Below, one piece after another: positions 1-64,000 of a stretch of 64,000 nucleotides of DNA (its first letter is position 1; every line of letters begins with the position of its first letter). A program made the position numbers and the translations under genes. Location: contig NZ_AMXA01000010.1 in the NCBI RefSeq assembly GCF_000310145.2, positions 1 through 64,000 of the forward strand, given 5' to 3'. Below the pieces are notes generated by a model. That model worked only from the letters and a program-made list of their open reading frames with translations, was not told the origin of the DNA and searched no databases. The DNA comes from Thauera sp. 28 (GTDB lineage: Bacteria > Pseudomonadota > Gammaproteobacteria > Burkholderiales > Rhodocyclaceae).

Positions 1-2747
1 CACAGTGCCTGGCGGCGGTGGCCGGCGAGGCTGGCGAGCGCGCCGGCGCCCGCCAGCCTGCGCAGCGTGCCGCCGTCGAGCCCGGTGCGCAGCGCGAGGT
101 CCTGCGTATCGGCAAAGCGGCGTTCGTGGCGCGCTGCCACGATGCGGGTGGCCGCATCCCGGCCCAGGTCATGGATCATGCGCAGCCCAAGGCGCACGGC
201 CGCTTGTGTAGCAGCTTGAGCGGCATCGGCTGTGTCCGTGCTGGCGGGCGGGACGGCTTCGAGCGTGCAGTCCCAGTCGCTGGCGCATACATCGGCCGTG
301 CGCACCTCGACGCCATGCCGGCGTGCGTCCTGGATGAGCTGCGAGGGGGAATAGAAACCCATCGGCTGGCTGTTGAGCAGGGCGGCCAGGAAGGCGGCGG
401 GCTCGAAGCACTTCATCCACGCCGAGGCGTACACCAGCAGCGCGAAGCTGGCAGCGTGCGACTCGGGAAAGCCGTAGCTGCCGAAGCCTTCGATCTGCTG
501 ACACAGGCGTTGGGCAAAGTCGGCGTCGTAGCCGTTTTTCGCCAGCCCGGCGAGGAGCTGTTCGCGATAGCGCTCGAGTTCGCCCTTGCGCCGCCAGGCG
601 CCCATCGCTCGGCGCAGCTGGTCAGCCTCGCCGCCGGTGAAGCCGGCGGCCACCACCGCCAGCTGCATCACCTGTTCCTGGAAGATCGGCACCCCGAGCG
701 TGCGCGCCAGTACGCCGCGGATCTCCGGGCGCAACCCATCCATGGGGTCCTCGCCGCGCGCGTCGCGTTCGCGCGCGTGCAGGTAGGGATGGACCATGCC
801 GCCCTGGATCGGGCCGGGGCGCACGATGGCGACCTCCACCACCAGGTCGTAGAAGCGGCGTGGCCTCAAGCGCGGCAGCATGGTCATCTGCGCGCGCGAC
901 TCGACCTGGAACACGCCGATCGAGTCGGCGCGCGACAGCATCGCGTACACCGCGGGCTGCTCGCGCGGGATGCTCGCCAGCGTCAGTGCCTGCCCGCGCC
1001 AGGCCGACACCAGGGCCAGGCCGCGGCGCAGTGCGGACAGCATGCCGAGCGCGAGCACGTCGATCTTCATCAGGCCGACGGCGTCGAGGTCGTCCTTGTC
1101 CCACTGGATCACGGTGCGTTCTGGCATGGCGGCATTCTCGACCGGCACCAGTTCGTCGAGCCGGCCGCGGGCGATGACGAAACCGCCGACATGCTGCGAC
1201 AGATGGCGCGGAAAGCCGATGAGTTCCTCGGTGAGTGCGACCAGGCGCCGGGTGACCGGACTGGTGGGGTCGAAGCCCGCTTCCTGCAGGCGCTCGGGCA
1301 GGATGCGACGGCCGTCGAACCAGTGGTGCTCGCGCGTCAGGCGCTCGATCTGCGCCTCGTCCAGGCCGAGGGCACGGCCGACGTCGCGCAGGGCGCTGCG
1401 CGCCCGGTAGCTGATTACGGTGGCAGCCAGCGCCGCGCGTTCGCGGCCGTACTTGCGGTAGATGTACTGGATGACCTCCTCGCGGCGGTCGTGCTCGAAA
1501 TCGACGTCGATGTCGGGTGGTTCGTTGCGCTCGCGCGAGATGAAGCGCTCGACCAGCATGATGCCCAATGTCGGATCGACCTCGGTGATGCCCAGAGCCC
1601 AGCACACCACCGAATTCGCCGCCGAGCCGCGGCCCTGGCACAGGATGCCCACGCTGCGGGCGAAGCGGACGATGTCATGCACGGTGAGGAAGTAGGGCTC
1701 GTAGCCGAGCTCGACGATGAGGGCGAGCTCGTACTCGATCTGCCGGCGCACCTGGGGTGGGGCAGGGTCATCGGCAGCGGCGGGCGGCAGCTCGCCCGCC
1801 GCGGGTTCGGCGACGGCGTGGCCGGCCTGTCCGCGGTAGCGCCAGCACAGCCCGCCTTCCACCAGCCGACGCAGCCAGCTCGCCGGAGTCTCGCCTGCGG
1901 GGACGAGCTCGGCCGGGTACTCGTAGCGCAGTTCGTCGAGGCTGAAGCTGCAGCGTGCGGCGACCGCGAGGGTCTCGGCGAGCAGAGCGGGGGGGTAGCG
2001 GCGGGCGAGGGTGTCGCGATCGTGCAGGCGCAGCTCCGCATTGGGGGCGAGTGCGAGTCCGGCCTCGGCGACGCTGCAGTGCAGGCGCAGCGCGGTCATC
2101 ACGTCGGCCAGTGGACGGCGCGCGGCGTCGTGCATGAGTGCGGCGCTGGCGGCGACCGCGGACACACCGGTGGTGCGAGCGATGCGGCGCAGCAGGGTGA
2201 TGCGGGCGCGGTCGCGGCCATCGAGCCGCACCGTCACCGTCAGCCAGCTGCGGCCGGGATAGCAGCGCGCCAGCCACGCGGCATCGGCCGCCAGCGCCGT
2301 GCTGGCAGCGTCAACGCCGGTGCGGGGCGGAAATGCCGCCGGCGCGACCAGCAGCGCCAGGCAGTCGGTCTGCAGCCCCTCGCGGCAGGCAGCCTCGACC
2401 ATGTTGCGGGTGAGGTGGTAGCGCCCCTTGTCTGCTGCGCGCCGGGCCTGGGTGATGAGGCGAGACAGCTGGCCATAGCCGGCGCGCGTGGCGGCCAGCA
2501 GCACGATGCAGGGGCCGTCGGCAAGTTGAAGCTCGCTGCCGATGATCAGCTGCGGCCGTGCGTCGGCAGGCAGGGCTTGCAGCGCACGGTGGGCACGTAC
2601 CACGCCCGCGAGCGAGCATTCGTCGGTGAGGGCGATGGCGGTGTAGCCGAAGGCCGCCGCCTGCGCCACGAGCTCCTCGGGGTGCGAGGCGCCGCGCTGG
2701 AAGCTGAAATTGCTGAGGCAGTGGAGTTCGGCATGTTGCGGAGTCAC
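1..2747 (-). CDS. dnaE2: Error-prone DNA polymerase DnaE2 (ImuC), 3' end outside the window
   Basis: This is a C-family DNA polymerase used for damage-induced translesion synthesis and SOS mutagenesis. About 915 residues are visible and the family is usually a little over 1000, so the C-terminus lies beyond the left edge. The N-terminus reads GTG-initiated [20 protein letters not shown], the PHP-domain opening typical of DnaE2. The polymerase catalytic region shows PDIDVDF followed by the [13 protein letters not shown] helix, and later [17 protein letters not shown]. The GTG at 2747 is chosen because the PHP start aligns there and no other in-frame start is near. A LexA box sits 7 nt upstream. 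The usual partners imuA and imuB are not upstream; the neighbour is a divergent ABC transporter. They could lie beyond the left edge or elsewhere. Confidence 0.93.
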
Positions 2748-2754
2748 AGGTTGA

Positions 2755-2770
2755 CTGTAAAAAAATACAG
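2755..2770 (-). promoter_or_regulatory. LexA (SOS) box of dnaE2
   Basis: CTGTAAAAAAATACAG fits the gamma/betaproteobacterial LexA consensus CTGT-N8-ACAG exactly. It ends 7 nt before the dnaE2 GTG, so bound LexA would cover the translation start region and block initiation or early elongation. The short distance implies a very short leader or a leaderless transcript. Confidence 0.85.
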
Positions 2771-2940
2771 CTTCAGGCGCAAGCGCGCGCCCTGCACCCA
2801 GGGCGTCGTCCGCTGGCAGCCTCGTCTTTGCTGTCGCGGAAACCGGGCGGGCCCGGTACACTCACGCGCTTTGGCCGGCGCTGTCGCAGGCCGAGTCTGC
2901 AGATCATTTTCGGGCCGATATGGCCAGCAAGGAGTTTTCG

Positions 2941-3912
2941 ATGCGCTTCGAGATGACCCGCGCCGCACTGTTCGGCGCCCTGGCACTGGCATTTGCGCTG
3001 GGCACGCCAGCCCATGCGCAGCAGAAGTCGGTGGCCATCACCGCCATCGTCGAGCATCCGGCGCTCGACGCCGTGCGCGATGGCGTCAAGCAAGGCTTGG
3101 CCGAGGCGGGTTTCGAAGAGGGCAAGAACCTCAAGTGGCAGTACCAGAGCGCGCAGGGCAACACCGGCACGGCGGCGCAGATCGCGCGCAAGTTCATCGG
3201 TGACCGCGTCGACGTCATCGTCGCCATCGCCACGCCTTCGGCCCAGGCCGTGGCTGCGGCAACGCGCAACATCCCGCTGGTGTATTCCGCAGTGACCGAC
3301 CCGGTCGCCGCCAAGCTGGTGCCGTCGCTGGCCGCATCGGGCACCAACGTCACGGGCGTGTCCGATGCGCTCGAGCTGGACAAGCAGATCGAGCTGATCA
3401 AGCGCGTGACGCCCGAGGCCAAGCGTGTCGGCATGGTCTTCAACCCGGGCGAGGCCAACTCGGTGGTGGTGCTCGAGCGCATGCGCGAACTGCTGCCCAA
3501 GTACGGCATGAGCCTGGTCGAGGCCGCCGCGCCGCGTTCGGTTGACGTCGGCTCTGCCGCGCGCAGCCTGATCGGCAAGGTCGATGTGTTCTACACCAGC
3601 ACCGACAACAACGTGGTGTCGGCCTATGAGGCCCTGGTCAAGGTCGGCATGGATGCCGGCATCCCGCTGGTGGCTGCAGACACCGACAGCGTCAAGCGTG
3701 GCGCCGTCGCCGCCTATGGCATGGACTACAAGGCGCTCGGCGTGCAGACCGGCCACATGGTGGCGCGCATCCTCAAGGGCGAGAAGCCGGGCGACATCGC
3801 CTCGGAAACCAGCAACAGGCTCGACCTCCATGTGAGCCCGGCCGCCGCCCGTCGCCAGGGCATCACGCTGTCGGAGGCGCTCATCAAGGACGCCGCCCAG
3901 GTCGTCGAGTAA
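2941..3912 (+). CDS. ABC transporter substrate-binding protein (TrpX-like)
   Basis: This is a periplasmic solute-binding protein of the ABC_sub_bind (PF04392) family, first gene of a three-gene importer. The chosen start (2941) gives a clean Sec signal peptide, MRFEMTRAALFGALALAFAL ending at AHA-QQKS, and is preceded by AAGGAG with a 6-nt spacer (2929-2934). The ATG at 2920 would put that Shine-Dalgarno inside the gene. The mature part has the two-lobed pattern of the family (SVAITAIVEHPALDAVRDGVKQ; IPLVYSAVTDPVAAKLV; TGVSD; VGMVFNPGEANSV; GMDYKALGVQTG). Relatives include the streptococcal tryptophan system TrpXYZ and many uncharacterised importers, so an amino-acid or aromatic ligand is possible but not shown here. 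Confidence 0.88.
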   Translation: MRFEMTRAALFGALALAFALGTPAHAQQKSVAITAIVEHPALDAVRDGVKQGLAEAGFEEGKNLKWQYQSAQGNTGTAAQIARKFIGDRVDVIVAIATPSAQAVAAATRNIPLVYSAVTDPVAAKLVPSLAASGTNVTGVSDALELDKQIELIKRVTPEAKRVGMVFNPGEANSVVVLERMRELLPKYGMSLVEAAAPRSVDVGSAARSLIGKVDVFYTSTDNNVVSAYEALVKVGMDAGIPLVAADTDSVKRGAVAAYGMDYKALGVQTGHMVARILKGEKPGDIASETSNRLDLHVSPAAARRQGITLSEALIKDAAQVVE

Positions 3913-4008
3913 GCGGCTGCAAGCCCGGTACGCGACTGCCGCGGTGCAGTCGCCCCGGGTGTTCGCGGCGGGGTTTCCTCGTCGCCCATCCTCAAACGGT
4001 TATTTCCC

Positions 4009-4899
4009 ATGTCGCTCTACACCTTGCTCGGGGCACTGGAGATCGGCCTGATCTTCAGCCTGGTCGCGCTGGGCGTGTACATTTCCTTCCGCCTGTTGCG
4101 CTTCCCTGACCTTACCGTCGATGGCAGCTTCCCGCTCGGCGGCGCCGTTGCCGCGACCATGATCGCAGCCGGCCAGGACCCCTTTACCGCCACCATTGCC
4201 GCCACGCTGGCAGGTGCCGCGGCTGGCATGATCACCGGCTGGCTCAATGTGCGCCTCAAGATCATGGATCTGCTCGCCAGCATTCTGATGATGATCGCGC
4301 TCTACTCGATCAACCTGCGCATCATGGGCAAGCCCAATGTGCCCTTGATCATGGAGCCGACGGTATTCAACCTGCTCCAGCCCGAGGCGCTGGTGGACTA
4401 CGTGTTCCGCCCGCTGCTGCTGGTGCTGATCGTGATCGTCGTGAAGCTGGGGCTCGATGCCTATTTCTCCACCCAGACCGGGCTGGCCATCCGCGCCACC
4501 GGTTCCAACGCGCGCATGGCGCGCGCGCAGGGCGTCAACACCGGGCTGGCGGTGCTCGCCGGCATGGCACTGTCGAACGCGCTCGTCGGCTTGGCCGGGG
4601 CGCTGTTCGCGCAGACCCAGGGCGGGGCCGACATCTCGATGGGCGTGGGCACCATCGTCATCGGCCTGGCGGCGGTGATCGTGGGCGAGAGCCTGCTGCC
4701 TTCGCGCAAGCTTTACCTGGCGACGATCGCGGTCATCGTCGGCGCCATCGTGTATCGCTTCTTCATCGCGGTCGCGCTCAACTCCGACTTCATCGGCCTG
4801 CAGGCGCAGGACCTCAACCTCGTCACCGCGTTGCTCGTCACCGTCGCGCTCGTGGTGCCCAGGCTGCGTGCCCACTGGTCCGGCAGGAAGGGAGGCTGA
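4009..4899 (+). CDS. ABC transporter permease (TrpY-like)
   Basis: This 296-residue inner-membrane permease belongs to the branched-chain-amino-acid-type permease family (BPD_transp_2). Hydrophobic helices run through the whole length, starting IGLIFSLVALGVYISFRLLR, with the family hallmark FPDLTVDGSFPLGGAV near residues 31-46. It lies 96 nt after the binding protein and its stop is 1 nt from the ATPase start, so the three genes form one importer operon. No strong Shine-Dalgarno is visible before the ATG at 4009, but no better start exists before the first helix. The substrate is unknown. Confidence 0.88.
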   Translation: MSLYTLLGALEIGLIFSLVALGVYISFRLLRFPDLTVDGSFPLGGAVAATMIAAGQDPFTATIAATLAGAAAGMITGWLNVRLKIMDLLASILMMIALYSINLRIMGKPNVPLIMEPTVFNLLQPEALVDYVFRPLLLVLIVIVVKLGLDAYFSTQTGLAIRATGSNARMARAQGVNTGLAVLAGMALSNALVGLAGALFAQTQGGADISMGVGTIVIGLAAVIVGESLLPSRKLYLATIAVIVGAIVYRFFIAVALNSDFIGLQAQDLNLVTALLVTVALVVPRLRAHWSGRKGG

Positions 4900-4900
4900 C

Positions 4901-5695
4901 ATGCTCAACGTTCAGGATCTGCGCCTGACCTTCAACCCCGGTACGCCGATCGAGACCCAGGCCCTGCGCGGCATGTCGCTCGAGATCCCGACCGGGCAGT
5001 TCGTCACCGTCATCGGCTCCAACGGCGCTGGCAAGTCGACCTTCCTCAACGCCGTCTCCGGCGAGCAGAAGGTCGACAGTGGCAGGATCGAGATCGACGG
5101 CATCGACATGACCCGGCAGCCGGTGTGGGCGCGGGCGCGCCACGTCGCCCGCGTGTTTCAGGATCCGCTCGCGGGCACCTGCGAGGACCTGACCATCGAG
5201 GAGAACATGGCGCTCGCCAGCATGCGCGGCGAGCGTCGCGGCTTCTCGTTTGCCGTCAAGCCGGCGCTGCGCGAGGAGTTTCGCGCTCAGCTCTCGACCC
5301 TTGGCCTCGGCCTGGAGAGCCGCCTGTCCGATCGCATCGGCCTGCTCTCCGGCGGCCAGCGCCAGGCAGTGAGCCTGCTGATGGCGGCGCTGCGGCCGTC
5401 GCGCCTGCTGCTGCTCGACGAGCACACCGCAGCGCTCGATCCGCGCACCGCGGCCTTCGTGCTCGAGCTCACCGTGCGCATCGTCGCCGAGCACAAGCTC
5501 ACCACGATGATGGTCACGCACTCCATGCGCCAGGCGCTCGACGTCGGCCAGCGCACAGTGATGCTGCATCAGGGCAGGGTAGTGCTCGACGTGGCGGGCG
5601 AGGAGCGCGAGGGCCTTGACGTGCATCACCTGCTGGCGATGTTCGAGAAGGTGCGCGGCGAGGAAATCGACGACGACAAGCTGTTGCTGAGCTGA
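4901..5695 (+). CDS. ABC transporter ATP-binding protein (TrpZ-like)
   Basis: This 264-residue cytoplasmic ATPase energises the importer encoded just upstream. It shows Walker A GSNGAGKST (about residues 38-46), signature LSGGQRQAVSLL, Walker B RLLLLDEHTAALD and the switch histidine in VTHSM. The start at 4901 has GGGAGG 5 nt upstream and a 1-nt gap to the permease stop. The upstream ATG at 4868 would lie inside the permease and is rejected. The C-terminus (LAMFEKVRGEEIDDDKLLLS) is typical of this subfamily. Confidence 0.9.
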   Translation: MLNVQDLRLTFNPGTPIETQALRGMSLEIPTGQFVTVIGSNGAGKSTFLNAVSGEQKVDSGRIEIDGIDMTRQPVWARARHVARVFQDPLAGTCEDLTIEENMALASMRGERRGFSFAVKPALREEFRAQLSTLGLGLESRLSDRIGLLSGGQRQAVSLLMAALRPSRLLLLDEHTAALDPRTAAFVLELTVRIVAEHKLTTMMVTHSMRQALDVGQRTVMLHQGRVVLDVAGEEREGLDVHHLLAMFEKVRGEEIDDDKLLLS

Positions 5696-5718
5696 ACGCC
5701 TGCACGGATGCCGATGCC

Positions 5719-5877
5719 CGAAAGGCTCGCGACTTGCGTCGCGCCTACGGCACCCCGCGGCGCGCATCGCCCCCATGTGGGAGCGGCGCGAGCCGCGAGG
5801 GGTTGAAGGCGATGGGGCTTGAGGGCGGCCGCGAAAGGCTCGCGACTTGCGTCGCGCCTACGGCACCCCGCGGCGCG
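5719..5877. repeat. REP-like repeat cluster upstream of gltX
   Basis: An identical 46-nt unit occurs at 5719-5764 and 5832-5877 in direct orientation. Each copy contains GCGACTTGCGTCGC, a 5-bp stem with a TTGC loop. Between them, about 5775-5798, is a related hairpin, GGAGCGGCGCGAGCCGC. This arrangement is typical of extragenic palindromic (REP/REPIN) elements. It fills most of the 233-nt gap between the ABC transporter and gltX, and could affect mRNA decay or gyrase binding. No transposase is nearby. Confidence 0.75.
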
Positions 5878-5928
5878 GCAATCGCTTAGAATCCGCGCTT
5901 CGCTCAAGCATCCAGTTTCCTTTTCGCC

Positions 5929-7341
5929 ATGTCCCAAGCCATTGCCTCCCGTCCTGTCCGCACCCGCTTCGCACCCAGCCCGACTGGCTACCTGCACATT
6001 GGTGGCGCGCGTACCGCGCTGTTCTCCTGGGCTTTTGCCCGTCGCCATGGCGGAACCTTCGTCCTCCGCATCGAGGACACCGACGTTGCCCGCTCGACGC
6101 CGGAGGCGGTGCAGGCCATCCTCGACGGTATGGACTGGCTGGGCCTGGCGCATGACGAAGGTCCGTTCTATCAGATGCAGCGCATGGACCGGTACAAGGA
6201 GGTCATCGGCCAGATGCTGGCCGCCGGCACCGCCTACCACTGCTACATGTCGTCCGAGGAACTCGACGCTATCCGCGAGGCGCAGCGCGCCCGCGGCGAG
6301 AAGCCGCGCTATGACGGGCGCTGGCGCCCCGAGGCGGGCAAGGCCCTGGCGCAGCCGCCCGAAGGCGTGCAGCCGGTGGTGCGCTTCCGCAATCCGACCG
6401 ATGGCGTGGTGGCGTGGGACGATCTCGTCAAGGGGCGCATCGAGATCGCCAACGCCGAGATGGACGACTTCATCATCGCGCGTGCCGACGGCACGCCGAC
6501 CTACAACTTCTGCGTGGTGGTGGACGACTGGGACATGGGCATCACCCATGTCATCCGTGGCGACGACCACGTGAACAACACCCCGCGCCAGATCAACGTG
6601 CTGCGCGCGCTCGGCGCCGAGGTGCCGCTCTACGCCCACCTGTCGATGATCCTGGGCGATGATGGCACCAAGCTCTCCAAGCGCCACGGTGCGGTGAGCG
6701 TGATGCAGTATGACGACGACGGCTACCTGCCCGAAGCCGTGATCAACTATCTGGCGCGCCTGGGCTGGAGCCATGGTGACGACGAGGTCTTCAGCCGTGA
6801 TCAGTTCGTCGAATGGTTCGATCTCGACCATATCACCCCCTCGGCGGCGCAGTTCAATACCGAGAAGCTGAACTGGCTCAACGCGCAGTACATCAAGAAG
6901 GCGGATGACGGCTTTCTCGCTGCCGAAGTTGCCAACCGCCTCGCTCGTCGCGGTGTCAATCCCGAGACCGGGGTGGCGCTCGAGGCCGTGGTGGCGCTGT
7001 ACAAGGACCGTGTCGCCAATCTCAACGAACTGGCGGACTCGGCCGAGCTGTTCGTGGCCGATGTTCATCCTGCACCCGAGGTGATCGGGCAGCACCTGAC
7101 CGACGCTGCGCGTGCTGCGCTGGTCAGCCTGCGTGCCCGCCTTGCCGGCACCGACTGGAACAAGGCTGCGCTGTCGCAGGCGATCAAGGACACGATGGCC
7201 GAGCATGGCCTGAAGATGCCGCAGGTGGCCATTCCGCTGCGGGTGGCCGTGCTGGGCGTGCCGCAGACGCCGTCGATCGATGCGGTGCTCGAAGTGCTTG
7301 GCCGCGAGCGCGTGCTGGCGCGCCTGGACCGCCATCTGTGA
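5929..7341 (+). CDS. gltX: Glutamyl-tRNA synthetase
   Basis: This class I aminoacyl-tRNA synthetase charges tRNA-Glu in the cytoplasm. At 470 residues it is normal length for the bacterial enzyme. The N-terminus carries [20 protein letters not shown], which includes the HIGH-equivalent HIGG, and the KMSKS-equivalent is [14 protein letters not shown] near residue 245. The glutamate/tRNA-binding segment [11 protein letters not shown] and the all-alpha anticodon-binding C-terminal part follow. It is a single gene, separated from the ABC operon by the REP cluster and convergent with the HPP gene. Confidence 0.97.
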
Positions 7342-7374
7342 CCGAGGCTTTCCGCGGCGGTTGAGCGTCGCGCT

Positions 7375-8328
7375 TCAGCGCTGCTGGCGGCGGGGGCGAA
7401 ACTCGCTGCCGACCCAGCGCGCGAACTCGATTCTGGTGCAGCGGCCGGTACGATCCAGGCCGCGTCCGGCGACGACCCGATAGATGACGATGTCTTCGTC
7501 CGGGTTTGCCGAGCGGTGCTCGTCGATGATCTGGCGCACGGACCATTGTTGTCCCGGGCGGTCGTTGCAGTAGAAGTGACCGGCCTTCACCTGGGGCAGT
7601 CTGCTGTCGGCGCTGGATTGCGCGATTGCGAGCGCGCGGTGGACGACCTGGCGAAGTTCGTCCGTGCCGACGTCCAGCACGACATTGAGCTCGTCCATTG
7701 CCTTGCGTACATGTTCGTCGCCGGGCAGTGGGTAGCCGCCACCGCCACGCCCAGGGGGCAGCGGTGCGTAGTGGGTGAGGCTGGCCGGATAGCGCCGCCA
7801 GGGGAAGGGATAGTTGAAGAGGATGGCGGTTGCGCCCAGGATCAGGCAGTTCAGGCCGACCGGATAGAGGGCATAGGCAAAGCCGAGGTCGTGGATCGCC
7901 GGGCCGCCGACGACTGCAGCCAGTGCGGTCGCACCGCCGGGCGGATGTATGCAGCGTGCCAGGTGCATGACACCGATCGCGCCGCCCACCGCTGCCGCGC
8001 CGGCCAGCGTCGGGTCGGGGATGATGAGCTGGCTGAGCACGCCGACCAGTGCCGACAGCATGTTTCCGGCCAGCAGGGGCCAGGGCTGCGCGAACTGGCT
8101 GTGCGGCGCGGCGAACACGATCACCGCAGCAGCGCCGAGCGAGGGCACCACGAACACGGCCGCCTCGCTGCCCACCATGCCCTGCGTGAGCGCGACCACG
8201 ATCGCGATTCCGAGCAGGCCTCCGAGACTTGCCACCCAGGGCTCGCCGCCATGCTGGCTGCTGTGTGGAATGCCTGCGAGCTCGTGCATGCGCTCGCGTA
8301 TGGCGGTCAGTCTTCGTGTCGATGACAT
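7375..8328 (-). CDS. HPP family integral membrane protein, candidate nitrite transporter
   Basis: This 317-residue protein has an N-terminal HPP domain (PF04982) with about four or five membrane helices over residues 25-175. It includes the family signature HPPGGATALAAVVG, preceded by MHLARCI. The roughly 120-residue C-terminal part (from about residue 200) is soluble and not recognised. HPP proteins of chloroplasts and cyanobacteria have been linked to nitrite transport. Here the gene is the third in a minus-strand run after nirS and a Crp-PilJ regulator, 40 nt from the latter, which supports a role in nitrite movement. The transport function is inferred from family and context, not from catalytic residues. 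Confidence 0.8.
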   Translation of the reverse strand: MSSTRRLTAIRERMHELAGIPHSSQHGGEPWVASLGGLLGIAIVVALTQGMVGSEAAVFVVPSLGAAAVIVFAAPHSQFAQPWPLLAGNMLSALVGVLSQLIIPDPTLAGAAAVGGAIGVMHLARCIHPPGGATALAAVVGGPAIHDLGFAYALYPVGLNCLILGATAILFNYPFPWRRYPASLTHYAPLPPGRGGGGYPLPGDEHVRKAMDELNVVLDVGTDELRQVVHRALAIAQSSADSRLPQVKAGHFYCNDRPGQQWSVRQIIDEHRSANPDEDIVIYRVVAGRGLDRTGRCTRIEFARWVGSEFRPRRQQR

Positions 8329-8368
8329 TGCTGCTTGGTGGTGTCGGTGATCGGTTTTTCGCCCGGTT

Positions 8369-9919
8369 CTACTTCGTCAGGCGTTCGTACAGCTTGACTG
8401 CCGTGTCCACGTAGCGCAGCAGGCGGTCGCCCTCGGCCAGCAGCAGGCGCGCGTGGCGGTTCCTGTTCATCCGCGAGGGGTCGGGCGCGAGCGCGGCGCT
8501 GAAACGCTCCCACTGCTGCGCGACCTCGTCGAGCTGGGCGATGAGCTCCGGCAGCCGGCGACTGCCTTGGCGCAATTCGTCGAGGTTGGCGTCGAACTCG
8601 ACGATCGATGCGCTGATCTGGTCGTCGATCTCCTCCTGCGTGTCGACCAGTTCGCGGAACAGGAACAGCTTGCCGATGCGCTGCGACAGCATGCGGTTCC
8701 TTCCCGCAACGTTCACATAGCGTGCGTCGGGCGTACCGGCGCACTGCGCAGCCACGCTGGTGAGGTGGTCCGCGACGTTGAGCACTGCTTCGCTGAGGCG
8801 GAACAGCTTCAAGCGGTCCTGGGCGGTGGCTGCAGTCGATAACAGGGCTTGGCGATAGGCCGGCCAGGTGCTCAGGACAGCCGCCAGAGGTTCCTCCAAC
8901 GCCGCTTCCAGTGGCAGTTTGCGCAGACGAGCCAAGGTGCGTTCGAACTCGCCGTCGAACTGGCGCAGGCGGATCCGGGCATCAGCGGGTGCGATCTCCC
9001 ACACCAGCCGGGCCGAGGCGATGGCCAGCTGCTGCGAAAGGAAGCGAAGGCGACCGCAGAGGTTGATCAGCGCCCCGGGCGGGAGACCGTTACGCATGTC
9101 CGTGGCCGTGCGCCGTGTCTTGCGCGCAAAGCTCAGGCGATGGCCGGCGTCACCGAGCCCGGTATCGAGCAAGGCCGCATGCTGGATGTGGAAATTGCGC
9201 TTGTCGACCACGAGCACCCCCTGGTCGATCAACTGGCGCAGGCTGCGCGAGAAGGCCTCTGGCGTGAGTCCCACCTGAGATGCGATCACCTTCTTGGTGG
9301 CATTCAGCGTGACGGTGCTTTCTCCTGCCAGCCTGCCCGGCTCGCCGGCTTGCTCGAGAAGGTAGTCGAGGATGCGCTGGGCGCCAGTGGTGCTGCGATG
9401 ATGCCCCCGGCTGTCGGTTTCCGTTGCCGACAGGCGACGCGCGAGCGCTTCGATGATCGATGCGCTCAAGGCCGGTTCGGCGCTGATCATCGGCCGCAGC
9501 ACGCGCATGTCGATCGCAACGAGAATGCAGCGGCTGCTGCTTTCGCACGAGGAGCGGTAGTGCGTTGCGCTGAAGGTCTCACCGAGGTTGAGCAACTGAG
9601 GGCCCTGGACGACTTCGATGGCCCGCCGGCCACCATCCTCGAGTGGCTGGAAGCGCACCACGCTGCCGCTGCACAACAGCCTGGCGTCGCGCACGGGCTC
9701 GCCGCTGCGATACAGGCTTGCGTGGCTGGAGAGTTCCACGAGGCGCCCTGCGCGCTCGAGTTCTTCGAGGCGTTGGGGTGACAGTCCAAAAAAGATGGCA
9801 CAGCGGGACAGGAAGTCCCGTTGTGCCCAAGTACCGCGTCGTAACCGTGTGTTCAAGTGATTCAGGCCTTTTGTCCGTTGTCCGACCGGCGGTGCCGGCA
9901 CCAGAGGCCGGTCGGACAT
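8369..9919 (-). CDS. Crp/Fnr regulator fused to two PilJ-type sensor domains
   Basis: This 516-residue one-component regulator has an unusual architecture. Residues about 35-150 form a cyclic-nucleotide-binding-type beta-roll (LVELSSHASLYRSGEPV...SGSVVRF). Residues about 175-248 form a Crp-type winged helix (IASQVGLTPEAFSRSLRQL). Two PilJ N-terminal-type helical modules follow, each with a P-box-like segment: INLCGRLRFLSQQLA (about 285-299) and VNVAGRNRMLSQRIGK (about 402-417). The P-box is the nitrate/nitrite-contact region in NarX and NarQ, and PilJ domains are related. No membrane helix or Fnr-type N-terminal cysteine cluster is present. It starts 24 nt after the nirS stop, so it is probably co-transcribed and senses a nitrogen oxide; the ligand is inferred. 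Confidence 0.85.
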   Translation of the reverse strand: MSDRPLVPAPPVGQRTKGLNHLNTRLRRGTWAQRDFLSRCAIFFGLSPQRLEELERAGRLVELSSHASLYRSGEPVRDARLLCSGSVVRFQPLEDGGRRAIEVVQGPQLLNLGETFSATHYRSSCESSSRCILVAIDMRVLRPMISAEPALSASIIEALARRLSATETDSRGHHRSTTGAQRILDYLLEQAGEPGRLAGESTVTLNATKKVIASQVGLTPEAFSRSLRQLIDQGVLVVDKRNFHIQHAALLDTGLGDAGHRLSFARKTRRTATDMRNGLPPGALINLCGRLRFLSQQLAIASARLVWEIAPADARIRLRQFDGEFERTLARLRKLPLEAALEEPLAAVLSTWPAYRQALLSTAATAQDRLKLFRLSEAVLNVADHLTSVAAQCAGTPDARYVNVAGRNRMLSQRIGKLFLFRELVDTQEEIDDQISASIVEFDANLDELRQGSRRLPELIAQLDEVAQQWERFSAALAPDPSRMNRNRHARLLLAEGDRLLRYVDTAVKLYERLTK

Positions 9920-9943
9920 CGTGCCCCCCGGGTAGCCTCGATA

Positions 9944-11820
<1,877 letters not shown>

Positions 11821-11827
11821 CGCGGCG

Positions 11828-11855
11828 ACAAAAAAGCCCCGGCAGGCCGGGGCTT
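11828..11855 (-). terminator. Rho-independent terminator after the phasin gene
   Basis: On the minus strand, AAGCCCCGG and CCGGGGCTT form a 9-bp GC-rich stem with a 4-nt loop, followed by a run of T (the A-run at 11828-11835 on the plus strand). It begins 25 nt after the phasin stop codon and insulates nirS from read-through. Confidence 0.85.
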
Positions 11856-11879
11856 GAAGCGGGGCGCTGGTACGCCTGG

Positions 11880-12320
11880 TCAGGCTGCCTTGCGGGTGCG
11901 TGACGCGGTGCTTGTGGCGGGCACGATGACCTCCAGCGGGTTGACCTTGCTCAGCTTGCCGGCCTCCTCGAACATCGACTGCATGGTTCGTTGCAGGTCT
12001 GCAAACTGGCGGGAACCCACTTCGACGACCTCGCTTTGCGTCTGCACGCAGAGCTCACTCACTTCACGCAAATAGCTGGTGAGGTGCTCGAAGCCCTTGC
12101 TCTGGGTGACGCCCTGTGTCGCGAGTGCGCTGCGCAGGTCGCCCGATTCGAGCTGTGCGCCACTGTTCGAAGCCAGCTCGCACAAGGTGCGTGCGGTGTC
12201 GAGGTTGAGTGCGAGCAGTTTCTCCGCGGCGGAGAGGGTGATCTGTGCGTAGGCCTCGAGGTGTTCGATGCTGGCTTGGGCGTTTGCCGAGAATTTCTCG
12301 ACGTTGGGTTGGTGGATCAT
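11880..12320 (-). CDS. Phasin family protein (PHA granule-associated)
   Basis: This is a small (146-residue) amphipathic helical protein of the PhaP/phasin_2 type that coats polyhydroxyalkanoate granules. The start is MIHQPNVEKFSANAQASIEH at 12320, with GGAGG 5 nt upstream. The open frame continues far upstream, but that part runs antisense-like through the response-regulator gene and is not coding. The body is alanine- and leucine-rich (LEAYAQITLSAAEKLLALNL, LREVSELCVQTQSEVVEVGS) and the C-terminus ends in RTRKAA, a basic tail common in phasins. It is a single gene ended by a strong terminator. Confidence 0.85.
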   Translation of the reverse strand: MIHQPNVEKFSANAQASIEHLEAYAQITLSAAEKLLALNLDTARTLCELASNSGAQLESGDLRSALATQGVTQSKGFEHLTSYLREVSELCVQTQSEVVEVGSRQFADLQRTMQSMFEEAGKLSKVNPLEVIVPATSTASRTRKAA

Positions 12321-12462
12321 GAAGGCCTCCGGACGGTCGTTGCAGGAAAGTGCTTGTTCTGGCGATGCTATATGAATGCGCGTTGCGCACCCATACCCGC
12401 TTCGCGCTGTTCTGCATACCGTGAACCCGGTAGCCATCGGCCAGGGACGGACGCCGGCAAGG

Positions 12463-13131
12463 TCAGGGCAGGCGAGAGAGCTCGCCTGCGGTGCTTGGGC
12501 TGATGCCGTTGGTGATCGCGTAACGTGTGAGTTCGGCGACATTGTGCAGGTCGAGCTTGCGCATGATGTTGCGCCTGTGCACCTCGACGGTGGACGGGGC
12601 GACATGCAGGCGTTCGGCAATGCGCGGTGAGGTGTAGCCCTCGGCAATGAGCTGGAGCACCTGGCGTTCGCGCGCGGTGAGGCGGGGCAGCGCGGTCTCG
12701 AGGCTGTCGCGGTCTCGCAGGGCGCCTGCAACTGCCCCAGCCACATCGGGGCAGATGTAGCTACGGCCCTGCTGCACCGTGCGGATCGCACGCAGCAACT
12801 CGTCGCCAGCCTCTGACTTGGTGATGTAGCCGCTGGCGCCGGCGTTGAGCAGGTCCATGACGAACTGGCGGTCGGCGAAGGCCGAGAGGCCGATGACACG
12901 AACGCCAGGGTGGCTGGCACACAGCCTGCGGGTTGCCTCGATGCCGTTCATGCCCGGCATGGCGACGTCCATGCATACGAGATCCACCTCTTGGCGGGCG
13001 ACGACAGCGAGGACTTCGTCGCCACTCGCCGCTTCGGCGACGACCTCCAGGCCGTTGTCACGGGCAAGCAGGGCACGCAGGGCGTGGCGGAACATCTGGT
13101 GGTCATCGGCAAGCACGATACGAAGCTTCAT
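12463..13131 (-). CDS. NarL/LuxR-family response regulator
   Basis: This 222-residue protein has an N-terminal receiver domain (MKLRIVLADDHQMFRHALRA; phospho-acceptor Asp in LVCMDVAMPGMNG, about residue 54; Lys in ITKSEAG). The C-terminal LuxR helix-turn-helix is LTARERQVLQLIAEGYTSPR...LHVAPSTVEVHRRNIMRKL. It starts 13 nt after the sensor kinase stop, so the two form an operon and almost certainly a cognate pair. Targets are unknown; nearby nitrite genes make a NarP/NarL-like role possible. The 142-nt gap to the phasin gene shows no clear signal. Confidence 0.93.
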   Translation of the reverse strand: MKLRIVLADDHQMFRHALRALLARDNGLEVVAEAASGDEVLAVVARQEVDLVCMDVAMPGMNGIEATRRLCASHPGVRVIGLSAFADRQFVMDLLNAGASGYITKSEAGDELLRAIRTVQQGRSYICPDVAGAVAGALRDRDSLETALPRLTARERQVLQLIAEGYTSPRIAERLHVAPSTVEVHRRNIMRKLDLHNVAELTRYAITNGISPSTAGELSRLP

Positions 13132-13144
13132 GATGGTCGCTCCG

Positions 13145-14248
13145 TCAACAAGTCAGGTGCGGGATGGAAACCTGTATGGCAGTGCCTTCTCCAGGCTTGG
13201 TCATCAGAACGAACTGGCCGCCTGCCAGCTCCACGCGTTCGCGCATCGTGATCAGCCCAAGTCCGGGCGTGCTGCCCGGTTGTCCGAGCAGGGCAAGCTC
13301 GAAGCCTACGCCGTCGTCCACGATGGACAGGCGCGTGCGCGTCGGCTCGCGCTCGAGCCCGATACGAACCTGCCCGGCGCATGCGTGCTTGGCACAGTTT
13401 GTCAAAGCCTCCTTAACCAGCCTGAACAGCAGGGTCTGGGCCTCGGCGGCGAGTCCGGGCGCTTCGGCACCGGCCGTTGTCAACACCACATCGAGCCGTG
13501 TGCGTTTTCTGAACGCTTCGACATATTCCCGCAGCGCAGGTTCGAGACCTGCGTAATCGAGTGTGGCCGGACGCAGGTCGGTGCAGATCTCGCGGATGCC
13601 TGCGGTGGTGTCCGCCAGCAGTGCGTCGACGTCCTCCAGCAGCGTTCCGCACGCTGCGCGCACTTGTGTGGGCAGGCTGTCGGCGAGGTTGGCGAACAGG
13701 ATGCGCAGCGCGGCGAGGTTCGGACTGGCGCGGTCGTGGAGCGCGCTTGCAAGCTGGCGGCGTTCGCGTTCCTCGATCTCGATCATGTGGCGGGACAGTT
13801 CGGCCAGGCGGGCGAGCTGGCGGATACGCTCGGCCTCGAGGCGTTTGCGCGTGGTGATGTCCTGTACCGTGCCGTAGAGTCTCACGACGCGACCGCTTGC
13901 GTCCTTGTGCGGCTCGATGACGGTGAAGTGGTGACGCTGCTTGCCCGAGGGCAGCAGCACCTCTTGCTCCAGCGAACAACGATCGCCGGTGTCGATTGCG
14001 TGCCAGAAGAGGTCGCGGGTGCGATCGAGCGAGCTCGGTGTGTAGTAGGACAAGACCTCGTTGATGTCCGGTTCGCCCAGGTGCTGAGGGCGCTCGAGCA
14101 TGCGGAAGAGCTCGCGCGACCAGGTCATCCTTCCGCTGTCGCGGTCGAGTGTCCAGTCGCCGACCTGGGCAAGGCGTTGCGTCGTTGCCAGCCGCCATCC
14201 GGTCAGCTCGAGCGCGGCCCGCAACTCGGCGATGTTGCGGCCGCTCAT
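13145..14248 (-). CDS. Soluble PAS-domain sensor histidine kinase (NarX/HisKA_3 type)
   Basis: This 367-residue cytoplasmic kinase has no predicted membrane helix. A PAS/PAC domain covers about residues 20-140 (VGDWTLDRDSGRMTWSRELF; LYGTVQDITTRKRLEAER). The HisKA_3 dimerisation helix holds the phospho-acceptor His in ERRQLASALHDRASPNLAAL. The HATPase has N-box LTNCAKHA and G-boxes VDDGVGF and GLGLITMRERV. The start MSGRNIAELRAALELTGW at 14248 is preferred because its ATG overlaps the mnmC stop as ATGA, implying translational coupling; the longer frame from 14383 lies inside mnmC. It is partner to the downstream response regulator. The PAS ligand is unknown. Confidence 0.88.
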   Translation of the reverse strand: MSGRNIAELRAALELTGWRLATTQRLAQVGDWTLDRDSGRMTWSRELFRMLERPQHLGEPDINEVLSYYTPSSLDRTRDLFWHAIDTGDRCSLEQEVLLPSGKQRHHFTVIEPHKDASGRVVRLYGTVQDITTRKRLEAERIRQLARLAELSRHMIEIEERERRQLASALHDRASPNLAALRILFANLADSLPTQVRAACGTLLEDVDALLADTTAGIREICTDLRPATLDYAGLEPALREYVEAFRKRTRLDVVLTTAGAEAPGLAAEAQTLLFRLVKEALTNCAKHACAGQVRIGLEREPTRTRLSIVDDGVGFELALLGQPGSTPGLGLITMRERVELAGGQFVLMTKPGEGTAIQVSIPHLTC

Positions 14249-16167
14249 TCGGCCGTACGCCCCGGGCGCGGCGGACGGAGCAGGAAGCGGCCCGGATCGA
14301 GTGCCTCCCAAAGGTCGCGCTCGAGCGGCAGTGGTTCGGCGCACAGCGCACTGGCGAGGCTCTCGGCCGCCAATGTCGTCCACACCAGGCCGCGTGCGCC
14401 GTAGCCTGACAGCACATGCAGTCCCGCCTGGCGTGCCAGACCTGCGAGTTCGGCCCGTGGCGCGGCTGTCCCGTCCGCAGGGAGGGCGCCGATCATCGGT
14501 AGGCGGTCGGGGGAGGCCGGGCGGAAACCCACACGGCCGCGCAGCGCAGTTGCGTCGAGGCCATGGGTGAAGCCAGGCAGCATGGCTTCGAGCTTGCCGA
14601 GGTTGTCGGCATGGTCGCGGGCGCGAAGCGCAGGCTCGCTGTCATCGACGTCGAAGGTCGCACCCGCGCAGCGCAGTCCGTCGATCTCCGGACTTACGTA
14701 GCCGCCGCGGCACACCACGACGCGCGGCGGGCTGGCACTGGCAGCAGGCAGCAGGGACACCTGTCCGCGGGCACTGACCACCGGGAGCCGCATGCCGGTG
14801 TCCAGTTCGAGTACGCCGACGCCGGCCGCAAGGATGACCACCGGCGCCGCCGCAATCAGCCGGTGCTGGTCGTCGTAGGCGTGCCATAGCCCGCCCTGGC
14901 GCTCGAGCTGAGTCAGCTTGCGGCCGAAGTGCGTGTGCAGGCTTTGCCCGCTTGCGGCCAGGTTGGCCGCGCACAGGCTGGGCGGCTGCACCCAGCCGCT
15001 GCCAGCGAACCACCATCCGCCCGCGGCGACGGTGCAGCCGGCGATGCGTGCGGCAGCGTCCGCGTCGACGTGGCTCAGATGCGAGGCGGGCAGGCCCAGG
15101 CGTTCGACCACCGCCTGCATCTTGGCTGCTTGCGCGCCGTCGCGTGCAAGGTGGAGCACGCCGCAGGCGTCCGCCTGCACGGCGAGGCCGCGCGCGCGCA
15201 GGCGCGCGATGTGCGCCCAGCCATGCAGCGTGCCGGCGCGTGTGAGCCGGCTCATGCGGTTGTCGTCCAGGCTGGGTAGCGGGCGCAGCACGCCTGCAAG
15301 GTTGCCGGAGGCGCCGTTTGCGGGGCCTGCTGCCTGGTCGATCAGTTCGATCGTCCAGCCCCGTGCGGCGAGGCGTTCGGCCATGCTGCACCCAGCCAGC
15401 CCCGCGCCCACGATGAGCGCATGTCCGCGTGCTGGCAGTGCCTGTTCGTCCGTCTGCGAGCGCGTCTCGCTGTTGGCGAGGATGCCGCACAGCATCTGGC
15501 GCTTGCCGCCGAAGCCTGCAGCCTTGCGGACCTCGAAGCCGGCGCGGCGCAAGCCTTCGCGGACTTCGCCCGCCACCGACCACGTGGCAAGCGTGGCGCC
15601 CGGTGCGGCCAGGCGGGCAAGCAGGTGAAAGATGCGCGCTGACCAGAGCTCAGGGTTGCGTGCGGGCGAGAAACCGTCGAGATAGAAGGCGTCTGCACGG
15701 GCTAGCAGCTGGGCCAGGCCCTCGCGTGCATCGCCGAAGTAAAGCGTCAGCGTCACCTGGTCGTTGTCCAGGTGCAGGCGGTGCAGGCCCTGCGTCAGTG
15801 CGGGCCATTGCGCGCGCAAGGCGTCCGCTTGTGCGGCAAGTTGTGGCCAGCGCGCATGCACGCGGGCAAGGTCTTCGGTGCTGAAGGGGTGCAGTTCGCA
15901 GGAGACGAAGTGCAAGCGTTTGCAACGCTGCGGGTCGGCTCGCCATGCGGCCCAGGTGGCGAGAAAGTTGAGTCCGAGTCCGAAGCCGGTCTCGAGGATG
16001 ACGAAGTGTTCGCGGCCCTGCCAGCGTTCGGGCAGGGCGTTGCCGGCCAGGAACACGTGCTGCGCCTGGCCGAGCGCGCCATCGGCCGAGTGGTAGATGT
16101 CGTCGAAGGTGCTGGAGTAGGGAACGCCGTCGGCGCTGTGCTCGAGGCGGGCGGGGATGATCGGCAT
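14245..16167 (-). CDS. mnmC: Bifunctional tRNA 5-methylaminomethyl-2-thiouridine biosynthesis protein MnmC
   Basis: This two-domain cytoplasmic enzyme completes the mnm5s2U34 modification of tRNA-Lys, -Glu and -Gln. The N-terminal SAM methyltransferase domain (MnmC2/MnmD, about residues 1-235) shows SSTFDDIYHS and the SAM loop ILETGFGLGLNFLATW. The C-terminal FAD oxidoreductase domain (MnmC1, from about residue 250) begins with the dinucleotide fold ALIVGAGLAGCSMAERLAAR and ends GYGARGLVWTTLAAESLAS. At 640 residues it is normal for the fused form. It heads a run with the sensor kinase (ATGA overlap) and the response regulator, an arrangement with no obvious functional logic. Confidence 0.95.
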   Translation of the reverse strand: MPIIPARLEHSADGVPYSSTFDDIYHSADGALGQAQHVFLAGNALPERWQGREHFVILETGFGLGLNFLATWAAWRADPQRCKRLHFVSCELHPFSTEDLARVHARWPQLAAQADALRAQWPALTQGLHRLHLDNDQVTLTLYFGDAREGLAQLLARADAFYLDGFSPARNPELWSARIFHLLARLAAPGATLATWSVAGEVREGLRRAGFEVRKAAGFGGKRQMLCGILANSETRSQTDEQALPARGHALIVGAGLAGCSMAERLAARGWTIELIDQAAGPANGASGNLAGVLRPLPSLDDNRMSRLTRAGTLHGWAHIARLRARGLAVQADACGVLHLARDGAQAAKMQAVVERLGLPASHLSHVDADAAARIAGCTVAAGGWWFAGSGWVQPPSLCAANLAASGQSLHTHFGRKLTQLERQGGLWHAYDDQHRLIAAAPVVILAAGVGVLELDTGMRLPVVSARGQVSLLPAASASPPRVVVCRGGYVSPEIDGLRCAGATFDVDDSEPALRARDHADNLGKLEAMLPGFTHGLDATALRGRVGFRPASPDRLPMIGALPADGTAAPRAELAGLARQAGLHVLSGYGARGLVWTTLAAESLASALCAEPLPLERDLWEALDPGRFLLRPPRPGRTAE

Positions 16168-16274
16168 TGTGCGGCGGCGAGGTGTTCCGGCGCAGGGCCG
16201 GCGTCAAGGTGGTGTTTGAAAGCGTGTAATGGTAGCTTGCGCGCCGTTCAATTTCGATTCGCCCTGGTAACGCC

Positions 16275-17105
16275 ATGTCCGCACTCAAAGCGCTCGTCGA
16301 ATCTTCCCGATTCCAGAAATTCATCATCGCGGTGATCGTCATCAATGCGATCACACTCGGCCTGGAGACCTCGCCCACCGTGATGGCAGCGGCCGGTAGT
16401 GCGCTGGTCATGCTGGACCGTGTCGCGCTCGCCATCTTCGTGCTCGAGATCGTGCTCAAGCTGGTCGTGTATCGGCACAATTTCTTCCGCAGCGGCTGGA
16501 ACGTGTTCGATTTCCTGATCGTGGGCGTCACGCTGCTGCCGGTGGGCGAGGGCGTGTCGGTGCTGCGTGCGCTGCGCATCCTGCGCGCGCTGCGCCTGAT
16601 CTCGGTGGTGCCGTCGATGCGCAAGGTGGTCAATGCGCTGCTGCGCGCGATCCCTGGCATGAGTTCCGTGCTGACGCTGCTGCTGCTGGTGTTCTACGTG
16701 GCCGCGGTGATGGCGACCAAGCTCTTTGCAACCGACTTTCCGGAGTGGTTCGGCAGCATCGGAGCGTCCTTCTACACCCTGTTCCAGGTGATGACGCTGG
16801 AGTCATGGTCGATGGGGATCGTGCGCCCGGTGATGGAGGTGCATCCGCTTGCATGGCTGTTCTTCGTCGTCTTCATCCTGACCACCACTTTCGCGGTCCT
16901 CAACCTGTTCATTGCCATCGTTGTGGACGCGATGAATACCAGCGATCATGCCGAGCAGGAGGAGACCCGCGAACTGGTGGTAACCGAGCATGAGCTGGTG
17001 ATGGCGGAGCTGAAGGCCTTGCGCACGGAACTCGCCGAGTTGCGCGCCGAGCGCGGCGGTGCTGCTCCGGCAAGCGGCGATCAGGCGCTGGCGAGCCGCC
17101 TGTAG
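16275..17105 (+). CDS. Prokaryotic voltage-gated sodium channel (NaChBac/NavAb family)
   Basis: This 276-residue protein is a single-domain six-helix channel that would assemble as a tetramer in the inner membrane. S1-S3 cover about residues 14-80. The S4 voltage sensor has arginines at every third position (VLRALRILRALRLISVVPSM). The pore filter is FQVMTLESWSMGIVRP, whose TLESWSM matches the sodium-selective filter of NavAb. S6 follows (FVVFILTTTFAVLNLFIAIV), then an EE-rich neck and a C-terminal heptad coiled coil (ELVMAELKALRTELAELRAE). The 3' end overlaps the convergent rlmA by 25 nt. Such channels affect motility and pH or sodium responses in other bacteria. Confidence 0.95.
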   Translation: MSALKALVESSRFQKFIIAVIVINAITLGLETSPTVMAAAGSALVMLDRVALAIFVLEIVLKLVVYRHNFFRSGWNVFDFLIVGVTLLPVGEGVSVLRALRILRALRLISVVPSMRKVVNALLRAIPGMSSVLTLLLLVFYVAAVMATKLFATDFPEWFGSIGASFYTLFQVMTLESWSMGIVRPVMEVHPLAWLFFVVFILTTTFAVLNLFIAIVVDAMNTSDHAEQEETRELVVTEHELVMAELKALRTELAELRAERGGAAPASGDQALASRL

Positions 17106-17941
17106 GCGCGCAGGCGCACTTCGGCGCCAAGCGCGAGTCGCGTGAGCGCCGCTGCGCGTTCGCGCCCGGCGGGGCTGGTGCGGTAGAGGTGCGGAGTCAT
17201 TGTCAGCAAGTCGGCGATGAGTGCAGCGCCTTCGAGCTCGAAGTCGAAGGCCAGGCGGCGTTGCTCGATCAGCTCGAAGCCTGCAGGTGGCGCATCGTCG
17301 AGCATGCGCTCGGGCTTGATACTCGGGTAGATGATCTCGCGCAGCGCGAGCAGGTGGCTCGGGCCGGTGTCGAGTTGCAGCAGTATGCCGCCGGGCCTGA
17401 GAACGCGCGCGAACTCGGCATGCACCGGGAAGCCGAAAAGGCACAGCACGGCATCGAGCGTGCCCGGCAGGATCGGCAACCGGGCATTGCTGCCCACGAT
17501 CCAGCACGTGTGGGGATCCCGCCGCGCGGCGGCCAGCACTGCCCATTTCGAGATGTCGAGGCCGACGAGACTCAGGTTGTGGGCCTCGCCGACGGATTCC
17601 GCTACGCAGCGCAGGTAGTAGCCCTCGCCACAGCCCGCGTCCAGGCAGGCAAGCTCGTCGGTGTGCGCAGCGCCAAGCTCGATCAGTGCGGCGGCGACTG
17701 CATCGGCGATGGGACGGTAGTGGCCGGCCTCGAGGAATCGCCGCCGTGCAGCGACCATCTCCTTGCTGTCGCCGGGGTCCTTCGAGCGCTTGTGTTGCAC
17801 CGGCAGCAGGTTGATGTAGCCCTGGCTTGCGATGTCGAAGCTGTGGCCCGCCTCGCAACGCCAGCAAGCGCCCCCGTGCTGCAGCGGTGCGCCATCAAGT
17901 GGGCAGGCGAGCGCAGTGAAGGGCGCGCGGGCGAAGCTCAC
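17081..17941 (-). CDS. rlmA: 23S rRNA (guanine-N1)-methyltransferase, RlmA-like
   Basis: This 286-residue SAM-dependent methyltransferase resembles RlmA, which methylates G745 of 23S rRNA. The signature GYINLLPVQHKRSKDPGDSK (about residues 41-60) is nearly identical to that of E. coli, and the SAM motif is CLDAGCGEGYYL. The N-terminal zinc finger is altered: the usual CPLC is CPLD, with the remaining ligands in CWRCEAGHSFD, where an extra Cys may compensate. The start is GTG at 17941, 1 nt after the uppP stop. It overlaps the convergent sodium-channel gene by 25 nt. Confidence 0.9.
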   Translation of the reverse strand: MSFARAPFTALACPLDGAPLQHGGACWRCEAGHSFDIASQGYINLLPVQHKRSKDPGDSKEMVAARRRFLEAGHYRPIADAVAAALIELGAAHTDELACLDAGCGEGYYLRCVAESVGEAHNLSLVGLDISKWAVLAAARRDPHTCWIVGSNARLPILPGTLDAVLCLFGFPVHAEFARVLRPGGILLQLDTGPSHLLALREIIYPSIKPERMLDDAPPAGFELIEQRRLAFDFELEGAALIADLLTMTPHLYRTSPAGRERAAALTRLALGAEVRLRAYRRLASA

Positions 17942-17942
17942 A

Positions 17943-18755
17943 TCAGTGCCCCCAGAAAAGCACCAGCAGCAAGCCGCCCAGCGCGAGCCGATAGATCACG
18001 AAGGGCAACATGCCGATGCGGTCGAGCAACTTCAGAAAGACGTGGATGCACAGGTAGGCACTGATTGCCGACAGCACCACCCCCCAGGCCATTGCCGACC
18101 AGTCCACGGCATGTTCTTCCCGGACAAGGTCGAGCGCACTCAGGCCACCGGCGAGGACGATCACCGGAATCGACAGCAGGAAGGAGAAGCGCGCAGCCCC
18201 CGAGCGTGACAGTCCGAGCAGAAGCCCAGCGGTCATCGTGACCCCTGAGCGCGAGGTACCGGGGATGAGCGCCAGGGCCTGTGCGCAGCCGATGAGCAGG
18301 ATGTCGCGGCGGGAAAGCGCATGTTCGCTGCGAGGCTGGGCGACCTTGCGGCCATGCAGGTCGGCGACCCAGAGCAGCAGGCCGAAGCCGATCGTGGTCC
18401 ACGCGATGACCAGCGGTGAGCGCAGCGCCTGCTCGATGAAGCCCTTGAACAGCAGTCCGGCGAGTCCGACCGGGATGGTGCCGAGGATGACTGCCCAAGC
18501 CAGGCGGCTGTCGCCGACGCGCTGCCTGCGGACGAGCGATGCGGCCCAATCCTTCGTCATGGCGGTGATTTCGTCGCGGAAGTACCACACCACCGCAACC
18601 AGAGTGCCCAGGTGCACGGCGACGTCGAAGGCAAGACCCTGGTCGTCCCAGCCAGCGAGCCTTGGGAACAGGATCAGGTGCGCCGAACTGGAGATGGGCA
18701 GGAATTCAGTGAGGCCCTGGAGGATTGCAAGGATGACGATCTGGATGAAATCCAT
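17943..18755 (-). CDS. uppP: Undecaprenyl-diphosphatase UppP (BacA)
   Basis: This integral membrane phosphatase recycles undecaprenyl pyrophosphate to the monophosphate lipid carrier for cell-wall and polysaccharide synthesis, and confers basal bacitracin tolerance. It has 270 residues and multiple helices. Active-site motifs are LQGLTEFLPISSSAHL near the N-terminus and ALIPGTSRSGVTM near residue 165. It is followed within 1 nt by rlmA, so the two are translationally linked. Confidence 0.96.
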   Translation of the reverse strand: MDFIQIVILAILQGLTEFLPISSSAHLILFPRLAGWDDQGLAFDVAVHLGTLVAVVWYFRDEITAMTKDWAASLVRRQRVGDSRLAWAVILGTIPVGLAGLLFKGFIEQALRSPLVIAWTTIGFGLLLWVADLHGRKVAQPRSEHALSRRDILLIGCAQALALIPGTSRSGVTMTAGLLLGLSRSGAARFSFLLSIPVIVLAGGLSALDLVREEHAVDWSAMAWGVVLSAISAYLCIHVFLKLLDRIGMLPFVIYRLALGGLLLVLFWGH

Positions 18756-18789
18756 CGGGGGCCCTTACCGGTGGTGTGTACGGGAGTGC

Positions 18790-18817
18790 GGCGCTCACGG
18801 CAAGGTGCCGTGGCGCC
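18790..18817 (-). terminator. Hairpin between lysS and uppP, possible terminator
   Basis: GGCGC(t)CACGGC and GCCGTGGCGCC form an 11-bp stem with one bulged base and a 5-nt loop. It lies 35 nt after the lysS stop on the minus strand. There is no T-run, so it could be a weak or Rho-assisted terminator, or an mRNA-stabilising hairpin. Confidence 0.4.
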
Positions 18818-18851
18818 TGCACGCGATCGGGCGTGATGCGTGCTCAGTCGC

Positions 18852-20351
<1,500 letters not shown>

Positions 20352-20560
20352 GGTGTGGATTCGGGTCGGATGGAAATTCGTGGGCGCCGGCGCGGTGCCA
20401 GCGGCAAAGGCGTGATTGTCGCAGGCGGAGGGGGGGCAGGGCAATTGCGGCAGGGCAGCGTTGCCATCCCCTTCTGCCAGAGGGAGGGGGCAGCCGCGGG
20501 GTGACGGTGGCGCGGCAACGGGGCGTGCATTGTTTCTCGGAAATATTTCGCGAACCGCCC

Positions 20561-20587
20561 TAAAGTGCGTGCTCTGCACTCCGATAG
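20561..20587 (+). promoter_or_regulatory. Sigma-28 (FliA) promoter of the chemoreceptor gene
   Basis: TAAAGTGC (20561-20568), an 11-nt spacer and TCCGATAG (20580-20587) resemble the FliA consensus TAAAGTTT-N11-GCCGATAA with the exact spacing and 12 of 16 matches, including the core TAAAGT and CCGATA. It lies about 37 nt before the ATG of the methyl-accepting protein, as expected for a flagellar-class late gene. Confidence 0.75.
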
Positions 20588-20624
20588 TGGTATCACCGAT
20601 CCTATTCGTCCCAGGAACCAGGAA

Positions 20625-22412
20625 ATGAGCAGTTTCCGCGAGCTATACGAATCCGTCGAAAAGACGTTCTGGAACTCTCTGACCAAGAAGCTCAGCAGCT
20701 TCCTGTTGCTGCCGCTGCTGAACCTCTGCTACCTCGTCCTGTTCTGGTGGCAGTCGGCCGAGATCGAGCGTCTCATTGCACGAGGGCCCGAGGCAGCGGC
20801 CGGCATTACGGCGATGCTGGACAAGGGCTTCGTCATTGCGGTCTTCCTGAGCGCCCTTGCACTGGTGATGACGGTCGGACACATCCTCTACATGCGCCAC
20901 CTGATCGTGCGTCCGGTGCGCGCCATCTGTGGCGTGTTCGAAGAGATCGCGCGCGGCGAAGGTGACTTCTCGCGCAACCTGCCGGTGAGCAGTCATGACG
21001 AACTCCGCGACCTGGCCCTCGGTTACAACCGCTTTGCCGACCGCATGCGCGAGATCATCGGCGAAGTGCGGAACATGAGCGTGAAGATTGCGCGCGAGGC
21101 CGTGCAGGTCAAGCTGCGCATCGAGGAGTCGGCCGCAGGCGCGCGCGAGCAGGAGCGCATGACCACTCAGGTTTTCGAAACCAGCACCGCCTCCACCGCG
21201 GCGATTGATGACGTCTCCCACAGTGCGCACCAGATCACCGACTCGACCAACGCCAACCTTGCCATTGCGCGTGACTCGCTGGTCGAGATGCAGGAGATTG
21301 CGGGCAAGATCAACACCGTCAGCGACAAGGTGCTCAGGTTCAACACCACGGTGGACGACCTGTCCACGCGTTCGGAGAGTGTCAAGCAGATCGCCGTGCT
21401 GATTCGCGAGATCGCAGACCAGACCAATCTGCTGGCGCTCAATGCCGCGATCGAGGCAGCGCGTGCCGGCGAGGCGGGGCGTGGCTTTGCCGTGGTCGCG
21501 GATGAGGTGCGCAAGCTGGCCGAGCGCGTCAACAAGGCCACCGAGGAGATCGTGGGCAACATCAATGGCATGCTGGGCCTGGTGGCGAACACCCGCAGCG
21601 AGAACGAGATCATCAATGTCGACGTGCAGGATACGCGGACGGTGGTCGAGCGCTCTGCGCGTCAGTTCGAGCACATGGTCGGCGAGTTCGAAGCCACGGG
21701 ACAGCAGCTGAGCCAGATCGCCAGCGCGATGGAGTCGTTGAGCAGCACCAATGCCCGCGTGCACGAGAGTGTCACCGCCATCAACCAGCTGTCGGCCAAG
21801 GTTGGCGAGCAGATGCAGGACAGCGAGCAGCGAACGGTCGGGCTGACCAAGGCGACCGAGGCGGTACAGGAACTGGTGTCGCGCTTCAAGATCGGCCGCG
21901 GGACGTTTGACCAGGTGGTCGACCAGACCCGCATCTTCCGCGACCGCATCCAGGAACAGCTCGAGCAGATGGCGGCCAACCACGTCGATGTCTTCGATCG
22001 TCGCTATACGCCGATGGCCGGCACCAACCCGCCCAAGTTCAAGGTGAGCTGGGGCGAGGAGTTCACCCGCCGCTGCCAGGCCATCCTCGACGGCAGCCTC
22101 AATGCCGCGCAAGGCGCAGCGTTTGCCGTGGCGGTCAATACCGACAGCTACCTGTCGACCCACAACAGCAAGTTTTCCAAGCCGTTGACCGGCAATTACG
22201 AGGCTGATCTGGTCGGCAACCGTACCTGCCGCAAGTTCGACCGCCCACCCGAGCTGCGCGCGGCGCGCAATACCGAGTCGATGTTGTTGCAGACCTATCT
22301 GCGTGACACCGGCGAGGTGCTGTGCGACATCGCCATGCCGATCATGGTGGGTGGCCGGCACTGGGGCAATGTGCGGGTCGGTGTGCCTGCCGAATCCCTC
22401 ATCGCCGACTGA
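20625..22412 (+). CDS. Methyl-accepting chemotaxis protein with C-terminal cytoplasmic sensor domain
   Basis: This 595-residue chemoreceptor starts [20 protein letters not shown] at 20625. Two membrane helices (about 25-43 and 68-92) enclose a loop of only about 25 residues, so there is no periplasmic sensor. A HAMP domain follows, then the signalling domain with the hairpin tip [20 protein letters not shown] near residue 265. About 140 residues after the signalling domain form a conserved module ([42 protein letters not shown]) of Cache/PAS-like pattern that probably senses a cytoplasmic ligand. It is a lone gene behind a sigma-28 promoter. Confidence 0.92.
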
Positions 22413-22485
22413 ACTGAATACCCGCATGGGGCATGCCGGCAGCAAGACGGCTTGCCCTGTGGGACTGCGGCGGCGTATAGTCCGC

Positions 22486-22700
22486 CCCGTATCGAACGGG
22501 AGCGCCTGGATGAGTCCTCATCCGGGTGTGAAACGGGAAGTCCGGTGAAGCGAGGCCATAGGCCCGCCATTCCGGCGCAGCCCCCGCTGCTGTAAGCCTG
22601 ACGGTGCCATCAATCAATGCCACTGGAGCACACTGCTCCGGGAAGGCGATGGCAACCGGACGAAGGTGAGCCAGAAGACCGACCCGCTCGATCAGACAGG
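22486..22700 (+). ncRNA. Cobalamin riboswitch controlling the cob cluster
   Basis: The 446-nt gap before cobO holds the conserved blocks of the adenosylcobalamin riboswitch in order: GGGTGTGAAACGGGAAGTCC with GGTGAA (about 22524-22550), GCAGCCCCCGCTGCTGTAA (22577-22595), the B12-box region GCCACTG...CGGGAAGGC (about 22619-22648), and GTGAGCCAGAAGACC (22666-22680). Boundaries are approximate. With bound cobalamin it would repress the downstream biosynthesis genes, by termination or by hiding the cobO start about 160 nt away. The tail 22701-22858 shows no separate gene. Confidence 0.93.
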
Positions 22701-22858
22701 TAAGTGCCCCGGGGTGCGGGCAAATGCCGACTGCTTGAGCGGATCCATGATCCGCCCGCGTCCTGCCCGATCCGAGTCTCTGCGGTATCGCACGCGTTCA
22801 TGCTGTCGCCATTGTTTCGCCCTCCGCTTACACCTTGGAAGACTTGGAGCGCGGAACG

Positions 22859-23470
22859 ATGGATGAGAACAGGAAGCACAGCCACAATGAACGCATGCAG
22901 CGCAAGAAGGAGGTGGTCGATGCGGCCATCGAGCGCGCGCAGGAAGAACGCGGCATCGTCATCCTGATCACCGGCAACGGCAAGGGCAAGACGACCTCCG
23001 CCTTCGGCACCCTCTATCGTGCACTCGGCCATGGCCAGCAAGCGGGCGTGGTGCAGTTCATCAAGGGCACCCATGCTACCGGCGAGGTGGCCTTCCTGCA
23101 GCGCAACCCGGGCGCCTGCGCCGTGCGCTACCACGCGATGGCCACCGGCTTCACCTGGAACACGCAGAACTGGGACGCCGACAAGCGCGCCGCCGACGAA
23201 GCCTGGGCGCAGGCCGTCGCCATGCTCGCCGACCCGGCGCTGAGCCTCGTCGTGCTCGACGAGCTCACCTACATGCTCAAGTACAACTACCTCGACACCG
23301 AACAGGTGCTCGCCGCGGTGCGCGCGCGCCCGCCGAAGCAGACCGTGATCATTACCGGTCGCGCAGCCAAGCCCGAACTCGTCGACCTGGCCGACACGGT
23401 CAGCGAGATCGCCGACCGCAAGCATGCCTTCAAGGCCGGGGTGAAGGCCCAGGCCGGCATCGACTTCTGA
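22859..23470 (+). CDS. cobO: Cob(I)yrinic acid a,c-diamide adenosyltransferase
   Basis: This 203-residue enzyme transfers the 5'-deoxyadenosyl group from ATP to cob(I)alamin intermediates. It is the BtuR/CobA/CobO family, with P-loop LITGNGKGKTTSAFGTLYRA (about residues 39-58) and the family segments HAMATGFTWNTQN and VVLDELTYMLKYNYL. The start MDENRKHSHNERMQRKKEVV at 22859 has GGAGCG upstream; an in-frame TTG at 22835 is less likely. It is the first gene after the cobalamin riboswitch. Confidence 0.95.
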   Translation: MDENRKHSHNERMQRKKEVVDAAIERAQEERGIVILITGNGKGKTTSAFGTLYRALGHGQQAGVVQFIKGTHATGEVAFLQRNPGACAVRYHAMATGFTWNTQNWDADKRAADEAWAQAVAMLADPALSLVVLDELTYMLKYNYLDTEQVLAAVRARPPKQTVIITGRAAKPELVDLADTVSEIADRKHAFKAGVKAQAGIDF

Positions 23471-23534
23471 GCGCCTGGCGCTTGCCTGCCGCACACATCC
23501 TGCGATCACACCGTCGCGCCCCCGGAGCATCCCG

Positions 23535-24611
23535 ATGAGCATTCGCCCCAAGATCCCCGCCACCATCGTCACCGGCTTCCTCGGCAGCGGCAAGACGACC
23601 CTGCTGCGCCACATCCTCGCCCATGCGGGCGGGCGGCGAATCGCCGTCATCGTCAACGAGTTCGGTGAACTCGGCATCGACGGTGAGATCCTGCGCGGCT
23701 GCGGCATCGGCTGCGAGGATGAGGGAGGCGAGCGTGCTGGCCAGCTCTATGAGCTGGCCAACGGTTGCCTGTGCTGCACCGTTCAGGAGGAGTTCTACCC
23801 GGTGATGCGCGAGCTCATCGCACGCCGCGACGACATCGACCACATCCTCATCGAGACCTCCGGCCTCGCCCTGCCCAAGCCGCTGGTGCAGGCCTTCAAC
23901 TGGCCCGAGATCCGCAACGCCTGCACCGTGGACGCGGTGATCACCGTGGTGGACGTGCCCGCCGCCGCGGCCGGCCAGTTCGCGGCCAACCCGCAGGCGG
24001 TGGACGCGCAGCGCCGAGCCGACGCCAACCTCGACCACGAGTCGCCGCTGCACGAGCTTTTCGAGGACCAGCTGTCGGCAGCCGATCTGGTGATCCTGTC
24101 CAAGACCGATCTTGCCGACGAGACGGCACGCGCTACCGTCGAGGCCCTGGTACGCGAGGAACTGCCACCTGCAGTGAAGGTGGTCGCGAGCGAGCACGGG
24201 CGTATCGACCTCGAGCTCGTCCTTGGCCTGGGCGCTGCCGCCGAGGACAACATCCACCTGCGTGCGAGCCACCACGACCATGAAGAGGGCGACGCCCACG
24301 ACCATGACCACGACGCCTTCCAGTCGGTCTCGGTCGAGCTGCCCGCGGTCGATCGCGAGCGCCTGCTTGCCATCCTCCATGATCTGGTTCAGGCCCACAC
24401 CATCTATCGCATCAAGGGCTTCGTGGCCCTGCCGGGCAAGCCGATGCGCCTGGTCGTGCATGGCGTCGGCCGGCGCTTCGACAGCTACTTCGACCGGCGC
24501 TGGCTGGCGGACGAGACGCCGCGTACCCGCCTGGTGCTGATCGGCGAGGACCTCGACGCCAGCGCTCTGGCGGCTGCGCTCGCCGTTGCCGAAGCGGTCG
24601 AGACCGCCTGA
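23535..24611 (+). CDS. cobW: CobW family G3E GTPase
   Basis: This 358-residue GTPase belongs to the G3E metallochaperone family and is always found with the oxygen-dependent cobalamin pathway; it probably helps cobalt delivery to the chelatase. It shows the P-loop VTGFLGSGKTTLLRH, metal motif ELANGCLCCTV (CXCC), ETSGLALP and the base-recognition motif LSKTDL. A histidine-aspartate-rich stretch (HHDHEEGDAHDHDHD, about residues 249-263) is likely metal binding. Its stop is 1 nt from the cobN start. Confidence 0.95.
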   Translation: MSIRPKIPATIVTGFLGSGKTTLLRHILAHAGGRRIAVIVNEFGELGIDGEILRGCGIGCEDEGGERAGQLYELANGCLCCTVQEEFYPVMRELIARRDDIDHILIETSGLALPKPLVQAFNWPEIRNACTVDAVITVVDVPAAAAGQFAANPQAVDAQRRADANLDHESPLHELFEDQLSAADLVILSKTDLADETARATVEALVREELPPAVKVVASEHGRIDLELVLGLGAAAEDNIHLRASHHDHEEGDAHDHDHDAFQSVSVELPAVDRERLLAILHDLVQAHTIYRIKGFVALPGKPMRLVVHGVGRRFDSYFDRRWLADETPRTRLVLIGEDLDASALAAALAVAEAVETA

Positions 24612-24612
24612 C

Positions 24613-27600
24613 ATGCACCTGCTGGCGGCACAGGCCGGAGGCTTCGTGGAGGACGACTCGGTGGTCACGCGCATCGCGCAGGACCCGGCTGACATCGTCA
24701 TCCTCAGCGCTGCCGACACAACCCTGGCCCTGCTCGCCGCGGCCTGCCCCGGGGAGGGGTTCCCGAGCGTGCGCCTGGCCAACCTCCTGCATCTGCGTCA
24801 GCCTGCGTCGGTGGACCTCTACCTCGACGAGGTGCTGCAGCATGCGCGGGTGGTCGTCATCGACCATCTCGGCGGTGAGAGCTACTGGCCCTACGGCACC
24901 GAGCAGGTTGGCCAGGTGTGCCGGGCACATGGCATCGCGCTGGTGATGTTTTCGGGCGACGCGACCGAGGACACCAACCTGCTCATGAAGGGCAGTGTCG
25001 ACGTCGAGCTTGCACGCACGCTATGGCGCTACCTGCGCGAGGGCGGGCCGGCGAATGCGCGCAATTTCTATCGTTTCATCGGTGCGCAGTTCTTTGGCCT
25101 GGATGATGTGCCCGAACCGCCGCGCCCCTTGCCCGCGGTGGCGGTCTTCCATCCTGCGCACGATTTCGGAGAGCTCGCGCACTGGCAGGCCGACTGGGAG
25201 GACGGTGCACCCTGCGTGCCCGTGCTGTTCTACCGTGCCCATCTGCAGGCCGGCAACACCGCCGCCTTCGCCGCCTTGTGCGCCGCCTTGCAGGCGCGCG
25301 GCATGAATCCGCTGCCGCTCGCCGTAACCTCGCTCAAGGATCCGCAGTGCATCGACAGCCTGCGTGCGCTGGCGACCGAGCAGGGCGCAGCGCTCATCCT
25401 CAACACCACCGCGTTCTCGCGCGCCGCGCTCGACGAGCCCGGCGACCATGCGCTTGCGGGCGACGTGCCGGTACTGCAATTGGTGCTCTCCGGCGGCAAC
25501 GAGGCACTATGGCGCGCCGACCCCCACGGGCTGGCGCCGCGCGACATCGCCATGCACATCGCCATGCCCGAGGTCGACGGCCGCATCATCACGCGTGCGG
25601 TCAGCTTCAAGGGGCTCGACCACCGCTGCGAGGCGACGCAGAGCGATGTCGTGCAGTACCGCCCCGAGCCCGGGCGCATGGATTTCGTGGCCGAACTGGC
25701 GCAGCGCTGGTGCCGGTTGCGCACCCTGGCCAACGCTGACAAGCGCCTTGCCCTCATCCTCGCCAACTACCCGGTGCGCGACGGCCGGCTGGGCAACGGC
25801 GTCGGCCTCGATACCCCGGCCTCGGTGCTCGCCATTCTCGATCGCCTGCAGGCCGAGGGCTACGCGGTGTCCGACCGTCCTGCCGACGGCGAGGCGCTGA
25901 TGGCGCAGCTGCGCGCGGGCATCACCAACGACCCCGACAACTGGACGCTGCGACCGGCGCAGCAGAGCCTGGCGCTGGCCGACTACCTGAGCTTCCTCGA
26001 GTGCCTGCCGGCGGCCTGCCGTGAGGCCATCGTCCAGCGCTGGGGGGCGCCCGAAACCGACCCGATGCTGCGTCAAGGGCGCTTCATGATCGCCGGCCTG
26101 CGCTGCGGCAAGGTCTTCGTTGGCATCCAGCCCGCGCGCGGCTACCAGCTCGACCCGATGGCGAGCTACCACGATCCCGACCTCGTGCCGCCGCATCATT
26201 ACCTTGCCTTCTACCTGTGGCTGCGCGCGCACTGGCGCTGCGATGCCATCGTGCACGTGGGCAAGCACGGCAACCTGGAATGGCTGCCGGGCAAGAGCGT
26301 TGCGCTGTCCGAGACGTGCTGGCCGGATCTGGTGTTCGGGCCGATGCCGCACCTGTATCCCTTCATCGTCAATGATCCGGGTGAGGGCACCCAGGCCAAG
26401 CGCCGTGCGCAGGCGGTCATCATCGACCACCTGATGCCGCCGCTGACGCGTGCCGAGAGCTACGGCCCGACGCGCGACCTCGAGCGCATGGTCGACGAGT
26501 ACTACGAGGCGGTCATGCTCGACCGCAGCCGCGCCGACCTGCTGCGCCGCCAGATCCTCGACCACATCCTGCGCCACGACTTGCACCGCGACCTCGGCCT
26601 GGCCGCGCCGGCCACGACCGAGGACGAGCAACTGCTGCTCAACCGCACCGACGCCTACCTGTGCGAACTCAAGGAGGCGCAGATCCGCGACGGCCTGCAC
26701 GTGTTCGGCCATTCGCCCACCGGCCGCCTTCGCCGCGACACGCTGCTCGCCCTGGCACGCCATCCCGCTGGCGACGGGCAGGGCGCGCGCCAGGGGCTGA
26801 CGCGCGCGCTCGCAGCCGATCTCGAACTCGGTACGGGCTTCGATCCGCTCGATGCCGACTGGGCCGCAGCCTGGGAGGGGCCGCGCCCGGCGGCGCTGGC
26901 GCAAGTGGATGCAGGCGCATGGCGCACCACCGGCGATACGCGCGAACGTCTCGAATTGCTGGCCTTGCAGGTGCTCGATCACGGCCTGCCCGCTGCAGAC
27001 GACATGGCCTGGCCGGCGACGCGTGCCGTACTTGCGCGCATCGACGCCGAGCTCAAGCCGCGTCTCGATGCCTGCGGCGAGCAGGAGCTGTACCAGCTCA
27101 TGCGCGGCCTGTGCGGGCGCTTCGTGCCGGCCGGGCCGAGCGGGGCACCGACCCGCGGCCGGCCCGACGTGTTGCCCACCGGGCGCAACTTCTATTCGGT
27201 CGATACCCGCGCCGTACCCACCCAGACTAGCTGGACCCTGGGCCTGCGCTCGGCCGAGCGCCTGGTCGAGCGCCATGTGCAGGAGCATGGCGATTTTCCG
27301 CGTGCCATCGGGCTGTCGGTGTGGGGCACGGCAACCATGCGCACCGGTGGTGACGACATTGCGCAGGCCTTCGCCCTCATCGGCGTGCGTCCGAAATGGG
27401 CCGACGGCAGCCATCGCGTGAGCGACTTCGAGATCCTGCCGATGTCGCTGTTCGACCGCCCGCGCATCGACGTCACGCTGCGCGTGTCGGGCTTCTTCCG
27501 CGACGCCTTTGCCAACGTCATCCGCCTGTTCGATGCCGCGGTGCAGGCGGTCGCCGCGCTCGACGAACCCGCCGATGTGAACCCGATCCGCGCCCGCATC

Positions 27601-28383
27601 CTGGGCGAGGCGAGCGCGCTCGAGGGGCGCGGTTTTGCCTCCGCCGACGCTCGCCGTCAGGCTGGTCACCGTGTCTTCGGTGCCAAGCCCGGGGCCTATG
27701 GTGCGGGACTTCAGGGCCTGATCGAAGGCCGTAACTGGGATAGCGATGCCGACCTGGCCGCCGCCTACCTCACCTGGGGTGGGCACGCCTACGGCCAGGA
27801 CGACTATGGCACCCCCGCAAGCGACAGCTTTGCGAAGCGGCTGGCCGGAATCGACCTGGTCATGCAGAACCAGGACAACCGCGAGCATGACCTGCTCGAT
27901 TCCGATGACTACTACCAGTTCCAGGGCGGCATGAGCGCGGCGGTACGCCACCTCTCGGGCAAGCAGCCGGCACTGTACTTCGGCGACCACAGCAACCCCG
28001 GCTCGCCGGCGATCCGCTCGCTTGCCGAGGAGATCAGCCGCGTCGTGCGCAGTCGCGCGACCAACCCGAAGTGGATCGAGAGCGTGATGCGCCACGGCTA
28101 CAAGGGCGCGTTCGAGATGGCGGCGACGGTGGACTTTCTGTTTGCCTTCGATGCCACCGCGCGTGTCGTCCGCGACGACCAGTACGCCCGTGTCACCGAC
28201 GCCTATCTGGAGGATGCCGCTGCCCGCGACTTCCTCCAGCGCCACAACCCCGAAGCGCTCGCCGGCATCTGCGAGCGCCTGCTCGAAGCCATGGACCGAG
28301 GCCTGTGGCAGTCGCCCGGCGACTACCGTGGGCGTGTCGAGCAGCACTTGCTCGCTGCCGAACAGCGTGTGGAGGAACGATGA
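24613..28383 (+). CDS. cobN: Cobaltochelatase subunit CobN
   Basis: This 1256-residue large subunit of the ATP-dependent aerobic cobalt chelatase inserts Co2+ into hydrogenobyrinic acid a,c-diamide. The family, shared with ChlH/BchH, is recognised by RCDAIVHVGKHGNLEWLPGK (about residues 548-567), GPMPHLYPFIVNDPGEGTQA, GRNFYSVDTRAVPTQTSW and ESVMRHGYKGAFEMAATVDF. The ATG at 24613 follows the cobW stop by 1 nt. Its stop overlaps the chlI start (ATGA). The partners here are ChlI/ChlD rather than CobS/CobT. Confidence 0.97.
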   Translation: MHLLAAQAGGFVEDDSVVTRIAQDPADIVILSAADTTLALLAAACPGEGFPSVRLANLLHLRQPASVDLYLDEVLQHARVVVIDHLGGESYWPYGTEQVGQVCRAHGIALVMFSGDATEDTNLLMKGSVDVELARTLWRYLREGGPANARNFYRFIGAQFFGLDDVPEPPRPLPAVAVFHPAHDFGELAHWQADWEDGAPCVPVLFYRAHLQAGNTAAFAALCAALQARGMNPLPLAVTSLKDPQCIDSLRALATEQGAALILNTTAFSRAALDEPGDHALAGDVPVLQLVLSGGNEALWRADPHGLAPRDIAMHIAMPEVDGRIITRAVSFKGLDHRCEATQSDVVQYRPEPGRMDFVAELAQRWCRLRTLANADKRLALILANYPVRDGRLGNGVGLDTPASVLAILDRLQAEGYAVSDRPADGEALMAQLRAGITNDPDNWTLRPAQQSLALADYLSFLECLPAACREAIVQRWGAPETDPMLRQGRFMIAGLRCGKVFVGIQPARGYQLDPMASYHDPDLVPPHHYLAFYLWLRAHWRCDAIVHVGKHGNLEWLPGKSVALSETCWPDLVFGPMPHLYPFIVNDPGEGTQAKRRAQAVIIDHLMPPLTRAESYGPTRDLERMVDEYYEAVMLDRSRADLLRRQILDHILRHDLHRDLGLAAPATTEDEQLLLNRTDAYLCELKEAQIRDGLHVFGHSPTGRLRRDTLLALARHPAGDGQGARQGLTRALAADLELGTGFDPLDADWAAAWEGPRPAALAQVDAGAWRTTGDTRERLELLALQVLDHGLPAADDMAWPATRAVLARIDAELKPRLDACGEQELYQLMRGLCGRFVPAGPSGAPTRGRPDVLPTGRNFYSVDTRAVPTQTSWTLGLRSAERLVERHVQEHGDFPRAIGLSVWGTATMRTGGDDIAQAFALIGVRPKWADGSHRVSDFEILPMSLFDRPRIDVTLRVSGFFRDAFANVIRLFDAAVQAVAALDEPADVNPIRARILGEASALEGRGFASADARRQAGHRVFGAKPGAYGAGLQGLIEGRNWDSDADLAAAYLTWGGHAYGQDDYGTPASDSFAKRLAGIDLVMQNQDNREHDLLDSDDYYQFQGGMSAAVRHLSGKQPALYFGDHSNPGSPAIRSLAEEISRVVRSRATNPKWIESVMRHGYKGAFEMAATVDFLFAFDATARVVRDDQYARVTDAYLEDAAARDFLQRHNPEALAGICERLLEAMDRGLWQSPGDYRGRVEQHLLAAEQRVEER

Positions 28384-29399
28384 GCCCTGGTGCCAGCGTC
28401 GGCCTGCCGCCGGCCTTTCCCTTCGTCGCCCTACATGGCCAGTCTGCGCTGCAGACGGCCTTGCTGCTGTCTACAGTCGATCCGCTGATCGGCGGCGTGC
28501 TGGTGGAGGGGCCGCGCGGCATCGCCAAGTCGACCGCCGCACGCGCGCTGGCAGCCCTGCTGCCGGGCGGGCGCTTCGTCAATCTGCCACTGTCGGCAAG
28601 TGAGGAACAGCTGGTGGGTACGCTCGACCTCGAGGCTGCCCTCAAGGCCGGCGAAGTACGCTTCCGTCCCGGCCTGCTGGCGCGCGCGCACGAGGGCGTG
28701 CTCTATGTAGACGAGGTCAATCTGCTCGCCGACGGTTTGGTGGATCTGCTGCTCGACGTGTGTGCGAGCGGCATCAATCACGTCGAGCGCGACGGCATCA
28801 GCCACGTGCATCCGGCGCGCATCACGCTCGTTGGCACGATGAACCCGGAGGAGGGCGAGCTGAGGCCGCAACTGCTCGACCGCTTCGGCCTCTTCGTGCG
28901 TATCGGCAACGCCCTGGCGCCGGCTGCGCGCGAGGCCATCGTGCGTGCCCGCCTCGCCTTCGACGCCGATCCGGCGGGCTTCGTCGCCAGCCATGACGAA
29001 GCCCAGCGCATGCTCGGCGCACGTATCGTCGCGGCGCGTGCCGCGCTGCCGGCCATCGGCTTCGACGACCAGACCCATGCTGCCGTGGCGGCACGCTGCC
29101 ATGCCGCGGCAGTGGAGGGGGTCCGCGCCGATCTGGTGATGTTGCGTGCGGCCCGCGCCCACGCCGCGCTCGAGGGTCGCACGCGCATCGAGGTCGCCGA
29201 TGTCGATGCGGTCGCCGAACTGGTGCTCGCCCATCGACGCCAGGACGACGCCGAGCGCGCAGCGCAGCCGCCGGCGCCTGCACCGGCCACTGATCAGCCG
29301 CCGCCCGCCAGCGGCGAGGACTGGGGGGCGCTGCCTGCGCAGGACGTACCCATTGCTGCAGTCAAGAACGTGAGGCCGCTCAATGCAAAAAAGCCCTGA
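28380..29399 (+). CDS. chlI: Chelatase AAA+ subunit (ChlI/BchI-like), zero-frame product
   Basis: This 339-residue AAA+ ATPase powers the CobN chelatase. It shows Walker A GVLVEGPRGIAKSTAARAL (about residues 40-58), EEQLVGTLDLEAALKAGEVR, Walker B GVLYVDEVNLL, and the sensor LVGTMNPEEGELRPQLLDRF. The last 40 residues (QPPAPAPATDQPPPASGEDW onwards) are a Pro/Ala-rich linker like the one joining AAA and VWA parts of ChlD. The ATG overlaps the cobN stop, with GGAGG upstream. The frame ends NAKKP-stop directly after the slippery sequence A AAA AAG, so this is probably the short product of a chlD gene that also yields a longer frameshifted one. Confidence 0.92.
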   Translation: MSPGASVGLPPAFPFVALHGQSALQTALLLSTVDPLIGGVLVEGPRGIAKSTAARALAALLPGGRFVNLPLSASEEQLVGTLDLEAALKAGEVRFRPGLLARAHEGVLYVDEVNLLADGLVDLLLDVCASGINHVERDGISHVHPARITLVGTMNPEEGELRPQLLDRFGLFVRIGNALAPAAREAIVRARLAFDADPAGFVASHDEAQRMLGARIVAARAALPAIGFDDQTHAAVAARCHAAAVEGVRADLVMLRAARAHAALEGRTRIEVADVDAVAELVLAHRRQDDAERAAQPPAPAPATDQPPPASGEDWGALPAQDVPIAAVKNVRPLNAKKP

Positions 29400-29438
29400 C
29401 GCGTCTCGCAGCGCCCGGCAAGGGGGCTGCGGGACGCG
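29371..29438 (+). promoter_or_regulatory. Programmed -1 ribosomal frameshift cassette (chlI to chlD)
   Basis: Three stimulatory parts are present in the right order and spacing. An SD-like TGAGG is at 29371-29375. The slippery heptamer A AAA AAG is at 29387-29393, in phase with zero-frame codons AAA AAG. After a 6-nt spacer containing the zero-frame TGA (29397-29399) comes a hairpin with arms 29400-29416 and 29422-29438 and loop GGCAA: 16 pairs, one G-U among them, plus one G-G mismatch. This matches the layout of the E. coli dnaX signal. A -1 shift enters exactly the frame of the VWA domain. Confidence 0.88.
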
Positions 29439-30064
29439 CGCCGAACGCGCCGCGGCGCGCACGCGGGTGGCGCGTTGCCGGTGGCCGCATCGACTGGCCG
29501 CGCAGCCTTGCCGCCAAGGGGGTCGGCGCGCTCGAGCCTGCCCACCTGCGTCGTCGACCGCGCCCCGTGGGCAGCGCGTGCCTGCACTGCCTGGTGCTCG
29601 ATTGCTCGGGCTCGATGCTGAAGGGGCGCCGTCTGGCGCTCGCCAAGGGTTTGCTGCTGGCGTGGACCGCTCAGCTCTACCGGCGGCGCGAGTCGCTCGC
29701 TGTGATCGGCTTCTCGGGCACTGCGGCGCGCGTGCTGCAGCCGCCGCGCAAGGCGGTCGCCTTCAACACGCGCTGGATCGCGCCCGTCGCCGGCGGCGGT
29801 GGCTCACCCGCCGCTTCGGCGGTGGTGCTCGCCGATCGCATGCTCGCCAGGCGTCGGCGCGCACAGGCAGGCGAGACAGTCCATCTCTGGCTGCTGTCGG
29901 ACGTGCGCTTTGCCAGCCTGCCGCCGCGCCCGCTACATGCCACGCACTGCAGCGTCATCGATTTCGACGAGGGGCCGTTCGCCCTCGGTCGTGCGCGCCA
30001 GCTCGCGCAGCTTTGGGGTGCGGAGCATCTGTCCGCATCCGCTTTCGCGTCGGCCCTCGGCTGA
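29393..30064 (+). CDS. chlD: ChlD C-terminal VWA segment, expressed by -1 frameshift from chlI
   Basis: About 223 codons in the -1 frame encode the integrin-I/VWA domain of the chelatase D subunit. The frame has no ATG, GTG or TTG start before 29567. Even so, the codons before it (WRVAGGRIDWPRSLAAKG, about 29468-29521) are clearly ChlD linker sequence, so translation must enter earlier. Entry by the frameshift at 29387-29393 gives one protein of about 561 residues from 28380, normal for ChlD. A CTG at 29396 overlapping the chlI stop is a weaker alternative start. MIDAS residues: DCSGSM, GGGGSPAASA and LLSDVRF. It docks the AAA+ ring onto CobN. Confidence 0.88.
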   Translation, partial: ALTRLAAPGKGAAGRAPNAPRRARGWRVAGGRIDWPRSLAAKGVGALEPAHLRRRPRPVGSACLHCLVLDCSGSMLKGRRLALAKGLLLAWTAQLYRRRESLAVIGFSGTAARVLQPPRKAVAFNTRWIAPVAGGGGSPAASAVVLADRMLARRRRAQAGETVHLWLLSDVRFASLPPRPLHATHCSVIDFDEGPFALGRARQLAQLWGAEHLSASAFASALG

Positions 30065-30106
30065 CGTTTCGTTCCACCACCCGTGCCTGAATCAGGAGAA
30101 AACATC

Positions 30107-30787
30107 ATGCATATCGAACCGGGTATCGTCGAGGGCAGCAAGATCCTGCTCAGTTATGGCACCGCTGCGGCGGCCATCGGTTTTGCCGGCAAGCTCGTCG
30201 TGGATGCCGTCAAGCGTGACGGGGCAGCGGCAATCATGCTGCGCGCCGTGCTTGCCACCGTCCTGGTCTTCGCCTTCTTCGAGATCCTGCCCACGCAGGA
30301 AGTCGGCGTTTCCGAGGTCCACCTCATCCTTGGCTCTACGCTGCTGCTGCTCTTCGGCGCGGCGCCCACGGCGATCGGCCTGGCGCTCGGGCTGCTCGCC
30401 CAGGGGCTGTTCTTCGCTCCCGACGACCTGCCGCAGTACACGATGAACGTCACCACCTTGCTGGTGCCGCTGTTTGCCATCGCTGCGCTCGCACGCCGCA
30501 TCATCCCAGCGAACACGCCCTACGTGGACCTGAGCTATGGCCAGGTGTTCAGGCTGTCGCTGGCCTACCAGGGCGGCATCGTCGCCTGGGTGGCGTTCTG
30601 GGCGCTCTATGGCCAGGGCGTGGGCGCGGACAACCTGAGCAATGTGTTCAGCTTTGGTGCTGCCTACATGCTGGTGGTCGTGCTCGAGCCGCTCGTTGAC
30701 CTTGGCGTGCTCGCCGCGGCGAAGGCGCTTCATCAGCTCAAGGGCAGCATGGCTGTCGACAAGCGCCTGTACGAAGGCGCGCGCTGA
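30107..30787 (+). CDS. CbiM-like energy-coupling-factor permease, putative cobalt uptake
   Basis: This 226-residue inner-membrane protein resembles CbiM (PF01891), the substrate-capture component of cobalt ECF transporters. The start at 30107 gives MHIEPGIVEGSKILLSYGTA; a histidine at position 2 is the metal ligand in CbiM, and AGGAG lies 8 nt upstream. Seven or so helices follow (AIMLRAVLATVLVFAFFEIL; LILGSTLLLLFGAAPTAIGL). CbiN, CbiQ and CbiO are not in this window, so it may act alone or with distant partners. Its place between the chelatase genes and cobG supports cobalt supply. Confidence 0.8.
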   Translation: MHIEPGIVEGSKILLSYGTAAAAIGFAGKLVVDAVKRDGAAAIMLRAVLATVLVFAFFEILPTQEVGVSEVHLILGSTLLLLFGAAPTAIGLALGLLAQGLFFAPDDLPQYTMNVTTLLVPLFAIAALARRIIPANTPYVDLSYGQVFRLSLAYQGGIVAWVAFWALYGQGVGADNLSNVFSFGAAYMLVVVLEPLVDLGVLAAAKALHQLKGSMAVDKRLYEGAR

Positions 30788-30860
30788 GCTCGGGCACAGC
30801 CTCCGGCGGCGTGACGATTCGGCGCTGGAGGCGTGCCGCCTCTGAACTGGCAGACTGAAG

Positions 30861-32096
30861 ATGACAGATAACGCGACCGCGCTGGCAGGAGCCCGCGTCG
30901 GGACGATGGCTGCGCCGCGCGTGCAGGGCTGGTGCCCGGGCGCGCTGCGGCCGATGATGTCGGGCGATGGCCTGGTACTGCGGCTGCGTCCGCGGCTGGC
31001 CCGCTTCACCCGCGACCAGATCCTGGGCATCTGCGCGGCAGCTCGCAGGCATGGCGCCGGCCTGGTTGACCTTACCAGCCGCGCCAACCTGCAGGTACGC
31101 GGCGTGCCCGAAGCGGCCTGGCCTCAGCTGCTCGACGCCTTCGGCGAGCTCGGCCTGCTCGACGCCGATGCTCGCCTGGAGGGGCGGCGGAACCTGCTGG
31201 TGGCGCCCGATTGGGTGGCGGGCGACGACACCGAGCGCCTTGCCATCGAGTTGGCGGGGCGCCTGGATGAACTCCCCGACCTGCCGGCCAAGGTCGGCTT
31301 CGTGATCGATGCAGGCGACGCGCCCCGGCTGCTCGGCGACCCGGGCGACTTCCGCATCGAGCGTGGCGAACAGGGTGGCTTGATCCTGCGCGCCGCAGGG
31401 AGGGTGCAAGGCGTTGAGGTCACTGCAGATGCGGCGGTTGACGCACTTATCGCCCTCGCTCACTGGTTCGCGGCAAGTGGCGGCGCTGCCGCCGGGCGCA
31501 TGGTACGCCACCGGGCACCCCTGCCAGCCTGGGCCTGCGGAGCGCTGTTGCCTGCTGCTGCGGCAGCCCGCCTTGCCCCGGGCGCGCATCCGCTGGGGTG
31601 GGTATGCAGCCTGCCGTTCGGCCAGGCCGATGCGGCTGCGCTGGCCGATGCCGTGGTCGCGAGCGGCGCCAAGGCCGTGCGGATCACGCCTTGGCGGCAG
31701 CTGCTGCTCGAGGCGGCCCGGTCCGGTGTTTCTCACAAGCTCGACAGCGCCTGTACCGACAGCGACGCGTTGGCGGCAGCCGGCTGGCAGGTCGAAGCCT
31801 GCGCAGGCGCGCCGTATTGCGTGCAGGCGGGCGTCGACACCCGCGCGCTCGCGCTGCGCCTGGCGGCAGCAGCTGCGCAGGGTGGCCTGTCTCTGCCTGC
31901 GGCACTGGCGGATGCGCCGCGCCTGATCCACGTCTCCGGCTGCGCCAAGGGGTGCGCACACGCGGGCCCTGCAGCCATCTGCCTGACCGGTCGCGGCACG
32001 GCCTTCGATCTTGCCTTCGATGCCCGTCCGGGCGAGCCCGTGCACGCGGCGGGGCTGAGCCCGGCTGCCGTGCTCGAGCGTCTTGGAGTTCATTGA
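30861..32096 (+). CDS. cobG: Precorrin-3B synthase CobG
   Basis: This 411-residue nitrite/sulfite-reductase-like Fe-S monooxygenase hydroxylates precorrin-3A to precorrin-3B with molecular oxygen, preparing ring contraction. It shows the ferredoxin-like half domains (VDLTSRANLQVRGV) and 4Fe-4S cysteines in EACAGAPYCVQAG and HVSGCAKGCAHAGPA. Its presence marks the aerobic pathway. The stop overlaps the cobH ATG by one base (TGATG). Confidence 0.92.
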   Translation: MTDNATALAGARVGTMAAPRVQGWCPGALRPMMSGDGLVLRLRPRLARFTRDQILGICAAARRHGAGLVDLTSRANLQVRGVPEAAWPQLLDAFGELGLLDADARLEGRRNLLVAPDWVAGDDTERLAIELAGRLDELPDLPAKVGFVIDAGDAPRLLGDPGDFRIERGEQGGLILRAAGRVQGVEVTADAAVDALIALAHWFAASGGAAAGRMVRHRAPLPAWACGALLPAAAAARLAPGAHPLGWVCSLPFGQADAAALADAVVASGAKAVRITPWRQLLLEAARSGVSHKLDSACTDSDALAAAGWQVEACAGAPYCVQAGVDTRALALRLAAAAAQGGLSLPAALADAPRLIHVSGCAKGCAHAGPAAICLTGRGTAFDLAFDARPGEPVHAAGLSPAAVLERLGVH

Positions 32097-32725
32097 TGCC
32101 CCATGTATTCGAAACCGACGGTGCGGCGATCTACCGCCAGTCCTTCGCCATGATCCGCGCCGAGGCCGAGCTCGGCCGTTTCGATGCCGATGAGGAGCCG
32201 GTGGCCGTGCGCATGATTCACGCTGCGGGCATGGTCGGGCTCGCGCCGTTCATCGAATTCTCGCCCGGCTTCGCCGTCCGTGCCCGGGCTGCACTCGACG
32301 GCGGGGCACCGATCCTGTGCGATGCACGCATGGTGTCGGAGGGCATCACCCGTGCGCGCCTGCCGGCGGACAACGTCGTGCTGTGCACGCTGTCCGATCC
32401 GGCCGTGGCCGGCATGGCGCAGGCCATGAGAACAACCCGCTCGGCCGCTGCGCTGGAGTTGTGGCGGCCTCATCTGGAAGGCGCCGTGGTGGCCATCGGT
32501 AACGCGCCCACCGCGCTCTTCCATCTGCTCAACATGCTCGAGGACACCGCCTGCCCGCGCCCGGCGGCCATCATCGGCTGTCCGGTCGGCTTCGTCGGCG
32601 CGGTCGAGTCCAAGGATGCGCTGTGGGATGCACTGCCAGTGCCGAGCTGCATCGTGCGTGGCCGGCTGGGCGGCAGCGCGATCACCGTCGCGGCCGTCAA
32701 TGCGCTCGCGAGTCGCAAGGAATAA
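32096..32725 (+). CDS. cobH: Precorrin-8X methylmutase CobH
   Basis: This 209-residue enzyme moves the C-11 methyl group to C-12, converting precorrin-8X to hydrogenobyrinic acid. Family segments are IYRQSFAMIRAEAELGRF, ARMIHAAGM-like VRMIHAAGMVGLA with the catalytic His, CDARMVSEGITRARLP, and IIGCPVGFVGAVESKDAL. The start at 32096 overlaps the cobG stop; the longer open frame upstream lies inside cobG. cobI starts 2 nt after its stop. Confidence 0.96.
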   Translation: MPHVFETDGAAIYRQSFAMIRAEAELGRFDADEEPVAVRMIHAAGMVGLAPFIEFSPGFAVRARAALDGGAPILCDARMVSEGITRARLPADNVVLCTLSDPAVAGMAQAMRTTRSAAALELWRPHLEGAVVAIGNAPTALFHLLNMLEDTACPRPAAIIGCPVGFVGAVESKDALWDALPVPSCIVRGRLGGSAITVAAVNALASRKE

Positions 32726-32727
32726 CA

Positions 32728-33525
32728 ATGTTGAAGATCACCCCTTCCGTGATGGAACGCGTGCCGGCCGACACCCTGGGCGGCGCGCAGGCTGCGGCCA
32801 CCGCGCTAGGCACCATCCATGGCGTTGGCCTCGGGCCTGGTGCGCAGGACCTGCTGAGCGTCCGCGCCGACCGTCTCGTGCGCGGCACTCGGCATGTAGC
32901 GTATTTCCGCAAGGCCGGGCGTGCCGGGCGTGCGCGGCGCATCGTCGAGGGTATGCTGCGTGACGACGTGGTCGAGTTTGCGATGGAGTACCCGGTCACG
33001 ACCGAGATCCCCTTCAGCGACCCGCGCTACAACGCCTTGCTCGCCGAGTTCTACGCGGCATGCATCGAGCGCCTGCACGCCATTGCCCGCAGCGGCGAGG
33101 ACGTGGTCGTGCTGTGCGAAGGCGATCCCTTCTTCTACGGCTCCTTCATGCACCTGTACGCACGTCTGCAGGGCGTGGTGCCGGTGCGCGTGGTGCCGGG
33201 CATCACCGGCATGTCGGGGGCATGGACGGTGAGTGGCACGCCGATCACCTGGGGCGACGACATGCTCACCGTGCTGATGGCCACGCTGCCGGAGGAGGAT
33301 CTCGCGCGCCGTATCCGCGACACCGATGCGCTCGCGGTGATGAAGGTCGGACGCAACCTGCCCAAGCTGCGCCGCGCAGTGGCTGCGGCCGGGCGCGAGG
33401 ACGAGGCCTGGCTGGTCGAGTACGCGACCATGCCCGAGGAGCGCGTGACGCACCTGCGCGACGCCAGCGATGCCACGCCGTATTTCTCGATCCTGCTCAT
33501 CCACGGCCAGGGGCGGCGTCCATGA
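32728..33525 (+). CDS. cobI: Precorrin-2 C20-methyltransferase CobI
   Basis: This 265-residue SAM-dependent tetrapyrrole methylase converts precorrin-2 to precorrin-3A. The N-terminal GxGxGxx loop is IHGVGLGPGAQDLLSVRADR (about residues 30-49), with family motifs VVVLCEGDPFFYGSFMHLYA and VVPGITGMSGAWTVSGTPI. An N-terminal extension of about 25 residues precedes the core. The start at 32728 follows the cobH stop by 2 nt; its own stop overlaps cobJ (ATGA). Confidence 0.95.
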   Translation: MLKITPSVMERVPADTLGGAQAAATALGTIHGVGLGPGAQDLLSVRADRLVRGTRHVAYFRKAGRAGRARRIVEGMLRDDVVEFAMEYPVTTEIPFSDPRYNALLAEFYAACIERLHAIARSGEDVVVLCEGDPFFYGSFMHLYARLQGVVPVRVVPGITGMSGAWTVSGTPITWGDDMLTVLMATLPEEDLARRIRDTDALAVMKVGRNLPKLRRAVAAAGREDEAWLVEYATMPEERVTHLRDASDATPYFSILLIHGQGRRP

Positions 33526-34283
33526 GCGGCTGGCTGGCAATCGCCGGGCTCGGCCCGGGCGGGCAGGCGCTGGTGACACCGCAGGTGGCCGCCGCCCTCG
33601 AGGCCGCCAGCGACGTGGTGGGCTACTTCCCCTATGTGGACCGGGTGCCGGTGCGCGCCGGCCAGGCCCGCCATGCCTCGGACAATCGCGAGGAGCTGGC
33701 GCGCGCCCGGCACGCGCTGGCCTTGGCCGCATCCGGTCGTGGGGTGGTGGTCGTGTCCTCGGGCGACCCTGGCGTGTTCGCCATGGCGTCCGCGGTGTGC
33801 GAGGCGCTCGAGCATGGGCCGGCCGCCTGGGGCGATGTCGAGGTACAGGTGCTGCCCGGCATCACTGCGATGCTGGCTGCCAGTGCGCGTGCCGGCGCCC
33901 CGCTTGGGCATGACTTCTGCGCCATCAACCTGTCCGACAACCTCAAGCCGTGGACGCTGATCGAGCGCCGCCTGCGCCTTGCGGTCGAGGCCGACTTTGC
34001 CATCGCGCTCTACAACCCGCGCTCGCGGTCGAGGCCCGAGGGCTTCGCGCGCACGCTCGCGGTGTTGCGCGAGGTGTGCACGGACGATCGCCTGATTCTC
34101 TTCGCGCGCGCGGTGAGCACACCGGACGAGCGCCTCGAGGTGGTCCCGCTCGGCGCTGCGCACGCCGAGATGGCCGACATGCGCACCGTGGTGATCATCG
34201 GCTCCAGCCTGACGCGGCTGCTGCAGCGTCCGGCCGGCGCCTTGCTCTACACCCCGCGCGCCACCCCGAGGGTAGCGCCGTGA
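33522..34283 (+). CDS. cobJ: Precorrin-3B C17-methyltransferase CobJ
   Basis: This 253-residue methylase methylates C-17 and drives ring contraction to give precorrin-4. It shows WLAIAGLGPGGQALVTPQVA, VVVVSSGDPGVFAMASAVCE, VLPGITAMLAASARAGAPLG, CAINLSDNLKPW and IALYNPRSRSRP. The ATG at 33522 overlaps the cobI stop. The last 37 nt overlap the 3' end of the opposite-strand cobK. Confidence 0.96.
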   Translation: MSGWLAIAGLGPGGQALVTPQVAAALEAASDVVGYFPYVDRVPVRAGQARHASDNREELARARHALALAASGRGVVVVSSGDPGVFAMASAVCEALEHGPAAWGDVEVQVLPGITAMLAASARAGAPLGHDFCAINLSDNLKPWTLIERRLRLAVEADFAIALYNPRSRSRPEGFARTLAVLREVCTDDRLILFARAVSTPDERLEVVPLGAAHAEMADMRTVVIIGSSLTRLLQRPAGALLYTPRATPRVAP

Positions 34284-35056
34284 CCCAGCCAGGCGAGTAC
34301 CGCGTCCACCTCGTGCACCTCTGTGCGCGCGGGCAGGACGGGGCGCTGCACCATCAGCACCGGCACGCCGAGTTGGCGCGCCGCGGCGAGCTTGGCGCTC
34401 GCGCCCTCGCCGCCGGCGTTCTTGCTGACGACGAGTTCGATACGGTGGCGCTGCAGCAGCGCGAGGTCGCCGGCGACATCGAAGGGACCGCGGTCGACCA
34501 CCACGTGGTGGTCGGGCAGCGGGATCGGCGCGGCCGGCGGGTCGACCAGGCGCAGCACGTAATGATGCTGGGGCTGCGCGGCAAACTCGGCCAGGTGCAT
34601 GCGGCCGAGCGCGAGCAGCACCCGGCGGGGCGCACCGCCAAGCGCAGCGACGGCGGACGGCATGTCGGCGACCGTTTGCCAGCGGTCTCCAGCCTGCGCG
34701 GTCCATGCCGGGCGGGTGAGGGCGATCAGCGGCACGCCCGCCTGGCGGGCTGCAACGATCGCATTGGCGCTCATGCGCGCGGCGAAGGGGTGGGTGGCGT
34801 CAATGAGATGGGTGATGCGTTCGTCCGCCAGGTAGCGCACCAGGCCGGCGACGCCACCGAAGCCGCCGACGCGCGTCGGCAGGGGCTGCGGGCGGGGCGT
34901 CTGCACGCGCCCGGCGTAGCTGTAACAGGCCCGTATGCCGCTTGCGGCAAGCGCTTGAGCGAGCGCGCCGGCCTCGGTGGTACCGCCGAGGACAAGGACA
35001 TTGGGAGCGTGCTTGGGGGAGACTCTGGAGTGGGGCTTGTGGTGGAGATCGGGCAT
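34247..35056 (-). CDS. cobK: Precorrin-6A reductase CobK
   Basis: This 269-residue NADPH-dependent reductase converts precorrin-6A to precorrin-6B. The N-terminal nucleotide fold is APNVLVLGGTTEAGALAQAL, followed by ITHLIDATHPFAARMSANAI and a C-terminal substrate half (VVSKNAGGEGASAKLAAARQ). It is the only reversed gene in the cluster. Its ATG (35056) shares the tetramer CATG with the cobL ATG on the other strand. No later in-frame start exists before the nucleotide-binding loop, so this start is well supported. Its 3' end overlaps cobJ by 37 nt. Confidence 0.94.
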   Translation of the reverse strand: MPDLHHKPHSRVSPKHAPNVLVLGGTTEAGALAQALAASGIRACYSYAGRVQTPRPQPLPTRVGGFGGVAGLVRYLADERITHLIDATHPFAARMSANAIVAARQAGVPLIALTRPAWTAQAGDRWQTVADMPSAVAALGGAPRRVLLALGRMHLAEFAAQPQHHYVLRLVDPPAAPIPLPDHHVVVDRGPFDVAGDLALLQRHRIELVVSKNAGGEGASAKLAAARQLGVPVLMVQRPVLPARTEVHEVDAVLAWLGHGATLGVARGV

Positions 35057-36275
35057 GGATGAATCGCGCAGCCCTGCGTGGCTGACCATCGTCGGAGTCG
35101 GCGAGGATGGCATGGCGGGGCTGGCCGAGGCAAGCCGCGCTGCGCTCGCCGGTGCCGAGTTCGTGATCGGGGCGCAGCGCCATCTCGGCCTCGTGCCCGC
35201 GGTCGCCAGCCCCGATGCCGAACGCATCGAGTGGCCGGTGCCGTTTGCTGACGGCATCGAGCGGCTGCTCGCGCTGCGTGGCCGGCGGGTGGTGATGCTG
35301 GCCTCGGGCGACCCCTTCTGCCTGGGTGGCGGCAGCGTGGTTGCGCGCCATCTCGCCGTTGGCGAGTGGACCGCGCTGCCTGCGCCTTCGGTGTTCAGCC
35401 TTGCTGCGGCTCGCCTGGGCTGGCCGTTGGAGCGCACCGTCTGCGTGGGCCTGCATGCGGCGCCGCTCGGCCGGCTGCGCGCGCAGTTGGCGCCGAGGCT
35501 GCGCATGCTCGTCACCCTGCGCGATGGCGCGGCCGTCGCCAGCCTGGCGCACTGGCTGGTGGCGCAAGGCTTTGGTGCCAGCACGCTGCATGTGCTCGAA
35601 GCCCTCGGCGGCGTGCGTGAGCGCACGCGTACCACCCTTGCCGCAGGCTACGCATTCGCCGATGTGGCGCATCCCGTGGTGGTGGGCATCGAGGCCGCGG
35701 CTGAGGCCCGCGATGTGGTGCCGCGCGCGTGCGGCCTGCCTGATGGCTTGTTCGAGCATGACGGCCAGATCACCAAGCGGCCGATGCGCGCGCTCACCCT
35801 GTCGGCCTTGGCGCCGCGGCCCGGCGAGCATTTGTGGGACATCGGCACCGGGTCGGGATCGATCTCGATCGAGTGGCTGCTTGCCCACCCTGCGAATGCG
35901 GCCACAGCCTTCGAGGCCGACCCGCGGCGTGCGCAGCGCGCGCGCAGCAATGCATGCGCGCTTGGCGTCGACTGCCTGCAGGTCATCGAGGGGCGCGCGC
36001 CGGCCGTGCTCGATGGCCAGCCCTTGCCCGATGCCGTATTCGTTGGCGGCGGGCTGTCGGCGGCGTTGCTCGAGGCCTTGTGGGCCAGGCTACGGCCGGG
36101 CACGCGCGTGGTCTGCAACGCGGTGACCCTGGAGTCGGAGGCCTTGCTCGCACAGTGGCAGGCTGTCCATGGCGGTACGCTGCTGCGCATCGAGCTGGCC
36201 GAGGCGGCGGCGCTCGGCAGTCGCCGGGGCTGGAAGTCGGCCTACCCGGTCGTGCAGTGGAGCACCTGCCGATGA
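35055..36275 (+). CDS. cobL: Precorrin-6Y C5,15-methyltransferase (decarboxylating) CobL
   Basis: This 406-residue fusion methylates C-5 and C-15 and decarboxylates the acetate side chain, giving precorrin-8X. The N-terminal CbiE-like half shows WLTIVGVGEDGMAGLAEASR, MLASGDPFCLGGGSVVARHL and PAPSVFSLAAARLGWPLE. The C-terminal CbiT-like half starts GQITKRPMRALTLSALAPRP with SAM loop LWDIGTGSGSISIEWLL. The start at 35055 overlaps the divergent cobK start. The next in-frame Met lies inside the substrate domain, so the start is constrained. The stop overlaps cobE (ATGA). Confidence 0.95.
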   Translation: MDESRSPAWLTIVGVGEDGMAGLAEASRAALAGAEFVIGAQRHLGLVPAVASPDAERIEWPVPFADGIERLLALRGRRVVMLASGDPFCLGGGSVVARHLAVGEWTALPAPSVFSLAAARLGWPLERTVCVGLHAAPLGRLRAQLAPRLRMLVTLRDGAAVASLAHWLVAQGFGASTLHVLEALGGVRERTRTTLAAGYAFADVAHPVVVGIEAAAEARDVVPRACGLPDGLFEHDGQITKRPMRALTLSALAPRPGEHLWDIGTGSGSISIEWLLAHPANAATAFEADPRRAQRARSNACALGVDCLQVIEGRAPAVLDGQPLPDAVFVGGGLSAALLEALWARLRPGTRVVCNAVTLESEALLAQWQAVHGGTLLRIELAEAAALGSRRGWKSAYPVVQWSTCR

Positions 36276-36658
36276 TCGTCGCTGGCTTCGGCTGCCGGGC
36301 AGGGGCGTCTGCTGCCGCCTTGCAGGCCGCGCTCGACGCGGCACTGGTCACGGTGCGTGCACGCCGCCCCGGTCTGCCGGGCCCCGATGTGCTGGCGGCG
36401 CCGCTCGACCGCCTTGCCATGCTCGAGCCGCTGGCTGATGCGCTCGGGGCCCGACTCGTCGGTGTCGATGAAGTTGCCTTGCGCGGGCAGCATACTCCGA
36501 CGCGCTCGCTTCGCATCCTCGCCGTACGCGGCTGTGGCAGTGTCGCCGAGGCCGCGGCGCTGGCCACGGCCGGACCGCTATCGCGCTTGCTTGTCGCGCG
36601 GCACATTTCCCCCGACCGCAGCGCCACATGTGCGCTCGCCCAAGGATCCCAGACATGA
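36272..36658 (+). CDS. cobE: Cobalamin biosynthesis protein CobE (CbiG C-terminal-like)
   Basis: This 128-residue protein matches the CbiG C-terminal/CobE domain: [40 protein letters not shown] and [20 protein letters not shown]. CbiG opens the ring lactone in the anaerobic pathway. The role of stand-alone CobE in the aerobic pathway is less settled, perhaps binding or handing over an intermediate. Both ends overlap neighbours by ATGA (cobL before, cobM after), which indicates strict translational coupling. Confidence 0.88.
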
Positions 36659-37479
36659 CCATTCACTTCATCGGCGCCGGACCCGGCGCCCCCGACCTGC
36701 TTACCCTGCGCGGACGCGACCTCATTGCCGCATGTCCGGTCTGCCTGTACGCCGGCTCGCTGATTCCCGAGGCCGTGCTCGGCCATTGCCCGCCGGGCGC
36801 GCGCATCATCAATACCGCCCCGCTGTCGCTCGACGACATCGTGGCCGAGATGCAGGCCGCGCATGCGCGCGGGCAGGACGTTGCCCGCCTGCATTCTGGC
36901 GATCTGTCGGTGTGGTCGGCGATGGGCGAGCAGTTGCGCAGGCTGCGTGCGCTCGGCATCCCGTACACGGTGACGCCAGGCGTGCCTTCGTTTGCGGCTG
37001 CGGCTGCCAGCCTGGGGACCGAGCTGACCCTGCCGGGGATTGCGCAGTCGGTGGTCCTCACGCGCACGCCCGGGCGTGCGAGCGCGATGCCGGCCAGCGA
37101 GAGCCTTGGCCATTTCGCCGCCACCGGCGCCACGCTGGCCATCCACCTCTCGATCCACAACCTGGCAGGTGTCGTCGCCAGCTTGCTGCCGCACTACGGC
37201 CCGGCCTGCCCGGTGGCGGTGGTGTGGCGGGCGAGCTGGCCGGAGCAGCGTATCGTGCGTGCGACGCTGGAGAGCATCGCTGCTGCCGTGGATGAGGGCA
37301 TGGAGCGTACCGCGCTGATCCTGGTCGGCCCCGCGCTGGCAGCCGAGGGCTTCGACGAGAGCCGGCTGTACGCGCCGGACTACGAACGCCGCTTCCGGCC
37401 GCAGTCGGCGCTTGCCAACAGCCCGACGGCAGCGCCGGCGGATGAAGGCCGGGGCGAGAGGCAGCATGCGGGCTGTTGA
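36655..37479 (+). CDS. cobM: Precorrin-4 C11-methyltransferase CobM
   Basis: This 274-residue methylase converts precorrin-4 to precorrin-5. It shows [76 protein letters not shown] and [10 protein letters not shown]. The ATG at 36655 overlaps the cobE stop. The C-terminal 20 residues ([20 protein letters not shown]) are low-complexity and overlap the cobF start by 14 nt. Confidence 0.96.
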
Positions 37480-38251
37480 GGACGTTGACGCGGCGCTCGA
37501 GCTGCAGCTGGTCGGCATCGGGACCGGCAATCCGGCACACCTGACACTGGCGGCGATCGAGGCGCTCAACCAGGCCGCGTTGATCCTGCTGCCGCGCAAG
37601 GGCGAGGACAAGCTCGAACTGCTCGACCTGCGTCGCCATATCTGCGCCCGCGTGCTCGACGGGCCGGTGCGGATCGTCGAGTTCGACCTGCCGCAGCGCG
37701 CTGCAGACGGCGATTACCTGGCAGCGGTGGCGGACTGGCACGAGGCGATCGCCGCAGAGTGGCTGCGTCAGATCGATGTGCACCTGCCAACCGGCGGCGG
37801 CAAGGTGGCGCTGCTGGTATGGGGCGACCCCTCGCTCTACGACAGCACGCTGCGCATCGCCGCTCACGTGCAGCACGAGCGCCCGCTGCACGTGTCGGTG
37901 GTGCCCGGCATCACCAGCCTTCAGGTGCTCACCGCGGCGCATCGTATCCCGCTCAATGACGTCGCTGCCCCGGTCATGATCACAACCGGCCGCCGCCTGC
38001 GCGAACAGGGCTGGCCGGTCGGCGCCGATACCGTGGCGGTGATGCTCGATGGCAACTGCGCCTTCACGACCCTGGAGGGCGCTGGCATCGAGATCTGGTG
38101 GGGTGCCTACGTCGGCATGGCGCAGCAGGCCCTGGTCGCGGGCCCGCTCGGCGAGGTCGCGGACCAGATCGTGCGCCTGCGTGCGCAGCTGCGCGCCCGC
38201 CACGGCTGGATCATGGATATCTACCTGCTGCGCCGCCGCAGTCGGGGCTGA
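37466..38251 (+). CDS. cobF: Precorrin-6A synthase (deacetylating) CobF
   Basis: This 261-residue methylase methylates C-1 of precorrin-5 with loss of acetate, giving precorrin-6A. It shows [80 protein letters not shown] and [20 protein letters not shown]. The start at 37466 has GAGAGG 4 nt upstream; ATG 37442 is an alternative. It is the last gene of the cluster. Together with CobI, G, J, M, K, L and H it completes precorrin-2 to hydrogenobyrinic acid. Confidence 0.94.
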
Positions 38252-38549
38252 GCGCCCAGCCTTCGGCACGCCGGTGCTGTGTGGGCGGCTTGCTTCTTTC
38301 GACTTCGCGGGAACGAGTGGGCTCGTGGCGAATGGGGAGCCCAGACATCGGCGCCGACTACGGCCCGGTTGCCGTCTGTCGTGTCCCCAAATAGATGGAG
38401 ACTGGGTTACGCTTGCAATCCCGCCAGGATATGCAAAGGAGCTAAGAATTGTCTTACCCCCCTCCGCAACACGGCACGGCAGTACGCCGCGGCCTCAACA
38501 CCTCTTCCTCGCCCGCGCAGCGGCACCGGCGCGGTCGCAACGCGGTACC
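38252..38549. other. Intergenic region with low-GC patch, no gene called
   Basis: This 298-nt gap separates cobF from the metallohydrolase. Bases around 38390-38450 are clearly richer in A and T than their surroundings. An AAGGAG at 38436-38441 is followed 7 nt later by a TTG (38449) that is out of frame with the downstream enzyme. I see no RNA gene or clear promoter. It could be an N-terminal remnant, a transferred fragment or an ordinary promoter region. Confidence 0.5.
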
Positions 38550-39548
38550 TTGGCCCGCGCGGCAGCCAGCATCGCACTCGGCGTCGCCTTGTTCGCAGCT
38601 GCGCCGCTGAGCGGCGTTCCGCTTGGCGGGGCGAGCGCTCTTGCCGCGCCTCCAGCCCAGATCAAGACACAGGTGCCCGGCTACTATCGCCTTGGGCTTG
38701 GCAGCTTCGAAGTCACCGCCTTGTACGACGGCTTCGTCGATCTGCATGTCGGATTGCTCAAGGGCATGGGGGTCGAGCAGATCCAGTCCTTGCTGGCGCG
38801 CATGTTCCTTGAACACACTGACGGCGTGCAGACGGCCGTCAACGCTTACCTGGTGCATACCGGCGAGCGTCTGATCCTGGTCGATGCAGGTTCGGCGGCC
38901 TGCTTCGGTCCCACCCTGGGACAGGTCGTCGCCAACATACGTGCCGCCGGTTACGCCCCGGAGGCGGTGGATACCGTCCTGCTTACCCACCTCCATCCCG
39001 ACCATGTGTGTGGCCTGCTGAGTGCCGATGGCAGCGTCGCCTTCCCGAATGCGACCGTGTGGGCTGCACAGGAGGATGTCGACTACTGGCTGAGCGAAGC
39101 CGTCGCGGAGGCGGCGCCGGAGGGCAACCGACCATTCTTTACCATGGCACGACAGGCGGTCGAGCCTTACCAGGCCGCTGGTCGCTTTCGTAGCTTTGGG
39201 CGGAATGACGCGCTGTTGCCGGGTGTGACGGTGATACCGACCCCCGGGCATACGCCGGGGCATACCTCGTACCTATTCGATTCGGGCGGTCAGAAGCTGC
39301 TGGTGTGGGGCGACGTCGTGCACAGCCACTCGGTGCAGTTCCGCCATCCGGAAGTGGCGCTGGAGTTCGACACCGACCAGGACGCGGCGATCAGTACCCG
39401 GCGTGCGGTGTTTGCCCGAGCGGTCGAAGAGGGCTGGCGCATTGCCGGGGCGCATCTGCCATTCCCGGGGTTGGGGCGTATGCGCGCGGAGGCCGAAGGG
39501 TTCGCCTGGGTGCCGGCGGAGTTCGGGCCGATCCGCGATACGCGCTGA
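38550..39548 (+). CDS. Secreted metallo-beta-lactamase-fold hydrolase, methyl parathion hydrolase-like
   Basis: This is a di-zinc MBL-fold hydrolase with the core motif VLLTHLHPDHVCGL (HxHxDH), the downstream His in PTPGHTPGHTSYLF, and the metal-bridging Asp in VWGDVVH. The mature N-terminus (QIKTQVPGYYRLGLGSFEVT) and C-terminus (HLPFPGLGRMRAEAEGFAWV) resemble methyl parathion hydrolase and related lactonase-like enzymes. The signal-peptide-like segment ASIALGVALFAAAPLSG points to the periplasm. The start is uncertain: the in-frame TTG at 38550 gives MARAAAS but lacks a Shine-Dalgarno. The good SD/TTG at 38449 is in another frame, so an N-terminal frameshift or assembly error is possible. The natural substrate is unknown. 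Confidence 0.8.
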   Translation: MARAAASIALGVALFAAAPLSGVPLGGASALAAPPAQIKTQVPGYYRLGLGSFEVTALYDGFVDLHVGLLKGMGVEQIQSLLARMFLEHTDGVQTAVNAYLVHTGERLILVDAGSAACFGPTLGQVVANIRAAGYAPEAVDTVLLTHLHPDHVCGLLSADGSVAFPNATVWAAQEDVDYWLSEAVAEAAPEGNRPFFTMARQAVEPYQAAGRFRSFGRNDALLPGVTVIPTPGHTPGHTSYLFDSGGQKLLVWGDVVHSHSVQFRHPEVALEFDTDQDAAISTRRAVFARAVEEGWRIAGAHLPFPGLGRMRAEAEGFAWVPAEFGPIRDTR

Positions 39549-39552
39549 GCAC

Positions 39553-39589
39553 ATCCAGCAGAGCTCCCCGCTATGAGGGCTGCTCTGCT
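39553..39589. terminator. Hairpin between convergent genes, likely bidirectional terminator
   Basis: CCAGCAGAGC (39553-39562) and GCTCTGCTGG (39580-39589) are perfectly complementary 10-nt arms around a 17-nt loop. They begin 5 nt after the metallohydrolase stop and lie 40 nt after the mksB stop. There is no long T-run on either strand. Confidence 0.6.
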
Positions 39590-39628
39590 GGCTTCGGGTT
39601 TGGGCGACCGGGCAGTAAGGGAGGCTCC

Positions 39629-42421
39629 TTAGTTTACTGCGCGCTGCAGGATTCCGATCGGCGGCGCCCAGTCGCTCGCCGGCTGTTTCTTGCGCGTCAC
39701 CAGCGTGAGCTGCGCGGGTGCGAACACGTTGGCGTTGTGGGTCACCGGCGTCGTGATCAGGTACTGCGCACGGGTGGCACGCAGGAAGGTGCCGACGCGG
39801 TCGATGTTGGCGACGTCCAGATGCGCGAAGGGTTCGTCGATGAACACGAAGCCGCCAGGGCGCGCTTCGTCCATGAGCAGGCCGATGAGCAGGATCAGCG
39901 ACTTCATGACCTGCTGGCCACCCGAGGCCTCGCCGTCGTTGAGGCCCACTGCGCCCTTGCGGTCGAAGTCGAAACGCACCTCCAGGCCGGCCTGGGCGAG
40001 CGAGAGGTCGTCGTTTTCCAGGTGCGGCGTGGGGCAGTCGACGTTGACGTTGGCGAGTTCGCCGAGCGCCTTCAGGTTCTTCGCGTACTGGCGCACCGTG
40101 GCGCGCAGTTTGGCGATGTAGGCGGCGCGCGCATTGTCGGTGTGCAGGCGTGCGGTGGTGCAGTAGCCCTGGCGGTTGAGGTAGTCGCGCTCGCGCAGTG
40201 CGACGTCGGCGCCTAGGCGGTCGCGCACGACCAGTACGGCAGGGTCGGTGATCCAGTCGCCTTCGTCGAGGTGGCGGCGCAGGCGATCGAGCTGGAGTCG
40301 CGCGCCGCGTGCGTCGCCGTACTTGTCGGCAAGCAGGGCGAGTTCGTTGGGCTCCAACCAGTGTGCGGCCATACCGTGCCGGCGGTGGCGCAGCTTGACG
40401 ATGCGCTCGGCCTGGGCGTGGCGGCGCGGGCCGTGCTCGCGGGCGATGTCCGCCAGGCGCAGATCGACTGCCTTGAGCTCGCGGGTGCGGCGTTCGAGCT
40501 CGATCTGGATGCCGTTGAGCTTGTCCGAGAGACGGTCCATCTCGCCGCGTGTGTCGCTGCGTGCGGCGATGGCTTCGGTGAGCGCCTTGCGTGCGGCAGG
40601 CAGCTCGGCCTCGGCGCTGGCGTAGGCCTCGCTGCGGGCGGCGAGCAGTTGTGCCGACTGCAGGCCGAGCAGGCCCTGGCGGATGGTGGTGAGGCGCGCG
40701 GCGGCGGCGTCGAGCTTGGGGCGCAGGGCCTGGAGCTGTTTGTCGAGCGCGCTGATCTCGTCCTGCAGCGCGGCGATGCGCGACTGGCGGGCGAGCTCGC
40801 CGAAGTGGAACTCCTGCGGCCGGCCGAGATGGCGGGCGCCGCGGCGCTCGCGGTGGTAGCCGTCGCGGGTGATCCATTCCTGCTCGCGCGGCAGGTCGCG
40901 TGCCGCCTCGGCATTGTCGACGCGGCGGATGCGGTTGAGCAGATCGGTGAGCCAGCGCGGCACCGCGGCGCTGAACTCGACCACTTCGGCCAAGCTCATG
41001 CCGCGCGGCGGTGGTGCGTGCTCGCGTTCGGCGACGATGAAGTGGCGGAAGCGTTCGCGCTCGCCGATCGCCCAGGCGGCATGGCGGTCGCCTTCGCGCT
41101 CGAGCAGGATGAGGTGGCGGTATGGACGCAGGATGGCTTCGAGCGCAGCCTGCCAGGCCGGGTCGGTCACTTCGACCACTTCGGCGAGGCTGCGATGGGC
41201 GATGCCTTCGGCTGTCAGCTTGACGCGGAAGCGCGCGACCTCGGCGTCGCCCGGCGGGCCGGCGCGGTTGCGCTCGCCGCGCAGGGTGTCGGTCTTGTCC
41301 TCGAAGGCGGCGAGCAGTTCGCGTTCCTTGCGGCGCAGGCCGGCGAGCGCGGCGTCGGCGTCCTCGTGCTCCTTCTCAAGCGCGAGCGCGTCGGCGCCAT
41401 GCTCGCTGGCGAGCTGGGCGCGCAGCACGTCGCGCTCGGCGAGCAGTTTCTCCAGGTCGCGCACGCGGTCGTGGGCGGCGAGATAGTGCTGCTCGGATGC
41501 GCTGTCCGCCTCCCTGAGGCGCTTGCGCTCGGCCTGCACGGCTTCCTGCTCGGACCGCACCAGTTCGAGGCGCTGGCGCGATTCGCGCTGCTCGACGAGC
41601 TTCTCGGCGCGCTCGCGGCCAACGCGCTGCAGGGCTTCGCGTTCGCTGGCGATCTCGCGCTCGAGTTCGGCAATCTCGAGTCGGGGGACGATCTCGGCTT
41701 CCAGCGCCTGCACTTCGTCGGCGAGCTGCTTCCATTCCAGGAAGCGGTTGGCCTCTGCCTTTTTCTCCTCAGCCTGGGTCTTGAGTCGGTCGAGGTCGAT
41801 GCCGAGCTCGTCGAGTTCGCGTTCGGCCGACTTCTGCTCCTCGCGTGCGGCCTGGTAGTTGTCCAGCACCTCCTTGTCGCCGAAGACGTCGAAGACGAGC
41901 TCCAGCAACGCTTTGGGCGAGTATTCGCACAGCTTGTCGGTGTCGCCCTGTTCGAGCGCCAGCACCTTGGTGATGGCCGGTGTCAGGCCGCCCCAGGCCA
42001 GCCGGTTCTGGTAGTCGCGCAGGCCGACCCAGTCATTGGTCTGTTCGAGCGCCTCGATGGGCACGTTGCCATCGACGATGGTGTAGTCGCGGATCCATTC
42101 GCCGCCAGCCTTGCGGATGCGGCAGGCGAGCGTGACCTCGTCGGCCAGGCAGGGAAAGAAGGGGCGCTTGCCGCTGTGGCCGGGCTGGTTTGCGACCACG
42201 GCGCGGATCCAGGCGAAGCTGCGGTCGGCGCGGCGCACATAGCGGCGGAAGTCGCGCTTGCCCGAGCAGCGCAGTGCGAACAGGGTGCGCAGGGCGTCGA
42301 GCAGCGTGGTCTTGCCCGAGCCGTTGGGGCCGACGATGGTGATGATCTGGGCGTCCAGCGGCAGGGTGAAGCGCCGCCAGAAGTCCCAGTGGACGAGCTC
42401 GAGGGTCTTGATGTGGAACAT
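39629..42421 (-). CDS. mksB: SMC-like condensin ATPase, MksB-like
   Basis: This 930-residue SMC-family ATPase has Walker A ITIVGPNGSGKTTLLDALRT (GPNGSGKT about 31-38). A coiled-coil arm covers about 170-375, a hinge-like globular part about 400-530 (LAEVVEVTDPAWQAALEAIL), and a returning coil follows. The C-terminal ATPase lobe has signature ASGGQQVMKSL (about 833) and Walker B GGFVFIDEPFAHLD (about 858-869). Length and gene set fit MksB of the MksBEF condensin rather than MukB (about 1480) or JetC (about 1100). The kleisin-like and MukE-like partners are just upstream with trmA inserted between. A role in chromosome organisation or plasmid defence is inferred. No nuclease subunit (JetD/MksG) is next to it. 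Confidence 0.78.
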   Translation of the reverse strand: MFHIKTLELVHWDFWRRFTLPLDAQIITIVGPNGSGKTTLLDALRTLFALRCSGKRDFRRYVRRADRSFAWIRAVVANQPGHSGKRPFFPCLADEVTLACRIRKAGGEWIRDYTIVDGNVPIEALEQTNDWVGLRDYQNRLAWGGLTPAITKVLALEQGDTDKLCEYSPKALLELVFDVFGDKEVLDNYQAAREEQKSAERELDELGIDLDRLKTQAEEKKAEANRFLEWKQLADEVQALEAEIVPRLEIAELEREIASEREALQRVGRERAEKLVEQRESRQRLELVRSEQEAVQAERKRLREADSASEQHYLAAHDRVRDLEKLLAERDVLRAQLASEHGADALALEKEHEDADAALAGLRRKERELLAAFEDKTDTLRGERNRAGPPGDAEVARFRVKLTAEGIAHRSLAEVVEVTDPAWQAALEAILRPYRHLILLEREGDRHAAWAIGERERFRHFIVAEREHAPPPRGMSLAEVVEFSAAVPRWLTDLLNRIRRVDNAEAARDLPREQEWITRDGYHRERRGARHLGRPQEFHFGELARQSRIAALQDEISALDKQLQALRPKLDAAAARLTTIRQGLLGLQSAQLLAARSEAYASAEAELPAARKALTEAIAARSDTRGEMDRLSDKLNGIQIELERRTRELKAVDLRLADIAREHGPRRHAQAERIVKLRHRRHGMAAHWLEPNELALLADKYGDARGARLQLDRLRRHLDEGDWITDPAVLVVRDRLGADVALRERDYLNRQGYCTTARLHTDNARAAYIAKLRATVRQYAKNLKALGELANVNVDCPTPHLENDDLSLAQAGLEVRFDFDRKGAVGLNDGEASGGQQVMKSLILLIGLLMDEARPGGFVFIDEPFAHLDVANIDRVGTFLRATRAQYLITTPVTHNANVFAPAQLTLVTRKKQPASDWAPPIGILQRAVN

Positions 42422-42442
42422 GGGCCTGGGTCGCGGTGAGGT

Positions 42443-43531
42443 TCAGCGCCGCTGCAGCAGCAGCCCGCACTCGAGGTGGTGGGTGTAGGGGAACTGGTCG
42501 AATGCCGCCGCCGCCGCGATGCGGTGGGTGGCGGCGAGCGCAGCCACGTTGGCGCGCAGCGTCTCGGGGTTGCAGGAGATGTAGAGGATGCTGTCGAAAC
42601 GCTTCGCCAGCGCGATCGTGCCGTCATCGAGGCCGGCACGCGGCGGGTCGACGAAAAGGGTGGAGAAGCGGTAGCCGGCGAGATCGACGCCCTGCATGCG
42701 GCGGTATTCGCGGCCACCGGCCAGCGCGTCGCTGATCTCCTCGCTCGCCATGCGCACCATGGTGACGTTGCCGATGTCATTGTCGGCGAGGTTGGTGTGG
42801 GCGGCGCGCACCGAAGTCTTGCTCATCTCGGTGGCGAGCACGCGGTCGAACAGCGGCGCCAGCGCCACGGTGAAGTTGCCGTTGCCGCAGTACAGTTCGA
42901 GCAGGTCGCCACCCAGGCCCCTGGCCTGCGCACGCGCCCATGACAGCATGTGCTGGTTAACCCCAGCGTTCGGCTGGGTGAAGCTGCCCTCGAACTGCTG
43001 GTAGCGCAGGCGCTGGCCGTCGACAACGAGCGCTTCCTGAACCCAGTCGCGCTCGAGCACGATCTTCTGCTTGCGGCTGCGGCCGATCACCTGAATGCCC
43101 AGCGCGGCGGCGAGCGCGCGCGCAGCGGCCTCCCAGGCCTCGTCGAGCGGACGGTGATAGACAAGGCTCACCAGGCATTCACCGCTCAGGGTGGCGAGGA
43201 ACTCGACCTGGAAGATCTTGCGGCGCAAGGCCTCGCTGGCCTGGATGGCGTCGCGCAGGCGCGGCATGAGGCCGGCGATGGGTTCGGCGGCAGCAGGAAA
43301 GCTGTCGATCAGGATGGGCTGCCTAGGATCGGCGCTGTCGAACATCGCATAGTCGATGCGGCCGTCGTGGTGCCACAGGCGGAATTCGGCACGCAGGCGA
43401 TAGTGCAGCGGCGCTGAGCGGAAGACGGTGGGTTCGGGCAGTGCAAACTCGGCGAAGTCGGCGCTGTAGCGCGCGAGCTTGGCGGCGAGCTGCGCTTCGT
43501 AGTGCGCGGGGTCGATGACGGGCAGGGGCAT
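42443..43531 (-). CDS. trmA: tRNA (uracil-5-)-methyltransferase TrmA
   Basis: This 362-residue enzyme makes m5U54 in the T-loop of tRNA (and tmRNA). It shows FRLWHHDGRIDYAMFD near the N-terminus, GSFTQPNAGVNQHML, the SAM motif LLELYCGNGNFTVAL, VDPPRAGLDDGT and the catalytic Cys in ILYISCNPETL. The start MPLPVIDPAHYEAQLAAKLA at 43531 gives family length; the open frame further upstream overlaps mksE. It begins 4 nt after the mksE stop and ends 21 nt before mksB, so it is embedded in the condensin operon. Confidence 0.95.
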   Translation of the reverse strand: MPLPVIDPAHYEAQLAAKLARYSADFAEFALPEPTVFRSAPLHYRLRAEFRLWHHDGRIDYAMFDSADPRQPILIDSFPAAAEPIAGLMPRLRDAIQASEALRRKIFQVEFLATLSGECLVSLVYHRPLDEAWEAAARALAAALGIQVIGRSRKQKIVLERDWVQEALVVDGQRLRYQQFEGSFTQPNAGVNQHMLSWARAQARGLGGDLLELYCGNGNFTVALAPLFDRVLATEMSKTSVRAAHTNLADNDIGNVTMVRMASEEISDALAGGREYRRMQGVDLAGYRFSTLFVDPPRAGLDDGTIALAKRFDSILYISCNPETLRANVAALAATHRIAAAAAFDQFPYTHHLECGLLLQRR

Positions 43532-43535
43532 GGGT

Positions 43536-44255
43536 TCAGCGCGCCTCCTCGGCAACCTCGTCGTCGGGCAGGGCGTCGGCGAGGCGATCGGCATGGGCGA
43601 AGGCGTTGGCCTCGGGCATGGGATGGCCGGCGGCGGCGAGTACCTCGCCGAGCGTGCCGTGGATGATGCGATCGGCCATCACGCGGTAGTCGAGCGCGAG
43701 GTCGAGCAGCGGACCTTCGCTGATGAGGCCGTTGCGGCGTTCGATGAAGCCGAGGCGGGCGAGTTTGCCGAGCATGAAGTTGCGCACCTTGGTGCGTCCG
43801 CCGAGGCGGGGGCCGAAGTCGGCGATCAGCGAGGCCTCTGTGAGCGTGCCCGAGACGGCGTCTCCATGCGCGACCGGTTTGTCGCCGCCGAACATGTCGG
43901 TCTGGCCGTCGTCCACCCGCTCGCGGCGGGTGACCTGGCGCTCGCGCTTGGGCAGCACGATCAGCGACCAGATGATGACGAGCAGGGCGATCTCGTCGCG
44001 CGTGAGGCCCATGTTGCTGGCGGCGTACTCGCGGCCGGCGCCGAACACCGGTTCGGCGAGTTCGGGTTGCAGGGCAACACCGACGTGGGCGGCATAGGGG
44101 TTGTCGAGCAGGCGCAGGCCGACATCGGCGAGGCGGCGGTCGAGTTCATGGCGGAAGGTCTCATCGACCAGGGCGCGCCGCACCAGCTTGTCGTTGCGCG
44201 GAAGCCAGCGCTGCGCGAGCAGCCGCGTGGTGAGGGTCTTGAGTTCGTGTTCCAT
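43536..44255 (-). CDS. mksE: MukE/MksE-like condensin subunit
   Basis: This 239-residue protein is the probable KITE (tandem winged-helix) subunit of the condensin. The N-terminal part has TRDEIALLVIIWSLIVLPKR, and a second winged helix is suggested by GGRTKVRNFMLGKLARLGFI followed by RNGLISEGPLLDLALDYRVM. Sequence alone is weakly diagnostic. The call rests on size, position between the kleisin-like gene (15 nt upstream) and the SMC gene, and fit with MksE/JetB. AGGA lies 6 nt before the ATG. Confidence 0.65.
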   Translation of the reverse strand: MEHELKTLTTRLLAQRWLPRNDKLVRRALVDETFRHELDRRLADVGLRLLDNPYAAHVGVALQPELAEPVFGAGREYAASNMGLTRDEIALLVIIWSLIVLPKRERQVTRRERVDDGQTDMFGGDKPVAHGDAVSGTLTEASLIADFGPRLGGRTKVRNFMLGKLARLGFIERRNGLISEGPLLDLALDYRVMADRIIHGTLGEVLAAAGHPMPEANAFAHADRLADALPDDEVAEEAR

Positions 44256-44270
44256 GGAAATCCTGGGGGC

Positions 44271-45542
44271 TCAGGCTGGGGTGGTGGCGCGCGGACGCAC
44301 CTCGCCGAGCGTCATCGCCGCGATTTCGTCTTCACCGACTGCAGTCAGGGTGTCGCTGAATGCGACCTCGATCGGCAGGCGCATGAGGCTGCCGACCGGG
44401 CCGTCTTCCGGGCCGGCCTCGGCGCCGTCGGCCAGCAGGGCAAGCAGCGACAGGCGATAGCTCGCCGGCGCGAAGCCGCCGCCAGCGATGACCTGGTGCA
44501 GCGGCTGCGGCACTGGCAGGGTGCCGAGGCGGTGGGTGAAGTGCTCGAGCAGGCGCAGGTCTTCGGCTTGCAGCGTGACGCCTGCGGGCTCGGCATCGGG
44601 CGGCGGCAGTGCCGCTTGCGTATTGGTCGCGGCGGACTCGCCTTCGAGCATGGCCTCGGCGCGGTCGAGCAGCTCGTGGCCACCCGCCAGCAGGGCGAGT
44701 TCGGGCACGGTCGCGCAGGCGTCGGCTGCGAGCCCGGCAATGCGGTGGGCATCCAGGCTGCGTAGCCAGGCGGCGACATCGGAGGACGAGATGCCCGAGC
44801 CACCCAGGGTGACGCGCTGGGCTTCGATCTTGTTGAGTGCGCGCTGGAAGGAGGCGTCCACCCGCGCCAGGCGCGACTGCGCCAGGCCGATGCGCTGCGC
44901 GATGCGGGCGATGTCGAAGTCGACCTCGGGGTCGGCGAGCAGTTTGTTGAGGATGTCGGTGCCGCGGTCGAGCCAGCGCCCGTTGGCAGACAGGCGGCGG
45001 CGGGCGTCCAGGATGCGGAACTCCGAGCCGGAGGCGATAGCCTCCTCGAAGTGCCAGGAGAGGTCGTTGAGCTTGGACAGCAGGTGGCCGAGCGCCTCGG
45101 GGGTGATGCTGCCCACCGCCTGCAGGCCGGCGAGCTGGGCGGTGAGGAAGCCGAGTTCGGCGTCTTCCTCCTCGCCGAAGCGCAGCAACATGGCGATCGC
45201 TGCCACCGCATTGCGACCGATGTCGGAGAGGGCGTAGTGGCCGTCCTCGCCGATGGCCAGCAGTGCATTGTCGCGCAGGCGCTTCAACACCGTCTCGAGC
45301 TTGACCGGGTCTAGATAGGTGAAGCGCGCACGCAGCGCCTCGGGCGACCAGCGCGGACTGTCGGCCTCGCGGCCGATCTCGCGCAGCACGAGCAGGCGCA
45401 TGAGCACCTCGGCCTCGGTGCCGCGGAAGAGCGTGATGAAGGCCTCCAGCAACGGGCGTGCCGACGCCAGTGCCGCCAGTTCGGGCACTTCGTCGGCGTC
45501 CACGCCTGCAGCGAGAAAGTCGGTGAGGGGCGCTTCGGTCAA
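44271..45542 (-). CDS. mksF: MukF/MksF-like kleisin subunit
   Basis: This 423-residue helical protein has an N-terminal winged-helix-like region (LRARFTYLDPVKLETVLKRL then LLAIGEDGHYALSDIGRNAV, about residues 69-115). Long helices in the middle suit an SMC-bridging kleisin (DILNKLLADPEVDFDIARIA; QRIGLAQSRLARVDASFQRA). A C-terminal compact domain follows a low-complexity linker. It is assigned as MksF/JetA by size and by its order before MksE and the SMC protein. The start is TTG at 45542, 3 nt after the prfB stop; no ATG lies closer to the conserved region, so the start is uncertain. Confidence 0.62.
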   Translation of the reverse strand: MTEAPLTDFLAAGVDADEVPELAALASARPLLEAFITLFRGTEAEVLMRLLVLREIGREADSPRWSPEALRARFTYLDPVKLETVLKRLRDNALLAIGEDGHYALSDIGRNAVAAIAMLLRFGEEEDAELGFLTAQLAGLQAVGSITPEALGHLLSKLNDLSWHFEEAIASGSEFRILDARRRLSANGRWLDRGTDILNKLLADPEVDFDIARIAQRIGLAQSRLARVDASFQRALNKIEAQRVTLGGSGISSSDVAAWLRSLDAHRIAGLAADACATVPELALLAGGHELLDRAEAMLEGESAATNTQAALPPPDAEPAGVTLQAEDLRLLEHFTHRLGTLPVPQPLHQVIAGGGFAPASYRLSLLALLADGAEAGPEDGPVGSLMRLPIEVAFSDTLTAVGEDEIAAMTLGEVRPRATTPA

Positions 45543-45545
45543 ACC

Positions 45546-46650
45546 TTAGACGCCCTGCTTGAGGCTGGCGGCGATGAAGTCGTCCAGGTCACCGTCGAGC
45601 ACGGCCTGGGTGTTGCCGACCTCGTAGTTGGTACGCAGATCCTTGATGCGCGACTGGTCGAGAACGTAGCTGCGGATCTGGTGGCCCCAGCCGATGTCGC
45701 TCTTGGAGTCCTCCAGCTTCTGCTGCTCGGACTGGCGCTTGCGCAGTTCGGCCTCGTACAGGCGCGCTTTGAGCATCGACATGGCCTCGGCCTTGTTCTT
45801 GTGCTGAGAGCGGTCGTTCTGGCACTGCACGACGATGCCGGTCGGCTCGTGGGTGATACGCACTGCGGAGTCGGTCTTGTTGATGTGCTGGCCGCCGGCG
45901 CCCGAGGCGCGGTAGGTGTCGATGCGCAGATCGGCGGGGTTGATCTCGATCTCGATCGAGTCGTCGACTTCCGGAAACACGAACACCGAGGTGAAGCTGG
46001 TGTGGCGACGGGCGTTGGAGTCGAACGGCGATTTGCGCACCAGGCGGTGGATGCCGGTCTCGGTGCGCAGATAGCCGTAGGCGTATTCGCCCGAGAGCTT
46101 GATCGTGCAGTTCTTGATGCCGGCGACTTCGCCCTCGGTCTCTTCCATCAGCTCGACGCTGAAGCCCTTCTTCTCGCCGTAGCGCAGGTACATGCGTTCG
46201 AGCATGCCCGCCCAGTCCTGGGCCTCGGTGCCACCGGCGCCGGCCTGGATTTCGATGAAGCAGTTGTTGGGGTCCATCGGGTTGCTGAACATGCGACGGA
46301 ATTCGAGCTTCTCGATCTCGCCTTGCAGCTCGCCGAGGTCGGTCTCGACCGCCTCGAAGGTGTCGTCGTCGTCCTCGGCCTCGGCGAGTTCGAAGAGATC
46401 CTTGAGGTCGCGCGACTGCGCGTCGATCTTCTGCAGCGTCAGTACCACGTCTTCGAGCTGGCGCTTTTCCTTGCCGAGCTCCTGCGCGCGCTCGGCGTTG
46501 TTCCAGACGGCAGGGTCTTCCAGCGCGCGGTTAACTTCTTCGAGCTTCGATGCTTTCACATCGTAGTCAAAGATACCTCCGTAGTTCGCGACCGCGGGCG
46601 GCGAGGTCGGCGAGTTTTTCGGCGATGGCGTTCTGGCGTTCGGCTTCCAT
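45546..46650 (-). CDS. prfB: Peptide chain release factor 2, with +1 programmed frameshift
   Basis: Release factor 2 terminates translation at UGA and UAA. The first 27 codons ([20 protein letters not shown]..., from 46650) end in an in-frame TGA at 46567-46569. A +1 shift at CTT TGA C continues as [20 protein letters not shown] to give 367 residues, matching the family. Recognition tripeptide SPF ([16 protein letters not shown]) and catalytic GGQ ([20 protein letters not shown]) are intact. It heads the prfB-mksF-mksE-trmA-mksB run. lysS and recJ, often beside prfB, are elsewhere in the window. Confidence 0.96.
46563..46581 (-). promoter_or_regulatory. RF2 +1 frameshift site
   Basis: On the minus strand CGGAGGTATCTTTGACTAC carries the internal SD-like GGAGG, 3 nt, then the shift codon CTT, the UGA stop and C. 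This is the canonical RF2 autoregulatory signal: low RF2 activity favours slippage and synthesis of more RF2. Confidence 0.95.
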
Positions 46651-46914
46651 GGCTGCGGCTCCGGCTCAATCTGGGAAACCGCGCATTATAGCCGGAGCGC
46701 GCGCCTGCCTGCAGGCCTCGCTGTCACTGCCATGACCCCTGAACGACGTGTCATGAACCTGGCGCAGCGCGGGGACCGGCGGTCAGGTACCGGGTTCCTC
46801 CGACGCTCGCCGCCAAGCCGGACTGGAACCCGCAGCGCCTGCCCGATAACATGCGCTCAGATGTGCTGCGGCCCTGTCCTGGCCGGGCGCCTCCTTTACT
46901 TGCAACTGGGTGCC

Positions 46915-49581
46915 ATGCAGCGGAACAAGAGAACGATCCATATCGCACTGGTTGCGACGGTGCTGGCGCTGAACCTGTTCATTGCCGGCTTGCTTGCATA
47001 CACCCTTGAGGTGGCGAAGGAGCGCAAGGAGGAAGAAGTCCGGGTGACCGTGGAGAATCTGTCGCTGCTCCTTGACCAGAGCGTAAGTTCGTCCATCCGC
47101 GAGATCGACCTCAGCCTGCGCGAAGTGCAGGGTGATCTCGAACGTTCGCTGCTCGAACACGGCAGGCTTGACCACGCACTGCTGAGCGAGCGTATCGCGC
47201 GTTTCCACGACTGGCTGGCGCCGATTGCCGAGTTCAAGGTCACCGACGCCGAGGGCAGGGTGATCCTCGGGCACGCGGTGACGCCCGATACCCGGGTCAG
47301 CTATGCCGACCGCAGCTATTTTTACGAGCATCGGAGCGCGGATGATGGCGTCACACGCGCCAGCAAGCTCGTCTATGGCCGTGTTGCGGGCACCTGGGGC
47401 AATGTCTTCTCGCGGCGCTACAACGATGCCTCGGGGCAGTTTGCGGGGGTGGTGACCGCGGTGGTGCCGGTGGCGTACTTCGAGCGCTTGCTGTCCGGCC
47501 TCAGCCTCGGCAGCCGAGGCATTGCGCTGATGCGCGACCTGGACATGAGCCTGATCGCGCGTTTTCCACCCCTTGAGACCGATGCCGGCGGAGTAGGCTC
47601 GCGTGGCGGTTCGCTGGAACTGCGCGACATCGTCGCGGCGGGCGTGCAGGCACAATCCTTTTACAGTGCGCAGACCGCAGACGGCATCAACCGCATCAAT
47701 GCCTATCGCAAGCTCGCCTCCATGCCGGCCTTCGTGGTCGTGGGCTGGGGCGAGGACGACTACCTTGCCCAGTGGCATTACGACCGCTGGAAGGCGATCG
47801 TGTTCTTTCTGACGTTCTGCGCCGTGACGCTGGTCGCAGGCGGCTTGTTGTGGCGCTTGGTCAGGGCCACCGAGCGCGCCAATCAGCGCAGCCGCATTCT
47901 GTTGCAGAACGCGAGCGATGGCATTCACATCACCGATGCCGCGGGCACCGTGGTGGAGGCCAGCGATGCCTTTTGCCGCATGATCGGGCACCCCCGTGCC
48001 GACGTGATCGGGATGAACGTGACGCAGTGGGATGCAGGTTTCTCGGCAGATGGGTTGCGGGAGGTCACCGAGCGCTTGCTGGAGTCGTCGGAGGTGCTGA
48101 CCTTCGAGACCGTTTACCGCCGTCGCGATGGCGGCACGTTTCCCGTGGAGATCACCGCGTTTGCGCTCGAGGTTGACGGTCGGCGCGTGCTGTTCTGTTC
48201 CGCGCGGGACATCAGCGCGCGCAAGTCGGCCGAGGCCGAAGTGCGGCAGCTTGCCTATTACGATGCACTCACCGGACTGCCCAACCGGCGCCTGCTGCTC
48301 GAACGGCTGGAGGCAGCCCAGGCGGCCAGTGCGAAGCTCGGCAGCCGTGGTGCCCTGTTGTTCATCGACCTCGACAACTTCAAGACGATCAACGACACGG
48401 TCGGGCACCAGCAGGGCGATGCCCTGTTGAAGGAGGTGGCGAGCGTACTGGGTCGATGCGTGCGCAAGGAGGATACGGTGGCTCGGCTCGGCGGAGACGA
48501 GTTCGTGGTCATGCTGGAGAACCTCGACGAACGCGAGGACGCGGCGGCCCGCGTCGCAGAGGCCATTGGTGGCAAGATTCTGCAGGCGTTGCGCAAGACC
48601 TTCGCGGTGGGCAACTGCGAACGCCGTGTGTCGGCCAGCATCGGCGTCACGCTGTTTGGCGGTGAGGCTGGCGAGGCGTTGGAGGAGCCGTTGATGCGGG
48701 CCGACCTCGCCATGTACCAGGCCAAATATGCCGGCCGTGATGCGATGCGCTTCTTCAACCCGCAGATGCAGGCCGACGCCCAGATCCGTGCAGAGCTCGA
48801 GGCCGGGCTGTGGAGCGCGCTCGAGAAGGGGCAGTTCGTGCTCGAGTATCAGCCCCAGGTGAGGGGCAGCGCAAAGGTGATCGGGGTGGAGGCGCTGGTG
48901 CGTTGGCGGCATCCCGAGCGTGGTCTGGTGTCGCCGGCCGAGTTCATCCCGATCGCTGAGGAGAACGGCCTGATCGTGCCGCTCGGTCGCTGGGTCATCG
49001 AGACTGCGTGTGTCCAACTGGCGGCGTGGGCATCGGTGCCCGGGCGCGCGGAATTGTCGATCGCAGTGAATGTGAGTGCGCGTCAGTTCCTGCAGCCGGA
49101 TTTCGTGGCCGATGTGCTCGGAGCCCTGGAACGCAGCGGCGCTTGCGCGCAGCGGCTGGAGATCGAACTGACCGAAAGCACGCTGATCACTGACATCGAG
49201 CAGATCATCGCCCGCATGGAGGTGCTGAGAGCGCATGGGCTGCGCTTTTCCCTCGACGATTTCGGCACGGGCTACTCTTCGTTGGCCTACCTCAAGCGCT
49301 TGCCGCTGGATCAGGTCAAGATCGACCGCAGTTTCGTACGTGACATCCTGGTCGATCCGAACGATGCAGCCATTGCGACCATGATCACGGTGCTGGGCGA
49401 GACACTGGGCCTCGTGGTGGTCGCCGAAGGTGTCGAGACCGAAGCCCAGCGCGACTGCCTGCTGCAGATCGGTTGCCGGGCCTATCAAGGTTTCCTGTTC
49501 AGCCGTCCGCTTGGCGCGGTGCAGCTGGAGGCGTTCCTGGACGCGATGTCACCACAGGCGGCGGCTCAGTCCCCACGTTGA
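46915..49581 (+). CDS. Membrane-bound diguanylate cyclase/phosphodiesterase (Cache-PAS-GGDEF-EAL)
   Basis: This 888-residue c-di-GMP enzyme has helix 1 (IALVATVLALNLFIAGLLAY) and helix 2 (IVFFLTFCAVTLVAGGLLW, near 290) enclosing a periplasmic dCache-type sensor (YADRSYFYEHRSADDGV). A PAS domain lies about 320-440. The GGDEF domain is intact (ARLGGDEFVVML, about 525) after DALTGLPNRRLL. The EAL domain is intact (GVEALVRWRHPERGLVSPAE, about 657; DDFGTGYSSLAYLKRLPLDQ). Both activities may exist. The start at 46915 sets the first helix at the N-terminus; upstream frames to 46732 look non-coding. The 3' end overlaps the convergent E2 gene by 16 nt. Confidence 0.92.
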   Translation: MQRNKRTIHIALVATVLALNLFIAGLLAYTLEVAKERKEEEVRVTVENLSLLLDQSVSSSIREIDLSLREVQGDLERSLLEHGRLDHALLSERIARFHDWLAPIAEFKVTDAEGRVILGHAVTPDTRVSYADRSYFYEHRSADDGVTRASKLVYGRVAGTWGNVFSRRYNDASGQFAGVVTAVVPVAYFERLLSGLSLGSRGIALMRDLDMSLIARFPPLETDAGGVGSRGGSLELRDIVAAGVQAQSFYSAQTADGINRINAYRKLASMPAFVVVGWGEDDYLAQWHYDRWKAIVFFLTFCAVTLVAGGLLWRLVRATERANQRSRILLQNASDGIHITDAAGTVVEASDAFCRMIGHPRADVIGMNVTQWDAGFSADGLREVTERLLESSEVLTFETVYRRRDGGTFPVEITAFALEVDGRRVLFCSARDISARKSAEAEVRQLAYYDALTGLPNRRLLLERLEAAQAASAKLGSRGALLFIDLDNFKTINDTVGHQQGDALLKEVASVLGRCVRKEDTVARLGGDEFVVMLENLDEREDAAARVAEAIGGKILQALRKTFAVGNCERRVSASIGVTLFGGEAGEALEEPLMRADLAMYQAKYAGRDAMRFFNPQMQADAQIRAELEAGLWSALEKGQFVLEYQPQVRGSAKVIGVEALVRWRHPERGLVSPAEFIPIAEENGLIVPLGRWVIETACVQLAAWASVPGRAELSIAVNVSARQFLQPDFVADVLGALERSGACAQRLEIELTESTLITDIEQIIARMEVLRAHGLRFSLDDFGTGYSSLAYLKRLPLDQVKIDRSFVRDILVDPNDAAIATMITVLGETLGLVVVAEGVETEAQRDCLLQIGCRAYQGFLFSRPLGAVQLEAFLDAMSPQAAAQSPR

Positions 49582-50669
49582 AGATCGTCGATCACTGCCC
49601 TCAGGAAGCGCGCCGCTTCCCCGCCGGTGACCACCCGGTGGTCGAAGGACAGGCTGAGCGGTAGCACGCGGCGCACCGCAGGCTTGCCATCGACCGGGCG
49701 CAGCTGTTCGTGCACCCGTCCGGCGCCCAGAATGGCTACGGTGGGCGGCAGTACGATCGGCGAGGCGTACTTGCCGCCGATCATGCCGAAGTTGGACAGC
49801 GTGATGGTGTTGCCGCGCAACTCCTCTGCCGGGATCCGGCGCGCCTGCACGTCCGCCCGCATGCGGTCCAGCCCGGCGCGCAGGTCGGCCGGGTCACGGT
49901 TGGCGACGTCGCGCATCACCGGCACGAACAGGCCCTCGGGCAAGTCGAGCGCGATGCCGACGTCGATCCTGCTCACCAGACGGCGGGCCATGGTGTGGCT
50001 TTCGTACCATGCGTTCAGCGCGGGCTCGGCCCGGCAGCCGGCAACCAGTGCGCGAAGCAGGCGTACGGTGACATCGGCGTCCGCAGCCCAGGCGTGGATG
50101 TCGGCATCGTCGATGACGGTGGCGGCGGCCACCTCGCTCTGGGCCAGCGCCATGTTCTGCGCCATTGCGCGCCGTACGCCGCGCAGGGGCTCGGCAGGGC
50201 CGACCTCGGCGAGGATCTTCGCCACGCGCTGCACGTCTGCAGTGGTGATGACCCCGTCGGGCCCGGACGGCGTGACCATCTCGAGTTCGACCTTGAGCTG
50301 GCGGGCGAGCGCGCGCACCGCGGGTGTGGCCCGGATGGCGCCGCCCGCGTGGGCGACGGGGGCGGGTGCTTCGGCCCTGACCTCGCGGCCGACCTGCACT
50401 TCGCCCACCACCGTACCAGCGTCCTCTTCCTCGGCTGCGCCCTCGAAGCCGACGAGCGGTGCGCCCACATGCACGACCTTGCCGGCCTCGCAGTAGAGCT
50501 TCTGCACGCGCCCGGCGAAAGGCGAGGGGATGTCGACGATGGCCTTGGCGGTCTCGACCGAGACCAGGGGCTGGTCTGCGGCGATTTCGTCACCGACACT
50601 GACGTGCCATTCGACGACCTCGGCTTCCTGCAGGCCTTCGCCGAGGTCGGGCAGCTTGAAGATCTTCAT
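49566..50669 (-). CDS. 2-oxoacid dehydrogenase E2 (dihydrolipoamide acyltransferase)
   Basis: This 367-residue E2 core has one N-terminal lipoyl domain (MKIFKLPDLGEGLQEAEVVE; lipoyl Lys in SVETAKAIVDIP). A peripheral-subunit-binding domain follows (RATPAVRALARQLKVELEMV), then the catalytic domain (ITLSNFGMIGGKYASPIVLP). The active-site motif is SFDHRVVTGG: the catalytic His-Arg is present but the usual Asp of HRxxDG is Thr. The start at 50669 overlaps the E1beta stop (ATGA). Substrate is pyruvate or a branched-chain 2-oxoacid; no E3 gene is adjacent. Confidence 0.9.
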   Translation of the reverse strand: MKIFKLPDLGEGLQEAEVVEWHVSVGDEIAADQPLVSVETAKAIVDIPSPFAGRVQKLYCEAGKVVHVGAPLVGFEGAAEEEDAGTVVGEVQVGREVRAEAPAPVAHAGGAIRATPAVRALARQLKVELEMVTPSGPDGVITTADVQRVAKILAEVGPAEPLRGVRRAMAQNMALAQSEVAAATVIDDADIHAWAADADVTVRLLRALVAGCRAEPALNAWYESHTMARRLVSRIDVGIALDLPEGLFVPVMRDVANRDPADLRAGLDRMRADVQARRIPAEELRGNTITLSNFGMIGGKYASPIVLPPTVAILGAGRVHEQLRPVDGKPAVRRVLPLSLSFDHRVVTGGEAARFLRAVIDDLQRGD

Positions 50670-51646
50670 GATGCCTCCAGGGTCTTGCGCGCCGCTGCGA
50701 CGATGCGCTCGACGCTGGGCAGGTACTGGTTCTCGAGCCGCGACAGCGGCATCACGGTGTCGTAGCCGGTGACGCGCTGTACCGGCGCCAGCAGCGAGTA
50801 CAGGCCCTCGTCCGCGAGGCAGGCGGCGATCTCTGCACCCAGGCCTGCTGTGCGTGCAGCCTCGTGCACGATCACGCAGCGCCCTGTGCGTGCCACCGAC
50901 TCGAGGATGGTGGCGGTGTCGAGCGGCTTCAGCGTGGCGACGTCGATGACCTCGGTCGATACGCCCTCGGCGGCGAGCGCATCGGCGGCGGCCTGGGTTT
51001 CGTGCAGCATCGCGCCCCAGCTCACCAGGGTGAGGTCGCTGCCGCTGCGCAGGGTGAAACATACGTCGAGCGGCAGCGCCTCGCCGTCGTCGGCGACCTC
51101 CTGGCGGAACAGGCGGTACATCCGCGTCGGTTCAAGGAACATCACCGGATCGGGGTCGCGGATGGCCGCAAGCAGCAGGCCGTAGGCGCGCGCGGGTGAC
51201 GAGGGCATCACCACGCGCAGGCCGGGCGTGTGGGCCAGCATCGCCTCGGGGCTCTCGGAATGGTGTTCGGGCGCATGGATGCCGCCGCCGCAGGGCGTGC
51301 GCACGACCAGCGGACAGGCGAGCCGGCCGCGCGTGCGGTTGCGCAGGCGTGCGGCGTGGTTGATCAGGTGGTCGAGCGCCGGGTAAAGAAAGCCGGAGAA
51401 CTGGATCTCGGCCACCGGTCTGAGGCCCATCGCCGCCATGCCGATCGCGGTGCCGACGATTGCGGTCTCGGCGAGCGGGGTGTCGATCACTCTGCCGGCG
51501 CCGAAGCGTTGCTGCAGCCCGACCGTGGCGCGGAACACGCCGCCGTTGGCACCGATGTCCTCGCCGAGCAGCACGACCGCTTCGTCGCGTGCCAGTTCGT
51601 GGGCGAGGGCGAGGTTGACTGCCTCGACAAGGTTGATCTCAGCCAT
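50666..51646 (-). CDS. 2-oxoacid dehydrogenase E1 component, beta subunit
   Basis: This 326-residue thiamine-diphosphate enzyme subunit decarboxylates the 2-oxoacid with E1alpha. It starts MAEINLVEAVNLALAHELAR and shows VVLLGEDIGANGGVFRATVG, VIDTPLAETAIVGTAIGMAA, EIQFSGFLYPALDHLINHAA and the C-terminal transketolase domain (LTLVSWGAMLHETQAAADAL; VIDVATLKPLDTATI). It overlaps the E1alpha stop by 8 nt and E2 by ATGA, so the three are one translationally coupled operon. Confidence 0.93.
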   Translation of the reverse strand: MAEINLVEAVNLALAHELARDEAVVLLGEDIGANGGVFRATVGLQQRFGAGRVIDTPLAETAIVGTAIGMAAMGLRPVAEIQFSGFLYPALDHLINHAARLRNRTRGRLACPLVVRTPCGGGIHAPEHHSESPEAMLAHTPGLRVVMPSSPARAYGLLLAAIRDPDPVMFLEPTRMYRLFRQEVADDGEALPLDVCFTLRSGSDLTLVSWGAMLHETQAAADALAAEGVSTEVIDVATLKPLDTATILESVARTGRCVIVHEAARTAGLGAEIAACLADEGLYSLLAPVQRVTGYDTVMPLSRLENQYLPSVERIVAAARKTLEAS

Positions 51647-52742
51647 GATCGCCTCCCGTGTTTCTGCCCGCGCTGCCAGGTGCGAAGCGCAGCGCCTCGT
51701 CGCGCTGGGCGGCGAGCGCGGCGGGCAGTGTTGCGAACAGGTGCTCGAACATTGCTGTGGTCACAGGCGGTGGGGTCGAGAGATAGGCCTCGACGGCGGC
51801 ATTCACGGTATCGGCGCATTCGCGTGCGAGCGCTTCTTCCTTGTCCGGCCCCCAGGCGCCAAGCTTGAGCAGATGGTTGCGCAGGCGGGTGAGCGGCTCG
51901 AAGGACCATTGTTCCTGCACCACGGCCGGGTCGCGGTAGCGCGAGGCGTCGTCGGCGGTGGTGTGGTCGCCGAGGCGGTAGGTGACGGCCTCGATCAGGG
52001 TCGGCCCACCACCCGCCCGCGCCTTGGCGAGTGCTTCGCGGGCACAGTGGTGCACCGCCACCAGATCGTTGCCATCGACCTGTACGCCTTCGATACCGGC
52101 AGCGATGGCTTTCTGCGCCAGCGTGGCGGTGGCGCTCTGTGCGCTGCGCGGTACCGAGATCGCCCACTGGTTGTTGCTGAGCACCACCACCAGTGGCGCT
52201 TGCCATACGGCGGCGAAGTTGAGCGCTTCGTAGAAATCGCCCTTGGAGCTGGCGCCGTCGCCCAGGAAGCTCACCGCGGCACGGGCCTCGTTGCGCAGCT
52301 TGAAGGCGTAGGCTGCCCCCGCGGCATGGCACACCTGGGTGGCGATCGGCACACAGTTGGGAAAATCCAGGCGTGCCGCGGCGAAGTCGCTGCCGCGCTC
52401 ATCGCCGCCCCAGTAGCGCAGGCTTTCGTCGATGCGCACGCCGCGCACGAGCTGTGCGGCGTGTTCGCGGTAGGACGGGAAGAGCACGTCTTCGCTGCGC
52501 ATCGCACTGGCCACCCCGACGCCGATGGCCTCCTGGCCGAGCGCCGAGGCGAAGGTGCCGAGCTTGCCGGTCCGTTGCAATGCGATGGCCTTGGCGTCGA
52601 AGGTCCGGGTAAGGTACATCGCGCGGTACATCGGCACGAGTTGCGCCGGATCGCGCGCGAAGTCGGGCAGCGGCCCGAGCGCCTCGCCCTGCGGGTCGAG
52701 GAAACGGCGATGGTCGATCTGGAACCGGGTAACAGTGCTCAT
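51639..52742 (-). CDS. 2-oxoacid dehydrogenase E1 component, alpha subunit
   Basis: This 367-residue subunit binds thiamine diphosphate. The TPP motif is AVSFLGDGASSKGDFYEALN to VVVLSNNQWAIS, and phosphorylation-loop-like YRLGDHTTADDASRYRD is also present. The start MSTVTRFQIDHRRFLDPQGE at 52742 is preceded by GGGGAG; the longer open frame is promoter DNA. It is the first gene of the E1alpha-E1beta-E2 operon. Features fit the pyruvate/branched-chain heterotetramer type (PdhA/BkdA); I cannot decide the substrate. Confidence 0.92.
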   Translation of the reverse strand: MSTVTRFQIDHRRFLDPQGEALGPLPDFARDPAQLVPMYRAMYLTRTFDAKAIALQRTGKLGTFASALGQEAIGVGVASAMRSEDVLFPSYREHAAQLVRGVRIDESLRYWGGDERGSDFAAARLDFPNCVPIATQVCHAAGAAYAFKLRNEARAAVSFLGDGASSKGDFYEALNFAAVWQAPLVVVLSNNQWAISVPRSAQSATATLAQKAIAAGIEGVQVDGNDLVAVHHCAREALAKARAGGGPTLIEAVTYRLGDHTTADDASRYRDPAVVQEQWSFEPLTRLRNHLLKLGAWGPDKEEALARECADTVNAAVEAYLSTPPPVTTAMFEHLFATLPAALAAQRDEALRFAPGSAGRNTGGDHG

Positions 52743-52889
52743 GGCGCGCTCCCCTTCGGTCTCGGTCGATCCCGCATGCACCTGTGCCCGTCGGGGGGGT
52801 CTCCTTGGGCTGCCTTCCGCATCCGGGGGCGAGTGTCGGCGGCTACCGGTTTGCGGTGCCGCGACCTGGTCCGTTTGCCGGGTTGGAGC

Positions 52890-52925
52890 GCCCGCGGGCA
52901 TGGATGTTCCCGCATGCCCGCGGGC
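52890..52925 (-). terminator. Strong hairpin after recJ, possible terminator
   Basis: Arms GCCCGCGGGCATG (52890-52902) and CATGCCCGCGGGC (52913-52925) pair perfectly over 13 bp around a 10-nt loop. It lies 61 nt after the recJ stop and about 150 nt before the E1alpha start in the 243-nt gap. No T-run follows on the minus strand. Each arm is itself largely palindromic (GCCCGCGGGC). Confidence 0.5.
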
Positions 52926-52985
52926 CGAACGATGTCGGGCCGTGACCGGTGTCACGCCAGCAGCCAATGACCGGCTGGTGCGCGC

Positions 52986-54677
52986 TCAGGCCGCCTCGAA
53001 ATGCTCCAGCATCAATTGCACGCTGGCGACGCCGTTGTACTCGTTGACGCCGAGACGGAAGGCCGCATGGATCTGGGCGGCAGCACCGTCGGCGTGGTTG
53101 AAGCGGATCGCCTCGTAGCGCGTACCGCTGCGCGACAGCTCGAGCTTGAGGTGCTTGTCCTTCAGCAGGCGCTGGCGCTCGACACGGAAGACGTCGTCGA
53201 ACACCGGCGCCGCAAAGCCCTGGCCCCAGATCTCGTTGTCGAGCATGCGGGCGGCGTCGAGTGCGAAATAGCCGGATTCGAGGCTGCCGTCCGTTTCGAT
53301 GCGACGCTCGAGCTGCGCGGGTTCGAGCAGTTCGCTGACGACCTCTTCGAAAGCAGCGTCGAAACGTGCGAGTTCGGATTCGCGGATGGTCAGGCCCGCG
53401 GCCATGGCGTGGCCGCCGAAGCGCACGATGAGTTCCGGGTGGCGCTTGGTGACGAGGTCGAGCGCGTCGCGCAGGTGCAGGCCCGGAATCGACCGCCCGG
53501 ACCCCTTGAGCTCACCGTCGTTGGCGCGCGCAAAGGCGATGGTCGGGCGGTGCAGGCGCTCCTTGATGCGGCCGGCGACGATGCCGATCACGCCCTGGTG
53601 CCAGTCGGGTTCGAACAGCGCCACGGTGGCGCGGTTGCCTGCCTCGAAACCGGAGAGCCGGGCGAGTGCCTCCTCCTGCATGCCGGCCTCGATGCCGCGC
53701 CGCTCACGGTTGAGCTTGTCGAGTTCCTGGGCGATGTTCATCGCGCGGCCGGGGTCGTCGGTGATCAGGCACTCGATGCCAAGGCTCATGTCGGAGAGCC
53801 GCCCCGCGGCGTTAAGGCGCGGACCGATCATGAAGCCGAGATCCATCGTGCTGGCGCGAGCCGGATCGCGCCCGGCGAGTGCGAACAGGGCGCGTATGCC
53901 CGCCTGCATGCGCCCGGCGCGCATGCGTGCCAGACCCTGTGCGACCAGGATGCGGTTGTTGCGGTCGAGCTTGACCACGTCGGCGACGGTGCCGAGCGCG
54001 ACCAGGTCGAGCAACTCGGCGAGGTTGGGCTCCTTGCCACCGGCGAAGGCGCCGCGCTCGCGCAGCTCGGCGCGCAGTGCGAGCATGGTGTAGAACATCG
54101 CGCCCACGCCGGCCAGTGCCTTGCTCGGGAAATCGCAGCCGGGCTGGTTGGGGTTCACGATGACGTCGGCTTCGGGCAGCACGTCGCCGGGCAGGTGGTG
54201 GTCGGTGATCACGGTGGCCATGCCGTGGGCACGCGCTGCGGCGATGCCCTCGACGCTGGCGATGCCGTTGTCGACGGTGATCAGCACGTCTGGCTCGAGG
54301 CGTGCGGCGATGTCGACCATCGCAGGCGTGAGGCCGTAGCCCAGGGTTACGCGATCAGGCACCAGGTAATGCACGTCGGCGCCAAAGGCGCGCAGCGCAC
54401 GCATGCCAACGGCGCAAGCGGTGGCGCCGTCGCAGTCGTAATCGGCGACGATGACCATGCGCGCGCCAGCTTCGATGGCGTCGGCCAGCAACTGCGCTGC
54501 CTCTGCCGTGCCGGTGAGCGCCTCGGGCGGCAGCAGGTTCTTCAGACTGGTGTCGAGTTCGTCGGCGCGGCTGATCCCGCGCGCGGCGTAAAGGCGGGCG
54601 AGCAGGGGGTGCAGGCCGGCATCGGCAAGGCGGGCGAAGGCCTGCTGGGGGACGGGGCGGGGCTGGATGCGAGTCAT
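52986..54677 (-). CDS. recJ: Single-stranded-DNA-specific exonuclease RecJ
   Basis: This 563-residue 5'-3' ssDNA exonuclease acts in RecF recombination, mismatch and base-excision repair. Phosphoesterase motifs are VIVADYDCDGATACAVGMRA (motif I), DVLITVDNGIASVEGI (II), the namesake VITDHHLPGD (III) and ADVIVNPNQPGCDFPSKALA (IV). The DHHA1 part holds VRFGGHAMAAGLTIRESEL, and the C-terminal OB-like domain follows. The ATG at 54677 overlaps the stop of the upstream gene (ATGA). Confidence 0.97.
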   Translation of the reverse strand: MTRIQPRPVPQQAFARLADAGLHPLLARLYAARGISRADELDTSLKNLLPPEALTGTAEAAQLLADAIEAGARMVIVADYDCDGATACAVGMRALRAFGADVHYLVPDRVTLGYGLTPAMVDIAARLEPDVLITVDNGIASVEGIAAARAHGMATVITDHHLPGDVLPEADVIVNPNQPGCDFPSKALAGVGAMFYTMLALRAELRERGAFAGGKEPNLAELLDLVALGTVADVVKLDRNNRILVAQGLARMRAGRMQAGIRALFALAGRDPARASTMDLGFMIGPRLNAAGRLSDMSLGIECLITDDPGRAMNIAQELDKLNRERRGIEAGMQEEALARLSGFEAGNRATVALFEPDWHQGVIGIVAGRIKERLHRPTIAFARANDGELKGSGRSIPGLHLRDALDLVTKRHPELIVRFGGHAMAAGLTIRESELARFDAAFEEVVSELLEPAQLERRIETDGSLESGYFALDAARMLDNEIWGQGFAAPVFDDVFRVERQRLLKDKHLKLELSRSGTRYEAIRFNHADGAAAQIHAAFRLGVNEYNGVASVQLMLEHFEAA

Positions 54678-55750
54678 CGGGCTTCGTGGGGGGGCGGTGG
54701 CGGCGTTGCCTCAGGCAGCGGCATGGGAGCTGGGGCGAGCGACTTCAGCAGGTCGTCGAATGCGTAGGGCTTGCGCCAGAACTTCCAGCGCTCGCTACGC
54801 TGGTTGGCGACGAGCAGCGTAGCGCGGTCGCCGGGGGCGGTGATGTGCAGGCTGTCGATGCGGCCGCCTTTCAGTGCAGTGGCGAGTGGCGCGAACCAGT
54901 CGCGCTCCAGTGCTTCGAGACCAGTGCGCCATGCGTCGAGATCCAGCGCTTGGGCGGGGAGTCGCAAGCCGTCGAGTACGACCAGCGTGTCCTGTCGAAG
55001 TGCGGCGGAGACATCGGGCATGGCGACGGGGAGGCCGCAGTTGCGTGCCAGGCCGACGCTGAGCGGGTCGGTGGCCTGCACCAGCGCCGCCGGTGCCTGT
55101 GGTGCGTGTTCGAGTGCGCCGGCGCCCCACAGCCAGATACTATTTACCGCGCGCAGGCCGGATGCCTCGCGGGCGCGGCTGCGCGGATGATTGTGCAACA
55201 CGATCTGCGCTTCATTCATGGTGCGCTGCCACAGGCGGGCGTCCTCGCCTTCGGGAAGGAAGTGCTTGACCGGGCGGCCTACAACGTCGTCCAGTGGGTA
55301 TAGCGTGGCCTTGGAGGCTTGCGCCAGCCTGAGGTACCAGCGTGTCGGCGTGCAGGCCTCGAACTGGCCGAGGTCGGTGAAGACCTCGTTGAGCGCAGCG
55401 ACCAGTTCGGCGGCTTCCTCCGCATCAAGCTGGCTGTCGTCGAAGCTTTGCAGCAGGAGATGCTCGCGGGCGAAGGAGAGGTTGACCGGGTCAGCGCACA
55501 GCCAGTGGCCACCCTCCGCCGGGGGCGGGGCATCGGGCTCGCCACTGCGGCGCAATGCGGCCAGCGGCAGCGGTCCGCCTTCGAGTCCGAACAGCCGCGC
55601 CAGCTGGCGGTCGTAGGGCTCGAACGCGAGCACCGAGCGCGAACCGCGGCCAAGCAGGCCGGCCAGCCCGTCGAGCGTCAGGCCCGAGGCCGGTCCGAGC
55701 AGGGTTGCGGTAGGCCACAGCAGGCCGGGGATCAAGAGCTGGATATGCAT
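54674..55750 (-). CDS. Conserved protein of unknown function coupled to recJ (COG4255-like)
   Basis: This protein of about 358 residues starts MHIQLLIPGLLWPTATLLGP; an in-frame GTG lies 4 codons earlier. I recognise the general pattern of an uncharacterised family sometimes annotated as phosphoglycerate-mutase-like (COG4255). I see no catalytic motif that would support an enzymatic name. Conserved-looking stretches are WLCADPVNLSFAREHLLLQS, VGRPVKHFLPEGEDARLWQR, MNEAQIVLHNHPRSRAREAS and SIWLWGAG. The C-terminus is Pro-rich. Its stop overlaps the recJ start, so it is translated with RecJ. No signal peptide or membrane helix. Confidence 0.7.
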   Translation of the reverse strand: MHIQLLIPGLLWPTATLLGPASGLTLDGLAGLLGRGSRSVLAFEPYDRQLARLFGLEGGPLPLAALRRSGEPDAPPPAEGGHWLCADPVNLSFAREHLLLQSFDDSQLDAEEAAELVAALNEVFTDLGQFEACTPTRWYLRLAQASKATLYPLDDVVGRPVKHFLPEGEDARLWQRTMNEAQIVLHNHPRSRAREASGLRAVNSIWLWGAGALEHAPQAPAALVQATDPLSVGLARNCGLPVAMPDVSAALRQDTLVVLDGLRLPAQALDLDAWRTGLEALERDWFAPLATALKGGRIDSLHITAPGDRATLLVANQRSERWKFWRKPYAFDDLLKSLAPAPMPLPEATPPPPPHEAR

Positions 55751-55871
55751 CGGAGACGTCACTTTGGAAGCCGCGCGAGTCTAGCACGCGTGATGGGCAC
55801 TGCTTGCCTGTGTGGTCATGTCGGTGGCGCAGCCGCGATCAGGCTTGACACGAGATGCTGAAGGGTCTTCA

Positions 55872-55891
55872 ATTGATCTATCGATATCAAT
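55872..55891. promoter_or_regulatory. Palindrome upstream of toxin-antitoxin operon, likely autoregulatory operator
   Basis: ATTGATCTATCGATATCAAT has 6-bp arms (ATTGAT/ATCAAT) around an 8-nt centre that is itself partly symmetric. It lies 23 nt before the antitoxin ATG. Type II antitoxins commonly bind such sites to repress their own operon. Confidence 0.55.
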
Positions 55892-55913
55892 CAGATGATT
55901 GAAGGAACCCAGC

Positions 55914-56384
55914 ATGAAGCCCACGCCTACCCCGGTTCGAGCGCCCTCAGCGGCCTACGCCGCACGCGCCACCCTGAGCGGGGCAGACATTGATCGTTAC
56001 CTTCATGCAGCGTCCGCGCTCGAGCGTGACCACATGGTGCGCGAAGGCTTCGAGACCGGCTCGCTCGAGGCCTTCGCACATCGCTTCGGACGCAGCGGGC
56101 GCAGCTTGGCGCAGTTGCTGGGTGTGGCACCTGCAACCTATGACCGCCGCGTGCGCGAGGGCAAGCCTCTGTCGCAGGACGATTCCGACCGCGTCGCGCG
56201 GTTGATCGACGTCGAGCGTGCGGCGACCCGGGTGTTTGGCGACGAGGCCGCTGCACGCGAGTGGTTGGCTGCTCCCGTCCCCGTGCTGGGGGGCGCCATA
56301 CCGATCGAACTGCTCGCCACCACCCCGGGGCACCAGGCGGTGATGAACGCCCTGCGCCGAATCATGGCCGGTACCGTCGCCTGA
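55914..56384 (+). CDS. Antitoxin, Xre/MbcA/ParS family
   Basis: This 156-residue protein is the antitoxin of a RES-type module. The N-terminal half is helical and DNA-binding-like (VREGFETGSLEAFAHRFGRS; LGVAPATYDRRVREGKPLSQ). The C-terminal MbcA/ParS toxin-binding domain shows DSDRVARLIDVERAATRVFG, AREWLAAPVPVLGGAIPIEL and TTPGHQAVMNALRRIMAGTV, a standard signature. The start at 55914 has AAGGAA 6 nt upstream. The stop overlaps the toxin ATG by one base (TGATG). Confidence 0.92.
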   Translation: MKPTPTPVRAPSAAYAARATLSGADIDRYLHAASALERDHMVREGFETGSLEAFAHRFGRSGRSLAQLLGVAPATYDRRVREGKPLSQDDSDRVARLIDVERAATRVFGDEAAAREWLAAPVPVLGGAIPIELLATTPGHQAVMNALRRIMAGTVA

Positions 56385-56896
56385 TGGCGGCGCGCACGGC
56401 GACATTGTGGCGGCTGGCGCAGGACTGGATCGATCTCGATACGGGTGCGCTGCTCTGTGCGGCCGAGGATCTCGCCTGCGCAGGCAATGGTGCGGCTGCG
56501 GTCGGGGGGCGCTGGAACAGTGTCGGCAGACCGGTGATCTATCTCGCCGATAGTCTCGCGCTTGCGCAGCTGGAGAAGCGGGTGCACACGCCGCTGCGCC
56601 CGCCGCGGGAGCTGGTGGCTGTCGAGGTGACGCTTCCGGCGGCAGCAGTGCTCGAGGCCGAGACGCTTGTCCCGCCCGTGGGCTGGAGCATGGACAACGT
56701 GGATTGGTCGGTGGGCCGTACGCCATCGCAGCACCTGGGTGATGACTGGGTCGAGCGCAATGACACCCTGCTGCTGCGTGTGCCGTCGGTTGTTGTGCCC
56801 GTGGGCTGGAACTATCTGCTCAACCCGTCTCACCCCGATGCGCGCCGGCTGCGCACACGGCGCCTGCCTTATCGGCCCGACGCACGCTTGTGGTGA
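56384..56896 (+). CDS. RES-domain toxin (NAD+ phosphorylase/hydrolase family)
   Basis: This 170-residue toxin has the RES fold, related to ADP-ribosyltransferases; characterised members deplete NAD+. Active-site region: LWRLAQDWIDLDTGALLCAA, GRWNSVGRPVIYLADSLALA (Arg and Tyr) and LEKRVH (Glu), with the late conserved Ser/Asn area LLNPSHPDARRL. It is coupled to the antitoxin by TGATG. Intact length suggests an active module. Confidence 0.92.
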   Translation: MAARTATLWRLAQDWIDLDTGALLCAAEDLACAGNGAAAVGGRWNSVGRPVIYLADSLALAQLEKRVHTPLRPPRELVAVEVTLPAAAVLEAETLVPPVGWSMDNVDWSVGRTPSQHLGDDWVERNDTLLLRVPSVVVPVGWNYLLNPSHPDARRLRTRRLPYRPDARLW

Positions 56897-56943
56897 CGGC
56901 GGCGCTGACCGCATGGGCACGCGCCGCTGCCGGAGTGGCTGCC

Positions 56944-57942
56944 TCAGGCGTGCCTTGTGTAGCGGCGTACGCCGAGCAGGCTCAGTAGCCCGATGGCGAG
57001 CAGGGCCGGCACCGCGGGCTCGGGAACGGTGGCATGGAAACGCTCGCCGAGCAGCCGGTGCGCTGCACTTGTCGGGTGGACGCCGTCGAAGAAGAGATAC
57101 TCGTCGCAGTTCGACACTGCACTGAAGATGCACCCGTCACTCATGTTGGTGAAGCCATAGGTGCCGGGATCGCCGATGACCTCATCTAGGAAGGCTGCGG
57201 TGTCGAACTCCATCAGGCGGAGCCCGCCGGGGAGGCCCGGAATGCTCCCGGCACGGATGTGCGCCAAAGTGCTGGCGAGCGCGTTATTGAAGCCGGTCGA
57301 GATGAGGTCCAGGCCTTGGCGTGCCTCGTCGGTCTGCCCCAGGCCCAGAGGGGTGCTCGCCAGGTTGGGCATGTTGGGGATGAGGAAGTCGGTTGCGCCG
57401 ATGCTCGCCAGCAGACCGATCGAACTTACCAGATTGGTCACTGCCGTCTCGGCGGCGGCAAGCAGGTTGCCGCCGGTTGCGAGCGTGAAGAAGAAGTCGT
57501 TGGGCGCTGCCCACAGCATGAACAAGCTGCTGGCCGGGTCGAAGCTCGCCGCCGGGCTGCCCATGAACTGAAGCACCTGCGCCTGGGCGCCGGTCAGCTC
57601 AAGGCTGGGCGGCAGGGGGAAGGGTGAGCCGGTGAGGTAGTTGAAATTGCCCAGGCCGGTCATCGCGCCGCCCACCGCAAAGTTGCTGCCGCCGCTGGTC
57701 GATGGGGCAAGCGCAATGCCCAGTTGTGCCGCGAGGTGTTCGGCCGCTGTCGGGCCATCCGTGAATCGCTCGGCGTAGGGCGGCGATGGCGGCCAAGGGG
57801 CGAACGGCGCCCCGGCGGCGGACGACAGGGCATAGGCATTGCCGCCGTCGGAGAGACTGTCACCAAACACGAACATGGCGTTATAGGCAGCCTGGGCCGG
57901 CAGGCCGGCCAGGAGCAGGCAGGACAACAGGAACGCGCGCAT
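56944..57942 (-). CDS. SGNH/GDSL esterase with PEP-CTERM anchor
   Basis: This 332-residue exported hydrolase has a signal peptide, MRAFLLSCLLLAGLPAQA. Block I is MFVFGDSLSDGGN with the nucleophile Ser, block II is SNFAVGGA, block III (GxND-like) is WAAPNDFF, and block V is FFDGVHPTSAAH with Asp and His. The C-terminus VPEPAVPALLAIGLLSLLGV followed by RRYTRHA is a PEP-CTERM sorting signal (VPEP, hydrophobic helix, basic tail). It is therefore a likely exosortase substrate tied to exopolysaccharide. No exosortase gene is in this window. The substrate is unknown. Confidence 0.92.
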   Translation of the reverse strand: MRAFLLSCLLLAGLPAQAAYNAMFVFGDSLSDGGNAYALSSAAGAPFAPWPPSPPYAERFTDGPTAAEHLAAQLGIALAPSTSGGSNFAVGGAMTGLGNFNYLTGSPFPLPPSLELTGAQAQVLQFMGSPAASFDPASSLFMLWAAPNDFFFTLATGGNLLAAAETAVTNLVSSIGLLASIGATDFLIPNMPNLASTPLGLGQTDEARQGLDLISTGFNNALASTLAHIRAGSIPGLPGGLRLMEFDTAAFLDEVIGDPGTYGFTNMSDGCIFSAVSNCDEYLFFDGVHPTSAAHRLLGERFHATVPEPAVPALLAIGLLSLLGVRRYTRHA

Positions 57943-58163
57943 CTTGATGTCTCCTTTTGTTGTTTGTCAGCCGACACGGGTGGCGTGCCCGACTGCGGCA
58001 CTTTTAACCCAGCGCCGGGGCGCGGGCAAGCGAGGGGATTCCCTGCCCTCGAGGTGGCGCGCGCGTCGGGCAGTGCATGAAGCCTGGCGTATCGCCTTGT
58101 GCAAGGTTTCCGTGCAGCCATTGGCTACAATGCATCTCCGCATCATCGACTTGGAATGCTCTG

Positions 58164-59399
58164 GTGACCAACCCTCATGCAGGTTGCGACCGCAGGGCGG
58201 CGTTGTCCACGCGTGCCCGGACAGCACCTGAATCCTTGCCCCTGCCTACCGCGGCCGTTCTTCCCGACTACGGCGACGAAGGCTTGTACGGCTTCGCCGC
58301 CGGCTTGCGCACCTGGCTGCATGACCTCCGTGCCGGTTGGCACCATGGTGGTGTCGAGCCCGGCGCGAGCAGCACGGTGGTGGTGATCGTCATCGATGGC
58401 TTGGGCGACGGCTTTCTCAACACCGTGGGCGCGGGCTCGACGCTGCTCGCGTATCGGCGTGGCAGCATGAGCTCGGTCTTTCCGAGCACGACTGCGAGCG
58501 CGCTTACCACGCTGCTTACTGGGGTCGCGCCGGCGGTCCATGGGCTGAACGGCTGGTTCATCCACGACCGTCGCTTCGGGGGGGTGATCGCGCCGCTGCC
58601 GCTGCTGCACCGGGGCGGGCCTGAGATTTCTGCGTTCCGCCTGCTGCCACGCCTGTGTCCGGTGGCGCCGATGTGGCACCACGCGTGCCGCCCCGTCAAT
58701 CTGGTGTCGCCTGCCGAGATTGCCTACTCGCGTTTCTCGCTGCATCACGGCCGCGGCGCCCATATCGAGCCCTACGATGGCATCGAGGATTTCGGCCAGC
58801 GCATCATCGACATGGTCGATGCCCTGGCCTCCAGTGGTGGCCTCGTCCACGCCTACTACCCGGGCTTCGACGCTTTGAGCCATCTTCATGGCTGTCGGTC
58901 TGCGCATGTGCAAGCCTGTTTCTGGCGGCTCGATGCACTGTTCGCAAGCTTGCTCGATCGCCTGTCGGGGCGTGGCGTGCATCTGGTGGTGACGGCTGAC
59001 CATGGCTTCATCGACGCGCCTGCCGCTGGTCGGGTGGATATCGCGCCGGGCAGCGAGTCTGCGGCGATGCTCGCCGCACCCTTGTTTGGCGAGCGCCGCC
59101 TGGCTTTCTGCAAGGTTCGGGAAGGGGCTGGCGACGAGTTCGAGGCTTGGGCAGGCACGGCGCTGGCCGGCAAGGCGGTTGCGATTCGCGCCCACGATTG
59201 CCTCGCTGCCGGCCTGCTCGGGCCGGGTGAGGCGCACTCTCGCCTGCTGGAGCGGGTGGGGACGCACGTGTTGCTGATGGAGCCCGGATGCACCATCGTC
59301 GATCAGGTCGAAGGCGAGACGCCTTATGCGCTCATTGGTGTCCACGGTGGCCTGACCGCGGACGAGATGCGAGTGCCGCGAATTGTCGCCTGCACCTGA
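58164..59399 (+). CDS. Alkaline-phosphatase-superfamily phosphodiesterase/nucleotide pyrophosphatase
   Basis: This protein of about 411 residues is related to type I phosphodiesterases/NPP. Metal/nucleophile region: STVVVIVIDGLGDGFLNTV and SVFPSTTASALTTLLTGVAP (nucleophile Thr). VHAYYPGFDALSHLHG and VVTADHGFIDAP supply further metal ligands. The start is taken as GTG 58164, with GGAA upstream; ATG at 58077 would add residues that look non-coding. No signal peptide is evident. It is a single gene, convergent with the DUF1178 gene. The substrate is unknown. Confidence 0.85.
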   Translation: MTNPHAGCDRRAALSTRARTAPESLPLPTAAVLPDYGDEGLYGFAAGLRTWLHDLRAGWHHGGVEPGASSTVVVIVIDGLGDGFLNTVGAGSTLLAYRRGSMSSVFPSTTASALTTLLTGVAPAVHGLNGWFIHDRRFGGVIAPLPLLHRGGPEISAFRLLPRLCPVAPMWHHACRPVNLVSPAEIAYSRFSLHHGRGAHIEPYDGIEDFGQRIIDMVDALASSGGLVHAYYPGFDALSHLHGCRSAHVQACFWRLDALFASLLDRLSGRGVHLVVTADHGFIDAPAAGRVDIAPGSESAAMLAAPLFGERRLAFCKVREGAGDEFEAWAGTALAGKAVAIRAHDCLAAGLLGPGEAHSRLLERVGTHVLLMEPGCTIVDQVEGETPYALIGVHGGLTADEMRVPRIVACT

Positions 59400-59418
59400 G
59401 TGCAGCGGCGACTGCGCT

Positions 59419-59883
59419 TCAGTGCAGATCGTCGTCCTTGACGGGTACGGGTAACACCATGATGCCTTCGTCGAGCAACGCCTCGACGTCGTCGCGTGAT
59501 GCGGCTCCGCGGATGTTGCGTGCCTCGGCTTCGCCGTAGTGGATGCGCCGCGCCTCCTCCGGCAGGCGCTCGCCCACGTCCTCGGCGTCGCGCGCCAGAT
59601 TGCGCAGGGCATGGACAACCTGCGCAATCACTTGTGAGGGTGGCGAGGAGGCAGCGCTTGCAGGTTGGCCAGCATGTTCATCGTTGCCAACTGGCTTGCG
59701 TGTGCCGGGCATGGACGTGCGGGTCTGCACGTAGGGGGCGCTGGGCAGGCGGCAGATGCCGCGGCTGCTACAGATCGGACAGCTCACCAGACCGCGGGCA
59801 AGCTGATCCTCGAAGGCTGCGCTGGAGGCGAACCAGCCTTCGAATACGTGCTCATCGGGACAGGACAGATTCAGTACGATCAA
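59419..59883 (-). CDS. DUF1178 family protein
   Basis: This 154-residue protein of unknown function is widespread in proteobacteria. The N-terminal zinc-ribbon-like part has MIVLNLSCPDEHVFEGWFAS and LVSCPICSSRGICRLPSAPY. A variable linker follows, then a conserved C-terminal helix region: DVGERLPEEARRIHYGEAEA and RNIRGAAS. No operon partner is evident; it is convergent with the phosphodiesterase gene. Confidence 0.9.
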   Translation of the reverse strand: MIVLNLSCPDEHVFEGWFASSAAFEDQLARGLVSCPICSSRGICRLPSAPYVQTRTSMPGTRKPVGNDEHAGQPASAASSPPSQVIAQVVHALRNLARDAEDVGERLPEEARRIHYGEAEARNIRGAASRDDVEALLDEGIMVLPVPVKDDDLH

Positions 59884-59955
59884 GGCGGGCGTCCAGCGAA
59901 AAGAGGGTGCAGGCCCTATCCGGGCCGCAGTGCATGGACTTCAGCTGTGGTAAAT

Positions 59956-60039
59956 GGTGCCCGGAGCGGGGATCGAACCCGCACGCCATGAGGCGAGGGA
60001 TTTTAAGTCCCTTGTGTCTACCAGTTTCACCATCCGGGC
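59956..60039 (-). tRNA. tRNA-Leu (anticodon UAA)
   Basis: On the minus strand a complete cloverleaf starts GCCCGGATGG and ends CTCCGGGCACCA, with the CCA encoded. The anticodon arm is GGGAC-TTAAAAT-CCC, placing TAA in the loop. The long variable arm CGCCTCATGGCG is typical of a type II leucine tRNA, and the T-loop is GGTTCGATCCC. It lies 9 nt after the minE stop on the same strand and is probably processed from the minCDE transcript. Confidence 0.96.
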
Positions 60040-60048
60040 GTTGTCGCG

Positions 60049-60309
60049 TCAGCGGCCCTGTTCGGGCAGCACGATGTTGACCTCAAGCACCTCGTAGTTG
60101 TCCTGCTTCTCGAGCTGCACCTTGATGTCGTCGGGGTTCACCGCGACGTACTTGGAGATGACCTCGATGAGCTCACGCTGGAGCGCAGGGAGGAAATCGG
60201 CCGTGGCACTGCCGCCGGCGCGCTCGTGGGCGATCAGCAGTGACAGGCGGTTCTTCGCGATCTCCGCGGTCTTCTTCTTTTCGCCGAAGAGGCGGGCGAG
60301 GAAGGACAT
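60049..60309 (-). CDS. minE: Cell division topological specificity factor MinE
   Basis: This 86-residue protein drives pole-to-pole oscillation of MinCD by stimulating the MinD ATPase. The N-terminal membrane-targeting and anti-MinCD region is [20 protein letters not shown] with [10 protein letters not shown], and the topological specificity domain is [20 protein letters not shown] to [19 protein letters not shown]. It starts 1 nt after the minD stop. Confidence 0.97.
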
Positions 60310-60310
60310 G

Positions 60311-61123
60311 TCACTTGCCTCCGAACAGACGCTTGATGAGGCCCGGCTTCTCGTAATTGACGAAGCGTAGCGGACGGTCTTCGCCCAGGAAGCGGCCGAC
60401 CACGTCGGAATAAGCCTCGGCCACGTCCGTACCCTTGAGATGGATGGCGGGAGTGCCCTGGTTGGAGGCGTGCAGCACCGACTCGGACTCGGGGATGACG
60501 CCGATGAGCTGGACCCGCAGCAGTTCCTGAACGTCCTTGTAGGAAAGCATCTCACCGTCATCGACACGCTTGGGCGAGTAGCGGGTGATGAGCAGGTGCT
60601 CCTTCACCGGCTCGCCGCCTTCGCGTGCGCGCTTGGACTTGGACTGCAGGATGCCGAGGATGCGGTCCGAGTCGCGCACCGAGGAAACCTCGGGATTGGT
60701 GGTCACGATGGCCTCGTCGGCGAACGTCAGCGCCATCACGGCGCCGCGCTCGATGCCGGCCGGGGAGTCGCACACCACGTATTCGAAGCCCATGTGCTCG
60801 AGTTCCTGCAGCACCTTCTCGACACCCTCCTCGGTCAGCGCATCCTTGTCACGGGTCTGCGAGGCGGGGAGAACGAAGAGGTTCTCGCAGTGCTTGTCCT
60901 TGATCAACGCCTGGTTCAGGCGCGCTTCGCCATTGACGACGTTGACGAGGTCGTACACCACCCGCCGCTCGCAACCCATGATGAGGTCGAGGTTGCGCAG
61001 GCCGACGTCGAAGTCGATCACTGCGGTCTTGTAGCCGCGCAGGGCGAGGCCGGATGCGAAGGCTGCGCTGGTGGTGGTTTTGCCCACACCGCCCTTGCCT
61101 GAGGTTACGACGATGACTCTCAC
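60311..61123 (-). CDS. minD: Septum site-determining ATPase MinD
   Basis: This 270-residue ParA-like ATPase binds the membrane and recruits MinC. It shows the deviant Walker [20 protein letters not shown] (residues 6-24), [30 protein letters not shown] and the C-terminal amphipathic membrane-targeting helix [12 protein letters not shown]. Order minC-minD-minE on the minus strand, with 32- and 1-nt gaps. Confidence 0.98.
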
Positions 61124-61155
61124 GCTATCCCCTTGGTCTGATGCAATGCGCTGGC

Positions 61156-61917
61156 TCAGCCGAGCTGCAGCGCGTCGATGTTGAGTTGATGGTCGCTGCC
61201 CGTCAGTCGCACCATGGCCGGACGGCCTGCGATGGATTCGGGAATGCCGCGTTCGAACGTACGGAAAACGCCAGAGATCGAGACGAGCTCCGGCCCGAAA
61301 TTGCTGGACATGATGCGAGCCGAGTGGTCGCCCTGGGCGCCCGCGATGGCGCGCCCGCGCAAGGGGCCGTAACAGTGGATGCTGCCATCGGCGATGACCT
61401 CGGCGCCCGGGCTCACGCCCCCGAGCAGGACCAGGTCGGCGCCGCGTGCATAGACCTGCTGGCCCGAGCGCAGCGGCCGGTCGACAAACAATGTCGGCGC
61501 GGGGCTGGGCGACGCAGCCGGCTGAGCAGCGGGCTGGGAGGCAGGCGCTGCCGCAGGCTCGGGCTGGCGCGCCGGCTCTGCGGCCGGCCGTTCCGGAAGC
61601 AGGGCGGCGTCCAGCAGCGCCAGTCCGGCCTGGCGGGCGCCGGCGTGGTGGTGTTCGGCGAGCCGGCAGGTACCGATCGGCTGCAGGCGGTAGCGTCGCA
61701 GCAGGGACTGCAGGCCCGCCCAGTCGATGCGCTCGGGGCCGTCGCGCAGGCTGCCGAAGTCGAGCACGACCGCCTCGCCGTTGAAGAAGTCGGGCATGCC
61801 GCCGAGCATCTTGTGCAGGGCGTCGGCGAGGACGGTGGGCTCTGCGGCCTGCAGCACGGCGACGGTGGCGCCCAGCGTGGTGTTGCGAAACTCGATCGGG
61901 CGGGCGGGCGCGGGCAT
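61156..61917 (-). CDS. minC: Septum site-determining protein MinC
   Basis: This 253-residue FtsZ inhibitor has an N-terminal domain (IEFRNTTLGATVAVLQAAEP; PDFFNGEAVVLDFGSL) and a low-complexity Ala/Pro/Gln linker (about 110-145). The C-terminal beta-helix binds MinD and FtsZ (GQQVYARGADLVLLGGVSPG; GSIHCYGPLRGRAIAGAQGD). The start MPAPARPIEFRNTTLGATVA at 61917 is chosen because the family N-terminus begins there; the upstream open frame to 62346 is inside hslO. Confidence 0.95.
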   Translation of the reverse strand: MPAPARPIEFRNTTLGATVAVLQAAEPTVLADALHKMLGGMPDFFNGEAVVLDFGSLRDGPERIDWAGLQSLLRRYRLQPIGTCRLAEHHHAGARQAGLALLDAALLPERPAAEPARQPEPAAAPASQPAAQPAASPSPAPTLFVDRPLRSGQQVYARGADLVLLGGVSPGAEVIADGSIHCYGPLRGRAIAGAQGDHSARIMSSNFGPELVSISGVFRTFERGIPESIAGRPAMVRLTGSDHQLNIDALQLG

Positions 61918-62033
61918 GGACTGAACGTTCTTCAAAATCAAGGAAGTGTACTGATGCTCAGGCCATCGGGCAAGCGCGTACGGTGCATGCGTCGTGGGTG
62001 TCGCCTGATCCGCCGCCCACGCGTTGTGTGCCG

Positions 62034-62909
62034 TCAGTGCAGGGTCGGCGGCCGGAACAGTGCGTCGATGTCGTCCGCATCGAAGCGGTAGGTGTGGTTC
62101 GACAGGTCGTCGTGGACGACGATCTCTCCGTGTTCGGCGAGCATTGCGCGAACCTCCTGCTCGCCCAGGCCCTGTAGCATGGCCCCCACCTTGGCAGGGT
62201 CGGCAGGCCAGTCGTGGCGAACCGGCCGAGCCTCGAACAGGCGCACGGTCTCCTCGGCGAACAGCCGGCGCAGGATCTCCTCGGCCTCCAGGCCAAGCAG
62301 TTCGTCTTCGCGCACGGTCTGTGCCAGATGCTGCACCCGTGCCCATCCGTCGGCGTCGCGTTCGTCGGCGCCGGGCAGCTTCTGGACGAACAGCGCGACG
62401 GCGGCGTCCGCCGAGCAGGCCAGCCAGAGGCCTGCGGGTTGTTGCTCCGACTGGGCGAGATAGTTCTCGAAGCAGCGGGCGATGCTGTCGCCTTCGAGCG
62501 GGACCAGGCTCTGATAGGGCTGATCGAGGCCGGGGATGTCGAGCGAAAGCTGCAGGCGGCCGTCTCCGACCAGGTCGGCGACCCCGCCGTCGAGGGCCAC
62601 CGAGGCAGGCACGGCGTCGGCCTTGGCGTAGGCGCGCAGGTTGAGCGATTCATTGCAGTCGACGACGAGCAGGCTGACCGGACCATGGCCGTTGACCTGG
62701 AAGGTCAGCCGCCCGGGCTGCTTGAGGTTGCCGGCGATGACGGCAGACACGGCAGTCATCTGGCCGAGCAGGCTTGCCACGGCAGGCGCATACCCGCGCT
62801 CGCGCTGCAGGGCCTGCCAGACGTCGGTCAGACGGACCACGGCGCCGCGGATGTCGAGTTCTTCCAGCAGGAAGCGCTGGACGTAACTTTTTGGGGGAAG
62901 GGCATTCAT
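62034..62909 (-). CDS. hslO: Hsp33-family chaperone lacking the redox-switch cysteines
   Basis: This 291-residue protein matches the Hsp33 fold ([50 protein letters not shown]-like [40 protein letters not shown]). The C-terminal zinc/redox domain normally carries CxC and CxxC. Here these positions read [10 protein letters not shown] and [12 protein letters not shown], with no cysteine after residue 180. Oxidation-triggered activation by zinc release is therefore impossible in the usual way. The start [20 protein letters not shown] at 62909 fits the family. Confidence 0.9.
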
Positions 62910-62955
62910 CAGTCGGTATTCCGTTGTCCCTGCACGCATGCAGGGGCTGTGTTGT

Positions 62956-63309
62956 TCAGCGTCGGGCGAGGTGCTCGAATGCTGCGGTATCGAGACCGAC
63001 GACGAGTTCGCCGTCGGCGAACTCGACCACCGGGCGGCGGATCAGGCTGGGCTGGGCCTGCATCAGCGCGATTGCGGCAGCGGTGTCGGCAAGCGCTTGC
63101 TGTTCGGCTGAGAGTTTGCGCCAGGTCGTGCCACGTGTGTTGACGAGGGCCTTCCAGCCCAGGCGGTCGCACCAGCGGGTCAGCGTTGCGGTGTCGATAC
63201 CGACCTTCTTGTAATCATGGAACGCATATGCGATGCCCTCGCCATCGAACCAGGCGAAGGTTTTTTTCATGGTGTCGCAGTTCTTGATGCCGTGGATGAT
63301 CGGTTTCAT
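62956..63309 (-). CDS. ArsC/Spx-family protein (YffB-like)
   Basis: This 117-residue thioredoxin-fold protein belongs to the arsenate reductase-like family. It starts [20 protein letters not shown] with the single active-site Cys in NCDTMKK, and has [11 protein letters not shown]-like [15 protein letters not shown] and the cis-Pro region [11 protein letters not shown]. The YffB subgroup is small, lacks the second Cys of arsenate reductases, and has no settled function. It lies between tex and hslO. Confidence 0.9.
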
Positions 63310-63356
63310 GTCCTGAATCAGTGCTCTGAGGGTGGCGTGCGGCGGCGCGGTCCTGA

Positions 63357-64000
63357 CTACTTGCCGTTGCGGGCGCGGGCGAAGGCATCGGCAAGGGCGT
63401 TGCCGGTCGCTGCGCGTGATGCGTCCTGGCGGCCAGCCGTCTTGTCCTGGGCGGGGGCACGACGGCCGTCATTGGTGCGGGGGCGCTGGTCGGCGCGTAT
63501 CGCCGGGGCGCTGTCGCCACGGCGTGGCGTGGCGTCGTGCCGTCTTGCTCCAGGCTCGTTGCGCCTGGGCGTCGCTTCGTCCCCGAGCCGCATGGTCAGG
63601 GCGATGCGATGGCGCGGGATGTCCACTTCGAGCACCTTTACCTTTACGACTTGGCCGGCCTTGACCACGCTGTGGGGGTCCTTGACGAAGGTGTTCGACA
63701 GCGCGGAGATGTGGACCAGGCCGTCCTGATGCACGCCGATGTCCACAAAGGCGCCAAAGTTGGTCACGTTGGTGACCACGCCTTCGAGCAGCATGCCGGG
63801 CTCGAGGTCCTTGAGCGTTTCCACGCCCTCCCGGAAGGAGGCGGTGCGGAACTCGGGGCGCGGGTCGCGGCCGGGTTTCTCGAGCTCGGCGAGGATGTCC
63901 TGCACCGTGGGCAGGCCGAAGCGCTCGTCGGTGAACTCCGCCGGCTTCAGGCTCTTGAGGAAGCTGCCGTTGCCCATCAGCTCGCGCACGCCTTTCTGCA
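63357..64000 (-). CDS. tex: Transcription accessory protein Tex, C-terminal part (5' end outside the window)
   Basis: About 214 codons are visible, from [20 protein letters not shown] to the stop. They contain the end of the HhH/helical region ([20 protein letters not shown]) and a complete S1 RNA-binding domain ([40 protein letters not shown]). A basic, low-complexity tail follows ([20 protein letters not shown]). Tex is a nucleic-acid-binding protein affecting transcription and RNA stability. The N-terminal part lies beyond the right edge. Confidence 0.95.

Follow-up and report, generated by a model that had tools for sequence, protein, structure and literature searches.

A junction conserved in an aerobic cobaltochelatase gene of Thauera sp. 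28 very probably yields ChlI and ChlD by -1 programmed frameshifting

In Thauera sp. 28, the AAA+ and VWA parts of a cobaltochelatase subunit lie in two overlapping reading frames, which raises the question of how the VWA part is translated and whether a single gene gives two products. A sequence-only reading of the 64,000-nucleotide stretch that contains the gene (hereafter the window; contig NZ_AMXA01000010.1, positions 1 to 64,000) had proposed a -1 programmed frameshift producing both ChlI and ChlD, and our base-by-base check found ChlI, the Shine-Dalgarno-like TGAGG, the heptamer, the spacer and the hairpin exactly where it had placed them. The features are the following, and our own locus (L002) begins at window position 27887.

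22481..22701, + strand: cobalamin riboswitch (RF00174, 104.1 bits; gathering score 31.5)
24586..28383, + strand: cobN, cobaltochelatase large subunit (TIGR02257, 1599.7 bits; cut-off 822)
28380..29399, + strand: ChlI, AAA+ ATPase, zero-frame product (translation; Pfam and NCBIfam matches)
29371..29375, + strand: TGAGG, Shine-Dalgarno-like (base-by-base check)
29387..29393, + strand: A_AAA_AAG shift site, in correct phase (codons GCA AAA AAG CCC TGA)
29387..30064, + strand: -1 frame, ChlD basic linker and VWA domain (translation; profile matches)
29397..29399, + strand: zero-frame stop TGA, one codon 3' of the shift site
29400..29438, + strand: predicted stimulatory hairpin (17-position stem with 16 pairs and a G-G mismatch)
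29567..30064, + strand: candidate GTG start in the VWA frame, 165 aa (ORF list; judged not used)

The zero frame of ChlI runs from ATG 28380 to TGA 29397-29399 (339 aa) and matches the Pfam families AAA_lid_2, AAA_5 and Mg_chelatase as well as the NCBIfam models TIGR02442 (380 bits) and TIGR02030 (306 bits), both below their whole-protein cut-offs. The VWA frame stays open between 29294 and 30064 and matches Pfam VWA_2 (32.1 bits, above cut-off) and TIGR02442 (64 bits). The heptamer is followed by the spacer CCCTGA, and the hairpin abuts the TGA. Slipping by -1 joins ChlI residues 1-338 to 223 residues of the -1 frame, giving the 561 residues that had been predicted. Taken alone the heptamer is weak evidence, because AAAAAAG occurs three times in the window (0.58 expected) and 3 of 100 shuffles reach that number; the case is carried by conservation.

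The riboswitch lies upstream of a cobO-cobW-cobN-chlID cluster for aerobic B12 synthesis, in which the 3' end of cobN overlaps the chlI start. Among the genomes compared, we observed CobN in 27 of 28 carriers of the gene and in none of 15 same-genus genomes without it. A second ChlI was absent in 26 of the 28 carriers, including Thauera sp. 28 itself, where, in searches covering CobN, ChlI and CobT, CobN scores above cut-off and ChlI has a single match; G1100 is a frameshifting carrier that has a separate ChlI as well. We considered CobT as a replacement medium subunit and rejected it: CobT-like matches, which all stay below cut-off and include one on contig C4 of our genome, turn up among carriers (7 of 28) and non-carriers (8 of 15) alike, and thus do not track CobN.

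A comparison of the junction between relatives, a kind of check that the sequence-only reading had itself proposed, covered 52 loci. The -1 arrangement is found in 42 of them and an in-frame fusion in 7, and the remaining 3 are truncated at a contig end; the 42 represent 33 distinct junctions, our own counted in. In these genome searches we observed A_AAA_AAR-NNC-TGA in 33 of 33 distinct -1 junctions (heptamer ending in AAG in 16 and in AAA in 17), and six of seven plasmid loci also carry A_AAA_AAR, L090 having C_AAA_AAA instead. As judged from this comparison, chance is excluded as the source of the junction layout. The invariant TGA needs no regulatory role as a stop, since the C that precedes it in all 33 junctions makes CTG, encoding Leu in the -1 frame. 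When all 33 junctions are taken, amino-acid identity in the six codons that follow the shift (0.449 in the -1 frame versus 0.414 and 0.444) favours the -1 frame only weakly.

The hairpin was conserved in the same manner. Positions 29394-29445 fold at -36.4 kcal/mol (z -4.11; 0 of 200 shuffles equally good), and the weaker z of -1.62 in a wider 121-nt stretch (13 of 200 shuffles equally good) arises because the surroundings are very GC-rich. In the outer stem 228 of 231 cells are canonical, whereas 5000 reassignments of the 3' arms gave a mean of 160.7 and a maximum of 190; stems paired with their own arms have on average 9.2 of 10 positions paired versus 4.9 when arms are swapped between differing sequences. 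A fixed-register test gave 182 of 195 paired versus 61-85 when slid, in 15 sequences picked by their 39-nt span, a choice that leans towards pairing. This covariation indicates that the predicted stem is kept through compensatory changes across the 33 distinct junctions. A search of Rfam over the junction returned no match at gathering threshold, and a gyrA RNA match at 29368-29445 (18 bits against a gathering score of 45; E 0.044) was taken as chance.

The third element behaves differently. A three-part cassette had been claimed; heptamer and stem are present in 33 of 33 junctions, but an AGG codon at the Shine-Dalgarno-like site is lineage-restricted and found in only 16 of 33. Where that site encodes Arg, AGG is used in 16 of 19 cases, whereas in the rest of the ChlI parts it accounts for 14 of 865 Arg codons, and from this codon bias the AGG looks selected.

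We conclude that the gene is very probably an fs-chlD of an aerobic cobaltochelatase, in which -1 programmed frameshifting yields ChlI and ChlD. Most ribosomes would stop at TGA 29397 and release ChlI, an AAA+ ATPase whose P-loop is intact, and some, paused by the hairpin from 29400, would slip by -1 on A_AAA_AAG and complete the 561-residue AAA+/VWA ChlD, the upstream AGG probably pulling the paused ribosome back; both products would partner CobN. As such the gene is a well-conserved instance of a published frameshifting trick in the fs-chlD family, genes on which, also under the name of 'magnesium chelatase' frameshift genes, Antonov reportedly wrote in MBE in 2020.

The reports of frameshifting that the sequence-only reading had mentioned are indeed in print, and the excerpted accounts (Antonov et al. 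2013, PMC3711429; Kuznetsov et al. 2022, PMC9227772) describe the arrangement seen here: overlapping AAA/VWA frames, a -1 shift, A_AAA_AAR and a downstream stem, in a cobaltochelatase of the CobN type that lacks a separate small subunit. According to published work, frameshifting in the family reaches 10-63% in reporters, three genes having given 10, 40 and 63% (PMC3711429); A_AAA_AAR is under purifying selection; downstream structures are the usual signal; and the family was earlier reported in Pseudomonas, Burkholderia, Delftia and archaea. These reporter tests, together with heptamer, spacing and stem in 33 of 33 junctions, support the proposed frameshift. We infer frameshifting in Thauera sp. 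28 itself, its efficiency, the role of the AGG and the importance of the product ratio. The excerpted accounts contain no mention of a Shine-Dalgarno-like AGG and do not name Thauera-type junctions; to them the present analysis adds the covariation of the stem, its position directly against the TGA and a nested in-frame reversal (below). The likeness to E. coli dnaX extends to A_AAA_AAG, an upstream Shine-Dalgarno-like element as candidate stimulator, a downstream hairpin and AAA+ subunits of two lengths. The polarity is reversed: in this gene the short product comes from the zero frame and the long one from the slip. Such reversal of dnaX in a small number of bacteria is described in excerpts of a 2016 review. 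Cobaltochelatase ChlD encoded in a single frame (TIGR02442) and BchI/BchD have homologous AAA and VWA domains but no frame offset and no cassette, and the BchI/BchD small subunit has its own gene.

Could the two frames instead give two separate proteins, ChlI ending at the TGA and a free VWA protein arising by reinitiation at CTG 29396 or GTG 29567? The claim that the VWA frame has no usable start was too strong, since GTG 29567, just 5' of the VWA motif, opens an in-frame 165-aa ORF; internal ATG/GTG/TTG starts are, however, not conserved among the 33 junctions, and four (L004, L006, L012, L017) have none in the stretch that begins 60 codons upstream and ends at the VWA motif. The CTG, which had been named as a possible independent start, overlaps the TGA in 33 of 33 junctions, and its conservation alone is compatible with reinitiation there, but the conserved Leu of the -1 frame accounts for it, and by eye no Shine-Dalgarno sequence was seen in the window at a fitting distance before CTG or GTG. 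In the two Comamonas plasmids whose annotation is usable, RefSeq lists separate CDS for an ATP-binding protein and a VWA protein, and excerpts of Antonov 2013 report downstream-start initiation in some of its gene pairs (PMC3711429); separate translation nevertheless leaves the 33 of 33 A_AAA_AAR and the stem unexplained, AAA and VWA are fused both in relatives and in the TIGR02442 model, and we regard separate translation as improbable. Even less credible is RNA polymerase slippage adding or dropping A's, such that edited mRNAs, normally translated, give the long product. The A-run is conserved, reaching ten A's in L006 (Azoarcus indigens/G130), and Thermus dnaX is described in excerpt as using such a mechanism. 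The covarying hairpin directly 3' of the stop would be left unexplained by it. In the window, as in 15 other junctions, the run consists of six A's followed by G, which is short for polymerase slippage. A sequencing error or a decaying gene deserves practically no weight: A-runs are error-prone, but independent assemblies show an identical frame layout at 33 distinct junctions, which refutes it.

A further reading accepts the frameshift but holds that it serves only to reach the VWA half, the released ChlI being dispensable and the ratio not selected. Five fused-only genomes (G318, G323, G1057, G1142, G831) have CobN and one in-frame AAA-VWA gene; at E 1e-40 they show no further TIGR02030 match, and their AAA-VWA junction lacks an A-run. 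Two products are thus not needed everywhere, which counts against the proposal of a required subunit ratio set by slippage. We nonetheless find a dispensable ChlI unlikely, as stop, heptamer and stem are kept in 33 of 33 junctions though easy to lose, CobS and CobT of the classical enzyme are separate proteins, and the sole fusion nested inside the frameshifting clade (L053) sits in a genome with another ChlI. As the group put to the AU test was defined only once an initial tree had been seen, the p value of that test is weakened. Fused-only lineages may split their product another way. An opposite, dnaX-like arrangement in the fused relatives (zero frame long, shift short) was rejected for 6 of 7 fused loci, whose junction between AAA and VWA lacks an A_AAA_AA-type site; the seventh, L028 from a Bacillota MAG, has AAAAAAC just 5' of its VWA match.

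The slip site itself raises a question of tRNA supply. E. coli has a single tRNA-Lys, whereas the Thauera genome encodes both tRNA-Lys TTT and tRNA-Lys CTT, so that the logic of E. coli dnaX is not directly transferable. Excerpts of the 2016 review expect tRNA-Lys(CUU) to pair tightly with AAG and hinder slippage there. Heptamer type does not simply follow this tRNA, CUU genes being present in 7 of 9 AAG and 6 of 6 AAA genomes by pattern-based counts that may miss divergent tRNAs. AGG accompanies 13 of 16 AAG heptamers and 3 of 17 AAA heptamers (5 of 22 including plasmid loci), an association that is phylogenetically non-independent. We tentatively entertain the possibility that A_AAA_AAG is a poor slip site under tRNA-Lys(CUU) for which the Shine-Dalgarno-like AGG compensates, two designs (A_AAA_AAA with hairpin, or A_AAA_AAG with Shine-Dalgarno element and hairpin) having been exchanged between lineages; the P-site tRNA might then slip, with AAA decoded directly in the -1 frame.

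With the stem covariation in support, cobaltochelatases of Thauera/Azoarcus-type bacteria very probably rely on recoding, whereas gene annotation shows their two halves as an 'ATP-binding protein' and a separate 'VWA protein'. The nested in-frame fusion, in a genome with its own ChlI, would offer a natural test of why the frameshift is kept, and a host with two tRNA-Lys would be a natural test of A_AAA_AAG slipping outside the single-tRNA situation of E. coli.

Rechecked against the sequence, all coordinates claimed in the sequence-only reading, which had described a programmed -1 frameshift making ChlI and ChlD from one gene, were correct, and a -1 slip would give a product of 561 aa, the size it had claimed.

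Features of the chlI/chlD junction and its cluster
22481-22701: cobalamin riboswitch in front of the cobO-cobW-cobN-chlID cluster (RF00174, 104 bits)
28380 (ATG) to 29397-29399 (TGA), + strand: ChlI, from reading of the window sequence
29294-30064, + strand: open -1 frame with the VWA half of ChlD, from the frame scan
29387-29393, + strand: A_AAA_AAG shift site, correct in phase, followed by CCC TGA
29400-29438, + strand: 39-nt hairpin, 16 of 17 positions paired

Two points of that reading required correction: the VWA frame, said to lack a usable start, contains an in-frame start-type codon (GTG 29567), and the "dnaX-style" polarity is opposite to that of E. coli dnaX. The finding is correct in substance and of a kind already known. 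Antonov 2013 (PMC3711429) described a -1 shift in 23 "magnesium chelatase" genes of six genera and assayed three of the genes (63, 40, and 10% frameshifting); Atkins 2016 noted stem potential and purifying selection on A_AAA_AAR; and Kuznetsov 2022 (PMC9227772), with more than 1200 genomes in a database, stated that the gene yields both subunits and that its usual signal is a slippery site plus downstream structure. Folded by itself, 29394-29445 reached -36.4 kcal/mol (z -4.11; 0/200 shuffles equal or better), z dropping to -1.62 in a 121-nt context. The window contains three copies of AAAAAAG (0.58 expected).

ChlI matched the AAA and Mg_chelatase models, with TIGR02442 (putative cobaltochelatase) the best, and the -1 part matched VWA_2 and TIGR02442. 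The gene is immediately preceded by cobN (TIGR02257, 1599.7 bits), and its neighbours include cobO, cobW, a CbiM-like protein, cobH, cobI, cobJ, cobK and cobL-type genes, and a CobG-like protein (208.9 bits, below the cut-off of 234.8). Since these genes form an aerobic B12 cluster, the enzyme is by context a cobalt chelatase. The window's genome has a single ChlI; a second CobN/BchH-like gene (G000:C17:46569-49853) scores below the CobN cut-off. The CbiM-like membrane protein (30107-30787; PF01891, 48.9 bits, above cut-off; no match among NCBIfam models) lies right behind chlD, and a similar protein likewise follows the gene at locus L005.

Relatives were collected by a search of genome contigs (18 loci from 488 stretches) and by family, order, class, and genus searches, each with its own cut-off (matching genomes: 9/150, 11/399, 18/395, 6/369, and 6/29). 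After removal of two copies of the window (L001, L002) and four long single frames of 32-42% identity (L007-L010), 52 loci were kept: 42 with the -1 arrangement, 7 in-frame fusions, and 3 interrupted by contig ends. Two assemblies break near the hairpin, splitting the junction over contigs (L051 in G557; L052 in G572). The 42 loci gave 33 distinct junctions, the window's own included. Some junctions are common to loci of the window's genus and Thauera records, so the window probably comes from Thauera.

All 33 junctions showed the same order of A_AAA_AAR (16 AAG, 17 AAA), one codon ending in C, TGA, and stem. The stem arms fell into 14 types by their first seven bases. In 32/33 junctions the own arms paired over 7 or more consecutive positions starting at base 1 or 2, compared to 124/762 exchanged differing arms and 346/3300 random places in the same genes. 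With registers read from each sequence's fold, outer stem cells were canonical in 228/231 (mean 160.7, maximum 190 in 5000 reassignments); in a fixed register, the 15 sequences with a 39-nt hairpin, a set chosen by span, gave 182/195 compared to 61-85 when slid. Seven plasmid loci all retained the stem after TGA, and six carried A_AAA_AAA. The seventh, at about 2375-2390 of L090 (plasmid p352-1 of Cupriavidus sp. EM10), has C_AAA_AAA, which is either a weaker site or an error in the sequence.

Could the VWA half be initiated independently? In a stretch that began at most 60 codons upstream and ended at the VWA motif (a fixed length was substituted for L019, where the motif was not located), we found no ATG, GTG, or TTG in 4/33 junctions. 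A CTG overlapping the TGA is present in all 33, because the -1 frame encodes Leu there; its conservation does not exclude reinitiation at this codon, which the heptamer and stem count against, and we disfavour it. Identity over six codons past the shift weakly supports the -1 frame (15 Zoogloeaceae-like rows: 0.778 vs 0.706 and 0.717; all 33: 0.449 vs 0.414 and 0.444). Public annotation of two Comamonas plasmids (L089, L094) lists an "ATP-binding protein" and a "VWA domain-containing protein" starting past the stop, missing the frameshift.

Eight codons upstream of the stop, 16/33 junctions carry AGG, a Shine-Dalgarno-like element. Where that residue is Arg (19 junctions), AGG was used in 16, compared to 14/865 Arg codons elsewhere (binomial p 2e-26, though the rows are related); several lineages lack it (e.g., G057, Azoarcus indigens, most Comamonas rows). 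AGG tends to accompany AAG heptamers (13/16) rather than AAA ones (3/17; Fisher p 0.0004; 5/22 with plasmid loci added), an association that is only suggestive because both labels cluster on the tree. A ribosome with the heptamer in its P and A sites would have the stem six bases downstream, a dnaX-like geometry. According to Atkins 2016, weak pairing of AAG with the only tRNA-Lys of E. coli makes the site there shift-prone, and the use of polymerase slippage in Thermus may be due to a second lysine tRNA. Both tRNA-Lys genes are present in the window's genome and in 13/15 genomes examined. Either AAG would slip in spite of tRNA-Lys(CUU), or, by a route that Atkins 2016 discusses, the peptidyl-tRNA would slip first and AAA be decoded directly in the -1 frame; the AGG may help slippage here.

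We compared gene content between 28 carriers and 15 of 23 same-genus non-carriers. CobN was found in 27/28 and 0/15 (the exception, G605, is 86% complete), and a ChlI match at E 1e-40 in 28/28 and 0/15, with more than one only in G687 (three) and G1100 (two). Five same-genus genomes without CobN (G048, G675, G720, G103, G686) have long CobT-like genes (639-720 bits, below the cut-off of 759); the window's genome and relatives have a different, weaker form. Of 26 readable carrier junctions, 25 were frameshifted and one, in G687, was fused (L053), the other two (G557, G572) ending at contig breaks. L053 has no A-run at its junction and is nested within the frameshifting clade; a single clade of all 33 frameshifted genes, set apart from four fused ones, was rejected (p-AU 0.0006, to be read with caution, since the group was defined once the first tree had been seen). 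In G687, contig C15 holds a separate ChlI (428 bits, just below cut-off) together with a CobN/BchH-like gene and a ChlI-related frame of 669 aa, probably a Mg-chelatase set. L053 looks like a frameshifted gene that naturally reverted to a fusion in the presence of another ChlI. Against a simple rule of this kind, G1100 retains the frameshift alongside a second ChlI, and CobN occurs without a second ChlI in five fused-only genomes. An in-frame fused ChlD in a Bacillota MAG (L028, about 1758-1767) has GGGGAAAAAACA with an in-phase A_AAA_AAC site just ahead of the VWA match, which could be the opposite, dnaX-like arrangement.

In the open literature searched, we found no report joining chlD, Shine-Dalgarno, and frameshifting, and no mention of Thauera in that on chelatases and ribosomal frameshifting, which says little about Antonov 2020. 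The points that merit a specialist's attention are the nested fusion and the question of tRNA and Shine-Dalgarno element.
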